This document shows, one piece after another, positions 1-51,305 of a stretch of 51,305 nucleotides of DNA. The translations under genes were made by a program, and so were the position numbers. How positions within the stretch are numbered: position 1 is the stretch's first letter; each line of letters begins with the position of its first letter. Below the pieces are notes generated by a model that saw only the letters and a list, made by a program, of their open reading frames with translations, had not been told where the DNA came from and did not search any database. Origin of the DNA: Candidatus Zhuqueibacterota bacterium (GTDB lineage: Bacteria; Zhuqueibacterota; Zhuqueibacteria; Zhuqueibacterales; Geothermadaptataceae); contig JAUZRQ010000073.1 of assembly GCA_030950365.1 (NCBI GenBank), forward strand, positions 1-51,305, given 5' to 3'.

Positions 1-1334
1 GCCTGTTTGAACGGAATCGCCTGGTCTTCTTCACCGTGCACCAAAAACACATGACGCAACCGCTCCGGCGGCAGGAACTCAAAGTAGTCCAACAGCTCGC
101 GGCGGTCAGCATGCGCGCTGAAGGCATCCATGCTCTTGACCTTACAGCGCACCTTATACAGCTCACCAAAAATTTGCACCTCTTTAAAACCCTCCTTGAG
201 CTTCCGCGCCAGGGTGTGTTCGGCGGCATAGCCCACCAGCAGCACCAGATTTTTCGGATTTCCAATGTTGTGTTTCAGGTGGTGCAAAATACGTCCGGCT
301 TCGGCCATACCACTGGCCGAAATGATGATGCATGGATCTTTGTAGTCGTTGAGCGCTTTGGATTGCTCCACATCGCGGATATACGTGAGCCGTCCAAAGC
401 CAAAGGGATCATTGTCATCGCGCAGGAAAATGCGGTACGTTTCGCGGTCGAAGCACTCGGGGTGATGCCGGAATACTTCGGTGGCGCTGGTGGCCAGGGG
501 ACTGTCCACAAAAATCGGCACGCTGGGGATACGGTTTTGGTCGAACAGTTTGTGCAGAATGTACACCAGGAGCTGCGTGCGGCCCAGCGCAAACGCCGGG
601 ATAATGATCTTGCCACCGTCGTCGATCACTTGACGCACGGTCACGGCCAACTCCTCTTCGATATCTTCGTCGCGCTCGTGCAGGCGATTGCCGTAGGTGC
701 TTTCACAGATGAAAACATCGAGGTCGCGCAGCAGATCTGGATCGCGCAGGATGGGCATATTTTTGCGGCCAATATCCCCGGAAAAACCGAACCGGTAGTG
801 CTTGCCTTTTTCATTGATTTCCAGGAGTACCCCGGCCGAACCCAAAATGTGGCCGGCATCCCGGAAGGTGAGCATGACGCCCGGCGCAATGGGAAAACGG
901 CGATTGTACTGCACACCAACGAAATGCGGCATGGCCGCTTCCACATCATCAATAATGTACAGTGGCTCGACCGGCGGCTCATGCTTTTTCTTGCGGATTT
1001 TGTTCACCCACTCGGCGTCGCGTTCCTGCAAATAGGCCGAGTCCCGCAACATGATCTGGCACAGGTCCACCGTGGCCGCGGTTGCGAAAATCGGTCCGTC
1101 AAATCCGTGCTTGACCAGGTTGGGGATGTTGCCGCAGTGATCAATATGGGCGTGGGAAAGCACCATGACATCTACGTCAGCGGGAGAATAGAGGAAGTTT
1201 TTATTTTTCTCGTAAGCGTCCTTGCGGCGTCCCTGAAACAGGCCGCATTCAAGGAGAATGCGCTTGCCGTTGATGTGCAGCAAATGCTGCGAGCCGGTAA
1301 CCGTGCGCGCGCCGCCACAGAATTGAATTTGCAT
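1..1334 (-). CDS. MBL-fold/beta-CASP metallo-hydrolase (RNase-like), 3' end cut by window
   Basis: The frame reads from ATG at 1334 down through base 1 without a stop, so 444 codons are present and the C-terminus is missing. The metallo-beta-lactamase motif HxHxDH is at residues 61-66 (SHAHIDH), further metal ligands sit in DAGHILGS (H162) and SGDIG (D187), and the beta-CASP/RMMBL motifs SASGMAEAGR (~339-348), SAHAD (H408) and VHGE (H433) are all present. Proteins of this type are zinc-dependent exo/endoribonucleases (YSH1/CPSF-73-like; bacterial relatives include TTHA0252) of about 450-470 residues, so only the last few dozen residues are lost. An AAAGGA ribosome site lies about 10 nt before the ATG. 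A 455-aa open frame on the opposite strand (36-1403) is its shadow. Family assignment is firm; RNA as substrate is inferred from the family. Confidence 0.93.
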   Translation of the reverse strand, partial: MQIQFCGGARTVTGSQHLLHINGKRILLECGLFQGRRKDAYEKNKNFLYSPADVDVMVLSHAHIDHCGNIPNLVKHGFDGPIFATAATVDLCQIMLRDSAYLQERDAEWVNKIRKKKHEPPVEPLYIIDDVEAAMPHFVGVQYNRRFPIAPGVMLTFRDAGHILGSAGVLLEINEKGKHYRFGFSGDIGRKNMPILRDPDLLRDLDVFICESTYGNRLHERDEDIEEELAVTVRQVIDDGGKIIIPAFALGRTQLLVYILHKLFDQNRIPSVPIFVDSPLATSATEVFRHHPECFDRETYRIFLRDDNDPFGFGRLTYIRDVEQSKALNDYKDPCIIISASGMAEAGRILHHLKHNIGNPKNLVLLVGYAAEHTLARKLKEGFKEVQIFGELYKVRCKVKSMDAFSAHADRRELLDYFEFLPPERLRHVFLVHGEEDQAIPFKQ

Positions 1335-1625
1335 CAGCACGTCCTTTCTATGTTGCCGAAGGGATGGCGAAATGATTTTCAATCGGTAACCAGACTGCCA
1401 TAAGGAACGGCGCCTTCGCCGAAAAATCAAGCGAAACCAACCGGTTTTGCGGGAGCAAGGATTTTTCCATCCGGTGATATAACCGCGGAGCGCGCTGAGA
1501 ACGAAGAGAGGAATGTCGATGTGGTTTTGAATTAGTGGGATTTTTTGAGGCAGAGGATGACATCCGGTGCTTGCAGCCAATGGTCAGGCATTCGTGTATT
1601 GATCAGCAGCATCCGAAACAGCGCA

Positions 1626-4511
1626 TCAGGGCAAAATGAGCACCTTTTGGGTGCGGGAAAAAGGTCCGGCCTCCAGGTGAATAAAATACACACCGGGCTC
1701 CAGTCGTAGGCCCGCTGCAGCGATGCGCCAGGCCAGCCGGTGCGAGCCGGCATTAAACCGCCGCGGCGGTAGTGCGGCAATGTGCTGGCCGAGGATGTTG
1801 TACAATTGCAGCGAAACCTCTTGCGGCCGCGGCAGGGCAAACCGGAGGACCACCGCTGCGCATTTTTGCAGAGAGAGCGGATTGGGCGCAGGCGGCCAGA
1901 ACGCAAACTGGCGGGGCAAGGTAGAGCGCGAAGCGCCAGAAATCACCGGGGGGCGGTACGCCATGCGGGCCAGCCGTGCGTTCTGGCGCAGTTCAGTTAC
2001 ATTGGCGCCGGCCATCACGGCAAACGCGACGCGGACCGACGCGCCGGGCGCTAGATCGAACGGGCCATAGGTCAGCATGTGGGACCAGTCGTCCGCATGT
2101 TCGCTGCGCTGAATGGCCAGTTGGCCGCTGGCAAATCGAAATTTGATGGCATCGGTGAAATTGGCCGGCGGCCACACATATTGTGGATTGTTGATGGCGC
2201 TGTGCCGCACCGGCATATCCGGTAGCAGCCCGGCCAGACCGTAATAGCCGCCGGATTCAGCGAACATGAAACCGAGCGCTTCACTTTCAATGAAATCCAC
2301 CTGATTGCTCACCGCCTCACCGATGTCCCAGTCGAGGTACTGTCCGATATACAGTCCCCGCAAGTCCTGGCCGGAAATGTTTTCCACCGTGTATTCGAGG
2401 ATCACGAAACGATCGTTGGGCTCCGTGAGCCAGCCGTACACACTTTCGAACACCAGCACGCCAAGCGGATGATCCGCCGCGGCATCCGTAAACACCGCCT
2501 CGGCGGCGATGTCCGCCCAGTCGGATTCTCTGATCTGAATTTCACCATCCGTTGTGTATTGATAATCGTAGCGGTCGTGGGCGTCATTGCCGTAAGCCAC
2601 ATCGCTGACCGAATCGGGAGCTACCGCCAGAATGAGCGAGCCGTGAAATAGCACTGAGGGACTGCCGCGGGGATATTGAAAACCGAGCCCCACCGTGCCG
2701 CCGCTGCCGGCGTAATCCAGAAAACCGATGGCGCCGAAGCTGGTGACGGTGGTGGCCACGCGGCCGGCGACGATGTTCCGGTAGTAAGGCTTGACGATCA
2801 GCGGCACGCCGAAAAAATCCCGGTGTGGTCCGGCTTCGATTTGCAGGATCAGATGCGTCTGGTAGCTCGCCGGTGTGGTTTCCTTGATGCGCAACCGAAA
2901 GGCTGGCCCCGCGAGGGTATCGCCCGGCGCCAGCGCGCCGAGGCTCGCGTCGCCGGTCAAAATGTCAATGTACGAATCCATCGGCATGATGCGGATGCGA
3001 ACGCCGCTGACCGGCGCCAGATCGTTGGTTACCCGCCAGCGCAATTCCAGGATTTCGCCCGGCTCAAAGATGCCATCGCCATCGCCTCCGCTTTGATCCG
3101 AAAGTTCCGGCGATAGAATGCGGATACCGGGCGGGGTCTCAGTAAGGGCGCGGACTACATTGAGCCGGCCACGCCCGAGCTTGTAATAATGGTCCGGGTT
3201 TTTATCGCTAATGGGATCGGCGGTCTGCCGTAGTTGCTGTGCGATGGCCACTGCGCTCCAGTCCGGATGCTGCGATTTCACCAGTGCCGCCGCTGCGGCC
3301 ACCAGCGGTGCGGCCATGGAGGTGCCGGACATGAAGCGGTAATCCTTCCCGGGCCACGTGCTGTACAGGCCAATGCCGGGTGCGGTGAGATCTAGCCAGT
3401 GACCGAAGTTGGAAAAATTGGCGCGTTCATCGTTCAGGTTCGTGGCGGCCACGGCCAGCACGTGCTCGTAGGCCGCAGGGTAAAAAGGCTGCTCGGACTG
3501 GCTGTTGCCGGCGGCCGCCACGACCACCACGCCTCTGGATACGGCATAGCGAATAATGTCCTGCTCCACCTGGCTGGATCCCGGGCCGCCCCAGCTCAGG
3601 TTGATCACATCGGCGCCGTTTTCGATGGCATAGGCAATGGCGCGGAAGCCGTAAATGATACCGTCGGCGGCCGGAGCCGAGGGCGTGTCCAGCGCAGCCT
3701 TGAGAATCATCAACCGGCAGCCAAAGGCCAGCCCGGCGACGCCAAGTCCGTTGTTGCCGGCGGCCGCGGCCAGTCCTGCCACATGCGTGCCGTGCGCCGC
3801 CGCGGCGGTGCTGGCATAATTTTTCGGATCGTTATCGTTATTGGCAAAATCCCATCCGTGCACGTCATCGATATAACCGTTGCCATCGTCATCGAGACCG
3901 TTGCCCGGGATTTCGCCCGGATTGCGCCACAGGTTGGGCGCGAGGTCCGGGTGTTGCCAGTCCACCCCCGTATCCACAATAGCGATGACCACCGTGGAGT
4001 CCCCGTGGGTGATGTCCCAGGCCTGCGGTGCCTGAATGATGTTCAAATAATTTTGCAGAGTGATGCCGGGATCGTTGGGGACGAAGGCCAACCGGCGAAC
4101 GTAAATGGGTTCAGCGTATTCGATGCGATCATCTTTTTGCAAAGCCGCCGCCAGCGAACGTACGGGCACCGCTGGATCGAATTCAATTTCGATGATGCGG
4201 GAGAGCCGCTCGCGCCAGAGCGCATCCCGGATCATGGTGGCTGGAAATGCGGGCCGGGCCGAAATGGCACCGGCTGCCTGAAGCATGCGTCGCAGCTTAT
4301 CGGATAGCGGCAGCGCAGTGATTGGCGTCGATTTGCCGAGGATTGGCGGGCGCTGCTTGAATTTGACGATGAGATGTCCGGGCAGAATGGTATCGGTGTG
4401 GGCGGGCAAAATACCAGCCGCTGCCCGGCCGGACCGGAAAGACCATGGCAGCAGAAAAAGAGCAGTGATCAGAGCCGTTGCGATGTTGACATATCGAGAT
4501 GTACGGTTCAT
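1626..4511 (-). CDS. Secreted subtilisin-like (S8) serine protease with Por sorting domain
   Basis: A 961-residue protein. Residues 1-32 form a signal peptide (basic start, hydrophobic 10-23). A propeptide-like region follows to ~150, ending with the EYAEPIY motif usual before S8 domains. The S8 catalytic domain spans ~160-455: Asp180 (VDTGVDW), His240 (HGTHVAG), oxyanion Asn336 (AAAGN) and Ser398 (GTSMAAP). A DxDGDGxFEPGE calcium-like loop at ~474-485 begins a beta-rich region. Residues ~580-850 carry a module shared with two other proteins here (DWDI at 727-730, GPF at 816-818). The C-terminal ~90 residues match type A Por secretion/sorting domains (APNPLS, YNILGQ, GVYFIHL). It should be an exported, surface or released protease. 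A larger paralogue lies upstream at 5779-9324, with the TPR lipoprotein gene between. The ribosome site is weak. Substrate unknown. Confidence 0.93.
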   Translation of the reverse strand: MNRTSRYVNIATALITALFLLPWSFRSGRAAAGILPAHTDTILPGHLIVKFKQRPPILGKSTPITALPLSDKLRRMLQAAGAISARPAFPATMIRDALWRERLSRIIEIEFDPAVPVRSLAAALQKDDRIEYAEPIYVRRLAFVPNDPGITLQNYLNIIQAPQAWDITHGDSTVVIAIVDTGVDWQHPDLAPNLWRNPGEIPGNGLDDDGNGYIDDVHGWDFANNDNDPKNYASTAAAAHGTHVAGLAAAAGNNGLGVAGLAFGCRLMILKAALDTPSAPAADGIIYGFRAIAYAIENGADVINLSWGGPGSSQVEQDIIRYAVSRGVVVVAAAGNSQSEQPFYPAAYEHVLAVAATNLNDERANFSNFGHWLDLTAPGIGLYSTWPGKDYRFMSGTSMAAPLVAAAAALVKSQHPDWSAVAIAQQLRQTADPISDKNPDHYYKLGRGRLNVVRALTETPPGIRILSPELSDQSGGDGDGIFEPGEILELRWRVTNDLAPVSGVRIRIMPMDSYIDILTGDASLGALAPGDTLAGPAFRLRIKETTPASYQTHLILQIEAGPHRDFFGVPLIVKPYYRNIVAGRVATTVTSFGAIGFLDYAGSGGTVGLGFQYPRGSPSVLFHGSLILAVAPDSVSDVAYGNDAHDRYDYQYTTDGEIQIRESDWADIAAEAVFTDAAADHPLGVLVFESVYGWLTEPNDRFVILEYTVENISGQDLRGLYIGQYLDWDIGEAVSNQVDFIESEALGFMFAESGGYYGLAGLLPDMPVRHSAINNPQYVWPPANFTDAIKFRFASGQLAIQRSEHADDWSHMLTYGPFDLAPGASVRVAFAVMAGANVTELRQNARLARMAYRPPVISGASRSTLPRQFAFWPPAPNPLSLQKCAAVVLRFALPRPQEVSLQLYNILGQHIAALPPRRFNAGSHRLAWRIAAAGLRLEPGVYFIHLEAGPFSRTQKVLILP

Positions 4512-4562
4512 CCTGAAATATCCCGGCAGAGAGACGTCATGTTTCTGTAATGATGGTGGAGT

Positions 4563-4590
4563 GGGCTGCCCTGCTTTAGCGGGGCAGCCC
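4563..4590. other. GC-rich stem-loop upstream of the S8 protease gene
   Basis: GGGCTGCCC (4563-4571) pairs perfectly with GGGCAGCCC (4582-4590); an inner GC/GC pair closes a TTTA loop. It lies 52 nt before the protease start, in the spacer after the lipoprotein gene. A run of A follows on the plus strand, so in the direction of the genes the T-run comes before the hairpin, not after it. It therefore does not look like a standard intrinsic terminator for either strand. It may be an mRNA leader structure or a processing or pausing site. Confidence 0.5.
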
Positions 4591-4745
4591 TGAAAAAATA
4601 CGAATCGCTGAATGGGATTGCGGAGACTTTTTTATTGTCGTCGTCACCTGCCGGCCTGGACTTGAGAGGGGAATGGTTGCGGAGTGATTTCAATCAGGCG
4701 TGGTTCTGAATCCAGCCTGTAGAGTCAATCACGCCGGGCTCCGGC

Positions 4746-5342
4746 TCAGCCTGTAGAGCCCGCACGCAGAGTTTCGATTTCCTGTGCCAGCGCCGCCAGA
4801 CCGTCGTTGGTGTTTACATCGGCCGTGAATGCCGGATTCAGGATTTGCACCTCCTGCAGCGCTTTCTGAAAATCGCCTATCAGGAAATAGTTTTCCGCTT
4901 TCAGCACGTGCAGGTTGCGCGCGGCCAGCGGCAGGCCGTACGGGAACTGCCAGTTCGGGGCCAAATCCAGTGCCTGATCGGCGCGCACGTTGGACAGCGA
5001 GTATTGCTTCATGGCGTTCAAGGTGAAGGCCCAGCCGGCGTACAGATCGGCCGTGGGCTCGGACTCCGAGGCGCCTTTCGCGAATTCCACGCTGGCCTGA
5101 TCCAGTTGTCCCAACTTGAATAAGCTCCAACCAAGCCCCACATAGGCATCGATCTTTTTGGCATCCATGGCTTTAGCGTCGGTGAATTTTTGTGATGCGG
5201 TCTGGTAATCTTTTTGCGCAAACGCATCCCAACCTTCCTGGATCAAATCCTCGAAGCTGGGACCGGTTGGGCCTTTTTTACCGCAGGCGCTAGCAAACGC
5301 GATGATGAGGGCCAGCATGGCGAAAAACTGAATTTTTTTCAT
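4746..5342 (-). CDS. TPR-repeat lipoprotein
   Basis: A 198-residue protein with a lipoprotein signal: MKKIQFF, a hydrophobic stretch and the lipobox ASAC, with the predicted acylated Cys at residue 20. The mature part is helical and contains tetratricopeptide-like units (for example GWDAFAQKDYQTASQKFTDA, followed by VGLGWSLFKLGQLDQASVEF, ~37-90, and a third around 100-125). TPR lipoproteins of this size usually act as scaffolds or assembly factors at a membrane. An AAGGA ribosome site sits about 10 nt before the ATG. It lies between the two S8 protease genes on the same strand, which hints at co-expression, but repeat-rich DNA separates it from the upstream protease. No specific function can be given. 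Confidence 0.85.
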   Translation of the reverse strand: MKKIQFFAMLALIIAFASACGKKGPTGPSFEDLIQEGWDAFAQKDYQTASQKFTDAKAMDAKKIDAYVGLGWSLFKLGQLDQASVEFAKGASESEPTADLYAGWAFTLNAMKQYSLSNVRADQALDLAPNWQFPYGLPLAARNLHVLKAENYFLIGDFQKALQEVQILNPAFTADVNTNDGLAALAQEIETLRAGSTG

Positions 5343-5778
5343 GGCAAGGTTTCCTTGCGTTTGTTTAAGAAAATGAACTTTTTGTATTTCTCAAAAAACA
5401 TTCTCTCGCAGAGCCCGCTGCGCTCGCTGAGAGGTTAAGCGTCAGGTGTCAATGCTTGCCGATCCGTGGCCGTCTAAAACACCGCCTCAGACGGTGTTGG
5501 ATCATGTCTGTAGCCGCCGCCCCTCGTGGGCGGGGAGACCTGCAACCATTGGAAACACCGTTGCAAACGGTGTTGGATCGGGGCAGGACAACCGCCGGGG
5601 GCGTAGAGAACGTAGAGAAAACGAAATCTCAGCGCCCTTTGCGCCTTCCGCAGTTTTGCCAATTTTTTCTGTATCGCACCGCACCCATCATCCACGTTCA
5701 ATCCGTTTTCATCCTGGCTCAATAAACCACCAACCTTCGTGCACAAAACCAATCGCAGCAGAATGTTGGCCACTGCGG
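5343..5778. other. Repeat-bearing spacer without a gene
   Basis: Spacer between the larger S8 protease gene (upstream in transcription) and the lipoprotein gene. It holds the palindromic repeat cluster described at 5478-5574 and, at about 5601-5650, a stretch with GTAGAGAACGTAGAG and GCGCCCTTTGCGCC that resembles the spacer repeats at 16.2 and 19.4 kb. The short open frames here have no ribosome sites and overlap one another on both strands, so I see no gene. Confidence 0.6.
5478..5574. repeat. Composite palindromic repeat (REP/BIME-like), two units
   Basis: The first palindrome is AACACCG-N7-CGGTGTT (5478-5498) and the second AACACCGTT-GCA-AACGGTGTT (5554-5574). Between them is a GC hairpin, CCGCCC (5517-5522) with GGGCGG (5528-5533), in the context of TGTAGCC and CCCCTCGTGGG. 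The same parts recur at 16130-16470 and in decayed form near 19284 and 19521. Alternating palindromes and GC hairpins confined to spacers are typical of REP/BIME-type elements. No transposase gene is in the window. Confidence 0.75.
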
Positions 5779-8700
5779 CTACTGCATAAAAATCATCTTG
5801 CGCACTTTTGAAAATTCCGGAGTTTTGAGCTGATACAAATACAGGCCGGTGGCCACGCGACGGCCGCGGTCGTCGCGGGCATCCCAGCGCAGACGGTGAA
5901 TGCCGGCTTCCTGCTCGCCGTCATACAGCACCCGGATCACCTGTCCGAGCGCATTAAACACCGTCACCGTGACATGCGTGCTGCGCGGCAACTCGTATTC
6001 GATCACCGTTTCGGGATTGAACGGATTCGGGTAGTTCTGCCGCAGCACGAACCGCTCCGGCAGGGCCAGCACGTTCTGCAAACTGTCGATCACCGCCAGC
6101 CGGAAATCGCCGGGATGGGTGATCTGAGCAAACGCGCTCTGGCGATCCGCGCGCAGCCGGGTGGTCAGTGTGGTCCAGCGGCCACCGACCCTCTTCTGGA
6201 TGAACACATGCCGCGGATCGGTAATGCCGGCCTCGTCAAGATTGAGTTCGATCCGCAGGGGCCGCTCGAATTCCCGCGTCGGTCCAAACCGGTACACACG
6301 GCCATCGGTCAACTCGAGCACATCCGCCATGATGAACAGCGTGTCGCTCACCGCATCGGCCGGAATAAACAACCGCGCCCGGCCGTCGGTGCTGGTGAGT
6401 TGCGTTTGTACGCCCGGTTTGGCGATCTGCACCTCAAACGTGCGCGTTTGCGTGCTGTCCACATCATTGATAAGATTGGTCGAGCGCGTGCGGATGGTGT
6501 ACGTGCCGGCGGCCTGAAACTCAAACGCCCCGCGATAGGCCTCGGCCTCCTGCACGATGCGCGTCATGGTCACGCGGGTGGTGTCCGCATTTTGCCAGAT
6601 ATCCACCACCGGCGGGCCTTTCAGCGCGCGATCGGCGATCACCACCACATCGGCGTATTGTGTGGCCGCCGGGTTCTGAAAAATCTGCGTGCTGGTTGCA
6701 GCCGCCTTCTGGTTTAGAATCGGAATCAGGTTGTTATCCCACAGAAATTGCGCCAGCTCGGCATTGCGGATGAATTCATCCTGACTGTTGCCGCCGATTA
6801 CCGCAAACGCCACCTCGATGGTTTCGCCCGGATTGATGGTGAACGGCCCGGTGGAGGCCAGACTGGAGACATCGTTGCTGTCCACCACGGTGCGCTGGAT
6901 GCCGCCGCTCAGAAATTGCCATTTTTCCTGATCGGTAAAACCATCGCGGCCCTGCCCGCCATAAATGTCGTCCGGGTTGCTGATAGAGCGGTACGACGCG
7001 GCGCCCGGGGCGCTCAGCACGCGCGTGCCGGCCAGATTTTTCGGATTGGTTTTTGTGTCCTGCACCCAGCCCAGATTGCGGCGCGGATCGAAGCGGGCGT
7101 AATCATTGGCATCGGTGTTGATGTCCCAATCGAAAAACAGGCCGGTCCACAAATTGCTGATGGGGGTGGTGTTGAGATTTTTGATGATGTATTTGAAAAT
7201 TACGAAGCCGTTGAACGGATCGGTGCTATAGGCATACGAAGTTTGCGCGATTTCTACGCCCAGTGGATTGGTGGCGAACGAGTCCACCAGCACCACTTCG
7301 CCTTCCTGATCGGCGAGATTGCCGGGCTCCACCAGCGTGACCAGTGAGATGGGCCGGAAATCGTCGTCCTGGGTGGAGCCGTCCGCTCCGCGGATGCAAT
7401 CAGATACGGTGGCCACGCCCGTGCCCAGCATCAGTCCTCCCTCGAACAGATAGTTACGGTTGCGAAACACGAAGCCCACTCCGGGCGATTCCTGCGCAAA
7501 ACCGGTGAAGCCGATATTGCCCTGCGCCGTGATGGAGGTTTGCAGAACGCCAGTATCGTGGTTCACCACCTGTGGCGGATTGGCGATCAAGTCCACCACA
7601 TCGCGGTCTTCGTAATTGTCCGCCTGAATATTGACATAAAATGAAAGAATCTCGCCTTCGCGCAAATTCCGGCGCACATGAAAGGTAAACGGAAACGCAA
7701 GCGTATCGCCGGTGGCAAAACTGGGAACGACCGACACCGTGCTGTCGATGGTCACGGTGATGTCATCGGTTCCCAGGGTCAGCACGACGTTGGTGGCCGT
7801 GGCGAGAAAATTGGTCAATTTGACCTGCATGCGGATGGACTCTTGCGGCTCGATCTGGCCGTTGCCGTTGCTATCCTGAAACGAGCTGCTCACCACGCGG
7901 ATGGCCGGCAGGCCGCTCACCGTCAGCGCTTCGTACGCCTGCACCTTACCGCGGCCCATTTTGCCAGTGAAATTCGGATTCAGATTGTCGATGTTTTTGG
8001 CGGACACGCGCAGTTGCTCCCGCAGTTGATCCACATTCCAGTTTGGATGTTTGGTTTTGAGCAGTGCGGCGATGCCGGCCACCAGCGGCGAGGCCATGGA
8101 TGTGCCGGAAATGCGGCCGTATTGATTGTCCGGAAGCGTGCTCAAAATCGCCTCGCCCGGCGCGAACACATCCACGTTGATGCCGTAGTTGGAAAAGCCG
8201 GACTTGCGGCCGAAGTTGCTGATCGAGCCTACCGCCAGTACGTGGTTGTAATTGGACGGAAAGTGTGGACCGGTATCGTTGCTGGTGCCGTCATTGCCAG
8301 CGGCGGCCACCACCAGCGATCCCTGCGCATAAGCGAAATTAATGACCTCCTGCTGCAGCTTGGACGGGCTGTGCTTGCCGCCCCAACTGCAGTTGATGAT
8401 ATCGGCGCCGTTTTCCGCCGCATACACAATGCCCTGATAGCCGAAGCCGATGGAGGTATCGGCGCGGGCGCTGGCCGCATTGATGGGCATGAATTTGGCG
8501 TTCCAGCTCGCTCCGGCCACACCGATGCGGTTGTCGCTCACTGCGCAGGCGATGCCGGCCACGTGGGTGCCGTGCTGCGGATTGAGCGTCTGGTCCGGCA
8601 GGCCACTGGGATCGCCGGAGCCGTTGGCGAAATTCCAGCCGTGCACGTCATCCACAAAGCCGTTGTTATCATCATCGATGCCGTTGCCGGGAACCTCATC

Positions 8701-9324
8701 TTCGTTGACCCAGACATTGGCCTCCAAATCCGGATGCCGCCAGTCGGTGCCACCATCCACGATGGCGACCACCACGTTGCCATCCTCGCCCTTGACGAGG
8801 TCCCAGGCCTGCGGTAGGTTCACGGCATTGAACTGGCCCTGTTGCACATACAGCGAATCGTTGGGCACAATCTGCAACGTGTACAGATAATTCGGTTCCG
8901 CATATTCCACCGATGGATCGAGCCGCAGCTCGCGGGCCAGCTCCAGCGGATCTTTGCTTGCATCGAAATGCAGGGTAAACACGCGTTGCAACTCGGGTGC
9001 AAATGGATTGCCGATGGACTGGATAAACGGAAATGTGGCCTCGACGCGATATACACCATAGGTCGAAAACACCTGCTCCAGCCGGGGACCGCGCTTGAAG
9101 CCGGCCTTGCCCAGCATGGCCTGCGGCCGGAATTTAACGAATAGCACGCCGGGTTCGACGCGGACCGTGGCGGAGCTGAAACTACCGGACTTTTGCAGAG
9201 CAGGCTTTCGGCCAGTCGAGGATGCACCTACGGCGGCAAAGGCGTTTGCCGGATGAGTTGCCAGGGCAGTACAAAAGGCGAAAGGGACAATGGATAGCAG
9301 AAATCGGATCGTATTCCGGTTCAT
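5779..9324 (-). CDS. Large secreted subtilisin-like (S8) protease with type A Por sorting domain
   Basis: An 1181-residue paralogue of the 1626-4511 protease. It has a signal peptide (to ~30), a propeptide ending in EYAEPNYLY (~140-148), and an S8 domain with Asp190 (VDGGTDW), His251 (HGTHVAG), Asn344 (AAAGN) and Ser409 (GTSMASP). A DSNGNGQIEPQE calcium-type loop lies at ~484-495. The shared module follows (~590-865; FDWDI at 731-735, GPF at 826-828). This version then has about 200 extra residues: an Ig-like stretch (~890-980) and a ZU5-like stretch (~990-1085, FIPADAVSDTLFI). A classic type A sorting domain ends it (QNYPNPFNPETVI, FNALGQ, GLYLYQL; last ~85 residues). The start follows AAGAGGC. 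Expected outside the cell via type IX secretion. Substrate unknown. Confidence 0.94.
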   Translation of the reverse strand: MNRNTIRFLLSIVPFAFCTALATHPANAFAAVGASSTGRKPALQKSGSFSSATVRVEPGVLFVKFRPQAMLGKAGFKRGPRLEQVFSTYGVYRVEATFPFIQSIGNPFAPELQRVFTLHFDASKDPLELARELRLDPSVEYAEPNYLYTLQIVPNDSLYVQQGQFNAVNLPQAWDLVKGEDGNVVVAIVDGGTDWRHPDLEANVWVNEDEVPGNGIDDDNNGFVDDVHGWNFANGSGDPSGLPDQTLNPQHGTHVAGIACAVSDNRIGVAGASWNAKFMPINAASARADTSIGFGYQGIVYAAENGADIINCSWGGKHSPSKLQQEVINFAYAQGSLVVAAAGNDGTSNDTGPHFPSNYNHVLAVGSISNFGRKSGFSNYGINVDVFAPGEAILSTLPDNQYGRISGTSMASPLVAGIAALLKTKHPNWNVDQLREQLRVSAKNIDNLNPNFTGKMGRGKVQAYEALTVSGLPAIRVVSSSFQDSNGNGQIEPQESIRMQVKLTNFLATATNVVLTLGTDDITVTIDSTVSVVPSFATGDTLAFPFTFHVRRNLREGEILSFYVNIQADNYEDRDVVDLIANPPQVVNHDTGVLQTSITAQGNIGFTGFAQESPGVGFVFRNRNYLFEGGLMLGTGVATVSDCIRGADGSTQDDDFRPISLVTLVEPGNLADQEGEVVLVDSFATNPLGVEIAQTSYAYSTDPFNGFVIFKYIIKNLNTTPISNLWTGLFFDWDINTDANDYARFDPRRNLGWVQDTKTNPKNLAGTRVLSAPGAASYRSISNPDDIYGGQGRDGFTDQEKWQFLSGGIQRTVVDSNDVSSLASTGPFTINPGETIEVAFAVIGGNSQDEFIRNAELAQFLWDNNLIPILNQKAAATSTQIFQNPAATQYADVVVIADRALKGPPVVDIWQNADTTRVTMTRIVQEAEAYRGAFEFQAAGTYTIRTRSTNLINDVDSTQTRTFEVQIAKPGVQTQLTSTDGRARLFIPADAVSDTLFIMADVLELTDGRVYRFGPTREFERPLRIELNLDEAGITDPRHVFIQKRVGGRWTTLTTRLRADRQSAFAQITHPGDFRLAVIDSLQNVLALPERFVLRQNYPNPFNPETVIEYELPRSTHVTVTVFNALGQVIRVLYDGEQEAGIHRLRWDARDDRGRRVATGLYLYQLKTPEFSKVRKMIFMQ

Positions 9325-9675
9325 ATGTGCCTCTTGGTTGGATTCAGACCTGAGAAAGAGCCCGCTGTGTGCACGAGGGGCTATGGATCGGATTCAATCT
9401 TGTTGTGATGTTGGCTTCTAGCAGTATTTGAAAATTAATTTTCAATATATTGGTGCTGTCGGGGTTTGTCAAATAAAAATTTTGTTTTGGAAGATAGTGA
9501 TCCAGTCGAAAAGGCTTTGAAATAAACCATGATTTTTGGCATATTGTTCCCGATAGTTGAAAGACCTTTGCATAAGCCAATGCCTATGGATCATCAATGT
9601 TTCATCATAGTTTTTGCTTGCAAATCATGTTTCATTATTTTAAAATAGGTGGTTTAAAAAAACGGATAGAAGGGA
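9325..9675. other. Divergent intergenic region, AT-rich
   Basis: Spacer between the minus-strand protease and the plus-strand threonine aldolase, so it must hold promoters for both. It is clearly more AT-rich than the flanking genes. The only structure I can point to is the perfect palindrome at 9428-9445. I could not identify a convincing -35/-10 pair. Confidence 0.6.
9428..9445. promoter_or_regulatory. Perfect 18-bp palindrome, possible operator
   Basis: TTGAAAATTAATTTTCAA is a perfect inverted repeat about 100 bp upstream of the minus-strand protease start and 230 bp upstream of the aldolase. Symmetry and position suit a dimeric regulator or a curved AT-rich promoter element. There is no direct evidence of binding. 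Confidence 0.35.
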
Positions 9676-10704
9676 ATGATTGATCTTCGTAGCGATACGG
9701 TTACCCGACCGGATGCGGCCATGCGCCGGGCCATGGCCGAGGCCGAAGTGGGCGATGACGTGTTTGGTGAGGACCCCACCGTCAATCTTCTGCAAATGAA
9801 GGTCGCCGAATTGCTTGGGAAGGAAGCGGCCCTGTTTGTCCCCTCCGGCACCATGGGCAATCAGATTTGCATGAACGTGCACACCGAACCCGGCGATGAA
9901 ATCATCTGTGAAGCCGGCTCCCATGTTCTCAATTTTGAAAGCGGCTCCATGGCCTTTCTGGCCGGCGCGCAGCCACGCCCCATTATCGGGCGGCGTGGTG
10001 TGTTCACCGTTGAGCAGGTTCGGGAAGCCATGCGCGCGCCCGCTTATTACCTGCCACGCACCCGGCTGATTGTGATTGAGAACACGCACAACCTGGCCGG
10101 TGGCACGATTTTCCCATTGGACGAAATCCGCCGCATCGCCGACTTTGCCCGCTCCCACGATCTCCGCATGCACCTGGATGGCGCGCGCCTGTGGAACGCC
10201 AGCGTGGCCACCGGGATTTCGCTCAACGAGTACAGCCGCCATTTCGACTCAGTGAGTGTATGTTTATCCAAAGGATTGGGCGCACCGGTGGGGTCGGTGA
10301 TTGCCGGCTCAAAAGAATTCATTCAAAAGGCGCATCGCCTGCGCAAACAGCTCGGCGGCGGCATGCGTCAGGTCGGCATCCTGGCGGCGGCCGGCATTTA
10401 CGCCATTGAGCACAACCTGGCCAGACTCGAAGAAGATCACCGTAAGGCGCGGCGTTTTGCCGAAATCGTGGCCGGGGCCCGCGGCATCCGGTTGGATATG
10501 GAGACCGTGCAGACCAACATTGTGGTGATGGATATCGAGGGCAAGGCGACTGCACTGGAGCTGCTCGAAAGGCTGGCCGCGAAAGGGGTATTGCTCGTGC
10601 CCATGGGAGCCAAAAAGCTGCGCGCCGTCACCCATCTCGATGTGTCCATGCAAGAGGTGGAAACCGCGGCGCAAATCGTACGTCAGGAACTGGATGCTCT
10701 TTGA
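9676..10704 (+). CDS. ltaE: Low-specificity L-threonine aldolase
   Basis: A PLP enzyme that cleaves L-threonine and L-allo-threonine to glycine and acetaldehyde. The 342-residue length is normal. The family's start motif [12 protein letters not shown] fixes the start at 9676. Seen: His83 in the GSH motif that stacks on PLP in this family, the HLDGARLWN motif (166-174) with the PLP-binding Asp, and the Schiff-base Lys199 in [12 protein letters not shown]. The LGGGMRQ motif follows. The purine-rich GAAGGGA lies very close to the ATG, a shorter spacing than elsewhere in the window. The gene stands alone: upstream is divergent and the next gene begins about 90 bp later. Family identity is clear; stereospecificity cannot be read from sequence. 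Confidence 0.95.
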
Positions 10705-10791
10705 TTGACCGTTACTCGCCACAAATGCCATCAAACATGCCGTAGAGCTGGAACGAATGGGCGAAAGCATGCACTATTATCGTGAATCTTG

Positions 10792-12060
10792 ATGATGTTT
10801 TTCTTTAAAAAAGAAAATCATCGGTTCAAACCATACACCTCCATGATTCTGGCATCCCTGCTCATGAGCACGAATCTGAGCTGGGGACAGAACCAGGGGA
10901 TCAATGATCTTCGCCTACGCGGGACGCGGTTCAACCGCAATGCCATCGTGGTGGGAAAGCTCGTGGGCCACGATGACTACCGACGTATCTACCTGCGCGT
11001 ATCCAATGGCGAATACCTCATCACCCGCACCGGCAATTCCCGGCCATTCCGCGTGCTGGCCTACTCTCCGGATCGCCTCGAAGTCAGTCTCGAGCGTCAT
11101 TCGCTGTCGGATCAGACCGATCCGCGCTGGATTGTGTTCCGCTTTTTTCAAAATGAGCGCCAGCTCATGACGTCCATGATTCTGGAACAGGTAGATTATG
11201 CCGTACTGCGCACACGCTCGCAGGCCCGGGAGGTCAACCGCGCCAATCCGTTCATGGTGGTCATCCCCCTGAAAACCGCCACCAACACCGTGCAGATGGT
11301 GGTGTACAATCTGGCGCATCCGGTGCTGGGATCGGCCGAGGTGCGGCGCGCTCTGTCGTATGCCATCAACAAACGCAAAATGGTAGAGGAGTTGCTCGTC
11401 AACGACGGTATCGTGGCGCGGGGCAGTCCGTACGAATCGGATCGGCCGTATTATGCCCGCGGGCTCGATGAGTACAAGTACGATCCCAAGAAAGCCATTC
11501 AAATTTTGCAGGCGGCCGGCTGGCGGGATCTGGATCGTGATGGCGTGCTGGAGAAAAACGGTCATGAATTGAAAATCCGGCTGGCCTTTGAAAAGGGGAT
11601 GCATCTGTCGGAGCGCGTGGCGCGGCGCATCAAGCTGGATTTGTTTGAAATCGGCATCGAGATTGTACCGGTGCCGTATGCCAGGATCGAACTAACCGAA
11701 CGCCTCATGCGGGGGGATTATCAGGCGGCCCTTCTGGAGCAGCAATTCGAGGAATCCATCGACTCGCTGTACCGCTTTTTCGCCGATGGCCGGCGCGGCT
11801 TCGTGCGCTTTCGCAACCGCAATTTTGAAATGCTGTACAAAAAAGCGAAAAAATACCCACCCGGCGAGCAGCGCCGCGCCGTGGCGCATCAATTGCAGGC
11901 CATCATCAACCGCTACTGCCTGGCCAGTTTTTTGTTCTATCGCTATTACGATTACCACCTGTTTAACATCAAAAAAGTGGATAATTTTTACGATGAGCGG
12001 GCAGCCCGGGTCAAGCCGTTTGATCAGTGGTCCATCAAGCAAACCTACGGGCGAAAGTGA
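10792..12060 (+). CDS. Shortened SBP5-family (peptide/nickel type) solute-binding protein
   Basis: About 422 residues with a signal peptide (basic KKENHRFK, then hydrophobic MILASLLMSTNLSWG, cleavage near GQ ~34). The rest resembles the later part of family-5 extracellular solute-binding proteins: a RPFRVLAYSPDRLEVSLER segment, a MILEQVDYAV segment, then AEVRRALSYAINKRKMVE and KAIQILQAAGWRDLDRDGVLEKNG. Full family members are about 500-550 residues; here the N-terminal lobe before the PFRVLAY motif is reduced to roughly 60 residues. No permease or ATPase gene is nearby. Three bases after its stop a histidine kinase begins, so it probably works as a sensory ligand-binding partner rather than in transport. 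An in-frame TTG at 10789 and a second ATG at 10795 are other possible starts; no clear ribosome site separates them. Confidence 0.82.
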   Translation: MMFFFKKENHRFKPYTSMILASLLMSTNLSWGQNQGINDLRLRGTRFNRNAIVVGKLVGHDDYRRIYLRVSNGEYLITRTGNSRPFRVLAYSPDRLEVSLERHSLSDQTDPRWIVFRFFQNERQLMTSMILEQVDYAVLRTRSQAREVNRANPFMVVIPLKTATNTVQMVVYNLAHPVLGSAEVRRALSYAINKRKMVEELLVNDGIVARGSPYESDRPYYARGLDEYKYDPKKAIQILQAAGWRDLDRDGVLEKNGHELKIRLAFEKGMHLSERVARRIKLDLFEIGIEIVPVPYARIELTERLMRGDYQAALLEQQFEESIDSLYRFFADGRRGFVRFRNRNFEMLYKKAKKYPPGEQRRAVAHQLQAIINRYCLASFLFYRYYDYHLFNIKKVDNFYDERAARVKPFDQWSIKQTYGRK

Positions 12061-12063
12061 TCC

Positions 12064-13863
12064 ATGCTGGAAAAGAAGCAGATAAAATTTCCGCACCGCA
12101 TGCTGTATCGCCTGCTGACCTCGCACGTACTGCTGGTGACCATCCCGCTGCTGCTCACCGTGCAGATTTTGACCAACACGGCGCAGCAGGCCATCGAGGA
12201 AATCATCCGCGCCCGCAACCTGGAAATCGTCAAACGCTCGGCGCAGCAAATTGCGCAGACTCTGGAAAAGGCGTACGATATTCTGCAACTCAGCGCCGAG
12301 AGCCCGGCGATTTATCAGATGGGCCACCGGAGCCAGGGTTTCACGATCAACAAAATCGTGTATGAGTTCGATATTTTCCAGATCCTCAGCGTTTACGACC
12401 GCGAGGGAAAACTGGTGGTGTCCACCGAATTCGCCCCCACTGATGGCCACAACGATCGCAGCCTGCCGAAAGAGGTGTTCGAAAACGTAATTGCCGGCAA
12501 GCGCTACAGCTCCGAAGTGTACCTGTCGCCGGAAAACCTGCCCAAAATGGATGTGTTCGTACCGATCCGTCGTCAAAACGAAACCGTGGGCATTTTGAAA
12601 GCCGAGGTGGATTTGAAAGCCATCTGGGCGCTGGTGGATAGCATCATCGTCGGCAAAAAAGGCGAGGCGTTCATCATCCGCGAGGACGGACAGTTCATCG
12701 CCCATACCGATCGCCGCAAAGTGCTGCAGGGCGAGGTGTTTCAGGAATCGGCAATACTGCAGGAGATGGCTGCCGGCGGCGTGAATCAAAGGATTTATCA
12801 GAACCGCGACGGCGCGGAAATGATCGTCGCGTATGCGCCAATCTACGTGTATGGCAAGGACTGGCGCGCGGTGATCCAGCAGCCCACCCGCGAAGCCTTT
12901 GCGCCGGCCCGCATCATGCGGCTGCAGATTTTTGTCATCATGTTTTTCAGCATCTGCATGGCCGCGATGATCGCCTTTTTCTACACGCGCAAAATTTTGC
13001 GTCCGGTGGATCGGTTGGTCAGCGGCATCAATCGCATCGCCAGCGGCGACCTGCGCTACCGCATCGAGCCGCTGGGTAAGGATGAGATCAGTCAGCTCGC
13101 CGAGCATTTCAACGCCATGGCCGCGCGGCTGAAGAGCTTTCAGAACAAGCTCAAACGCACCGAGCGACTGGAAACCCTGGGCAAGCTGGCTTCGGTGCTG
13201 TCGCATGAAATTCGCAATCCACTCAACTCCATGGTCATCAACATGCAGATTTTGCGGCGGGAATATCAAAAAGTGCTGGGAAATTCGGAGAAGCTGGATC
13301 ACTATCATAATATCGTGGTCAGCGAGATCAAGCGCGTGGATGAGCTGGTGGGCAATTTTCTGATGATCGCACGGCCGCCGAAATTGGAGCCGGAAACGCG
13401 CAAAATTGCCGACATCCTCGACGAGATCATCACCATGCAGCAACCCATTGCGCTGCCCAAAGGCATTCGCATCGAGCGGGACTATGAGCATCCTGACCTG
13501 CGCGCTCGCGTCGATCATAACAAAATGAAGCAGGTGTTTTTGAATATCGTGATTAATGCCATTCAGGCCATGCCCGGGGGCGGACGGCTGACGATCGGTT
13601 TGGAGAAGCAGTTCAGTTATGAGGCCGAACCGCCACAGGATATGATCAAAATTTATTTTCGCGATACGGGCAAAGGGATTAAACCCGAAAATTTGAAACA
13701 TATTTTTGATTTTTATTTTTCGACCAAAAAAGATGGCACGGGGATTGGTCTTTCGATTGCGCAGCAAATCGTGGAAGAACACGGGGGATTCATCAAAGTG
13801 GAGAGCGAGCATAAAAAAGGCACTACAGTTTTTATTTATCTGCCGATAATTAGCAATAGTTAA
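12064..13863 (+). CDS. Membrane sensor histidine kinase (Cache-HAMP-HisKA-HATPase)
   Basis: 599 residues. TM1 is ~19-37; a periplasmic double-Cache-like sensor spans ~40-283 (IFQILSVYDREGKLVVST and GEAFIIREDGQFIAHT are typical strands); TM2 is ~287-307; HAMP is ~309-360. The HisKA phospho-acceptor is His381 in SVLSHEIRNPLNSM. The ATPase has the N-box Asn498 (NIVINAIQAM), G1 DTGKG (534-538) and G2 GTGIGLS. All catalytic residues are present. It follows the SBP5-like gene with a 3-nt gap, implying one transcript and a joint signal input. No response regulator is adjacent. The NtrB-like H-box makes the orphan NtrC-type regulator at 34301 a candidate partner, which is inference only. A 706-aa open frame on the opposite strand is a shadow. 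Confidence 0.95.
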   Translation: MLEKKQIKFPHRMLYRLLTSHVLLVTIPLLLTVQILTNTAQQAIEEIIRARNLEIVKRSAQQIAQTLEKAYDILQLSAESPAIYQMGHRSQGFTINKIVYEFDIFQILSVYDREGKLVVSTEFAPTDGHNDRSLPKEVFENVIAGKRYSSEVYLSPENLPKMDVFVPIRRQNETVGILKAEVDLKAIWALVDSIIVGKKGEAFIIREDGQFIAHTDRRKVLQGEVFQESAILQEMAAGGVNQRIYQNRDGAEMIVAYAPIYVYGKDWRAVIQQPTREAFAPARIMRLQIFVIMFFSICMAAMIAFFYTRKILRPVDRLVSGINRIASGDLRYRIEPLGKDEISQLAEHFNAMAARLKSFQNKLKRTERLETLGKLASVLSHEIRNPLNSMVINMQILRREYQKVLGNSEKLDHYHNIVVSEIKRVDELVGNFLMIARPPKLEPETRKIADILDEIITMQQPIALPKGIRIERDYEHPDLRARVDHNKMKQVFLNIVINAIQAMPGGGRLTIGLEKQFSYEAEPPQDMIKIYFRDTGKGIKPENLKHIFDFYFSTKKDGTGIGLSIAQQIVEEHGGFIKVESEHKKGTTVFIYLPIISNS

Positions 13864-14636
13864 AAATATTGCGATAGTTTTACATCCAGTTTTTGCAAGC
13901 AGCCTTGCGTGTGAGAAGTGGATTTAAACCGGTATTGGTTTTGAAACAGATAAGAGACTTCAGGCTACCCCAAAAGGTCCGCATTAACAGAACTTCCACA
14001 AATAAAAATTTTGCAATTTTCTTGACTTTGAAATGAAAATTATATACATTATCCGATGCGTTTAGCTTATTGTTGGTAAGTAATTAATTTTATTAGGTTT
14101 TTGTATTATTTTTGTAGCTCGTTAACTTGCTTTCTGTTACCGCAATTGCACAAGCGCGTCAAGCTTGTTGTGAAAGCAGGTAGCAATAGATCAGCCGGAT
14201 ATTGCCAAACCATTGTGAATGATTCATCCAGCAGGGGCACCGTCGATTTTTTCCTTAAGCATTCATATTGATTTGGCTGTATGTTTACAGTGCCATTTCT
14301 TGTGCAGGAAATGGCCACACTTCTTCCTGAGATTTTCTCTTGTACACGTTCAGATGATTCGGTGCAATCATCGTTCTTTCTCATGAGTCGGTGGTGTGAG
14401 AATGTAAGCGCTTTAATGGATATGAAACCGACCATTAATCCATGGCCTTTGTCATGCGATGTTCTGCGATACATTTGTGCGCAGCTTCGTTGATACGAAT
14501 CGGGGGCCTTTCGAATCCATTATTTTTTCATATTTTGGGGAAATTCAAGGTTATGGCGGAAACTTTCTCCCACAAGACTCAGTTATACCTTAGTGAGATT
14601 GACAACCATCATCTTTTACAGAAAGGATGTGATACA
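13864..14636. other. Long AT-rich spacer with the putative rpsU promoter and leader
   Basis: 773 bases between the kinase stop and the rpsU ATG. A promoter-like pair lies at 14022-14050, which would give an rpsU leader of about 580 nt. Open frames inside (14106-14474 minus, 14281-14493 plus) lack ribosome sites and family resemblance. The frame from 14442 or ATG 14553 into rpsU is only an upstream extension of the rpsU frame. A small RNA could be here but I cannot recognise one. Confidence 0.5.
14022..14050 (+). promoter_or_regulatory. Putative sigma-70-type promoter upstream of rpsU
   Basis: TTGACT (14022-14027), a 17-bp AT-rich spacer and TACATT (14045-14050). The consensus match and spacing are good. 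If used, the transcript would begin near 14057, about 580 nt before rpsU. Confidence 0.5.
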
Positions 14637-14834
14637 ATGATTCGAGTGGTTGTGGGAGAAAGAGAATCCATCGATAGCGCGATTATGCGCTTCAAGAAGA
14701 AATGCGAGAAGGCTGGGGTTTTGCGCGATTTCAAACGTTCCAGCTATTTTGTGAAGCCCAGCCAGAAGCGCCGGATGCGGCGCTTGAAAGCTATCAGGCG
14801 CGCTTTGCGAATTCAAGCCAGGATGGCATCTTGA
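14637..14834 (+). CDS. rpsU: 30S ribosomal protein bS21
   Basis: 65 residues starting MIRVVVGERESIDSAIMRFK, the standard N-terminus of bS21, with the basic C-terminal helix (KRRMRRLKAIRRALR). bS21 joins the 30S subunit near the anti-Shine-Dalgarno region and helps initiation. An AAAGGA ribosome site is 9 nt before the ATG. The frame stays open upstream to 14442 but the conserved N-terminus marks 14637 as the start. rpoD follows about 200 bp later, the same order as the macromolecular-synthesis operon, here without dnaG between. Confidence 0.95.
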   Translation: MIRVVVGERESIDSAIMRFKKKCEKAGVLRDFKRSSYFVKPSQKRRMRRLKAIRRALRIQARMAS

Positions 14835-14893
14835 TTCACTAGGACAAATCGTCATTTTTTTAGCATAAATTCAATGTTTAACGCATCCAATGT

Positions 14894-14900
14894 AAGGAGG
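14894..14900 (+). promoter_or_regulatory. Strong Shine-Dalgarno sequence without a normal start codon
   Basis: TAAGGAGGTTCGATCC in the rpsU-rpoD spacer complements the 16S tail very well, yet no ATG, GTG or TTG lies at suitable distance. Ten bases on is ATA (14911), which opens a 30-codon frame ending at 15003. This could be an unusual leader peptide, a ribosome-standby or decoy site, or chance. Confidence 0.3.
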
Positions 14901-15030
14901 TTCGATCCAGATATCTGTAAATTTATTTGAACCTTTTACACAGAACGTTGTCTTGAAAGCATCGGAGCCAAACCGGACCATTCAAGACAGGCGAACTCGA
15001 TAATCAATGTGAGGTTAGTGGAAAACAGCG

Positions 15031-15888
15031 ATGGCAAAGAAAAATCAAACTGTAGAAACTCGAACCAAGCAATCCATCGAAAAGTATCTCGAAGAGATCG
15101 GCAACTATTCTCCGCTGTCTCCGGAAGAGGAGATTGAACTGGCGCGACGGATTCGTCAGGGAGATACCGAAGCGCTGGATAAGCTCGTGAAGGCCAATTT
15201 GCGCTTTGTAATCAGTGTAGCCAAGGAATACCAGGGCCAGGGATTGCCTCTGCAAGACCTGATCAGCGAGGGAAATCTGGGCCTGATCAAGGCCGCTCAG
15301 CGTTTTGACGAAACGCGAGGATTTAAATTCATCTCCTACGCTGTGTGGTGGATTCGGCAGTCCATTCTGCAAGCCCTGGCTGAACAATCACGCGTGGTTC
15401 GGTTGCCACTGAACCGGGTCGGCGCCATCAACAAGGTGGGCCGCACGTACGAAGAGTTGGAAAAGCGTTTCGGGCGTGAGCCGAGCATGGAAGAGATCGC
15501 CGAAGAGATGGAGATGACCGCCTACGAGGTGGCCGACGTGCTGAAAACTTCGGCGCGGCACTTGTCTCTTGACGAGCCGTTCAAAGAAGAAGACGGCAAT
15601 AGCTTGCTTGATGTGATCGCCAGCGACCGCTATTCGCCTCCGGATGAAGACCTGATGAAAGAGTCGCTGCAGGTGGAAATTGACAAAGTACTTTCCACTT
15701 TGAAGCCGCGCGAGGCGGAGATCATCCGGTTGTATTTCGGCCTGGATGGCGACCGACCGCTGACGCTTGAAGAGATTGGCGAGCATTTCAAACTGACGCG
15801 TGAGCGTGTACGTCAGATCAAAGAGAAAGCGCTACGGCGGTTGCGCCATCGTTCGCGACTGGAGCCGCTGCGCAAGTATCTCGGCTAA
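15031..15888 (+). CDS. rpoD: Primary RNA polymerase sigma factor, short Bacteroidota-like form
   Basis: 285 residues carrying region 1.2 ([20 protein letters not shown]), region 2 ([30 protein letters not shown] split by the core-binding helix, then [21 protein letters not shown] for -10 recognition), region 3, and region 4 with its helix-turn-helix ([28 protein letters not shown], -35 recognition). It lacks the long acidic region 1.1 and non-conserved insert of proteobacterial RpoD, matching the ~287-residue RpoD of Bacteroidota. It is probably the housekeeping sigma, since the -10/-35 motifs of several genes here suit sigma-70 recognition. A clean terminator follows at 15902. Confidence 0.93.
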
Positions 15889-15901
15889 TCGAGTCGATGA
15901 C

Positions 15902-15940
15902 AAAAGCCCTCTCATGGCGAGAGGGCTTTTTTGTTTTTTT
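15902..15940 (+). terminator. Intrinsic terminator after rpoD
   Basis: GCCCTCTC (15906-15913), a 5-nt ATGGC loop, GAGAGGGC (15919-15926), then a T-rich tract with one G (15927-15940). An A/T run extends the stem. It lies 14 bases after the rpoD stop. Confidence 0.93.
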
Positions 15941-16020
15941 GATTCGTCGCGGAACTGGTACGGTGGGGTTTTTCCTACAACAAAAAGCCCAAATTTCATA
16001 AAACGGTTCGGTTATTCGAG

Positions 16021-16290
16021 CCACGGATGGACGCGGATGCTGGCTAATGAAAACCGCGAAAGGCGCTAAGGCCCTGGACAGGAATGCTGAGCCTTCGGTG
16101 TCTGGATTTGAATTGGGCAAACATGATCCAACACCGTTTGTGATGGTGTTTGAATTGTTGTTCTTGTGGCGCATAAGGGGCAGAGGTGCATATTTTTAGC
16201 CACGGATGGACGCGGATGAAACGCGGATGATGGCTAATGAAAACCACGGAGGGTGCAAAGATCGCAGAGGTTTTGTCATCTCCGTGTGCT
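16021..16290. repeat. Interspersed CACGGATGGACGCGGATG-type repeat, two copies
   Basis: CCACGGATGGACGCGGATG with TGGCTAATGAAAACCGCG begins at 16021. It recurs at 16200 as CACGGATGGACGCGGATGAA, then ACGCGGATGATGGCTAATG, AAAACCACGGAG and GCAAAGATCGCAGAG. A third copy is at 19380-19452. Between the two copies, 16130-16150 is a decayed AACACC...GGTGTT palindrome. Similar CACGGATG spacer repeats occur in many unrelated bacterial genomes, from memory. Confidence 0.7.
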
Positions 16291-16340
16291 CTGTAATCTC
16301 TGAGGCTTCTCAAAAAATAACATTTCTAGCCAATGTCTCA

Positions 16341-16470
16341 GGCCCACGAGGGGCCGGGGCTCCATTTGCGATCCAACACCGTATGCAACGGTGTTGGGAA
16401 AGATTGCAGGTTTTCCCTCCCACAAGGGGCGGGGCTACAGGTTTGATCCAACAGCGTCTGCGACGATGTT
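16341..16470. repeat. Composite palindromic repeat array (second locus)
   Basis: In order: a GC module (CCCACGAGGGGCCGGGGC, 16343-16360), a perfect 10-bp-arm palindrome CCAACACCGT-N5-ACGGTGTTGG (16373-16397), a second GC module (CCCACAAGGGGCGGGGCTAC, 16419-16438), and a decayed palindrome ATCCAACAGCG...CGATGTT (16446-16470). This is the 5478-5574 element in the opposite orientation, showing a repeated composite unit. Confidence 0.75.
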
Positions 16471-16690
16471 TTTGCGATATGGAAATTGATCAATTTTGCT
16501 GTCTGGCGCTAACTCTCTCAGCGATCCGGGAGTCGCTGCGAGAGATTTGCCATCCCCGGCAAAAGCCAAATCGTTCGCTCTATGATCGCAGTGCTGCGAA
16601 AATTGCCCCATAAAAATCTTGCCTGAAACGCTTTCCTTCCTTATACTGCATGACGACCTGCAGCCCTGAACCAGACCGGTCGGATCATCT

Positions 16691-19174
16691 ATGCAAACGG
16701 AAATTCTAGCGATGTTTGTAAACGTGGTTTTTGATCTACCCATCAATCAGCGATTTACCTACGACGTTCCTGAGTCGATTGTGGATGCCGTACAGCCCGG
16801 CGTGCGTGTGCTGGTGCCGTTCGGTCCGAGAAAAACCACCGGCTACGTGGTGGAACTGGTGGATAAACCGCCGCAGGATGTGGAGCTAAAGGCCATCGCC
16901 GACGTGCTGGACACGCGACCGCTGATCACCGATGAAATCATGCGGCTTTGCGAATGGATATCCAGTTACTATCTCTGCGGGTTGGGAGAGGTGTTGCGTA
17001 CAGCGCTGCCGGCTGGCCTGACCCTGGAACGCAAACGCGTGGTCCAGCTTGTCAAAATGCCGGATTCTGTGACCATGGCGAGAATGCGCAAGCGGGCTCC
17101 GGTGCAGTTTCAGGTTATGAAGCTGCTGCAAAAGAACAAAAAAATCCGCGCGGATGTGCTGCAAAAAAAGACCGGCTCCAGCGGTATCCTGCACAGCCTG
17201 CTGCGATTGCAGGAAGGCGGCTACATCCGCATCACTGAGAAAATGGAAGGCGGTTTCAGCCTCGAACAGCACATTCGCTACCTCAAATTTGCCCCCGATG
17301 CCGATAAGCACCGGGAGCGGGTTTCCCCTAGGGCGACCAAAATGCTGGCCATTTTGGAGGCATTGGAGAAGAAAGGCGGCAGCGGCCGCGTCCAGGAGAT
17401 TCTCCGCCAGGCCAGAGCCCCCTCCAGTTCCCTGAAGCGGCTAATCGAGCTGGGGGTGGTGGAAACCTACGAACGGCACGTGGAGCGCGATTACTATGGC
17501 GATCTTATCGTGCCGCCGGCGCCGGAATTCGTGCTTACCGCCGAACAGAAAGCCGCGCTTGAGCCCATCCTGCCGTCCATTGAAGGCGAGCCGGATAAAC
17601 CGTTTCTCATCCACGGCGTGACCGGCAGCGGCAAGACTCAGGTGTACATCGAGGCGGTGCGGGCCACGTTGAAGCGCGGGCGCGACGCCATCATCCTGGT
17701 ACCGGAAATCGCATTGACGCCGCAGATGGTGCGACGGTTTCGCAGCGTGTTTCAGCAGGAAGTGGCGGTGTTACACAGCCGCATGTCCAATGGCGAGCGC
17801 TATGACGCCTGGTTGAAAATCCGAAATGGCCGGGCGCGCGTGGTGGTCGGGCCGCGCTCCGCGATTTTTGCTCCGGTGCAAAACCTTGGGCTGGTTGTCG
17901 TGGATGAGGAGCACGAATCCAGCTACAAACAAACCGACAATGCGCCTCGCTATCATGCCCGGGATGTGGCGATTGTGCGCGCACGGCTAGCCGGCGCCAC
18001 CGCGATCCTGGGGTCAGCCACGCCATCCATGGAAAGTTACTACAACGTGCGCATCGGCAAGTACCGGCTCATCGAAATGACGCGTCGCATCGACGACATC
18101 CCGATGCCGAAGGTGATGCTGGTGAACATGGTGAAGGAGAAGCGCAAGGATCGAGACGAGAGCAGCGGCGTGCTCTCAGACATGCTGGCAAAAAAAATCG
18201 ACGAGAAGCTGGAGCGACAGGAGCAGGTGATCATTCTGCAAAACCGGCGCGGCTACGCTTCGGTGGTGCAGTGCGGCGAATGCGGGCATGTGGAAATGTG
18301 CCCCAACTGCAACATTTCCATGTCGTACCATCTGCGTGGCCTGCGCATGCGCTGCCACTATTGCAACGAGAGCCAGAAAGCCCCGGACCTGTGTCCGCAG
18401 TGCGGCAGCGTGGCAATCCGGTACCGTGGCGTGGGTACGCAAAAAGTGGAGCGGTTGTTCGAAGAGCGTTTCCCGAAGGCACGCATAGTACGCATGGACC
18501 TGGACACCACACGCGGCCGCAAGTCGCACGACCGAATTTTGCAGGATTTTGCCGAGTACAAGTACGATATCCTCATCGGCACGCAAATGGTGGCTAAGGG
18601 GCTGGATTTCCCGCGCGTGACCCTGGTAGGGGTGATTTCCGCCGATACCGGCCTTTACCTGCCGGATTTCCGCGCATCGGAGCGGACGTTTCAGTTGCTC
18701 ACGCAGGTGGCGGGTCGCGCCGGCCGCAAGGACGCGCAGGGCGAGGTCATCATCCAGACGTATTCGCCGGATCACATCTGCCTGCAGTGCGCCCGCGAGC
18801 ACGATTTCAAACGTTTTTTTTACCATGAAATGCACGAACGGCGGTCGTTGCAATATCCGCCGTTTGGCCGGCTGGCATTGATTCAGTTCCGACACGAAAA
18901 CGAGCGCACCACGCTCGAAGCCGCCATGTTGTTTGCCGGGCTGCTGAAAAAATTGGATGGTGAGTATTCGCTGCTAGGGCCATCGCCATCGCCCTTGACC
19001 CGCTTGCAAAATCAGTATCGATTCCAAATTATCCTTAAAAACAATCGCACAAAGGACCCCGCCGCATCGAAAATGCGAGCCGCGATTGATCAAGCCACAA
19101 AAGAATACAAAAAGGTCACACGAATTTCACGCGTGCGCATGTCCATCGATATCGATCCACTGGTGATTTTGTGA
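16691..19174 (+). CDS. priA: Primosomal replication-restart helicase PriA (N')
   Basis: 827 residues. It restarts stalled replication forks by binding branched DNA and loading the replicative helicase. Seen in order: N-terminal 3'-DNA-binding domain (FVNVVFDLPINQRFTYDVPE), a winged-helix region (~120-260), Walker A GVTGSGKTQ (309-317), motif II DEEH followed by the PriA-typical SSYKQTDNAPRYHARD, and a zinc-binding insert with eight Cys in four CxxC pairs (CGEC, CPNC, CHYC, CPQC). Then come helicase motifs IGTQMVAKGLDFP and QVAGRAGR. No part is missing. The second ATG at 16712 (MFVNVVFDLP) is nearer the family's usual start; neither ATG has a strong ribosome site. Confidence 0.96.
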   Translation: MQTEILAMFVNVVFDLPINQRFTYDVPESIVDAVQPGVRVLVPFGPRKTTGYVVELVDKPPQDVELKAIADVLDTRPLITDEIMRLCEWISSYYLCGLGEVLRTALPAGLTLERKRVVQLVKMPDSVTMARMRKRAPVQFQVMKLLQKNKKIRADVLQKKTGSSGILHSLLRLQEGGYIRITEKMEGGFSLEQHIRYLKFAPDADKHRERVSPRATKMLAILEALEKKGGSGRVQEILRQARAPSSSLKRLIELGVVETYERHVERDYYGDLIVPPAPEFVLTAEQKAALEPILPSIEGEPDKPFLIHGVTGSGKTQVYIEAVRATLKRGRDAIILVPEIALTPQMVRRFRSVFQQEVAVLHSRMSNGERYDAWLKIRNGRARVVVGPRSAIFAPVQNLGLVVVDEEHESSYKQTDNAPRYHARDVAIVRARLAGATAILGSATPSMESYYNVRIGKYRLIEMTRRIDDIPMPKVMLVNMVKEKRKDRDESSGVLSDMLAKKIDEKLERQEQVIILQNRRGYASVVQCGECGHVEMCPNCNISMSYHLRGLRMRCHYCNESQKAPDLCPQCGSVAIRYRGVGTQKVERLFEERFPKARIVRMDLDTTRGRKSHDRILQDFAEYKYDILIGTQMVAKGLDFPRVTLVGVISADTGLYLPDFRASERTFQLLTQVAGRAGRKDAQGEVIIQTYSPDHICLQCAREHDFKRFFYHEMHERRSLQYPPFGRLALIQFRHENERTTLEAAMLFAGLLKKLDGEYSLLGPSPSPLTRLQNQYRFQIILKNNRTKDPAASKMRAAIDQATKEYKKVTRISRVRMSIDIDPLVIL

Positions 19175-19608
19175 GGTGCTCCTGGAGATTGACGCAAAAC
19201 AGAAATTCAATTGCCAACCATTGTCGGGAAGCCGAAGAGGGCGTAGAACTTGCGGAGTGGAATGTCGTGTCTGCGGTGTTTGGTTGTGGATTGGGTAAGC
19301 GAGAGCCAATACCATATGTGAGGGTGTTTTGGGTTGTTGCTGGTTTTGCCCTCCTGCAGGCGGGAGTCAAGGATTTTAACCACGGATTGACGCGGATGGG
19401 ACACGGATGATGGGTATTGAAACCGCGGAGTGCTGCAGAGATCGCAAAGATTTTTCTCCACACTTTTCGTCTTTCCGATTTTTTACCGGTTGCGATGTTG
19501 TTTGCAATTGTCGATGAGCTCCTCACCCGCAAGGGGCGGAGGCTACACATTTCAGAACCTATCTTGAATTTAATTCCTCGCCTGTGCATGTGCCCATGGC
19601 AAAATATT
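19175..19608. other. Repeat-bearing spacer after priA
   Basis: No gene supported. It contains decayed copies of the window's spacer repeats (19284-19548) and leads into the promoter region of the metallophosphoesterase gene. Confidence 0.55.
19284..19548. repeat. Third locus of the spacer repeats, partly decayed
   Basis: Contains CCAATACCATATGTGAGGGTGTTTT (19308 on), a decayed form of the CCAACACCGT palindrome. From 19380 it has CACGGATTGACGCGGATG, GACACGGATGATGGG, GAAACCGCGGAG and GCAGAGATCGCAAAG. At 19521-19548 is CCCGCAAGGGGCGGAGGCTACA, equivalent to the GC module at 16419-16438. Module order differs from the other loci. Confidence 0.65.
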
Positions 19609-19637
19609 TTGTTTCGAAATGTTACAACTTCTACAAT
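19609..19637 (+). promoter_or_regulatory. Putative upstream promoter of the metallophosphoesterase operon
   Basis: TTGTTT (19609-19614), 17-bp spacer, TACAAT (19632-19637). A second, better-placed promoter lies just downstream. Confidence 0.4.
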
Positions 19638-19641
19638 ATAC

Positions 19642-19670
19642 TTGCGATAAGTTTATGAAAATATTATATT
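19642..19670 (+). promoter_or_regulatory. Putative main promoter of the metallophosphoesterase operon
   Basis: TTGCGA (19642-19647), 17-bp spacer, TATATT (19665-19670). Transcription would start near 19677, giving a leader of about 27 nt with AAAGGAGTTAGGAG as ribosome site. Confidence 0.55.
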
Positions 19671-19703
19671 GCCAACAGCTTCCCAAAAGGAGTTAGGAGA
19701 CGC

Positions 19704-20432
19704 ATGAGATACGGCCTGATTTCGGATATCCACGGGAACCTCGAAGCTCTGACCGTGGTTATCAAAGAGCTTGAGAAGCGCAATGTGGACGAGGTGCTTT
19801 GTCTGGGGGACATCATCGGATACGGGCCGGATCCAGAGGAGTGTGTTGACCTCGTAAAGCGCTACGCCAATGTCATTCTGGCCGGGAATCACGATTACGC
19901 CGCTATGGGCATACTAGATATTAGCTACTTTAATCCACATGCTCGGCGCGCCATCGAATGGACGGCCGGACAGATCTCCGATGAGACGCGAAAATTTCTC
20001 AAAGAACGTCCTCTGATGATGGTGTACGACGATTTCACCATTGTGCACGCGACCCCGGCCGAACCCGAAAAATGGAATTACATCCTGTCGCTCGAAGATG
20101 CTGCCGATAACTTTGCTCATTTCCATAATCAGGTCTGCTTTATCGGACATTCGCACGTGCCGGTGATTATTGCCAAAGATAAACGGGGCAAGATTTCCGT
20201 CCGCAAAGGGCAAGAAATTCAGCTACAGGACAGTGAGAAATACATCATCAATATCGGCAGTGTGGGGCAGCCGCGGGATCTCGATCCGCGGGCTGCATTT
20301 GCGATTTTCGATACCGAAACCAAACATTATGAATTGCTACGCGCGGCATACGACATACAGACCACACAGCAAAAAATTTTGAAAAAAGGCCTACCGTATT
20401 TTCTGGCCGAACGTCTGGCAAAAGGACAGTAG
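19704..20432 (+). CDS. Calcineurin-like metallophosphoesterase (YfcE/MJ0936-like)
   Basis: 242 residues with all five metallophosphatase motifs: D8xH10 (ISDIHGN), GDxxGYGP with D36, GNHD with N62 and H63, His in IVHATP (~114), and GHSH near 148-151. This subfamily consists of small soluble two-metal phosphodiesterases/phosphatases; the natural substrate is often unknown. It follows two promoter-like sequences and is the first gene of a run with Roadblock-MglA-Roadblock (72 bp before the next start), so a signalling link is possible but unproven. Confidence 0.92.
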   Translation: MRYGLISDIHGNLEALTVVIKELEKRNVDEVLCLGDIIGYGPDPEECVDLVKRYANVILAGNHDYAAMGILDISYFNPHARRAIEWTAGQISDETRKFLKERPLMMVYDDFTIVHATPAEPEKWNYILSLEDAADNFAHFHNQVCFIGHSHVPVIIAKDKRGKISVRKGQEIQLQDSEKYIINIGSVGQPRDLDPRAAFAIFDTETKHYELLRAAYDIQTTQQKILKKGLPYFLAERLAKGQ

Positions 20433-20504
20433 CATCTCTGAAAAAAGCAACGTCGTCAACCCTGTGAGGACTACATTGAGGTGAAATCAAAGGAGGAACC
20501 GCCG

Positions 20505-21041
20505 ATGGCTCTGGCCCAAAAAGCCCCCCAGTCGCAGTTCATGCTCTCGACAGAGGCCTTTAATGAGATTTCTGAAGTGTTGAAGGAACTCGAAGCCTCG
20601 ACGCGAGCAGAACTGGCCGTATTTTGCGATGCGAATGGTGTGCCTATCACCCATGCTGGTAAGCCTCGCGCCATCGACCTGACCAGCCTGTCTGCGTTGA
20701 ATGCGGGCAACTATGCCGCCACGCGCGAAATGGCCCGGCTGATCGGCGAAAGCCAGGGATTTAAATTTTTATTTCTCGAAGGCGAAAATAAAAATATCTA
20801 TCTTTGCAACGTGGGCTATGATTTTCTGCTGTCTATTGTGTTTGCTAAAACCGTGGCGCTGGGCATGGTCCGGATTTATGCCAATAAAGCTGTCAAGCAG
20901 ATTGCCAGCATCCTGGAAAAGGCGCAGAAGCAAGAGCAGATGGCCGAAGAATTTCTCGATGTGGAATTCAATACCCTCCTCGGCAAGGCGTTGGACGCTT
21001 CCTTTCGCAAACCGAATCCATCAACCAAGACCGGGCAATAG
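20505..21041 (+). CDS. Roadblock/LC7-domain protein, MglA partner (first copy)
   Basis: 178 residues. The central part (~17-130) has the Roadblock/LC7 pattern: a long first helix (EAFNEISEVLKELEAS), strands AELAVFCDANGVPI and KFLFLEGENKNIYLCNVG, and a final helix (GMVRIYANKAVKQIASILEKA). A charged helical tail follows (KQEQMAEEFLDVEFNTLLGKALDASF). The open frame extends to a GTG at 20481, but AAAGGAGG at 20489-20496 lies inside that extension and points to ATG 20505. The MglA-type GTPase starts 2 nt after its stop. Roadblock proteins paired with MglA act as GTPase-activating or nucleotide-exchange partners (MglB, RomR/RomX-like roles) in polarity and motility. Which role this copy has cannot be decided. 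Confidence 0.88.
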   Translation: MALAQKAPQSQFMLSTEAFNEISEVLKELEASTRAELAVFCDANGVPITHAGKPRAIDLTSLSALNAGNYAATREMARLIGESQGFKFLFLEGENKNIYLCNVGYDFLLSIVFAKTVALGMVRIYANKAVKQIASILEKAQKQEQMAEEFLDVEFNTLLGKALDASFRKPNPSTKTGQ

Positions 21042-21043
21042 GC

Positions 21044-21628
21044 ATGTTCATCAATTGGGCGCAGAAGGAAATCAATCTTAAAATCGTGTATTACGGTCCC
21101 GGACTAAGCGGCAAAACTACTAACCTCGAGTATATTTATCAGCAGATTGACCCATCATTGCGTGGCGAGCTGGTGACGTTGAAAACCCGCGAGGAACGCA
21201 CCCTGTATTTCGATTTCTTACAGCTCGAGTTCGGCCGCATTAAGGGCATGCATCCCAAGTTTAACCTGTACACCATTCCGGGACAGGTGTATTACGCGCA
21301 GAGCCGGCGCATCATCCTCCGCGGCGTGGATGGCATCGTGTTTGTGGCCGATTCGCAACAAGACCGCATGATTGAAAATCTGGATTCCCTGCTCGATCTG
21401 GAAGAAAATTTGATCAACGAAGGCAAAAGTCTGGAAGCCGTGCCCTGGGTGTTGCAATACAACAAACGCGATTTACCGCACATCAGCACGGTAGAAGAAC
21501 TGGATCGCAAATTGAATTTTTTGCGCGTGCCGACGATCGAGGCCGTTGCGGTGCAGGGGCATGGCGTGATTGAAACCCTGAAACGGATCATTCAGCATGT
21601 GATGACATACGTACAGGAGGTCATGTAA
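21044..21628 (+). CDS. mglA: MglA-like small Ras-family GTPase
   Basis: 194 residues. P-loop GPGLSGKT (18-25), G3 TIPGQ (77-81, the MglA-type replacement of DxxGQ), and G4 NKRD (140-143). The start MFINWAQKEINLKIVYYGPG is very close to bacterial MglA proteins. These GTPases set cell polarity and steer gliding or type IV pilus motility in Myxococcus and relatives; in other phyla the output is often unknown. It sits between two Roadblock genes, 2 nt after the first and directly abutting the second. Its own 3' end carries the ribosome site for the next gene. Confidence 0.94.
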   Translation: MFINWAQKEINLKIVYYGPGLSGKTTNLEYIYQQIDPSLRGELVTLKTREERTLYFDFLQLEFGRIKGMHPKFNLYTIPGQVYYAQSRRIILRGVDGIVFVADSQQDRMIENLDSLLDLEENLINEGKSLEAVPWVLQYNKRDLPHISTVEELDRKLNFLRVPTIEAVAVQGHGVIETLKRIIQHVMTYVQEVM

Positions 21629-22021
21629 TTGAACACCATGGAACGGGATCTCGCGCCCCAGGAATTGATCGAATCCAGAATGCAGGCCATCGTGAATCTA
21701 GGCAACTTCGAGGCCGTGTTTCTGTTCACCGATGAGGGATTGCCGCTGGCCAAAGCCACGGCTCAGGAATCTTCGGACGAAGACCGCCTCGCCGAAATGT
21801 CGTTGACGTTTCAGAACGTGAAGAATCTGGCCACCTCGCTCGGCGGCATCCAGCGGCTGAAGGAGGTGTTCATCGAAGGCGAAAACCACCGCAAAGTGGT
21901 GTTTCGCTTTTTTCATGCCCTCGGCAACGATCTCGTACTCGCGGCCATCATCCCACCGAAACGGGCTTATCGAAAGGTCACAAATGATTTGCAACGCCTC
22001 ATTTTAACGCTTAAATTTTAG
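21629..22021 (+). CDS. Roadblock/LC7-like protein (second copy), TTG start
   Basis: 130 residues with the Roadblock fold pattern: helix IESRMQAIVNLGNFEAVFLFTDEG, where the strand leads to the G-x-P turn (GLPLAK), then EVFIEGENHRKVVFRFF and LVLAAIIPPKRAYRKVTNDL. The TAA of mglA is immediately followed by TTG at 21629, and AGGAGG ends 8 nt before that TTG, the best spacing. The ATG at 21638 would be 17 nt away. So translation probably starts at TTG and is coupled to mglA. It is clearly divergent from the first Roadblock protein and shorter, suggesting distinct roles (for example GAP versus exchange factor or adaptor). Confidence 0.85.
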   Translation: MNTMERDLAPQELIESRMQAIVNLGNFEAVFLFTDEGLPLAKATAQESSDEDRLAEMSLTFQNVKNLATSLGGIQRLKEVFIEGENHRKVVFRFFHALGNDLVLAAIIPPKRAYRKVTNDLQRLILTLKF

Positions 22022-22123
22022 ACCATATTCGTGCGCACATCACTGAGCGTATCCATCTTCTCCGAGCCATAAACCCTTTCCCCGGGATCATCCCGCATCG
22101 AATCGTCCAACTGGAGTCTGGCC

Positions 22124-23341
22124 ATGCAGAAACCGATTCCGCGTTCGGCGGTGCTTTCCTGGGCCATGTATGATCTGGCCAACACGATCTTCTCCATGAA
22201 CATCGTATCGTTTTATTTTTCCGTGTGGGTGGTCAACAAAATGGGCGGCACCGATGCCGACTACAGCTTCGCCAACGCGTTTTCCATGGGGCTGATGTTC
22301 CTGTCCGCGCCGGTGCTGGGGGCGCTGTCCGACCAGATTTCCCGGCGAATGCCGTTTCTTATTTTCACCACGGTCACGTGCGTGGTGTTCACGGCGCTTT
22401 TGGGCATGGGCGGCCTGTTCCTGTCGATCGTGTTTTTCATTATCGCCAATTACATGTTTCAGGCCGGATTGATTTTTTATGATTCGCTGCTACCGGTGGT
22501 CAGCACGGAGGAGAACCGTGGCCGGGTGGGCGGACTGGGCATTGGGCTGGGCTATGTGGGCTCGTTTATCGGCATGGGCAGCGGCCTGTTGCTGCTGAAC
22601 AAAATTGGCTATGTCGGTGTATTCCGCATGACCGCCCTGCTGTTTTTCGTGTTTGCGCTGCCCTGTTTCATCTTCGTGCACGAGCCGGTTTCCGATCGAG
22701 CGCGGCAAATTGATCTTGGCGCCATGGTGCGCGGCGCGTTCCAGCAGGTGTTCAAAACCATCCGGCATGCGCGTGAGTTTCCGGGATTGTTGCGGTTTCT
22801 GGTCGGCCGGCTGTTTTACACCGATCCGGTCAACACGATCATCGTGTTCATGGGCATATACGTGACCAATGAGGTGGGCTTCACGGAATCGGAGGCTCAG
22901 GTGTTGATGCTGGTGGCCATCGCGGCGGCGGTGGTGGGCGGTTTCATCTGGGGCGTGGTGGTGGATCGGTTTCAGCCAGCGCGTTCGCTATTGTGGGTGC
23001 TGATTTCCTGGAAGGTCGCCATTCTTGGCGCGTTTTTGATTGCGGTTCTGGGGCTGCCGAAAGCGCTGTTCTGGGGCGTGGCCTGTCTCGCGGGCATTTC
23101 GCTGGGCGGCACCTGGGCCGCCGATCGGCCGCTGATGCTGAAGCTGGCGCCGAAGGAGTTTTTGGGCGAGTTTTACGGGCTATACAGCATGGTGGGTCGG
23201 TTTGCTTCGGTAGTGGGACCGTTGCTCTGGGGGCTGATCGTTAATACATTAGGATGGGGACGGCCGGCAGCCGTGTTTTCCCTGTTGTTGCTTCTCATAG
23301 TGGCCTACATCATTCTCCTGCCGCTAAAAGAAAAGGCCTGA
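22124..23341 (+). CDS. MFS transporter, UMF1 (Atg22-like) family
   Basis: 405 residues, strongly hydrophobic with about 11-12 membrane segments. The N-terminus (SWAMYDLANTIFSMNIVSFYFSVW divided around the first helix) is the hallmark of the UMF1/Atg22-like branch. LGALSDQISRRMPFL is the MFS loop 2-3 signature, and ENRGRVGGLGIGLGYVGSFIG is typical of this family. Substrates of bacterial members are mostly unknown; Atg22 exports amino acids from the vacuole. It starts about 100 bp after the second Roadblock gene with GGAG before the ATG, so it may be in the same operon. Confidence 0.9.
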   Translation: MQKPIPRSAVLSWAMYDLANTIFSMNIVSFYFSVWVVNKMGGTDADYSFANAFSMGLMFLSAPVLGALSDQISRRMPFLIFTTVTCVVFTALLGMGGLFLSIVFFIIANYMFQAGLIFYDSLLPVVSTEENRGRVGGLGIGLGYVGSFIGMGSGLLLLNKIGYVGVFRMTALLFFVFALPCFIFVHEPVSDRARQIDLGAMVRGAFQQVFKTIRHAREFPGLLRFLVGRLFYTDPVNTIIVFMGIYVTNEVGFTESEAQVLMLVAIAAAVVGGFIWGVVVDRFQPARSLLWVLISWKVAILGAFLIAVLGLPKALFWGVACLAGISLGGTWAADRPLMLKLAPKEFLGEFYGLYSMVGRFASVVGPLLWGLIVNTLGWGRPAAVFSLLLLLIVAYIILLPLKEKA

Positions 23342-23789
23342 ACGATTTTTGGAAAACCAGGGGGGAATTGGTCTCTATATTACGGGCATTTAAAATCTTC
23401 TTAAATATTTCAATGTTTCTGAAATCTGTCCGTTATGATACACTGTGTATACGGGAGACAGGATCAGGACGATTCGTTTCCAGCAGCGCCTACGAGAACT
23501 TTTCGTTTAAACCATTAAAAAACAAAGAAATATATCTGATAGGGGAGGTGCCCCACACTTTTGGCATGGTAGTTGTCTCTTATCCAGATGAAATCACAAT
23601 TCATGAAGTGTTGCATTGAAAACCGAACTGGCTCGCCAAATTTGCGTCAAAGGAACGAGGGGCAAAAGGATGGATGAGTAACGCGAGTGGCCGCCGCATG
23701 GAGGCTGAGTTTAAAACCGGAATGCTCCATCCTTTTTCAAGTATCGGTGAGTTGAGGGGAAGAACGGGAACATCGCAAGGAGGTGCATC
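23342..23789. other. Spacer, possibly with a 68-codon frame of doubtful reality
   Basis: An ATG at 23413 opens a 68-codon frame to 23619 (ending FGMVVVSYPDEITIHEVLH). It lacks a ribosome site and any family I know, and its base composition is AT-rich like the spacer. I do not call it a gene. The stretch ends with GCAAGGAGGTGCATC, the ribosome site of the next gene. Confidence 0.4.
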
Positions 23790-24365
23790 ATGGCTAAGGC
23801 AGCATCTCAAGGAAACCGCCGGGCCAAATTCAGCAGGATCATTCAATCGCTTTTGGCTTTTTCGGTGGGGCTCGCCTTGTTTGCAGGGACGCAGGAGACC
23901 TTTTCCCAGACCGAAGAGAATGCGAAAAAAGGCATTCAATTGAAAAAAGAGGGGATTACCGCATATATCGTTCGGGACGAGAGCCTCGACGGCATCAAGC
24001 TAACGATGTTAATCGGCCACAACAGTAAGCTATCGCAGCGCATCCGGAAAATGGTCGGCCGCGACGTCATTCCGCTGATCTTTTCGGTCTCCACGCTGCC
24101 TGGACAGACCACCTATTTCAATCCCTTGGCCCTGGAATTTGTGCAGGACGGCAAGTCCTGGCGGCCGGATAGCAGCGCCCTGGATTCGGTGATCATCATG
24201 CTGGAAGAAAAAGGCAAGTTCGGCGGCGTGCTGGAAGGCGGGCAAACGCATCAGGCGGTGTTGTTGCTCCCGGAATGGTTTCAGGCCAACAAACCAATTT
24301 ACATCCGCTATCGCGAGCAGTCCGACGCCAATCTGCAACTGACTCAGAGCCTGAACGGTTCGTGA
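23790..24365 (+). CDS. Secreted protein of unknown function
   Basis: 191 residues. A signal peptide is clear: basic start (KAASQGNRRAKFSR), hydrophobic core IIQSLLAFSVGLALFAG, cleavage probably near TFSQ (~40). The mature domain (~150 residues) looks beta-rich (TAYIVRDESLDGIKLTMLIGHN; DVIPLIFSVSTLPGQTTYFNPLALEFVQ) with a conserved-looking WRPDSS segment. I do not recognise the family. A very strong ribosome site (AAGGAGG, 8 nt before the ATG) suggests high expression. The next gene, a response regulator, is 180 bp away. Confidence 0.8.
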   Translation: MAKAASQGNRRAKFSRIIQSLLAFSVGLALFAGTQETFSQTEENAKKGIQLKKEGITAYIVRDESLDGIKLTMLIGHNSKLSQRIRKMVGRDVIPLIFSVSTLPGQTTYFNPLALEFVQDGKSWRPDSSALDSVIIMLEEKGKFGGVLEGGQTHQAVLLLPEWFQANKPIYIRYREQSDANLQLTQSLNGS

Positions 24366-24383
24366 GGTTGGGCTTCGATACCC

Positions 24384-24401
24384 GCGAATCCATCGATTCG
24401 C
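24384..24401. other. Short stem-loop between the secreted-protein and response-regulator genes
   Basis: GCGAATC (24384-24390), CATC loop, GATTCGC (24395-24401): a perfect 7-bp stem. No T tract follows on either strand, so a classic terminator is not supported. Confidence 0.35.
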
Positions 24402-24545
24402 CCGGGATTCTGTGAGGGAACATCTGCATTTACCACCATTTGCTTTGAGCGCCGTTTGTCTCCGGCACCGGGGAGTTTGCGGAGGAATCCGGCGGGTTTT
24501 CACAAATCACCAAAGCCGCAAACCGGGCTTTAAGGAGGAAGCCGT

Positions 24546-25031
24546 ATGTTGACCGCGATCATGGAAGAAGACAGGATGAGCATGGATCGTCTGGCACATT
24601 ACCGCACGGCAGATATCTTACCGGAACCGCCCCGGATCATTGTCATTGAGGGAAATGAGGATCATCTCTGGCTGATAGAACAGGCATTAAAGCGCAGCTT
24701 CCCGAACAGCCGCACTACCATGTTTTCCAGTGGGCAGGAGGCGTTGACCTTTTTCCGCAAAAAGCGGCGGTTGCGCGATGCCGAACAAATCGAGCTGATT
24801 TTGCTGGACATCGACCTGCCGGATTATGACAGCGTGAAGCTGGTGGAATATTTGAAACGCAGCAAATTGTACTGCAACATCCCAGTCATTATTTTGTCGG
24901 ATTATGAACGTCCGCCGGCGGTGCAGAAGGCGATCGATATCGGCGCAGAAGAGCACATCGTCAAGCCGTTTGATTTTCATGATTTTACCGATCTGCTGCA
25001 TCGGAAACTGCGGCAATGGATTATCCCATGA
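24546..25031 (+). CDS. Single-domain response regulator
   Basis: 161 residues with one receiver domain (~30-158) and no output domain. Acidic pocket E38/D39, phospho-acceptor Asp88 (LILLDIDLPDYD), switch Ser118 (IILSD) and Lys140 (VKPFD) are all present. Proteins closest in pattern (…ILLDI.LPD.DGxEVL) are Rcp1/CheY-like stand-alone receivers that relay phosphate or control a partner protein. TAAGGAGGAAG before the ATG supports the 24546 start; ATGs at 24561 and 24576 are weaker options. No kinase is adjacent. Confidence 0.9.
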   Translation: MLTAIMEEDRMSMDRLAHYRTADILPEPPRIIVIEGNEDHLWLIEQALKRSFPNSRTTMFSSGQEALTFFRKKRRLRDAEQIELILLDIDLPDYDSVKLVEYLKRSKLYCNIPVIILSDYERPPAVQKAIDIGAEEHIVKPFDFHDFTDLLHRKLRQWIIP

Positions 25032-25134
25032 AAGGCAGGAACAGAACCTTGCCGCTTGCCCTTCCGTTTTTGGATTTTCCCGCCACCTTTTCTAACCTAA
25101 GAAATTTCATAAAGATGTCATTTCTTAAATAATA

Positions 25135-25163
25135 TTGACATTCAGGGCTAAAATTAATATATT
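25135..25163 (+). promoter_or_regulatory. Sigma-70-type promoter of tRNA-Leu
   Basis: Consensus TTGACA (25135-25140), exactly 17 bp, TATATT (25158-25163). The tRNA begins 10 bases after the -10 box, so transcription starts at or just before the mature 5' end. The best promoter in the window. Confidence 0.85.
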
Positions 25164-25172
25164 TGCACGATT

Positions 25173-25256
25173 GCGAGAGTGGCGAAATTGGCAGACGCGC
25201 TAGACTTAGGATCTAGTGTCCGAAAGGACATGGGGGTTCGAGTCCCCCCTCTCGCA
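25173..25256 (+). tRNA. tRNA-Leu (anticodon UAG)
   Basis: Class II tRNA of 84 bases without encoded CCA. The acceptor stem GCGAGAG (25173-25179) pairs with CTCTCGC (25249-25255), followed by discriminator A. The D-arm has GGCGAAATTGGCAGAC. The anticodon stem-loop has ACTTAGGAT with anticodon TAG. The long variable arm is TGTCCGAAAGGACA, and the T-arm has GGGGGTTCGAGTCCCCC. Leucine identity follows from anticodon, long variable arm and discriminator A. Confidence 0.97.
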
Positions 25257-25281
25257 TCTATCCTGTATGTTTGACACTGAC

Positions 25282-25310
25282 ACGGGCGACCTAATGCCCG
25301 TTTCTTTTTA
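25282..25310 (+). terminator. Intrinsic terminator after tRNA-Leu
   Basis: ACGGGC (25282-25287), 8-nt loop, GCCCGT (25296-25301), followed by TTCTTTTT. It lies 25 bases after the tRNA and before tig, so the tRNA is likely a single-gene transcript. Confidence 0.82.
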
Positions 25311-25356
25311 TAGATAGAAAAACGGTGAAATTCATTTTTCAACAAAGGGAGTTGCG

Positions 25357-26667
25357 TTGGACGTTAAAGTAACCGAACAGGACCAATGGACCCGCACCAT
25401 TGAAGTGCATGTCCCGTATGAAGAACTGGTTCCGGAATTTGAGAAAGCCTATCGCAAGTATCAAAAAAAGGTCAAAGTGCAGGGATTTCGACCGGGCAAG
25501 GTGCCGCTGTCCATTATCAAACGCATGTACGGGCCACGCATCGAGGTTGAGGTGATTGAAGATATCTTTCCGAAGATCGTGGCTGAAGCATGGAAAAAGG
25601 AAAAATTGAAAATCGTTTCTCTGCCTAAGGTGGATATACTGGACTTTAAACCGGGCAGCGACCTAAACATCACTTTCACGGTGGATGTGGAGCCCGAGTT
25701 CGAACTGAAGAAGATCGAAGGATTCAAGTTCGGACGCCTGGTATATCAGGTCAGCGAAGAGGAAGTGGAGCGAACACTGGAACGGCTGCGTGAGCAGCAT
25801 GCCGTGTGGGAGAATGTGGATGGAGAAGTTGAGGAAGATCACTATGTCATGGTGGATTTGCAGGAGCTGGATGCATCCGGGGTGCCGGTCATCGGACGCA
25901 AGGTCGAAAATCAGTTGCTTTCGATCAAGGGTGAAAATGGTGAGGTGAATGAATTTGCCCGTCCGCTGCTGGGTGCCAAAGTCGACGAGAAAAGGATTCT
26001 CGAAGTGATGCCCGAGGCAGCCTCGGGCGATGAACCCGTGAAACCGGTGAAATACGAAACCACGATCAAAGAAATTAAACGCAGGATATTGCCGGAAGTG
26101 GATGACGAGTTTGCCAAAGATGTGGGTGAATTTGAAACGCTGGACGATTTGAAGCAAAAGATCCGCCAAGATCTTGAGATAAAGATGCAGGAGGATTTCG
26201 ATCATCAACTGGAACATCAAATTATCGATGAAATCATCAAAAGCAATCCGTTTGATATTCCCAAATCGATGGTCGATACCTATCTTGATGAATGGGTGAA
26301 ACGCTACAAAGAGAGTTACGGAACCCAGGGGCAGGATTACGATGAGGAAAGGATCCGCGAAGATTACCGGCCCATTGCTATCTGGAATATCAAGTGGCGC
26401 CTGATTCGGGATAAGCTGGCGCAAATGTTCGAATTGCAACCGAGCATGGAAGAGCTGGAAGCGGAGGTAAAGCGCCTCGCCGAGGATAAGGGGGATGATC
26501 CGCAGCGGCTCTGGAACCGGGTGAAAAACAACGAGGACGTTCTGAATCAGGTCCGCTATGATTTACTTGAGAAAAAAGTGCTGGACTTTTTGAAATCAAA
26601 GCAGAAAATTAAAGAAAAGAAAATCACTCTGAAGGATTTAGAGAAGAAACGTATCGTTACTGGATAA
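25357..26667 (+). CDS. tig: Trigger factor, ribosome-bound chaperone/prolyl isomerase
   Basis: 436 residues, the normal length. The N-terminal ribosome-binding domain has the signature GFRPGKVP (43-50). The FKBP-like PPIase domain is ~155-245 ([15 protein letters not shown] ... VMPEAASG), followed by the long helical arms ([21 protein letters not shown] ...). It meets nascent chains at the ribosome exit. The start is TTG at 25357, preceded by AAAGGGAG at 25344-25351; no ATG precedes the conserved [12 protein letters not shown]. It is followed 25 bp later by clpP, as in many bacteria (tig-clpP-clpX-lon). Confidence 0.96.
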
Positions 26668-26692
26668 TTTGAAGGACTGGAGAGGTTTGATT

Positions 26693-27286
26693 ATGGGATT
26701 GATTCCGATGGTCGTTGAGCAAACGGGGCGAGGTGAGCGCGCGTATGACATTTTTTCCCGTTTGCTGAAGGAGCGCATCATCTTTTTGGGAACCGCCATC
26801 GATGACAATGTGGCGAGCCTGATCATCGCCCAGCTTTTGTTTCTGGAAGCGGAGGATCCGGAAAAGGACATTGCCCTGTACATCAATTCGCCGGGCGGTT
26901 ACATCACAGCCGGACTTGCAATTTATGATACCATTCAATATATTAAACCCGATGTTATCACCTATTGCATGGGGCAGGCAGCCAGCATGGGCGCAATTTT
27001 GCTCGCTGCCGGCGCCAAGGGTAAGCGCTTTGCGCTGCCACATTCGCGGATCATGATTCATCAACCATTGGGGGGAGCTCAGGGCCAGGCCAGCGATATC
27101 GAAATTCAGGCCAATGAAATTTTGACCTTGCGGGAGCAATTGAACGCCATTCTTTCCGAACACACCGGTAGGCCCGTTGAACAGATCGAAAAGGACACCG
27201 ACCGCAACTTTTTCATGTCTGCGGAAGAAGCCAAGGAATACGGCATCGTGGATGAAGTGTTAGTTCGTGTGAAACCGACCAAATAA
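26693..27286 (+). CDS. clpP: ATP-dependent Clp protease proteolytic subunit
   Basis: 197 residues, a full-length ClpP. Catalytic Ser98 (GQAASMGA) and His123 (MIHQPLGG), with the acidic partner in the DTDR motif (~168-170). The N-terminus [27 protein letters not shown] is canonical. The frame extends upstream to 26669, but GGAGAGG precedes ATG 26693 and the family start agrees. It forms a tetradecameric barrel that degrades substrates fed by ClpX, encoded next (15 bp later). Confidence 0.96.
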
Positions 27287-27301
27287 TAGTTTGTGGGACC
27301 C

Positions 27302-28549
27302 ATGGCTGAAAACAACAAGCGAGAACGGTTGTTTATTTGCAGTTTTTGCGGCAAGAATTCCAACCAGGTCGATTGCATCGTTACCGGGCCGGACGTGTAC
27401 ATCTGCAATGAATGCGTGCGCAGCGCCAGCGAAATTATCCGCGAGGATATGCAGAAGAGAGCGGTGCCGTTTCATGGCCGCATTCCCACCCCCGCTGAAA
27501 TTAAACGCGAACTGGATGATTACGTAATCGGGCAGGATTACGCCAAGCGGGCGCTGGCGGTCGCGGTGTACAATCATTACAAGCGCATCGAGCACTACGA
27601 TCCGTTCGATGACGTGGTGCTGGAGAAAAGCAACATCCTGCTCATCGGGCCGACGGGCACGGGCAAGACCCTCCTGGCGCAGACTCTGGCGCGTTTCCTC
27701 CAGGTGCCGTTCACCATTGCCGATGCCACCACCCTGACCGAAGCAGGCTACGTGGGGGAAGATGTGGAAAACATTCTGGTGCGCTTGTTGCAGGCAGCGG
27801 ATTACGATCTGGAGCGCGCTGAAAAAGGCATTGTGTACATCGATGAAATCGACAAGATTTCCCGCAAGGACGGCAACCCCAGCATCACGCGGGATGTATC
27901 CGGCGAAGGGGTGCAGCAGGCGTTGCTCAAGCTGCTGGAAGGGACGGTGGCTGCCGTTCCGCCCAAGGGGGGGCGCAAGCATCCCGAGCAGAATCTGATC
28001 AACATCAACACCAAAAACATTCTGTTTATTTGCGGCGGCGCTTTTCAGGGATTGGACAAAATCATCGCGGCGCGGCTGGACCGCAAAGTGGTGGGCTTCG
28101 GCGCCGAAGTGAAGCCGAAACGGCAGCATCGCGTGGGCGATTTGCTCGCCACAGTAGAACCGGAAGACCTGATCAACTACGGGCTGATCCCCGAGTTGAT
28201 TGGCCGTTTGCCGGTGATCGCCACCCTGCATGAGCTTAGCGAAGAGGCGCTGGAAAGCATTCTGGTCAAGCCCAAAAATGCGCTGGTTAAACAGTACCAG
28301 CGGCTGCTGCAGATGGATGGCGTCAATCTGGAATTTGAACCGGGCGCCCTGAAGGCCATCGTCAAACGCGCCATGGAGCGCGGCACAGGCGCTCGAGCCC
28401 TGCGGGCGGTCATGGAAGAAATTATGCTCGATCTGATGTACAAATTGCCATCAGCGCCGGAAATCAAGGGCTGTGTGGTTACTAAAAATACGGTACTCAA
28501 AGGCGAGGATCCGGTGTTCACCTATGAGGAAGTTAAAAAACGCGCCTGA
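27302..28549 (+). CDS. clpX: Clp protease ATPase subunit ClpX
   Basis: 415 residues from ATG 27302 (an in-frame GTG at 27293 is the alternative). The N-terminal C4 zinc domain has Cys13, Cys16, Cys35 and Cys38. The AAA+ module has Walker A GPTGTGKT (116-123), pore loop GYVGED, Walker [10 protein letters not shown], and sensor/arginine-finger regions ([20 protein letters not shown]). The IGF loop that docks ClpP appears as VGFGAEV in place of the usual IGF. It unfolds tagged substrates for ClpP. Confidence 0.96.
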
Positions 28550-28870
28550 AAATTCGATGTTTGCTTTTTTGAAAACATAAAACATTGCCCATCGAGGATG
28601 TTCACCAGCATGCTGCGCTTCAGCCTGATGTGCCAATCTTTACAGGCGTTCTGCTGCACCGATGCATTGCGTGTGACATTCTGGCCTTCCATCGTTCAAT
28701 TTCGCCCCCCTCACTGAACTCATGCACAGTCATGCATGGCAGGTGCGTCAAGGTACTCCAAACTCGCAGCAATTAGATGTCAATGAATGATCGCAACCAT
28801 CGGTGTTGGAAAAAACACGCGGGCGTCATTGATATAGATAACGAACCCGAAAACTGGATATAGCGAAACC
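28550..28870. other. Spacer between clpX and lon
   Basis: No gene supported: the 63-codon frame at 28585 has no ribosome site. I see no intrinsic terminator and no inverted repeat of the CIRCE heat-shock type. A lon promoter presumably lies here but no clear -35/-10 pair stands out. Confidence 0.5.
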
Positions 28871-31237
28871 ATGTTGAAAATTTACCGCGATCAAGAAGAA
28901 ATCGAAATCATGGATCGGTTGACGATCCTGCCCCTCAAAGAAGTGGTGCTGTTTCCGTACATGGTGTTTCCGCTGTTGGTGGGGCGGGAGCCGTCTCTGC
29001 GCGCCATCCAGGAAGCCATGATGCATAACAAGCTCATTTTTCTGGCTGCGCAGAAGGACCAGATGATCGAAGAGCCGGACAAGGACGACCTGTACCGTTA
29101 CGGCGTGGTGGCGAAAATCCTGCAGGTGCTGAAGCTGCCTAATGGGCTGATGAAGGTACTGGTGGAAGGATTGGTACGTGGCCGCATACAACGTTTTTTA
29201 CCGTACACGGACCACTTTGAAGCTCGCGTCGATCTCATCGAGGATAACGAAGAGAACAATGTGCAAATTCAGGCGCTGATGCGCAAGGCAAGCCAACTGT
29301 TCCGAGAGTATGTCAATCTGAATCCGGCCATCGCTGATGAGATTTTGCTATCGCTCGAGGGCATCCATTCGCACTACCGGCTGGTGTACTACATCGGCGC
29401 GCACCTGAAGCGCGAAGTCGCGCTGAAGCAGCAGATCCTCGAAATCGAAGACCCGGTGGAGCAGTTGATGTTCGTGATTCAGGTGCTGGAATCGGAAAAA
29501 CAGATTCTCGAAATCGAGCAACAGATTGACGAGAAGGTGCGCGATCGCATCCAGCGCTCGCAGCGCAATTTTTATTTGCAGGAACAGATGCGCGTGATCC
29601 AGGAAGAGCTGGGCGAGCAAAATCCGATGGACGGCGACCTGGGCAAACTGCGCGACAAAATCCGCAAGGCGCGCATGCCGAAAGCCGTGGAAGAAAAAGC
29701 GCTGGAAGAACTGGACAAGCTGCGCAATATGCCTCCGATCTCACCCGAGGCCACGGTAATCCGCAACTATCTCGACTGGCTGATCGCCGTGCCGTGGTAC
29801 CAGAAAACCCGCGACACGCTGGACATCCAGAAAGCCAAAAAAATCCTGGATGAAGATCATTACGGGCTGGAGAAACCCAAAGAGCGCATCCTGGAACATC
29901 TGGCCGTTTTGAAGCTGGTGAAGAAAATCAAAGGGCCGATCCTGTGCCTGGTGGGCCCGCCGGGCGTGGGCAAAACCTCGCTGGGACGCTCCATTGCACG
30001 CGCCATGGGGCGGCAGTTCGTACGTGTGTCGCTGGGAGGTGTGCGCGACGAAGCTGAGATTCGTGGTCACCGGCGTACCTACATTGGAGCCATGCCGGGC
30101 CGCATCGTGCAAAACATGAAACGCGCCAAAACCATTAATCCGGTGTTTCTGCTGGATGAAGTGGATAAAATGAGCATGGATTTTCGCGGCGACCCCGCGG
30201 CGGCGCTGCTGGAGGTACTCGATCCGGAGCAAAACAAGGCCTTCAACGATCATTATCTCGAGGTGGATTACGATCTTTCCAATGTGCTGTTCATCACCAC
30301 GGCCAACGTGCGCGCCAACATCCCCGAGCCGCTGCAGGACCGCATGGAAATCATCGAGCTGCCTGGCTACCTGGAGCACGAGAAGCTACAAATCGCACTG
30401 GGCTACCTGCTGCCCAAACTGATGAAAGAATACGGCCTCGATCCAGATGAGATCGTGTTCACGCGTCCGGCGATTTTGAAGATCATTCGTGAATACACGC
30501 GCGAGGCTGGGGTGCGCAATCTGGAGCGCGAGCTGGCATCCATCTGCCGGAAAATCGCCAAGGCGATTGCCATGAGCAACGGTCGCACCAACCGCACGTT
30601 CCGTATCGGCGTTGAACAGGTGGTGAAGTATCTGGGCGTGCCGCGGTACCAGTCGCGGCAGATCGGCACGGTCTGGGGTCCGGGCCGCGCCATTGGCCTC
30701 GCCTGGACGCAGTACGGCGGCGAATTGCTGGAAATTGAAGTCAATGTGGTGGATGGCAAGGGCAATCTGACCCTCACCGGTAAGCTGGGCGAGGTGATGC
30801 AGGAATCGGCCAAGGCCGCCCTGAGCTACATCCGCAGCAAGGCCGATGCGCTGAATATTCCGAAAAAGTATTGGGATGAAAAGGACATCCACATCCACAT
30901 TCCCGAGGGGGCCATTCCCAAGGATGGGCCGTCGGCGGGCATAACCATGGCCGTGGCCCTGATCTCTGCCATCAATCAGCAAACCGCCCGCAAGGACGTG
31001 GCCATGACCGGCGAAATCACCCTCAGCGGCAAAGTGCTACCCATCGGCGGCCTGAATGAAAAGGTGCTGGCCGCCCAGCGATTCGGCATTAAACACGTGA
31101 TCGTCCCTGCGGAAAACGGGAAGGACATCAAAGAACTGCCCGCGCCGCTGCGCAAGGGGGTGGTGCTGCACACAGTCTCGCACATGGATGAAGTGCTGGA
31201 CATAGCCTTCGCCGATGAGGTTATCGAGCCATCATGA
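28871..31237 (+). CDS. lon: ATP-dependent Lon protease
   Basis: 788 residues, LonA type. The N-terminal substrate-binding domain is ~15-210 (LTILPLKEVVLFPYMVFPL), then a coiled linker, Walker A GPPGVGKT (362-369), Walker B FLLDEVDK, and the protease domain with the Ser688-Lys731 dyad (DGPSAGIT; LNEKVLAA). The dyad spacing of 43 residues matches E. coli Lon. It removes misfolded and regulatory proteins. A second ATG at 28910 (MDRLTILPL) could also serve; the region before 28871 has no strong ribosome site. The stop overlaps the engB start by 4 bp (ATGA), so the two are translationally coupled. Confidence 0.97.
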   Translation: MLKIYRDQEEIEIMDRLTILPLKEVVLFPYMVFPLLVGREPSLRAIQEAMMHNKLIFLAAQKDQMIEEPDKDDLYRYGVVAKILQVLKLPNGLMKVLVEGLVRGRIQRFLPYTDHFEARVDLIEDNEENNVQIQALMRKASQLFREYVNLNPAIADEILLSLEGIHSHYRLVYYIGAHLKREVALKQQILEIEDPVEQLMFVIQVLESEKQILEIEQQIDEKVRDRIQRSQRNFYLQEQMRVIQEELGEQNPMDGDLGKLRDKIRKARMPKAVEEKALEELDKLRNMPPISPEATVIRNYLDWLIAVPWYQKTRDTLDIQKAKKILDEDHYGLEKPKERILEHLAVLKLVKKIKGPILCLVGPPGVGKTSLGRSIARAMGRQFVRVSLGGVRDEAEIRGHRRTYIGAMPGRIVQNMKRAKTINPVFLLDEVDKMSMDFRGDPAAALLEVLDPEQNKAFNDHYLEVDYDLSNVLFITTANVRANIPEPLQDRMEIIELPGYLEHEKLQIALGYLLPKLMKEYGLDPDEIVFTRPAILKIIREYTREAGVRNLERELASICRKIAKAIAMSNGRTNRTFRIGVEQVVKYLGVPRYQSRQIGTVWGPGRAIGLAWTQYGGELLEIEVNVVDGKGNLTLTGKLGEVMQESAKAALSYIRSKADALNIPKKYWDEKDIHIHIPEGAIPKDGPSAGITMAVALISAINQQTARKDVAMTGEITLSGKVLPIGGLNEKVLAAQRFGIKHVIVPAENGKDIKELPAPLRKGVVLHTVSHMDEVLDIAFADEVIEPS

Positions 31238-31818
31238 AACGCGTTCAGGCACAGTTTGTCGGCAGTTTCAGCAAAATTGAGCAGATCCCCAAACGGCGGT
31301 TGCCGGAAGTCGCCTTCGCCGGCCGCTCCAACGTGGGCAAATCGAGCCTGATCAATTGCCTGCTGGGGCAAAAACATCTGGCCAAAACCAGCAGCACCCC
31401 GGGCAAAACGCGACAATTGAACTACATTCTGGTCAACGATACGTTCTACTTCGTGGACCTGCCCGGCTACGGCTACGCGAAAGTGTCGCAGGCCGAGCGC
31501 GAGCGCTGGCGGCAGCTCATCGAGCGCTACATTGCCGACAATCCGTACCTGCGGCTGATCGTGAGCATCATCGATATCCGGCACGGGCCGATGGACTCCG
31601 ATCTGGAGCTGATCCGTTGGCTGGCGCATCTCGGGTTGGATACCCTGATGGTGGCCACCAAAGCCGATAAGCTGAAACGGCAGCAATTCGTGCAGGCACA
31701 GCGCAACATCACGCAAACGCTGGAGCAACTGCCGATCCACGGGCCGCTGTTTTTTTCCGCCAAAACCGGCATGGGCAAACGAGAATTGTGGCAAAACATT
31801 GAATTATTTTTGGAGTGA
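31234..31818 (+). CDS. engB: Ribosome-biogenesis GTPase EngB (YsxC/YihA)
   Basis: 194 residues. G1 AGRSNVGKSS (29-38), G2 T in SSTPGKT, G3 DLPGYGYA and G4 TKADK are the EngB/YihA set. EngB assists late 50S subunit assembly. lon-engB coupling by a 4-bp overlap is common in Proteobacteria and Firmicutes, which supports both calls. The following aminotransferase starts 6 nt after the stop. Confidence 0.96.
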   Translation: MKRVQAQFVGSFSKIEQIPKRRLPEVAFAGRSNVGKSSLINCLLGQKHLAKTSSTPGKTRQLNYILVNDTFYFVDLPGYGYAKVSQAERERWRQLIERYIADNPYLRLIVSIIDIRHGPMDSDLELIRWLAHLGLDTLMVATKADKLKRQQFVQAQRNITQTLEQLPIHGPLFFSAKTGMGKRELWQNIELFLE

Positions 31819-31824
31819 TCAACG

Positions 31825-32967
31825 ATGCGACCCAGACTGTTTACCCCCGGACCGACGCAGATTCCGGAGCAAGTCATCAATGCGATGAGCCGGCCGATGC
31901 AGCATCATCGCAGCCCGGAATTCAAAGCCCTGTTCCGCGAAGTGACCGCGCAATTGAAAGCCTTTTTTCAAACCGAGCACGATGTGCTGATTCTAACCTC
32001 TTCCGGTACCGGCGGTATGGATGCCTGCGTGGTGAATTTGCTTCGGCGGGGCGCAAAAATCCTCACCGTGGAAGGCGGAAAATTCGGCCAGCGCTGGGGT
32101 GAAATCGGCCGGGCCTACGGACTGAATGTGATTTCCCTGAAGGTGGAATGGGGCGAGGCCATCGATCCTAATGAAGTGGAAGCGGCCGTGCAGGAAAACC
32201 CGGATGTGGCCGCCGTATTCCTCACCCACAGCGAAACCTCCACAGGCGTGGCCTTCGACGTGCGCGCCATTGCTGAAAAAGTGCGCCAGCACAGCGATGC
32301 CCTGGTCGTCGTCGATGGCATCACCTCGGTGGGAGTGCTGCCGTTTTATAAAGACGAGTGGCACATCGATGTGTGCGTGTCCGGTTCGCAAAAGGGCGTG
32401 ATGATTCCGCCGGGGCTGGCCTTTGTGGCGCTAAACGACCGCGCCTGGCAGCGCGCCGAGCAAAGCGATCTGCCGCGGTACTACCTCGATTTCTTGCACG
32501 CGCGCAAGGCCCTGAAAAACGACAACACGCCTTGGACCCCGGCCATCACCCTGATGCTCGGCCTGCATGCCTCGCTGAGCATGATTCTGGACAAGGGCCT
32601 TGAATATTTCTGGGACAAATATGAGCGGCTGGCCTATGCCACCCGGGAAGGCGCCCGGGCCATCGGACTGGAGCTGTTTGCCAAACAGCCCAGCAGCGCG
32701 CTCACGGCCATCAAAGTCCCGCAGGGCATCGATGGCAAGCAGCTTGTGGAGCTGCTGCGCACGCGCTACGGCGTGACCGTGGCCGGCGGCCAGGAACATC
32801 TCAAAGGAAAAATCTTTCGCGTGGCGCACATGGGTTATTACGATCATCTCGATATGGTGGCCTTCGCTTCGGCCATGGAGATGGCGCTGCACGATCTCGG
32901 CTGGCAATTTGAGCCCGGCAGGGCCGTGGCCACGGTGCAATCGGCTTACATGAACGGAAAAATCTAA
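31825..32967 (+). CDS. Class V PLP aminotransferase (serine/alanine-glyoxylate or phosphoserine type)
   Basis: 380 residues. The N-terminus LFTPGPTQIPEQV and SSGTGGMDA are hallmarks of the SPT/AGT-like class V group. PLP contacts are VVVDGITSVG (161-170) and the Schiff-base Lys190 in SGSQKGVMIPPGL. An arginine near the C-terminus (IFRVAHMGY) fits carboxylate binding. These enzymes act on serine, alanine, glyoxylate or 3-phosphohydroxypyruvate. Because a SerA-type dehydrogenase follows 28 bp later, the likeliest job is the transamination step of serine synthesis, but serine-glyoxylate activity cannot be excluded. GGAGTGA provides the ribosome site. Confidence 0.9.
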   Translation: MRPRLFTPGPTQIPEQVINAMSRPMQHHRSPEFKALFREVTAQLKAFFQTEHDVLILTSSGTGGMDACVVNLLRRGAKILTVEGGKFGQRWGEIGRAYGLNVISLKVEWGEAIDPNEVEAAVQENPDVAAVFLTHSETSTGVAFDVRAIAEKVRQHSDALVVVDGITSVGVLPFYKDEWHIDVCVSGSQKGVMIPPGLAFVALNDRAWQRAEQSDLPRYYLDFLHARKALKNDNTPWTPAITLMLGLHASLSMILDKGLEYFWDKYERLAYATREGARAIGLELFAKQPSSALTAIKVPQGIDGKQLVELLRTRYGVTVAGGQEHLKGKIFRVAHMGYYDHLDMVAFASAMEMALHDLGWQFEPGRAVATVQSAYMNGKI

Positions 32968-32995
32968 CGCAACCCGGGATGGCGAAAGGGAAACC

Positions 32996-33946
<951 letters not shown>

Positions 33947-34300
33947 CACCGCGCTTGTTTTCGAAAGGCTGAATTTCTATTTTATTGCCGAAGCCTCGGC
34001 GATTCCGGATTGAATTTTGAGCCCGGTATTTACAAGGAAGTCGGCGCATTGAACATTCCGGGCTCGAGCATTGTCTATTCGGAAAAAATCATTTCACAAT
34101 TTCGAGTTGTTTATATCAGGATGAGGCGCAACTATTCAGGCCGGCTTGCTGAAATTGCAGCGGCTATCCGGGGGATTACCTGAATGGTTGCAATGAAGGA
34201 TGGATATTCGCGAAGGGAGTCCTCCGCGGTGTCCATGAATTGGCGATAATCGTATGATAGATTGAAACCCATTTTATGAGCATGATTTGAGGGATAACCC
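33947..34300. other. Spacer before the NtrC-type regulator
   Basis: No supported gene. A small stem GCCGA-AGCC-TCGGC lies near 33983-33996 without a T tract. The minus-strand frame 34132-34344 overlaps the regulator start and has no family resemblance. A promoter for the regulator must lie here but I cannot place it. Confidence 0.45.
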
Positions 34301-35662
34301 ATGGCCAGGGTTTTAGTGGCAGAAGATGATCGGAACACGCTCACAGGATTGGTGGAAATCCTCCGGCAGGAGGGCTATGATGTCGTGGGCGTGGAAAGCG
34401 GCAAGAAAGCGCTGCGGTACCTCGAGCGCGAGTCGTTTGATATTTTGCTCACCGATCTGCGCATGCCGGATTTGAATGGCATGCAATTGTATGAGCAATC
34501 CCTCTCCGTGGCACCGGAAATGAAAACCATTGTCATGACGGCATACAGCTCGGTGAAAGACGCCGTCGATGCCATGAAGCGTGGGGTGTACGAATACCTC
34601 ACCAAACCGCTGGATCTCGATGAGCTGTTCGTCATTCTAAAGAAAGCGATTGCTGAGCAGAGTTTACGCCGCGAGAACGAGGAACTCAAAAACAAGCTGC
34701 GCGGCACGTATCGGTTTGAAAACATCATCGGCAAAAGTGAGCCGATGCAGCGCGTGTTTCGGACCATCGTCAAGGTGGCCAAAAGCGATGCCACCATTCT
34801 CATCCGCGGAGAAAGCGGCACCGGCAAGGAGCTGGTGGCGCGAGCGATTCATTTCAACAGTCCGCGGGCCGAAAAACCGCTGATCGAAATCAGTTGCGCC
34901 AGCTTTCCCGAAACCCTGCTGGAAAGCGAGCTGTTCGGCTATGAGAAGGGCGCCTTCACCGGCGCGGTGAGCCGCAAGCTCGGCCGCATCGAGATGGCCG
35001 ATGGGGGCACCATTTTTCTGGACGAAATTGGCGAAATTTCCGGCGGGGTGCAAACCAAACTGCTGCGGGTGCTGCAGGAGCGCGAGATCAGCCGGCTGGG
35101 TGGCACCGAATCCATCAAGGTGGATGTGCGCGTGATCACCGCTACCAACCGGGATCTGGAAAAAGCCATGCAGGAGGGGCAGTTCCGCGAGGACCTGTAT
35201 TACCGGCTGAATGTGATCCCGATCTATTTACCGCCTTTGCGCGAGCGCAAGGATGATATCCCGTTGCTGATCGATCATTTCATCCGCAAATTTACCAAGC
35301 TCAACAAAAAGCCGATGATGCAAATTTCCGACGCGGCGCTGCAACTGTGCCTGGAATATGATTGGCCCGGAAATGTGCGTGAGCTGGAGAACGCCATCGA
35401 AAATGCGGTGGTGCTTGGCGAGGGCGAAGAGATAATGCCAGAGCATCTGCCCATTTTCATGAAGGTGCGGCAAACCATCGCCCCGGGCCTGGAACTGTTC
35501 GCCAGTGCCGGAGAAACCTACCGGGAAAAAATGGAATTTGCCGAGCGGTTGGTGCTGCAGGAGGCCATTCAGAAAGCCGGTGGCAACAAATCCGAGGCGG
35601 CCAAACGGCTGGGCATCAGCCTGCGGACGATGCGGTACAAGATCCGTAAGTACAAGTTGTAG
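34301..35662 (+). CDS. NtrC-family sigma-54-dependent response regulator
   Basis: 453 residues. Receiver domain 1-120 with D9/D10 (AEDD), phospho-acceptor Asp52 (LLTDLRMPD), Thr80 and Lys102. AAA+ domain with Walker A GESGTGKE (170-177), the sigma-54 contact loop GAFTGA (217-222), and Walker B IFLDEIGE (238-245). The Fis-type helix-turn-helix is at the C-terminus (GGNKSEAAKRLGISLRTMRYKI). All parts for activating sigma-54 promoters are intact. No kinase is adjacent; the kinase at 12064 is a candidate. I found no complete -24/-12 site in the window. A terminator belonging to the opposite strand follows. Confidence 0.95.
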   Translation: MARVLVAEDDRNTLTGLVEILRQEGYDVVGVESGKKALRYLERESFDILLTDLRMPDLNGMQLYEQSLSVAPEMKTIVMTAYSSVKDAVDAMKRGVYEYLTKPLDLDELFVILKKAIAEQSLRRENEELKNKLRGTYRFENIIGKSEPMQRVFRTIVKVAKSDATILIRGESGTGKELVARAIHFNSPRAEKPLIEISCASFPETLLESELFGYEKGAFTGAVSRKLGRIEMADGGTIFLDEIGEISGGVQTKLLRVLQEREISRLGGTESIKVDVRVITATNRDLEKAMQEGQFREDLYYRLNVIPIYLPPLRERKDDIPLLIDHFIRKFTKLNKKPMMQISDAALQLCLEYDWPGNVRELENAIENAVVLGEGEEIMPEHLPIFMKVRQTIAPGLELFASAGETYREKMEFAERLVLQEAIQKAGGNKSEAAKRLGISLRTMRYKIRKYKL

Positions 35663-35711
35663 GAGGAGCTGATTCTGCAAAAAAACATCTGCCTGGTGTT
35701 TTTCGGGTAGC

Positions 35712-35750
35712 CAATAAAAAAGCCACCCCGACTGAAACCGGGGTGGCTTA
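35712..35750 (-). terminator. Intrinsic terminator of the minus-strand TonB receptor gene
   Basis: On the minus strand AAGCCACCCC and GGGGTGGCTT form a 10-bp stem (plus 35720-35729 with 35740-35749), followed by TTTTTATTGG. It lies 74 bases past the receptor's stop. The plus strand has no T tract after the hairpin, so it primarily serves the receptor gene and may also limit read-through from the regulator. Confidence 0.85.
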
Positions 35751-35823
35751 GCGACCTTACGGCCGCGTTTTCCTCCCTCCGCCTTTCCCTCCGTTCGAAA
35801 GTCTCACAAAGCAGACAGAACCC

Positions 35824-38316
35824 TCAATTTATCTGGATGCCCAGGCGAATACGTCGCCCGAACAGATCCTCAAACGGCTGCAGCGGCTGATTATCAATCA
35901 GATAAAAATGATCCAGCTCTTCGGACGATCGGGTATCAAGCGCATTGCGAATTTCAAAAAACGGACGGAACGCAAAACCGCGCGCCCGAATCGAATAGTT
36001 CAGTCGGATATCCAGCAAATTGCGCCACGGCAACTTCTGATACTCCTGCACGCTCAGCGTGCTTTTCAACCATTCCCGCGGCGAATAGGTGCGGTTGATA
36101 GCCGTGATTTCAAAATGGGACCAGATACGCAGAGTCGTTTCGAGGATGAACGAATGCCGCTGGTCCCAATTGAGTGGCCGGTCGAAGGCCGTTGGCACGA
36201 AGCCAAAATTGACGAACTGAAAGTACTCCTCCTCCGGCATGTTCGAGGTGCCCTGCGCCTGCATATACGTATAAACCAATCGGAAACGCGCCCGATCCGA
36301 CAGGGCGTGCCGCAGCTCGATTTCCACCCCGCGTGCCCGACTGGTCGCCTGATTCTGGTAGAACGTGGCCACCTGCTTGGCCGAGGTCGTATATACATTA
36401 AAAGGAAAATAATTGGTATCGATCAAATCCGCATATTTGCGCCAGAAACTGGTGACCGAGATGGAAGACGTTTCGCTTATGGAGCGCAGGAAGCTGAATT
36501 CCAGATGGCGCGACATCGTCGGTTTGAGTTCGGTGGAGCCTTTGAGCGGCCACAGTGGAGCATCTTCCGCAGTGGTATTTTCACCGGCATAGTAGTAATA
36601 AAACGGCGCAATTTGTACCGAGTGGCCGTAGTTCAAGCTGATCTGGCTGTAGCGATTGAGGGACAGAGCCACAGAGAGTCGCGGCGAAAACGTGTACTTG
36701 CCAGCAGCCCGGTCGCGCACTTCCAGCGAATCCTGAATCGGGCGTTCCGGGCCTGGAGCGTTGGCATTGACATAATCCACACGGCCGCCCAGTTTGGCGC
36801 GCAGCCGTGAAGATTCATAATTGAATTCGAAAAATCCCGCGATGTAGCGCGGAAAGCGATGAAACGATGACGCAAATCGACTGTGATACACGGTTTTGTT
36901 ACGTTTGTTCGGCTGGGGAATATACCTCAGCGCATCCAGTTTCAAGTCGTAATACTCGCCCTGCACCCCGCCCTTAAACTGCAACCGGCTGGTGAGTTGC
37001 TTCAGGACGCTGGCATCGATATACAAAATGGCTTCTTCGGATTTTTGCCACCAGGGAGCCAGCTCCAGTTGCAGCGCCTTCGCCGGGGCAAGCTGATCGG
37101 ATTGAATTACCGGGGGATAATCCGTGGCCCGTTCTCCCAAAATGCTGTCGGAAAATTTGCTGTAGCCGGCCGAAATGTAATAGAACATCGACGGTGACAG
37201 GGTGTGCGTGAACCGCAGCGTGATGCGCGAACGTTTATTTTTGCGTAGGGGCACAGCCGACGGTTCGAATGGAAGCGACGTGTCCACGCCGCGCCAGCGC
37301 CACTGGTTGTAAATGCCCTGCAATGATAGTCGGGTGTTGCGGCTCAGGCGCACGTCATACACGCCCAGCAAGTTGAAATTGATTTTTTTGAAGTCGCGGA
37401 AAAACGGTTCGAGCAAGTTTTGTTGCGGGCTGGTCACACCGATATCGGCGGCTATGAAATAATTCATTTCGACCACCGGGCCGCCAAAACTGATGGCCAT
37501 GGGGCCGCCAAAACCGATTTCATAGCGGCGCGTGTGGTCGGTGGCGACCTGGTTCAGCCCGATGTCATCAGTATAGGTGCGGCCAGTGGCCAGGAAATTG
37601 TTGCGGCCACGCCGACTAATGATGTTCACCACGCCGGCCACGGCATTGCCGTACTCGGAACTAAATCCGCCCGTATGCACCAGAATTTCCGAAATGGCAG
37701 AAATCGGAATATTGATGGCCACGCCGCGGGTCAGTGGACTGATAATGGGGATACCGTCGAGAAGAAAGGTGATGTCGCGGCTGCGACCGCCGCGGAAGTG
37801 ACTGCCATAGATGCCGGGCAGAAATTTGAATGTGTCCAGGTACTGATCCACTGGCAGTTTTTGAGTGATGCGCTGATGATCGAGATAAAACGATCGGGAC
37901 TGCGCTTCCTGTGCTACTGAAAACCGTTTGGCTGTAACCACCACCTGCGGTTCAGGATCCAGAAGAAACGCCGTGAGCTTGAGTTCAAAATCAATACGGG
38001 TGGTCAAATCAGTTTTCACCACCACTTCATTCATTCGGATCGGCGCATAGCCAATCATTTGCGTGCGAAGGCTGTATATGCCAGCCGGGATGTTATTTAT
38101 AATGTAATAGCCTTTTTTATCGGTAACGCCGGTGAGCTCCGTGTCCTCAACGATAATATGCACGCCGGCGAGCGCTTTCTTGCTCTGCGCATCGATGACA
38201 TAGCCGGCTATTGAGCCTGTAACGCCTCCGTGCAGGGGAAATGCCGCGGTCAGGAGCAACAGTAGGGCGGATACGAAGGGAAGCGGAGGAGTTAGTTTTG
38301 CTAATTTGCGTTTCAT
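35824..38316 (-). CDS. TonB-dependent receptor with N-terminal carboxypeptidase-like domain
   Basis: 830 residues from the MKRKLAK start at 38316 (the frame extends 11 codons further, but those precede the basic start of the signal peptide). Signal peptide to ~31 (ALLLLLTAAFPLHG). CarboxypepD_reg-like domain ~33-118 (GSIAGYVIDAQSKKALAGVHI, then YYIINNIPAGIYSL). TonB plug ~150-235 (LPGIYGSHFRGGRSRDITFLL in two parts; GFSSEYGNAVAGVVNIISRRG). The rest is a beta-barrel with alternating polar/aromatic strands. These outer-membrane channels import substrates such as glycans, siderophores or peptides using TonB energy. No SusD partner is adjacent. Divergent from the larger receptor at 39409 across a 1.1-kb control region. 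Confidence 0.92.
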   Translation of the reverse strand: MKRKLAKLTPPLPFVSALLLLLTAAFPLHGGVTGSIAGYVIDAQSKKALAGVHIIVEDTELTGVTDKKGYYIINNIPAGIYSLRTQMIGYAPIRMNEVVVKTDLTTRIDFELKLTAFLLDPEPQVVVTAKRFSVAQEAQSRSFYLDHQRITQKLPVDQYLDTFKFLPGIYGSHFRGGRSRDITFLLDGIPIISPLTRGVAINIPISAISEILVHTGGFSSEYGNAVAGVVNIISRRGRNNFLATGRTYTDDIGLNQVATDHTRRYEIGFGGPMAISFGGPVVEMNYFIAADIGVTSPQQNLLEPFFRDFKKINFNLLGVYDVRLSRNTRLSLQGIYNQWRWRGVDTSLPFEPSAVPLRKNKRSRITLRFTHTLSPSMFYYISAGYSKFSDSILGERATDYPPVIQSDQLAPAKALQLELAPWWQKSEEAILYIDASVLKQLTSRLQFKGGVQGEYYDLKLDALRYIPQPNKRNKTVYHSRFASSFHRFPRYIAGFFEFNYESSRLRAKLGGRVDYVNANAPGPERPIQDSLEVRDRAAGKYTFSPRLSVALSLNRYSQISLNYGHSVQIAPFYYYYAGENTTAEDAPLWPLKGSTELKPTMSRHLEFSFLRSISETSSISVTSFWRKYADLIDTNYFPFNVYTTSAKQVATFYQNQATSRARGVEIELRHALSDRARFRLVYTYMQAQGTSNMPEEEYFQFVNFGFVPTAFDRPLNWDQRHSFILETTLRIWSHFEITAINRTYSPREWLKSTLSVQEYQKLPWRNLLDIRLNYSIRARGFAFRPFFEIRNALDTRSSEELDHFYLIDNQPLQPFEDLFGRRIRLGIQIN

Positions 38317-38771
38317 GGTTGCCTGTGAATTCCTGCCATAAACGTCCAAAAATAAAAGTCAGTCAAGTCAGCATCTTGCAATCCTCATGAAGGACTCATG
38401 CTCCTGGCCATGAGGTGTTATGACGAATGAGCGACCAGAAAGCCGCATTCTGCGTATTGGTATTGACTTATATGCCTTCAAATCGATTCATCCGCCATTG
38501 GTTATTTGCAAAAGCCGATTTGCCAGAAGCGGATGTCGCATGAATGCGACCAACAGCTTCAAACAAATCGGCCTGAATAAGTTATTGTTAATGATCCGCA
38601 AATGTTATGCCAGCGCAGGAAAGGGGGGCGAATCACCAGCGGTGATAGGAAAGTTTTGTGCAACAAATCGCTTCTCTAAAAACAAAAAAAGCGTTTAACT
38701 GTTAAATAATCAATGAAATAGAAAATAACAAAATTTTTATGTAATCTTCTTTTCAAGCGAAGAGACAGGGG

Positions 38772-39010
38772 TGGCAAAATATGCAAAAATTTGCCAAAAA
38801 CGGGTAAAAAATTGCACAGTTGCAACTGCTAGTTTCAAAATGAGAGATCGAAAAAATACATGGGCGAATTTTAAAAAAAATTTAAGCCAGAAGCAATTGG
38901 GTTTAGAATGGTGAGGGGGCGGTTTGCATAAATATGCAAAAAATTTATTAAATATCTATTTTTATTAAACCTGTGCAAGGATTATCCGAAATGCTATGCA
39001 GAATTTTGCA
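38772..39010. promoter_or_regulatory. Cluster of TGCA-centred palindromes, putative operators
   Basis: TGGCAAA-N11-TTTGCCA (38772-38796), CAGTTGCAACTG (38817-38828), TTTGCATA-AA-TATGCAAA (38923-38940) and the near-palindrome TGCAGAATTTTGCA (38997-39010). Four related inverted repeats lie within 240 bp of non-coding DNA between divergent outer-membrane receptor genes. Their placement fits cooperative binding by one regulator controlling both genes. Inference only. Confidence 0.45.
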
Positions 39011-39151
39011 CACTGATGGCGCGGAACAGAAGTAACATGGGGACGGAGCACGACTCTTTTGTGTGTGCAACTTCTGAGTTTTAAAGGGTTTATGGATGGG
39101 GTGATATGTTGGGTGTTCTATATTGGAACATCCTTTGCTGAAAGAAAACTT

Positions 39152-39180
39152 TTGGTAAAAATGTTTCAACGCTGTATAAA
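39152..39180 (+). promoter_or_regulatory. Putative promoter of the TonB receptor-cargo-PorV unit
   Basis: TTGGTA (39152-39157), 17-bp spacer, TATAAA (39175-39180). It would give a leader of roughly 220 nt before the receptor ATG, which has its own ribosome site (AGGGAGGA). Confidence 0.45.
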
Positions 39181-39408
39181 GTTAAATCTGGGGCCCGGAG
39201 CGGAAGCATGTCAATAATTCCAAGGGATTGGCACGCGTCATCTTTGTGTTGTTTGATTTTTTTGAGACGGAAGGGAGATGTTCAAACAGAAAGGAGGTGC
39301 AAAGCCAGAAATATTTCCGGCCAGATGCGCTTTGCTGTAAATCAAGTGTTCATGCAAAAAGGACTTCATTCCTCACTAAAGAATGGGAGTTAATCTAGGG
39401 AGGATACG

Positions 39409-42400
39409 ATGCTAAAAAAATGGATGGCTTTATTCCTCGTTGTCATGATCCCAGGCGCCGCATTGTTTGCCGGTACCACGGGCAAAATTGCCGGTGTGGT
39501 CAAAGATAGGGAAACCGGCGAACCCCTGCCTGGTGCAAACGTCGTGATTGTGGGGACGACCCTGGGTGCTGCGACGAACGTGAATGGTGAGTTCGTCATT
39601 CTGAACGTCCCTGCAGGCACGTATGATGTTAAAGCAAGTTTTATTGGCTATCGCGATGTGACCATCCGCAATGTTCGAGTGCATATCGATCTCACCACGG
39701 AACTGACGTTTGAGCTCCCCAGTGAGGCCATCGAGTTGGGGGCGGTGGAAGTGATCGCGGAACGGCCTTTGGTAAACAAAAATGCGACCAACGAAGTGCA
39801 TATCCGCACGGCGGAAGATATCGAAAGCCTGCCGGTGCGTGGCTATGCGGCCATCGCTTCTCTGGAAGCCGGTGTGGTGCGGTCCGGCGGCAATTTGCAC
39901 GTGCGCGGTGGGCGTCGTGAAGAGGTTGCGTATTATATCGATGGCGTGTATCAGAACAACCCGCTGACCCTCGGACGCGCCGGTGAAATCAGCAACAACT
40001 CCATCGAAGAGGTGCAGTATCAGGCCGGTGGTATGGGCGCCGAGTACGGTTTTGCCAACTCCGGCGTGATCAATGTGACCACCAAGACCGGCGGGAATCA
40101 GTATCGTCTGGGCGGTGAGCTCATCAGCGATGAGTTCCTGAAAGAGCGCGAAACCCTGCTGGGAACCTATTCCTACGGCTACAATCTGTACAACATCAAT
40201 TTCAGCGGCCCGGTCCCTGGAACCGACAATAAGATCAAATTTTATATTGCCGGTGAGCGTCGCTTCTTCCGGGATCAGAGTCCCACAAACTCCACCTTCC
40301 CCGCGATGGTGAAAGTGGGCACCAACGAGATCGTGTATCCGATGCCCTGGCTCTGGCCAGATGAAAATGGTGATAACATCCCGGATGAAACTATCTGGGA
40401 AAATCACATTAAACTGGTTGATGAAAACAATCTGATCTATCGTTTCCCGGTGGCCACGGGCTATTTCCCGGAAACCGACAGCACCAAGATTGATACCGTG
40501 GAAGCTCAATTCAAGATGGTGCGCGGCCCCAAGCCGAACAACGAGTCGTCTCAATGGCACTGGAATGGCAACCTCACGTTCGATTGGAAAACCCTGAAGT
40601 TTAAGCTGGGAGGCAATTCTTCCCGGATCGTGAGCAGGAGTTATATCCAACAGTTTTCGTTGTTCAACGGCCTGCGCAACCGAAAGAATGTGACCTTCTC
40701 GGATGCCTATTATTTAAAAGTTACCCACACTCCGGGGCCGAACACCTTCTGGACCGCCACGCTGAGCTATTTCCGCACCGGTGGCGAATCGGGCGATCCC
40801 TACTGGTGGGATGATTTGTTGAATGCCGGTGACCGGACCGACTACAACGGCGATGGCAAGTCCAATCCCTGGATGCTGAAAAACGGTCAGGATATGAGCG
40901 ATCCGGACTTTTTTGCCCGCTTTGCGGCTCCCGGCAATATCGTCGGCGGCTTCAGCAAACAGGAAATCGGCTATCTCGGTTTCAAAGCCGATCTGACGCA
41001 CCAAATCGGCCGCACGCATGAGCTGAAGGCCGGTATCGAATACCGTTACAACACGGTGCGTTCTTACAATATCAATACCCATCGCCTGGCTCTAAATACG
41101 GTGGCTCAGGGCTTGACGCAGCCGGGTGATAATGAATTCCGCGCCTCTTACACCGACAACATTGGCTACGATTTCTGGGGCCAGAAAAAGATCGACGAAG
41201 GTCCCTTCGCGGCCAAGCACCCGGTGGTGTTCTCGGTGTATGGCGAAGACAAGATGGAGTTCAAAGACCTGGTGCTTAAGCTGGGTCTGCGCCTGGATTA
41301 TTTTGATCCGGCGGAAAAACGCTTTGCCAATCCAGCCGACATCAAAATCGTCAATGGCCAGATCGATGAAAAGCAGTTGGTGGATCCCGTCACTCACCTG
41401 AATATTAATCCGCGAATTGGTATCTCTTTCCCGGTCACCGATCGTACGGTGTTCCATGCTCAGTATGGCAAGTACACGCAGACGCCGGAGCTGAACCGTC
41501 TGTTTGTGCCTCTGGTGGGTTTTGCGAACGACTTGCAGGCCGGTAACTTTACCATTTCCGGCAACCCGGAACTGAAGCCGGTGAAGACGACCTCGTACGA
41601 AATCGGTTTCCGTCAGCAGATTGGTGACAACATGGCCCTGGACATTACGGCCTACTTCAAAGAACAGCGTGATCTTGTGCAGGTGCGCAATCTGTTCCCC
41701 GAAGAAGGCGCGCAGCACGGCGTGTATGCTCGCTATGTTAATGGTGATTACGGTACGGTCAAAGGCCTGTCGTTTAGTTTTGATCTGCGCCGGACCAACC
41801 GCGTAGCGGCACGTGCTAGCTATACGCTGCAGTATGCTGGTGCCACCGGTTCGAACGCCACCAGTGGTTTCGCCGCGGCCTGGCTCGGTACGCAGACGGT
41901 GACGTTCGTGTCGCCCACGGATTTCGACCAGCGCCATACCGGTACGGTGAACATCGATTTCCGGACCCGTCCGGATGATGGTCCCGAGTTCATGGGCGGA
42001 CATCCGTTCGGTCGTCTCGGATTGAACCTGTTGTTCACCTTCGGTAGCGGTCTGGCTTACACGCCAATCGAAGTGCGTTCGTTTATTTTCGGTGGCACGC
42101 TGCGTCCGATTCCGCGTGCGGCGGTCAACTCGGCTCATATGCCGTGGCAGTACAATCTGGACGTGCGTATCGACAAGCGCTTCGAGGTTGGCAATGTTGA
42201 GCTCGACGCTTATGTCTGGATTATCAACCTGTTTAATAATGAGAATGTACAGAACGTGTTCCCCTCCACGGGCAACCCGGATGACGACGGCTGGTTGCGC
42301 ACTCTGGAAGGCCAGTCCTACCAGAAAGAGCAACCGCATGCGGCCAAGTACTACCTGCCGCGCATTGTCAGTCCCTTTAACTGGGGAGCCCCACGGCAGA

Positions 42401-42438
42401 TTCGTTTTGGCTTGCGTTTTGATATCAAAGCGCTGTAA
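39409..42438 (+). CDS. Large TonB-dependent receptor (CarboxypepD_reg-like/plug/barrel)
   Basis: 1009 residues. Signal peptide to ~22 (MALFLVVMIPGAALFAG). CarboxypepD_reg-like domain ~25-110 (GKIAGVVKDRETGEPLPGANV, NVNGEFVILNVPAGTYDV). Plug domain ~120-225 with LHVRGGRREEVAYYIDGV and GAEYGFANSGVINVTTKTGG. The barrel ends in an aromatic-rich C-terminus. It starts a unit with the 1066-residue secreted protein and the PorV-like gene. GGGAGGA before the ATG and a promoter-like pair at 39152 suggest strong expression. It may bind or import a ligand processed by the downstream proteins, or belong to the secretion-linked receptors common in this group; substrate unknown. Confidence 0.93.
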   Translation: MLKKWMALFLVVMIPGAALFAGTTGKIAGVVKDRETGEPLPGANVVIVGTTLGAATNVNGEFVILNVPAGTYDVKASFIGYRDVTIRNVRVHIDLTTELTFELPSEAIELGAVEVIAERPLVNKNATNEVHIRTAEDIESLPVRGYAAIASLEAGVVRSGGNLHVRGGRREEVAYYIDGVYQNNPLTLGRAGEISNNSIEEVQYQAGGMGAEYGFANSGVINVTTKTGGNQYRLGGELISDEFLKERETLLGTYSYGYNLYNINFSGPVPGTDNKIKFYIAGERRFFRDQSPTNSTFPAMVKVGTNEIVYPMPWLWPDENGDNIPDETIWENHIKLVDENNLIYRFPVATGYFPETDSTKIDTVEAQFKMVRGPKPNNESSQWHWNGNLTFDWKTLKFKLGGNSSRIVSRSYIQQFSLFNGLRNRKNVTFSDAYYLKVTHTPGPNTFWTATLSYFRTGGESGDPYWWDDLLNAGDRTDYNGDGKSNPWMLKNGQDMSDPDFFARFAAPGNIVGGFSKQEIGYLGFKADLTHQIGRTHELKAGIEYRYNTVRSYNINTHRLALNTVAQGLTQPGDNEFRASYTDNIGYDFWGQKKIDEGPFAAKHPVVFSVYGEDKMEFKDLVLKLGLRLDYFDPAEKRFANPADIKIVNGQIDEKQLVDPVTHLNINPRIGISFPVTDRTVFHAQYGKYTQTPELNRLFVPLVGFANDLQAGNFTISGNPELKPVKTTSYEIGFRQQIGDNMALDITAYFKEQRDLVQVRNLFPEEGAQHGVYARYVNGDYGTVKGLSFSFDLRRTNRVAARASYTLQYAGATGSNATSGFAAAWLGTQTVTFVSPTDFDQRHTGTVNIDFRTRPDDGPEFMGGHPFGRLGLNLLFTFGSGLAYTPIEVRSFIFGGTLRPIPRAAVNSAHMPWQYNLDVRIDKRFEVGNVELDAYVWIINLFNNENVQNVFPSTGNPDDDGWLRTLEGQSYQKEQPHAAKYYLPRIVSPFNWGAPRQIRFGLRFDIKAL

Positions 42439-42450
42439 GTCATTCGGCCC

Positions 42451-42482
42451 GGGAAACCGCCCGCACTTTCGGGATGGTTCCC
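42451..42482 (+). other. Stem-loop at the receptor-cargo gene junction
   Basis: GGGAA-A-CC (42451-42458) pairs with GG-TTCCC (42476-42482) and encloses CCCG (42460-42463) with CGGG (42470-42473). It begins 13 bases after the receptor stop. No T tract follows, so it may stabilise or process the message rather than end it. Confidence 0.5.
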
Positions 42483-42546
42483 TGAACAATCATAAAATGT
42501 GGGTAGATGAATGCGTAAGAAATCAATGCAAGGAGGGAACTTACCT

Positions 42547-45500
42547 ATGAGGAAGGTTCTATCAATGCTTTCCCTGGGCATGCTGGTCATGTTTGCCATG
42601 GCCGCAATGAGCCCCGGTTTCGCAGGGCTGCCCGGGAATAAACAACCGGTATTGAGTAAACCTGACGTCGTGGAGTTGAGATATTTCCAGCCTAACCGGA
42701 TTAAAACCGACGTTCTGAACGAAGGGCAATGGGTAAGCTGGCGTCGCACCGGTGACGCCGGTATGGAATGGCCCGCTGGATCCGGTAAGACCATTCATTT
42801 CGCAGCCGGTATCTGGATCGCCGGTATGGTTGATGGTGCTGTTCGCACGGCTGCAGCCGAGTTCTCGGTCGAATTTGTGCCCGGGCCCATTGCCCCGGAT
42901 GGTTCGATCGACCCCGATAATCCTCGCCATAAGCTGTACATCATCAGTAAAGCCGACGTGGAAGCGGCTATGGATGACGACCCGGAAACGGTTCCTAGCG
43001 ATGATTATCTCAACTGGCCCAGTGATCTCGGTGCGCCGGTGGATGACAATGGCAATCCGCTGGTGATTGGCAACGGCGCGCTGTGGTGCGTATTTAACGA
43101 TGCGGACCCGGCGCAGCATGGTAACCTGTTCAACACTCCGCCGATCGGCGTTGAGGTACAAATGTACCTGTGGGGCTTCAACCGCCTCGATGCGTTCGGT
43201 GATATGCTGTTCCTGAAATTCACGATCATCAACAAAGGCAATAATGATCTCGATAGCGCCTTCGTTTCGCTGTGGAACGATTTCGACCTCGGTTATGCGG
43301 CGGATGACTTCGTCGCTGTGGATACGACCCTGAGCCTGGGCATTGGCTGGAACGACGGCGCCGATCGTGTGTATGGTTCGCGCGCTCCGGCCATTGGTCT
43401 GGACTTTTTCCAGGGGCCGATCGTGCCGTCTCCTGGCGATACGGCCTTTGTCTCCGGTCGCAAGGTGCCGGATTTCAAGAACCTGCCGATGACCTCGTTC
43501 GCCAAATACATCAACGGCGGTGGTCTGGCATGGGGGGACCCGGAAAGCGCAGAAGAAGCCTACAACTACATGAACGGCCTGAACCGCGCCGGTGAGCCGT
43601 ATGTGGATCCGAACACGGGCCAGACCCTGAAGTTTGCACACCCTGGCGATCCGGTGACGGGAGAAGGCTGGCTGGATCCACAGAGCCATCCGTCGGGTGA
43701 CCGCCGTTTCATGATGACTACCGGACCGTTTACCCTGGCCAAAACCGATACCCAGGAAGTGGTCGCCGGCTTCATGATCGCGCAGGGCGGCAACAACTTG
43801 CAGAGTATTGCGTTGCTGCGGCAGATCGACAAAGCGGCACAAACCGCTTATGAACGGAATTTTGAACTACCTCCGCCGCCGCCCGCGCCGAAAGTGACCG
43901 TAAGCGAGCTGGATGGCGAGGTCGTTCTGACCTGGGACAATGCGGCCGAGAGCTATGATGTGGCCGACCTGGTAGGCCGGCAGACTTTCCAGGGCTACAA
44001 TGTGTACCAGATCGGCGGGCCGCAGCTCACCGGCGACGTCCCCGTTGTCCGTTTGGCCACCTATGATATCGTCGATGGCCAGTTTGATAATGTGCGCGAC
44101 GTGGTGTTTGATCCTGACCTGGGTGAAATCGAAAAAGTCGTGCAGCCGTTGAGCGATAGCGGTATTCGCCGCTTTTATCGCGCCACCGAAGACAAGATCA
44201 ACAAAAAACCGTTGATCAATGGCCGTAAATACTGGTTTGCGGTGACCTCCTTCGGCTACAACCCGGAAGGTTTCACCCCCAGTGGTGTGCCGAAAATCCT
44301 GGAAAGCGCTATCAAAGTGATCGAGGTCGTGCCTCAGCCGGCCCCGGTGACCAAGCAGTTCCAGGCCGGCACTGGTACGGTAATCGCCGAAATGTCGCCA
44401 GATACCACCTTCAACGTAACGCATGAAGGGCCTGGCGATGGTGGCGTGATTGTGGAGGTGGTGGATCCGACCAAGATCACTGGATTGGATTACACTGTGG
44501 TGTTCGAAGAGACCGCCGATGGCATCGTCTGGCACCTGGATCGTTCCGACGGTCAACGGGTACTGGCGAACCAGACCAACCAGAATGGCGATCTGGACTA
44601 TCTGCCGGTGGATGGCTTGCTGGTGCGCGTATCCGGTCCGCCGCTGGCCTTTGGTGCGGGCGAAGGCAACGGGATCGTTGAAGTCGCTTTCAATGGTCAG
44701 CCGCTCACGCCGGACCAATATGACGCGGCCGGGGCACCGTACAATGGCAACAAGGTGTGGCATAGCCTGAATCATAGCAACCAAATCGATCGCTATTATG
44801 TCAGCGCCGGCGGTGGCGGCGGTGCAATTTCGCGCCTGATGCGGTACATTCAGTTTGCCGTGCCGCGCGATTTTGAACTGCGTTTCACCGATACCGGTGG
44901 CTATGGGGTCTATGCTTTTGAAGATGACAAGATTGCAAAAGTGCCCTTTGAAATTTGGGACATTGGTGTGGCAACTCCGGATGATCCCTCCGATGATTAT
45001 CGTATGATCCCGTTCCTGCTGTCGTGGGATTCCACTAAAGCCGAATGGGGTTGGGCTAATGGTACGGATCCAGCCTTCGGTTTCCCGGCCTCAGACTGGG
45101 TGTACTGGATGGATCCGTATGAGAAAACCTCATCGACCAAGTCGTATGACGATTTCGCCGCAGCGGCTGAGGCTGCCGGTGGCCCGGGTGGAACCTATCC
45201 ATTCGATGGCAACCAGCCGCACTGGGGCTACTTCATCGATCGTCATGGCGGCTTCGTCTACCCGATCGGTCGTTCGATCTACTGCGATTTTGACGGTAAT
45301 GGCACTCCGCCGCCGTCGGGTACGGTGATTCGTTTCAACACCACCAAGCCCAACTCGCCGCAGGATCGATACACATTCAGCACCAAAGGATTCGAGCCCA
45401 AGACCCTATCCACGGCCGATGCTTCCAAGAAGGCCGCAGAAATGGTCAATGTGTTCCCGAATCCGTACTACGGTCGCAACAAAGAAGAAACCGATCCGGT

Positions 45501-45747
45501 CAACCGGTTCGTCACGTTCTCGCATTTGCCCGAAACCGCCACGATTCGCATCTTCACTCTGGGTGGTAAGCTGGTGAAGGTGATCAACCACAGTGGCGGC
45601 CAGTTCGAGCAGTGGGATCTCCGCAATGACGCAGGAATTCCGGTTGCCAGCGGAATCTACATTGTGCACATCGAGATGGGCGCTTTGGGCGAAAAGGTGC
45701 TGAAAGTGGCCGTCTTCATGCCTGAAGAGCGCCTGGATGCGATTTAA
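42547..45747 (+). CDS. Large secreted protein with Fn3-like region and Por-type C-terminal domain
   Basis: 1066 residues. The frame opens at 42511, but AAGGAGGG at ~42532-42539 lies inside that extension and points to ATG 42547, followed by a good signal peptide (KVLSMLSLGMLVMFAMAAM, to ~26). Residues ~80-420 contain the module shared with both S8 proteases (NDFDLG at 244-249, TTGPFTL at 391-397, MIAQGGNN at 410-417). A proline-rich hinge (ELPPPPPAPK ~436-446) precedes a fibronectin-III-like domain (VTVSELDGEVVLTWDN ... FQGYNVYQ). The last ~100 residues (NVFPNPYYG ... IFTLGGKLVKVI ... ASGIYIVHIEM) match type A sorting domains. It has no catalytic motif I know. It probably sits on the cell surface, exported with help from the PorV-like protein encoded next. 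Confidence 0.88.
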   Translation: MRKVLSMLSLGMLVMFAMAAMSPGFAGLPGNKQPVLSKPDVVELRYFQPNRIKTDVLNEGQWVSWRRTGDAGMEWPAGSGKTIHFAAGIWIAGMVDGAVRTAAAEFSVEFVPGPIAPDGSIDPDNPRHKLYIISKADVEAAMDDDPETVPSDDYLNWPSDLGAPVDDNGNPLVIGNGALWCVFNDADPAQHGNLFNTPPIGVEVQMYLWGFNRLDAFGDMLFLKFTIINKGNNDLDSAFVSLWNDFDLGYAADDFVAVDTTLSLGIGWNDGADRVYGSRAPAIGLDFFQGPIVPSPGDTAFVSGRKVPDFKNLPMTSFAKYINGGGLAWGDPESAEEAYNYMNGLNRAGEPYVDPNTGQTLKFAHPGDPVTGEGWLDPQSHPSGDRRFMMTTGPFTLAKTDTQEVVAGFMIAQGGNNLQSIALLRQIDKAAQTAYERNFELPPPPPAPKVTVSELDGEVVLTWDNAAESYDVADLVGRQTFQGYNVYQIGGPQLTGDVPVVRLATYDIVDGQFDNVRDVVFDPDLGEIEKVVQPLSDSGIRRFYRATEDKINKKPLINGRKYWFAVTSFGYNPEGFTPSGVPKILESAIKVIEVVPQPAPVTKQFQAGTGTVIAEMSPDTTFNVTHEGPGDGGVIVEVVDPTKITGLDYTVVFEETADGIVWHLDRSDGQRVLANQTNQNGDLDYLPVDGLLVRVSGPPLAFGAGEGNGIVEVAFNGQPLTPDQYDAAGAPYNGNKVWHSLNHSNQIDRYYVSAGGGGGAISRLMRYIQFAVPRDFELRFTDTGGYGVYAFEDDKIAKVPFEIWDIGVATPDDPSDDYRMIPFLLSWDSTKAEWGWANGTDPAFGFPASDWVYWMDPYEKTSSTKSYDDFAAAAEAAGGPGGTYPFDGNQPHWGYFIDRHGGFVYPIGRSIYCDFDGNGTPPPSGTVIRFNTTKPNSPQDRYTFSTKGFEPKTLSTADASKKAAEMVNVFPNPYYGRNKEETDPVNRFVTFSHLPETATIRIFTLGGKLVKVINHSGGQFEQWDLRNDAGIPVASGIYIVHIEMGALGEKVLKVAVFMPEERLDAI

Positions 45748-45765
45748 TATCGCACCAATGGCGGC

Positions 45766-45791
45766 GGCATCCTCCCGCTGCGGAGGGTGCC
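45766..45791 (+). other. GC-rich stem-loop at the cargo-porV junction
   Basis: GGCATCCTCC (45766-45775) pairs with GGAGGGTGCC (45782-45791), a 10-bp stem with one T-G wobble and a 6-nt loop. No T tract follows. It resembles the stem-loop at the previous junction in position, though not in sequence. Confidence 0.5.
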
Positions 45792-45868
45792 CCACTGGCC
45801 TGTCAGGCTAAGACTTCCGTCAGTGTGATTTGATGATGGGATCAAAGATCATTTAAGGAGGGCAACCA

Positions 45869-46930
45869 ATGTCAAAGTTTAAAAATATAATCAGTTTTCT
45901 GGTGTTTGCCTCTGTGGTGGTGGCAGCTGTCCACGTGGAGGCGGGTAACCCCAAGCGCCGTGGTACATCCGGTGCTCAGGAGCTGCTGATTCCGGTGGGT
46001 TCCCGGGGCACGGCCATGGGCGGTGCCGTGGTATCCAGCACCAGTGGAATCGATGCGATTTTTTGGAACCCCGCTGGCCTTGCCGGTATTGATGCCGGCG
46101 CGCAGCTTATGGCATCAAATCTGCAATATATTGCCGATATTAGTGTCAACTACGCTGCCGTCGCAGGCAACTTCCGCGGTGTGGGCTGGTTCGGGTTCAG
46201 CATCAAAACTCTCGACTTCGGAGAAATCCCGGTAACCACCGAAGATAATCCTGATGGTACCGGTGCGACTTTTTCACCCACGTTTCTGACCCTCGGTGTC
46301 ACCTACGCCCGTGCTATGACCGACCGCATCTTGTTCGGCGCCACGGTGAAGGTGGTCTCCGAAGAAATTACCCGCGAACGGGCCACGGGTGTGGCATTCG
46401 ACTTCGGTTTGCAGTACAGTACCGGACCCGGCGGTCTCCGTCTGGGTGTTGCCCTGAAAAACCTCGGTGGCAACATGAAGTTCGACGGCCCGGACCTCGA
46501 AGAAAAGGTCAACATCCCTGGCCAGCGGGTGGGAAGCCAGGTGCGCAATCTGCGTGTGCCTTTGAACCCGTTTGAATTGCCCACCACCCTGGAACTGGGT
46601 GTGTCCTATGAATGGAAGGTCAACGAGACCAACAGCCTTACCTTCAGCGGTAGCTTCTTGAACGACAACTTCGGTCTCGACCTGTACTCCGGTGGCGTGG
46701 AATACAATATGAATAATATGGTTTTTCTGCGAGGCGGTTTTGCGGCAGCATACGATGTTGAACAAGCCACATTCCAGACCCAGAGCGAAGAATTCTTGTT
46801 CGGTCCCTCGTTCGGCGCCGGTGTGCAGTACGAAATCACCTCCGGCATCAAACTCGCGATCGATTACGCCTACCGGACTACCCAGTACTTCGATAACAAC
46901 CAGTGGCTCACGCTGACCGTAACGTTTTAA
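45869..46930 (+). CDS. PorV/PorQ-family outer-membrane protein
   Basis: 353 residues. Signal peptide to ~25 (FLVFASVVVAAVHVEAG). The conserved N-terminus ELLIPVGSRGTAMGGAVVSSTSGIDAIFWNPAGL (in two pieces) is the family hallmark, followed by repeated amphipathic beta-strands and an aromatic C-terminus (LTLTVTF), as expected for an outer-membrane barrel of the FadL/PorV fold. PorV is the shuttle protein that takes substrates from the type IX translocon; paralogues serve particular cargo. Its place directly after a sorting-domain protein suggests a dedicated partner. Strong ribosome site (AAGGAGGG). A terminator follows, closing the unit. Confidence 0.9.
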   Translation: MSKFKNIISFLVFASVVVAAVHVEAGNPKRRGTSGAQELLIPVGSRGTAMGGAVVSSTSGIDAIFWNPAGLAGIDAGAQLMASNLQYIADISVNYAAVAGNFRGVGWFGFSIKTLDFGEIPVTTEDNPDGTGATFSPTFLTLGVTYARAMTDRILFGATVKVVSEEITRERATGVAFDFGLQYSTGPGGLRLGVALKNLGGNMKFDGPDLEEKVNIPGQRVGSQVRNLRVPLNPFELPTTLELGVSYEWKVNETNSLTFSGSFLNDNFGLDLYSGGVEYNMNNMVFLRGGFAAAYDVEQATFQTQSEEFLFGPSFGAGVQYEITSGIKLAIDYAYRTTQYFDNNQWLTLTVTF

Positions 46931-46948
46931 TTCGAAACGTGGATATTC

Positions 46949-46985
46949 AAAAGGGGCTGGACCTGTGGGTTCAGCCCCTTTTTTA
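46949..46985 (+). terminator. Intrinsic terminator closing the receptor-cargo-PorV unit
   Basis: AAGGGGCTG (46951-46959) pairs with CAGCCCCTT (46972-46980), with inner ACC/GGT pairs and a run of six or more T (46979-46984). It begins about 20 bases after the porV-like stop. Confidence 0.93.
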
Positions 46986-47213
46986 TGTTATACCTTGCTT
47001 CTATATTTGCGATTATGCATGAAAAACTATGGCTTGATGTTGCATCCAAGGTCAGCGAAAAAAGGGAAAGCACTTTTTTGCCTTTCCATCATAGATGAAG
47101 GGTAGCCAATAGCATAAAATCAGCAATTTTAGCTAAAAATCCCTTTCCCTTTTTTGAAAGAATTTTGTAACATTTAAAAAAGCCAACCGGAACTATTTTA
47201 TGGAGTGTTTTCC

Positions 47214-48626
47214 ATGTTGAACTTGCGCGGCAATGGTAGGGGAGGGAAGCTCCTGGCGTCGTTCCTGCTTCTCTGGGTCTCGGCGGGCTGGGCCCAGCCG
47301 CAAAGAAAATTGCAATTGAGCGTCGATTACGGCATCTTTAGCTTTGGAACCGACCGGACCTATCTGGAACTTTACTACGCCCTGGATCAGAGTGCATTGG
47401 TCTATAAAAAAGACGCGCAGGACCGGCTCATGGCGCAAACCCTGATGCGGTTGAACCTTTTCAAAGGCAAAGAGCTGTATGCCTCCAAAGCCTGGCGGCT
47501 GCAAAGCGCCCTCTTGGACACGACCCGGAAACAGGAGAAAATGGTGGATCAACTGCGCTACGAGGTCGAGCCGGGCCATTACACCATCCGTTTGTTGGCC
47601 CGCGATTTGAACGACTTTGCCAATGCTGATAGCGTCGAGATGGAGATTGATGTGCCGGCACCCCAGAACGACGCCTTCAGCCTGAGCAGCATCCAGCTCG
47701 CCAGCCAGATCACCCGGGTGCAACCCGATCAGCGTGATATCTTCTGCAAAAGCACGTTGCGCATCATTCCCAATCCGGATGGATTTTACGGCCAGGACCG
47801 TCCGCTGCTGTACTACTATATCGAATCCTATCACCTCAACCGCGTGCTGAACGGCTCCATATACAAAACCCGCTGCCAGATCGCCGACGCCAACGGCAAA
47901 CCACTGGACAATCCCAAACCGCGCATCCGCAAAAAACGGCTGGTGGCTTCGGGCCTGGATGTGGGCAACATCAATGTGTCCAACCTGCCGTCCGGCACCT
48001 ATTTTCTGATGTTCACGGTGATGGATGAAAATGATCAGGAAGTCGGCACCACTTCGAAGAAATTTTATGTGTACAATCCCGAGGTGGACAAAACCGTCAT
48101 CGCGCAGCGCAAGAGCACCGATCCACTGTACCAGTATTTCCAGAGCCTGGATGCGCCGCTGCTCGATCGCGAATATGAGCTCATCGCCTATATCGTGCGC
48201 GATCAGGATCGAGAAATCTGGCAAAGCCTGACCAGTGTGGAAGCCAAAAGGGAATTTCTGGCCGCTTTCTGGCGCGCGCGGGATCCGGATCCAAAGACGC
48301 CCGAAAATGAAATGCGGGAAGAGTATTTCAAGCGTCTGGAGGAGGCCAATCGCCGGTTTCGCAGCTACAGCCGCGATGGTTGGCGCACCGACCGCGGGCG
48401 CGTGTACATTCTGTACGGTCCCCCCGATTACATCGATCGTTACCCGAGCACTGGAGATACCAAACCCTACGAAATCTGGACCTATAACTACGTCCCAGGG
48501 CAGGGAAAGGCGGAGTTTATTTTTGCCGATATGAACGAGCTGCGGGAGTTTCAGCTCATCCATGCCACGCCGGTGGGTGAAGTGAAAAACGAAGATTGGA
48601 AACGATTTATCAGCGTTATCCGGTGA
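47214..48626 (+). CDS. GWxTD-domain secreted protein
   Basis: 470 residues from ATG 47214 (GGAG 8 nt before; an in-frame GTG at 47205 overlaps that site). Signal peptide to ~27 (LLASFLLLWVSAGWA). The middle (~30-290) is beta-rich with an extensible Ig-like pattern. The C-terminal domain has the defining GWRTD motif (389-393) followed by GRVYILYGPPDYID and YEIWTYNY. A helical segment precedes it (LTSVEAKREFLAAFWRARDPDPKTP). GWxTD domains are frequent in Calditrichota/KSB1-like genomes and related phyla; their function is unknown to me beyond being secreted or envelope-associated. It follows the terminator of the PorV unit, so it probably has its own promoter. Confidence 0.9.
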   Translation: MLNLRGNGRGGKLLASFLLLWVSAGWAQPQRKLQLSVDYGIFSFGTDRTYLELYYALDQSALVYKKDAQDRLMAQTLMRLNLFKGKELYASKAWRLQSALLDTTRKQEKMVDQLRYEVEPGHYTIRLLARDLNDFANADSVEMEIDVPAPQNDAFSLSSIQLASQITRVQPDQRDIFCKSTLRIIPNPDGFYGQDRPLLYYYIESYHLNRVLNGSIYKTRCQIADANGKPLDNPKPRIRKKRLVASGLDVGNINVSNLPSGTYFLMFTVMDENDQEVGTTSKKFYVYNPEVDKTVIAQRKSTDPLYQYFQSLDAPLLDREYELIAYIVRDQDREIWQSLTSVEAKREFLAAFWRARDPDPKTPENEMREEYFKRLEEANRRFRSYSRDGWRTDRGRVYILYGPPDYIDRYPSTGDTKPYEIWTYNYVPGQGKAEFIFADMNELREFQLIHATPVGEVKNEDWKRFISVIR

Positions 48627-48858
48627 TGATTTGCAGACGGCGTTTGTCGTTCGTCGCCTGTCATTAACGCGGTGATTCGATTGTCTCACAGAGCACTCCG
48701 CCACACTGAATGTATTCGCGCTGCATCGCGAACTCATCGCTTCTGCGAGCGGTCACATTTTTAAAATGGATGTGGGCGAAATTAAATTCGAATCTTCGAG
48801 ATTCGATGTTGCTTCTAATCCTTTTTATATTTCTGACCCACGACCGCGGGGGATGATC

Positions 48859-50670
48859 ATGAACGCGTTACGATACGGGCTTTTGCTGCCGGGTATTATT
48901 ATGCTCGCCGCCTGGTTTGTCTCACCCGCCGCCGCACAGCGCATCATCGATTTCTCTCGACAGCCTGCCGACATCGCCATTCGGGGCGACCTTGACGGCC
49001 AGGGGCTCGGTGCCAGTTCTGCCATCGGCGACCTCAACGGCGATGGCCTGCGCGATCTCGTTGTCGGGGCGCCCGGCGGCTGGGCCATGGATAATGCCAA
49101 TCCGGGGGATGTCTTTATCTTCTTTGGCCGGAGCCACTGGCCCGGACAGATCGATTTGAACACCGGCCGTGCCGATGTCTCGATTTCCGGCCGGCATCCG
49201 GGCGATCGTTTCGGCCAGGCCCTGTTTGCGACCGATGTAAACGGCGATGGAGTGGATGATCTGATCATCGGTGCGCCGGGCACCACGGCGGACGTGCGAG
49301 CCAATGCCGGAGCCGTGTATGTGCTGTTCGGGCGGGCTGAATGGCCCTCGCACCTGCCCATGGATTCTACCGAATCGGATATCCTGTTCTGGGGACGGGA
49401 GCCCGAGGAACAGTTGGGCAATGCCGTTGCCTCCGGCGATATCAACGCCGATGGCCGCGCCGATCTCATCCTCGCCGCCTGGATGGGCAGCTACCCCGGC
49501 ATGATCGCCAATGGCAAAGTTTATGTATTTTGGACGGTCGATTCGCTTTCCGGATTGATGGATTTGCTTGAGACGCCGGCCGATCTCACCGTTTTTGGCA
49601 AGAATAACAACGATTTTGCCGGTGTATCCATCGCCGCGGCGGATTTCGATGGCGACGGTCATGACGATATTCTCATCGGCGATCACAAGGCCAACACCCC
49701 GGCCGGGCTCGATGCCGGCGTGGCTTATGCCGTGAAGGGCGCGGTGCGCATGGCCGACACCTTGTGGTTCCGCGAGCGTCCGCCTTCGCTGCTCATCATG
49801 GGCCCGTCGCAGTTCGATCACTTCGGTTTTGCCATGATTGCTGCCGATCTCAACGGCGATGGCCTGAGGGACTGGCTGGTGGGCGCGCGGCAGGCCAATC
49901 CCGTGGCCGGTATCGAGAATGGCGGCAGCGTGTACGCCTTTTTCGGCCATGATGCGTTTCCCGATACCCTGGATTTGAGCCAGAATGCCGCCGACATCCA
50001 TTTTTACGGCACCGATGCGTTTGGCTTTCTTGGCTCGGCGCTGGCCGCCGGCGATGTGAACGGCGACGGGCTTGCGGATGTGGTCCTGGCTGCGCCCCGG
50101 GCCACGGTGAACGCTCGCCGGGATGCCGGGCGAGTGTATGTGCTGATTGCCGGAGAAAACTGGCCGGCGGAATGGCAGGTGAACGAGCAAACCGCCCGGT
50201 TGACGCTGCAAATCAGCGCAGAAGCCGCTTTTTTCGGGGCGGCCCTTGGCATCGGCGACATCAATGGCGATGGGCTGGATGACCTCGTTGTCGGCGCGCC
50301 GGGCGAGGACCAGACCGGCATCGCGCGGGTGCTGTTTGGAAGCCGCGTGCTCCAGATCGCCAATAGCGACCGGCGAGCTGTTCTCCCGCAGCAGTTCCGA
50401 ATCATCGGATTGAACCCGAATCCATTTCAGCAAACCACGCTCCTGCACATCGAGTTGCTGCAACCAACCGCTCAACTGCGCCTGCGCGTGTTTGATCTGC
50501 TTGGACGGGAAGTTTTTTCCAAACGTTTGTCGCATCAGCCGCCGGGCATGCTGCGCGTGCGACTGAATTTTGCTGCCGAGCCGCTATCCGCCCTGCCTGC
50601 GGGCATCTACTGGCTAATGGTGGAAACGCCGTCTCAGCGGCAGGTCAAGCGGCTGGTCTATCTGCGATGA
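48859..50670 (+). CDS. FG-GAP beta-propeller protein with Por sorting domain
   Basis: 603 residues from ATG 48859, chosen because GGGGG lies 7 nt before it and a signal peptide follows directly (LLLPGIIMLAAWFVSPAAAQ, to 27); the frame itself opens at 48766. Seven FG-GAP repeats are visible, each with a DxNxDG-type calcium loop and a following DLxxGAP strand (for example DLNGDGLRDLVVGAP, DVNGDGVDDLIIGAP, DFDGDGHDDILIG, DINGDGLDDLVVGAP), predicting a seven-bladed integrin-alpha-like propeller over ~35-525. The C-terminal ~85 residues (GLNPNPFQQTTL, VFDLLGREVF, PAGIYWLMVE) are a type A sorting domain. Likely a surface adhesion or ligand-binding protein. The stop is followed in the same frame by the next partial gene. 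Confidence 0.9.
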   Translation: MNALRYGLLLPGIIMLAAWFVSPAAAQRIIDFSRQPADIAIRGDLDGQGLGASSAIGDLNGDGLRDLVVGAPGGWAMDNANPGDVFIFFGRSHWPGQIDLNTGRADVSISGRHPGDRFGQALFATDVNGDGVDDLIIGAPGTTADVRANAGAVYVLFGRAEWPSHLPMDSTESDILFWGREPEEQLGNAVASGDINADGRADLILAAWMGSYPGMIANGKVYVFWTVDSLSGLMDLLETPADLTVFGKNNNDFAGVSIAAADFDGDGHDDILIGDHKANTPAGLDAGVAYAVKGAVRMADTLWFRERPPSLLIMGPSQFDHFGFAMIAADLNGDGLRDWLVGARQANPVAGIENGGSVYAFFGHDAFPDTLDLSQNAADIHFYGTDAFGFLGSALAAGDVNGDGLADVVLAAPRATVNARRDAGRVYVLIAGENWPAEWQVNEQTARLTLQISAEAAFFGAALGIGDINGDGLDDLVVGAPGEDQTGIARVLFGSRVLQIANSDRRAVLPQQFRIIGLNPNPFQQTTLLHIELLQPTAQLRLRVFDLLGREVFSKRLSHQPPGMLRVRLNFAAEPLSALPAGIYWLMVETPSQRQVKRLVYLR

Positions 50671-50739
50671 TGGCCTGTGAATGAGATCGAAGCAGGAAAG
50701 GCCGCGCCGCTTCGGGACGAAAACCATGCACCGCAATCC

Positions 50740-51305
50740 TTGAATCGCAAATCGAGGCGAGGCTTGAACTGTTTGTTTAAATGGAAGTTGTGGCTGGTCG
50801 CTGGTCTGCTATTCTGGCCGGTCTGGTCAGCTCGTCCGCAGGCGCCGCCGTTGCGCGGACGCGTGCTGGATGCCGATAGCCGTAGGCCCATTGCCAGTGT
50901 CAATATCGTGGTTCTCCGGACCCGCCTTGGCACCACAACCGATCGCGACGGCCGATTTGAGTTGCCTCCATCGTTGCAGCCGACCGATACGCTGACGTTT
51001 TCGCATATCGGCTATCATTCGTTCCGATGCAGCGTGCGCGACCTGGCCGGCATGGAAGCCGTGCTGCTGCGCGTGCGCGTATTGCCGTTTCCGGGCCTGG
51101 AGGTCGAAGCACAGAAAGATTCGCCGGTATCGCGTGAAATTCCGGCCTCGGTGACCCTGCTGCCGGTAGAAACGGTGCTCGCCGAGGCCTCCACCGATCT
51201 GGGGGATTATCTGCAGCGCAATGCCAGCGTGAAAATTGACGAGACCCTCGCCGGGCAGAAGTGGCTTTCGGTGCGTGGCGGCAATCCCGACGAGGTGCGC
51301 ATCGT
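50740..51305 (+). CDS. TonB-dependent receptor-like protein, cut by window end
   Basis: The frame runs off the window. It encodes a basic N-terminus (NRKSRRGLNCLFKWK), a hydrophobic signal core (LWLVAGLLFWPVWSA), a CarboxypepD_reg-like domain (LRGRVLDADSRRPIASVNI, TTTDRDGRFELP, FSHIGYHSF) and the start of a plug domain (TDLGDYLQRNASVKI, KWLSVRGGNPDEVRI). This is the same layout as the receptors at 35824 and 39409. The start is uncertain: no ATG lies in frame. TTG 50740 fits the signal peptide, and GTG 50677, 7 bases after the previous stop, is the other choice. No good ribosome site supports either. Confidence 0.78.
   Translation, partial: MNRKSRRGLNCLFKWKLWLVAGLLFWPVWSARPQAPPLRGRVLDADSRRPIASVNIVVLRTRLGTTTDRDGRFELPPSLQPTDTLTFSHIGYHSFRCSVRDLAGMEAVLLRVRVLPFPGLEVEAQKDSPVSREIPASVTLLPVETVLAEASTDLGDYLQRNASVKIDETLAGQKWLSVRGGNPDEVRI

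Follow-up and report, generated by a model that had tools for sequence, protein, structure and literature searches.

A conserved TonB receptor-cargo-barrel gene cassette and a probable dedicated PorV/PorQ-like carrier for its T9SS cargo

The window analysed here, that is, the whole stretch of 51,305 nucleotides, is contig C108 of a Candidatus Zhuqueibacterota genome (4.98 Mb, 136 contigs, 95% complete). On its + strand, genes for a TonB-dependent receptor of 1009 aa (39409..42438), a T9SS cargo of 1066 aa (42547..45747) and a PorV/PorQ-family outer-membrane barrel of 353 aa (45869..46930) follow one another. The initial annotation described a self-contained operon with a strong ribosome site before each gene, delimited by a promoter-like pair and a terminator. 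The three same-strand open reading frames were confirmed and a GGAGG-type site precedes every one of them. The cargo reading frame as listed begins at 42511. However, the position of the ribosome site AAGGAGG at 42530..42536 (+ strand) makes the ATG at 42547 the most likely start of the cargo; this site is identical in the congener G001. Therefore, the two junctions are 108 and 121 nt in length. The intrinsic terminator at 46949..46982 (+ strand) has 15 pairs and a T-rich tail, as annotated; the z value of the region was -5.2, and none of 200 shuffles was equally stable. In contrast to these features, the promoter-like pair was not recovered: upstream of 39409, a sigma-70 scan and a Bacteroidetes-type pattern gave no match, and this candidate was rejected. 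The sole match in an Rfam scan of the window was a tRNA. The terminator separates the barrel gene from a gene for a GWxTD-domain protein (TIGR04514) at 47205..48626 (+ strand). A GWxTD-domain gene is next after the barrel gene in 33 of 86 testable cassettes, the window included, and the domain is named in no paper of the open-access literature searched.

The first gene product matches the Pfam models of the TonB receptor plug (PF07715, 25.7 bits; cut-off, 23.9) and barrel (PF00593, 75.4 bits; cut-off, 27), and its N-terminal extension is CarboxypepD_reg-like (PF13715). The third gene product belongs to the PorV/PorQ family according to NF033709 (182.8 bits; curated cut-off, 90), a model that was matched by all 56 members of the barrel alignment at E≤0.001. 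The window barrel scored higher with the PorQ model (NF033711, 92.5 bits) than with the PorV model (NF033710, 63.1 bits), and PorV2 gave 77.6 bits; all of these values are under the equivalog cut-offs (220 for PorQ and 250 for PorV). By sequence, the barrel matches Flavobacterium johnsoniae PorV (6h3i_F) with E=5e-8. The same PorV is the nearest solved fold to the structure model of the barrel (pLDDT 92.4), with a Z value of 33.5 and an rmsd of 3.2 over 284 residues; FadL/TodX channels are also near by fold, with lower Z values of 28-29. The window barrel did not match the PorP/SprF family TIGR03519, and the six of 56 barrel members that did so at E≤0.001 scored far below their PorV family scores.

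The cargo had no match in Pfam, so it contains no SusD domain, and just 3 of 30 members of its family match any Pfam model (FlgD_ig, weakly). Its N-terminus is signal-peptide-like, and the first 30 residues contain no cysteine, i.e. no lipobox cysteine. We modeled the cargo by AlphaFold2 from 58 sequences (mean pLDDT 86). As judged from the model, residues 40-441 (42664..43869, + strand) form a domain, which we take to be a beta-supersandwich, resembling the N-terminal domains of GH15, GH94, GH116 and related enzymes: the best VIA Z values were 17-19, and the matches align over about 230-270 residues in the fold comparison. The VIA fold matches listed all concern this one domain and give very little information on the central part of the cargo (about 500-960). 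The domain comes without the catalytic helical barrel of those GH enzymes. A cluster of acidic residues (245-273) is near-invariant. Because a common fold does not prove a function, we describe the ligand as putatively of the glycan type, on the basis of the model.

At the other end of the cargo, residues 968-1056 (45448..45714, + strand) form seven strands in the AlphaFold2 model. A seven-stranded domain is a known architecture of T9SS signals. The C-terminal domain (CTD) appears to be a PorZ-like variant of type A: the cargo end scored 41 bits with the PorZ model, and TIGR04183 (cut-off, 23) gave 20.9 bits on the protein and 24.6 bits in a six-frame search. Among the cassette CTDs, the PorZ model was matched by all 30 members and TIGR04183 by 15 of the 30. 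Furthermore, K1053 in the CTD is invariant in 58 of 58 sequences, and this residue probably corresponds to the published type A lysine.

The initial annotation proposed a check of the co-occurrence of the three genes across genomes. When the window's genome and 39 relatives (40 in all) were searched with the cargo, matches at E≤1e-20 were found in 35. With a profile, at least 575 relatives were confirmed in named genomes, and the best 80 of these were analysed, chosen without regard to neighbour genes. According to the record labels, the best 80 of at least 575 comprise 20 Marinimicrobia, 15 Ignavibacteria/Melioribacter, 14 'Bacteroidetes' MAGs, 8 KSB1, 5 Zixibacteria, 4 Latescibacterota, 3 Calditrichota/Caldithrix, 7 other bacteria and one each of Deferribacteres, Rhodothermales, FCB group and Gammaproteobacteria (perhaps mis-binned). 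Among these 80, a TonB gene is immediately 5' of the cargo gene in 63 (7 no, 10 unjudgeable) and a PorV gene is immediately 3' in 66 (8 no, 6 unjudgeable). In 59 of the 65 loci testable on both sides, a TonB receptor, a T9SS cargo of about 1,000 residues and a PorV-like barrel are encoded in this order on one strand. Thus, separation of the three genes is the exception among these relatives. Tandem cargo arrays (L129 and L168) are among the loci that break the three-gene order. A PorV gene is present at loci L055 and L071, as found by an unfiltered search, and the cargo at L104 (candidate division KSB1 bacterium) has 93% identity to the window cargo. Altogether, the loci examined contain 90 full triplets. 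We found no description of a receptor-cargo-barrel cassette in the open-access literature searched.

The window's own genome contains the same gene order also on contigs C111, C69 (twice), C28, C87 and C80; a further cassette on C99 is cut off where the contig ends, and the gene order on C63 is a variant one. This genome encodes the SprA translocon (716 bits on C77; cut-off, 200) and two PorU-like proteins. The GldM/PorM profile had no match in it, but the control genomes were equally silent. We considered whether the cassette is a simple SusD substitute. SusD matches are absent in 21 of the 40 genomes searched; however, the window's genome holds five. Because SusD proteins are present in the same genome, the cassette is no simple replacement of them. 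The genome also contains 26 PorV-family matches, and each of 13 genomes out of 13 contains 12-28 at E≤1e-20.

These PorV-family genes adjoin CTD genes. In the fetched loci of the window's genome, which were picked around PorV genes, 18 of the 23 PorV-family genes are immediately preceded on the same strand by a CTD gene, as compared with 10 of the 160 remaining genes (Fisher p=9e-14); because of the way in which the loci were picked, the background of 10/160 is, if anything, raised. One of the 18 linked pairs consists of PorU and its PorV, and another (L048) depends on a CTD match inside the protein; both cases count against private pairing. When these two were set aside, 16 linked CTD proteins were left, and 18 unlinked CTD proteins were found in these loci with the same profile, which was home-made from cassette CTDs and is biased to finding such CTDs. 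TIGR04183 finds 6 of the 16 linked (22.8-29.1 bits) versus 16 of the 18 unlinked proteins (26.2-49.1 bits; Fisher p=0.003; rank test (MWU) p=1e-5). The two unlinked CTDs missed by TIGR04183 (C63 and C87) sit in receptor-cassette surroundings. When a tree was built from the C-terminal 130 residues, there were six changes between linked and unlinked labels, as compared with a mean of 11.6 after shuffling (0/500). All receptor-cassette CTDs, including those of C63 and C87, fall in one starred clade of this tree, in which most inner branches are weakly supported. Four of ten unlinked proteins scanned matched protease or nuclease models. Among ten other linked proteins of the genome, three match the PorZ model, three match TIGR04183 and five match neither. 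Thus, the PorV-linked signals are not all PorZ-like; judged by sequence, they look like a divergent subclass, which is only partly PorZ-like.

We compared patristic distances among the barrel, receptor, cargo body and CTD in 87 triplets (90 minus 3 duplicates). The rho values were 0.70-0.82, and the permutation maxima did not exceed 0.20. This agreement supports the idea that the cassette is inherited as a unit. The partial correlations were 0.27 for CTD-PorV, 0.44 for CTD-TonB and 0.41 for PorV-TonB. Because the CTD-PorV pair showed no excess over the other pairs, the mirror-tree case for its specificity failed. In a PorV tree of 128 rows (123 distinct), the PorVs of the cargo family group in a single clade (106 rows; support, 99; branch, 0.7), and the PorU-linked PorV at C69 falls outside this clade.

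The idea of a dedicated surface-delivery system, which was suggested in the initial annotation, is strengthened by the conserved gene order, by the agreement of the trees and by the CTD-PorV linkage across the fetched loci of the genome. We consider it fairly probable that the products of the cassette form a complex at the surface: a dedicated PorV/PorQ-like barrel would carry a binding protein of the glycan type and would probably also keep it next to a TonB receptor. The cargo would pass through the inner membrane by its Sec signal, and the CTD would direct its export via the SprA translocon encoded in the same genome. The adjacently encoded PorV/PorQ-like barrel, not the general PorV, would take the cargo from the translocon. 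We read the barrel as both carrier and anchor, because the PorZ model is matched by all 30 cassette CTDs and the window barrel scores higher as PorQ than as PorV. The barrel would probably remain on the uncleaved CTD, as PorQ does with PorZ and SprF with SprB, and would thereby keep the supersandwich domain beside the receptor. The displayed cargo may then collect a ligand, probably a glycan, for uptake with the receptor.

The junctions may contain a further layer of control, which is compatible with this complex. As described in the initial annotation, GC-rich stem-loops without T tracts are present on the + strand at both junctions: one at 42446..42486 (core 42451-42482, -15.8 kcal/mol) and one at 45766..45791, which has a perfect 10-bp stem (-18.5 kcal/mol). 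Among 12,818 34-nt windows sampled from the + strand over 51 kb, the first hairpin was equalled by 63 and the second by 6. An origin of the second stem-loop from a repeat element was ruled out, since it is present as a single copy in the genome. According to one proposal, such hairpins would act on the mRNA, by processing or by protection of 3' ends, and would thereby adjust the relative amounts of receptor, cargo and barrel. Both hairpins are kept in the congener G001: the second retains all 20 stem bases around a different loop sequence, and the first still forms a hairpin, but with other base pairs. However, because the junction parts outside the hairpins are also well conserved in G001, this conservation is suggestive only. 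In genomes of the same class, folding is better in junctions of 55-150 nt (median z -2.2, n=54) than in other same-strand junctions (-0.8, n=59; p=0.0014, with related genomes that are not independent samples). In contrast, the whole junctions of the window fold unremarkably as compared with shuffles (z -1.5 for the first and -1.7 for the second). Moreover, the gaps are often short. In all cassettes read, the medians are 39 nt (first) and 28 nt (second), and gaps of at least 35 nt are found in 57 of 107 first and 52 of 111 second junctions, so that about half are shorter; these lengths were measured to the most 5' start codon and may be too low. The gaps of the C111 paralogue are 51 and 41 nt. 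Because most other cassettes have little room for stem-loops, processing would be at best a lineage-specific addition, which these data weakly suggest. Thus, the hairpins themselves stand, and protection or processing of the upstream message is possible in the lineage of the window, while processing as a general means of setting the ratio does not hold. Overall, we regard the control of the ratio by the hairpins as rather unlikely.

It is also unlikely, to a slightly greater degree, that the cargo is a standard type A substrate, which would be exported by the general PorV, processed by PorU and then linked to the surface or released, while the cassette PorV would be a FadL-like uptake channel. 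The fold similarity to FadL/TodX, the presence of a PorU-linked PorV in the same genome and the invariant lysine near the CTD end are consistent with such a substrate. Moreover, a single plastic site on PorV and SprA accommodates the published type A signals (PMC10994853), and this counts against private pairing. However, the fold of the barrel is closer to PorV than to FadL, CTD genes are far more frequent immediately 5' of PorV-family genes than of other genes, and the linked CTDs are unlike the stand-alone ones. Least probable is that co-expression alone keeps the genes together, with neither a physical complex nor a private carrier: the trees all agree about equally without a CTD-PorV excess, but the order is fixed over many phyla and in several paralogous copies in one genome, and PorV pairs with many different CTD proteins beyond these cassettes.

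The proposed complex of barrel, cargo and receptor can be compared with several known systems. SusCD systems are glycan uptake pairs of a TonB receptor and a surface SusD protein. The cassette resembles them in that a TonB receptor is encoded beside a candidate surface ligand-binding protein; however, the cargo has neither a SusD domain nor a lipobox cysteine, and it possesses a T9SS signal and a PorV partner. The barrel fold and the CTD architecture are like those of the general PorV shuttle system of F. johnsoniae, in which one PorV serves many cargos (PMC10994853), whereas here each of the 13 genomes encodes numerous PorV-family proteins. In F. johnsoniae, as described in PMC12618676 and PMC10994853, type A cargos leave SprA via PorV and type B cargos via PorP/SprF shuttles. 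According to PMC12618676, type B cargos need cognate PorP/SprF shuttles, which are commonly encoded directly 3'. In SprB/SprF, Fjoh_3952/Fjoh_3951 and PG1035/PorP, as in the cassette, the gene for the own barrel commonly follows the cargo gene; in addition, several paralogous cargo-barrel pairs are present per genome, and a role of the shuttle in retaining the cargo at the surface has been proposed (PMC12618676; PMC9143113). Unlike the type B systems, the cassette has a barrel of the PorV/PorQ family, a divergent type A-like signal and a TonB receptor gene in the first position. In Porphyromonas gingivalis, PorZ, from which the CTD is not removed, binds PorQ; it was suggested in a review that cognate PorV-like barrels shield CTDs from cleavage (PMC10202324). 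The cassette shares a type A-like CTD with PorZ/PorQ and PorU/PorV, where it is bound to a PorV-like barrel (PMC10202324), and retention of the CTD may be similar in the cassette. In contrast to these pairs, which are parts of the T9SS, the cassette cargo is a receptor-linked supersandwich protein and the cassette is duplicated.

Type A T9SS signals have been described as sharing one PorV shuttle, and private shuttles are known for type B (PMC12618676). The present cassette suggests that the T9SS can use one private carrier per cargo. We tentatively propose, with somewhat less than even confidence, that outside the classical Bacteroidota the T9SS works on a one-cargo/one-carrier basis for type A-like signals: a dozen or more PorV paralogues would read private CTDs and anchor their cargos, and a widespread use of this would be SusCD-like capture by a TonB receptor and a non-lipoprotein supersandwich protein. 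In FCB-group bacteria, most of which are without genetics, many PorV paralogues are encoded after divergent type A-like signals. Whether each signal requires its own PorV is a question raised by these findings, and many natural pairs are at hand for it. The cassette may thus represent a candidate nutrient-capture machine, which recurs in groups such as Marinimicrobia.

In the cargo protein, residues 245-273 (window positions 43279-43365) form an acidic cluster that is nearly invariant. D245, D247, D253, D254, D259 and D273 are each kept in 54-58 of the 58 aligned members. This cluster is perhaps a calcium site.

In the window, a GWxTD-domain gene (47205-48626) lies 3′ of the terminator of the cassette operon, and a gene of this kind is the next gene after PorV in 33 of the 86 cassettes where this could be tested. 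On the other side, a DUF4397 gene is found 5′ of the receptor gene in some relatives (at 1824-2546 in locus L050, 1382-2152 in L081 and 11072-11716 in L058), and none was seen upstream of the receptor in the window. An additional receptor resembling that of the window is encoded near a contig end of the window's own genome (C52, 67241-69868; locus L182).

Neither of two window genes for subtilase-like proteins with a T9SS type A sorting domain (1626-4511 and 5779-9324, both on the minus strand) adjoins a PorV gene. At four other loci (L069, L074, L085 and L168), two to four cargo-family genes stand in tandem with no adjoining PorV gene.

Elsewhere in the window's own genome, some PorV-like barrels are fused to further domains. 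Barrels with TPR repeats are encoded at positions 6220-8190 of locus L041 (on contig C43; 656 aa) and 6367-8352 of L042 (on C77; 661 aa). The CTD-bearing protein encoded upstream has 2,620 aa at L042 and, as far as read, 2,806 aa at L041, where its reading frame is still open when the locus ends. At positions 9196-11064 of L039 (on C58), a PorV-like barrel is fused to an OmpA domain and is preceded by a CTD protein of 1,003 aa; this barrel may be a wall-anchored version.
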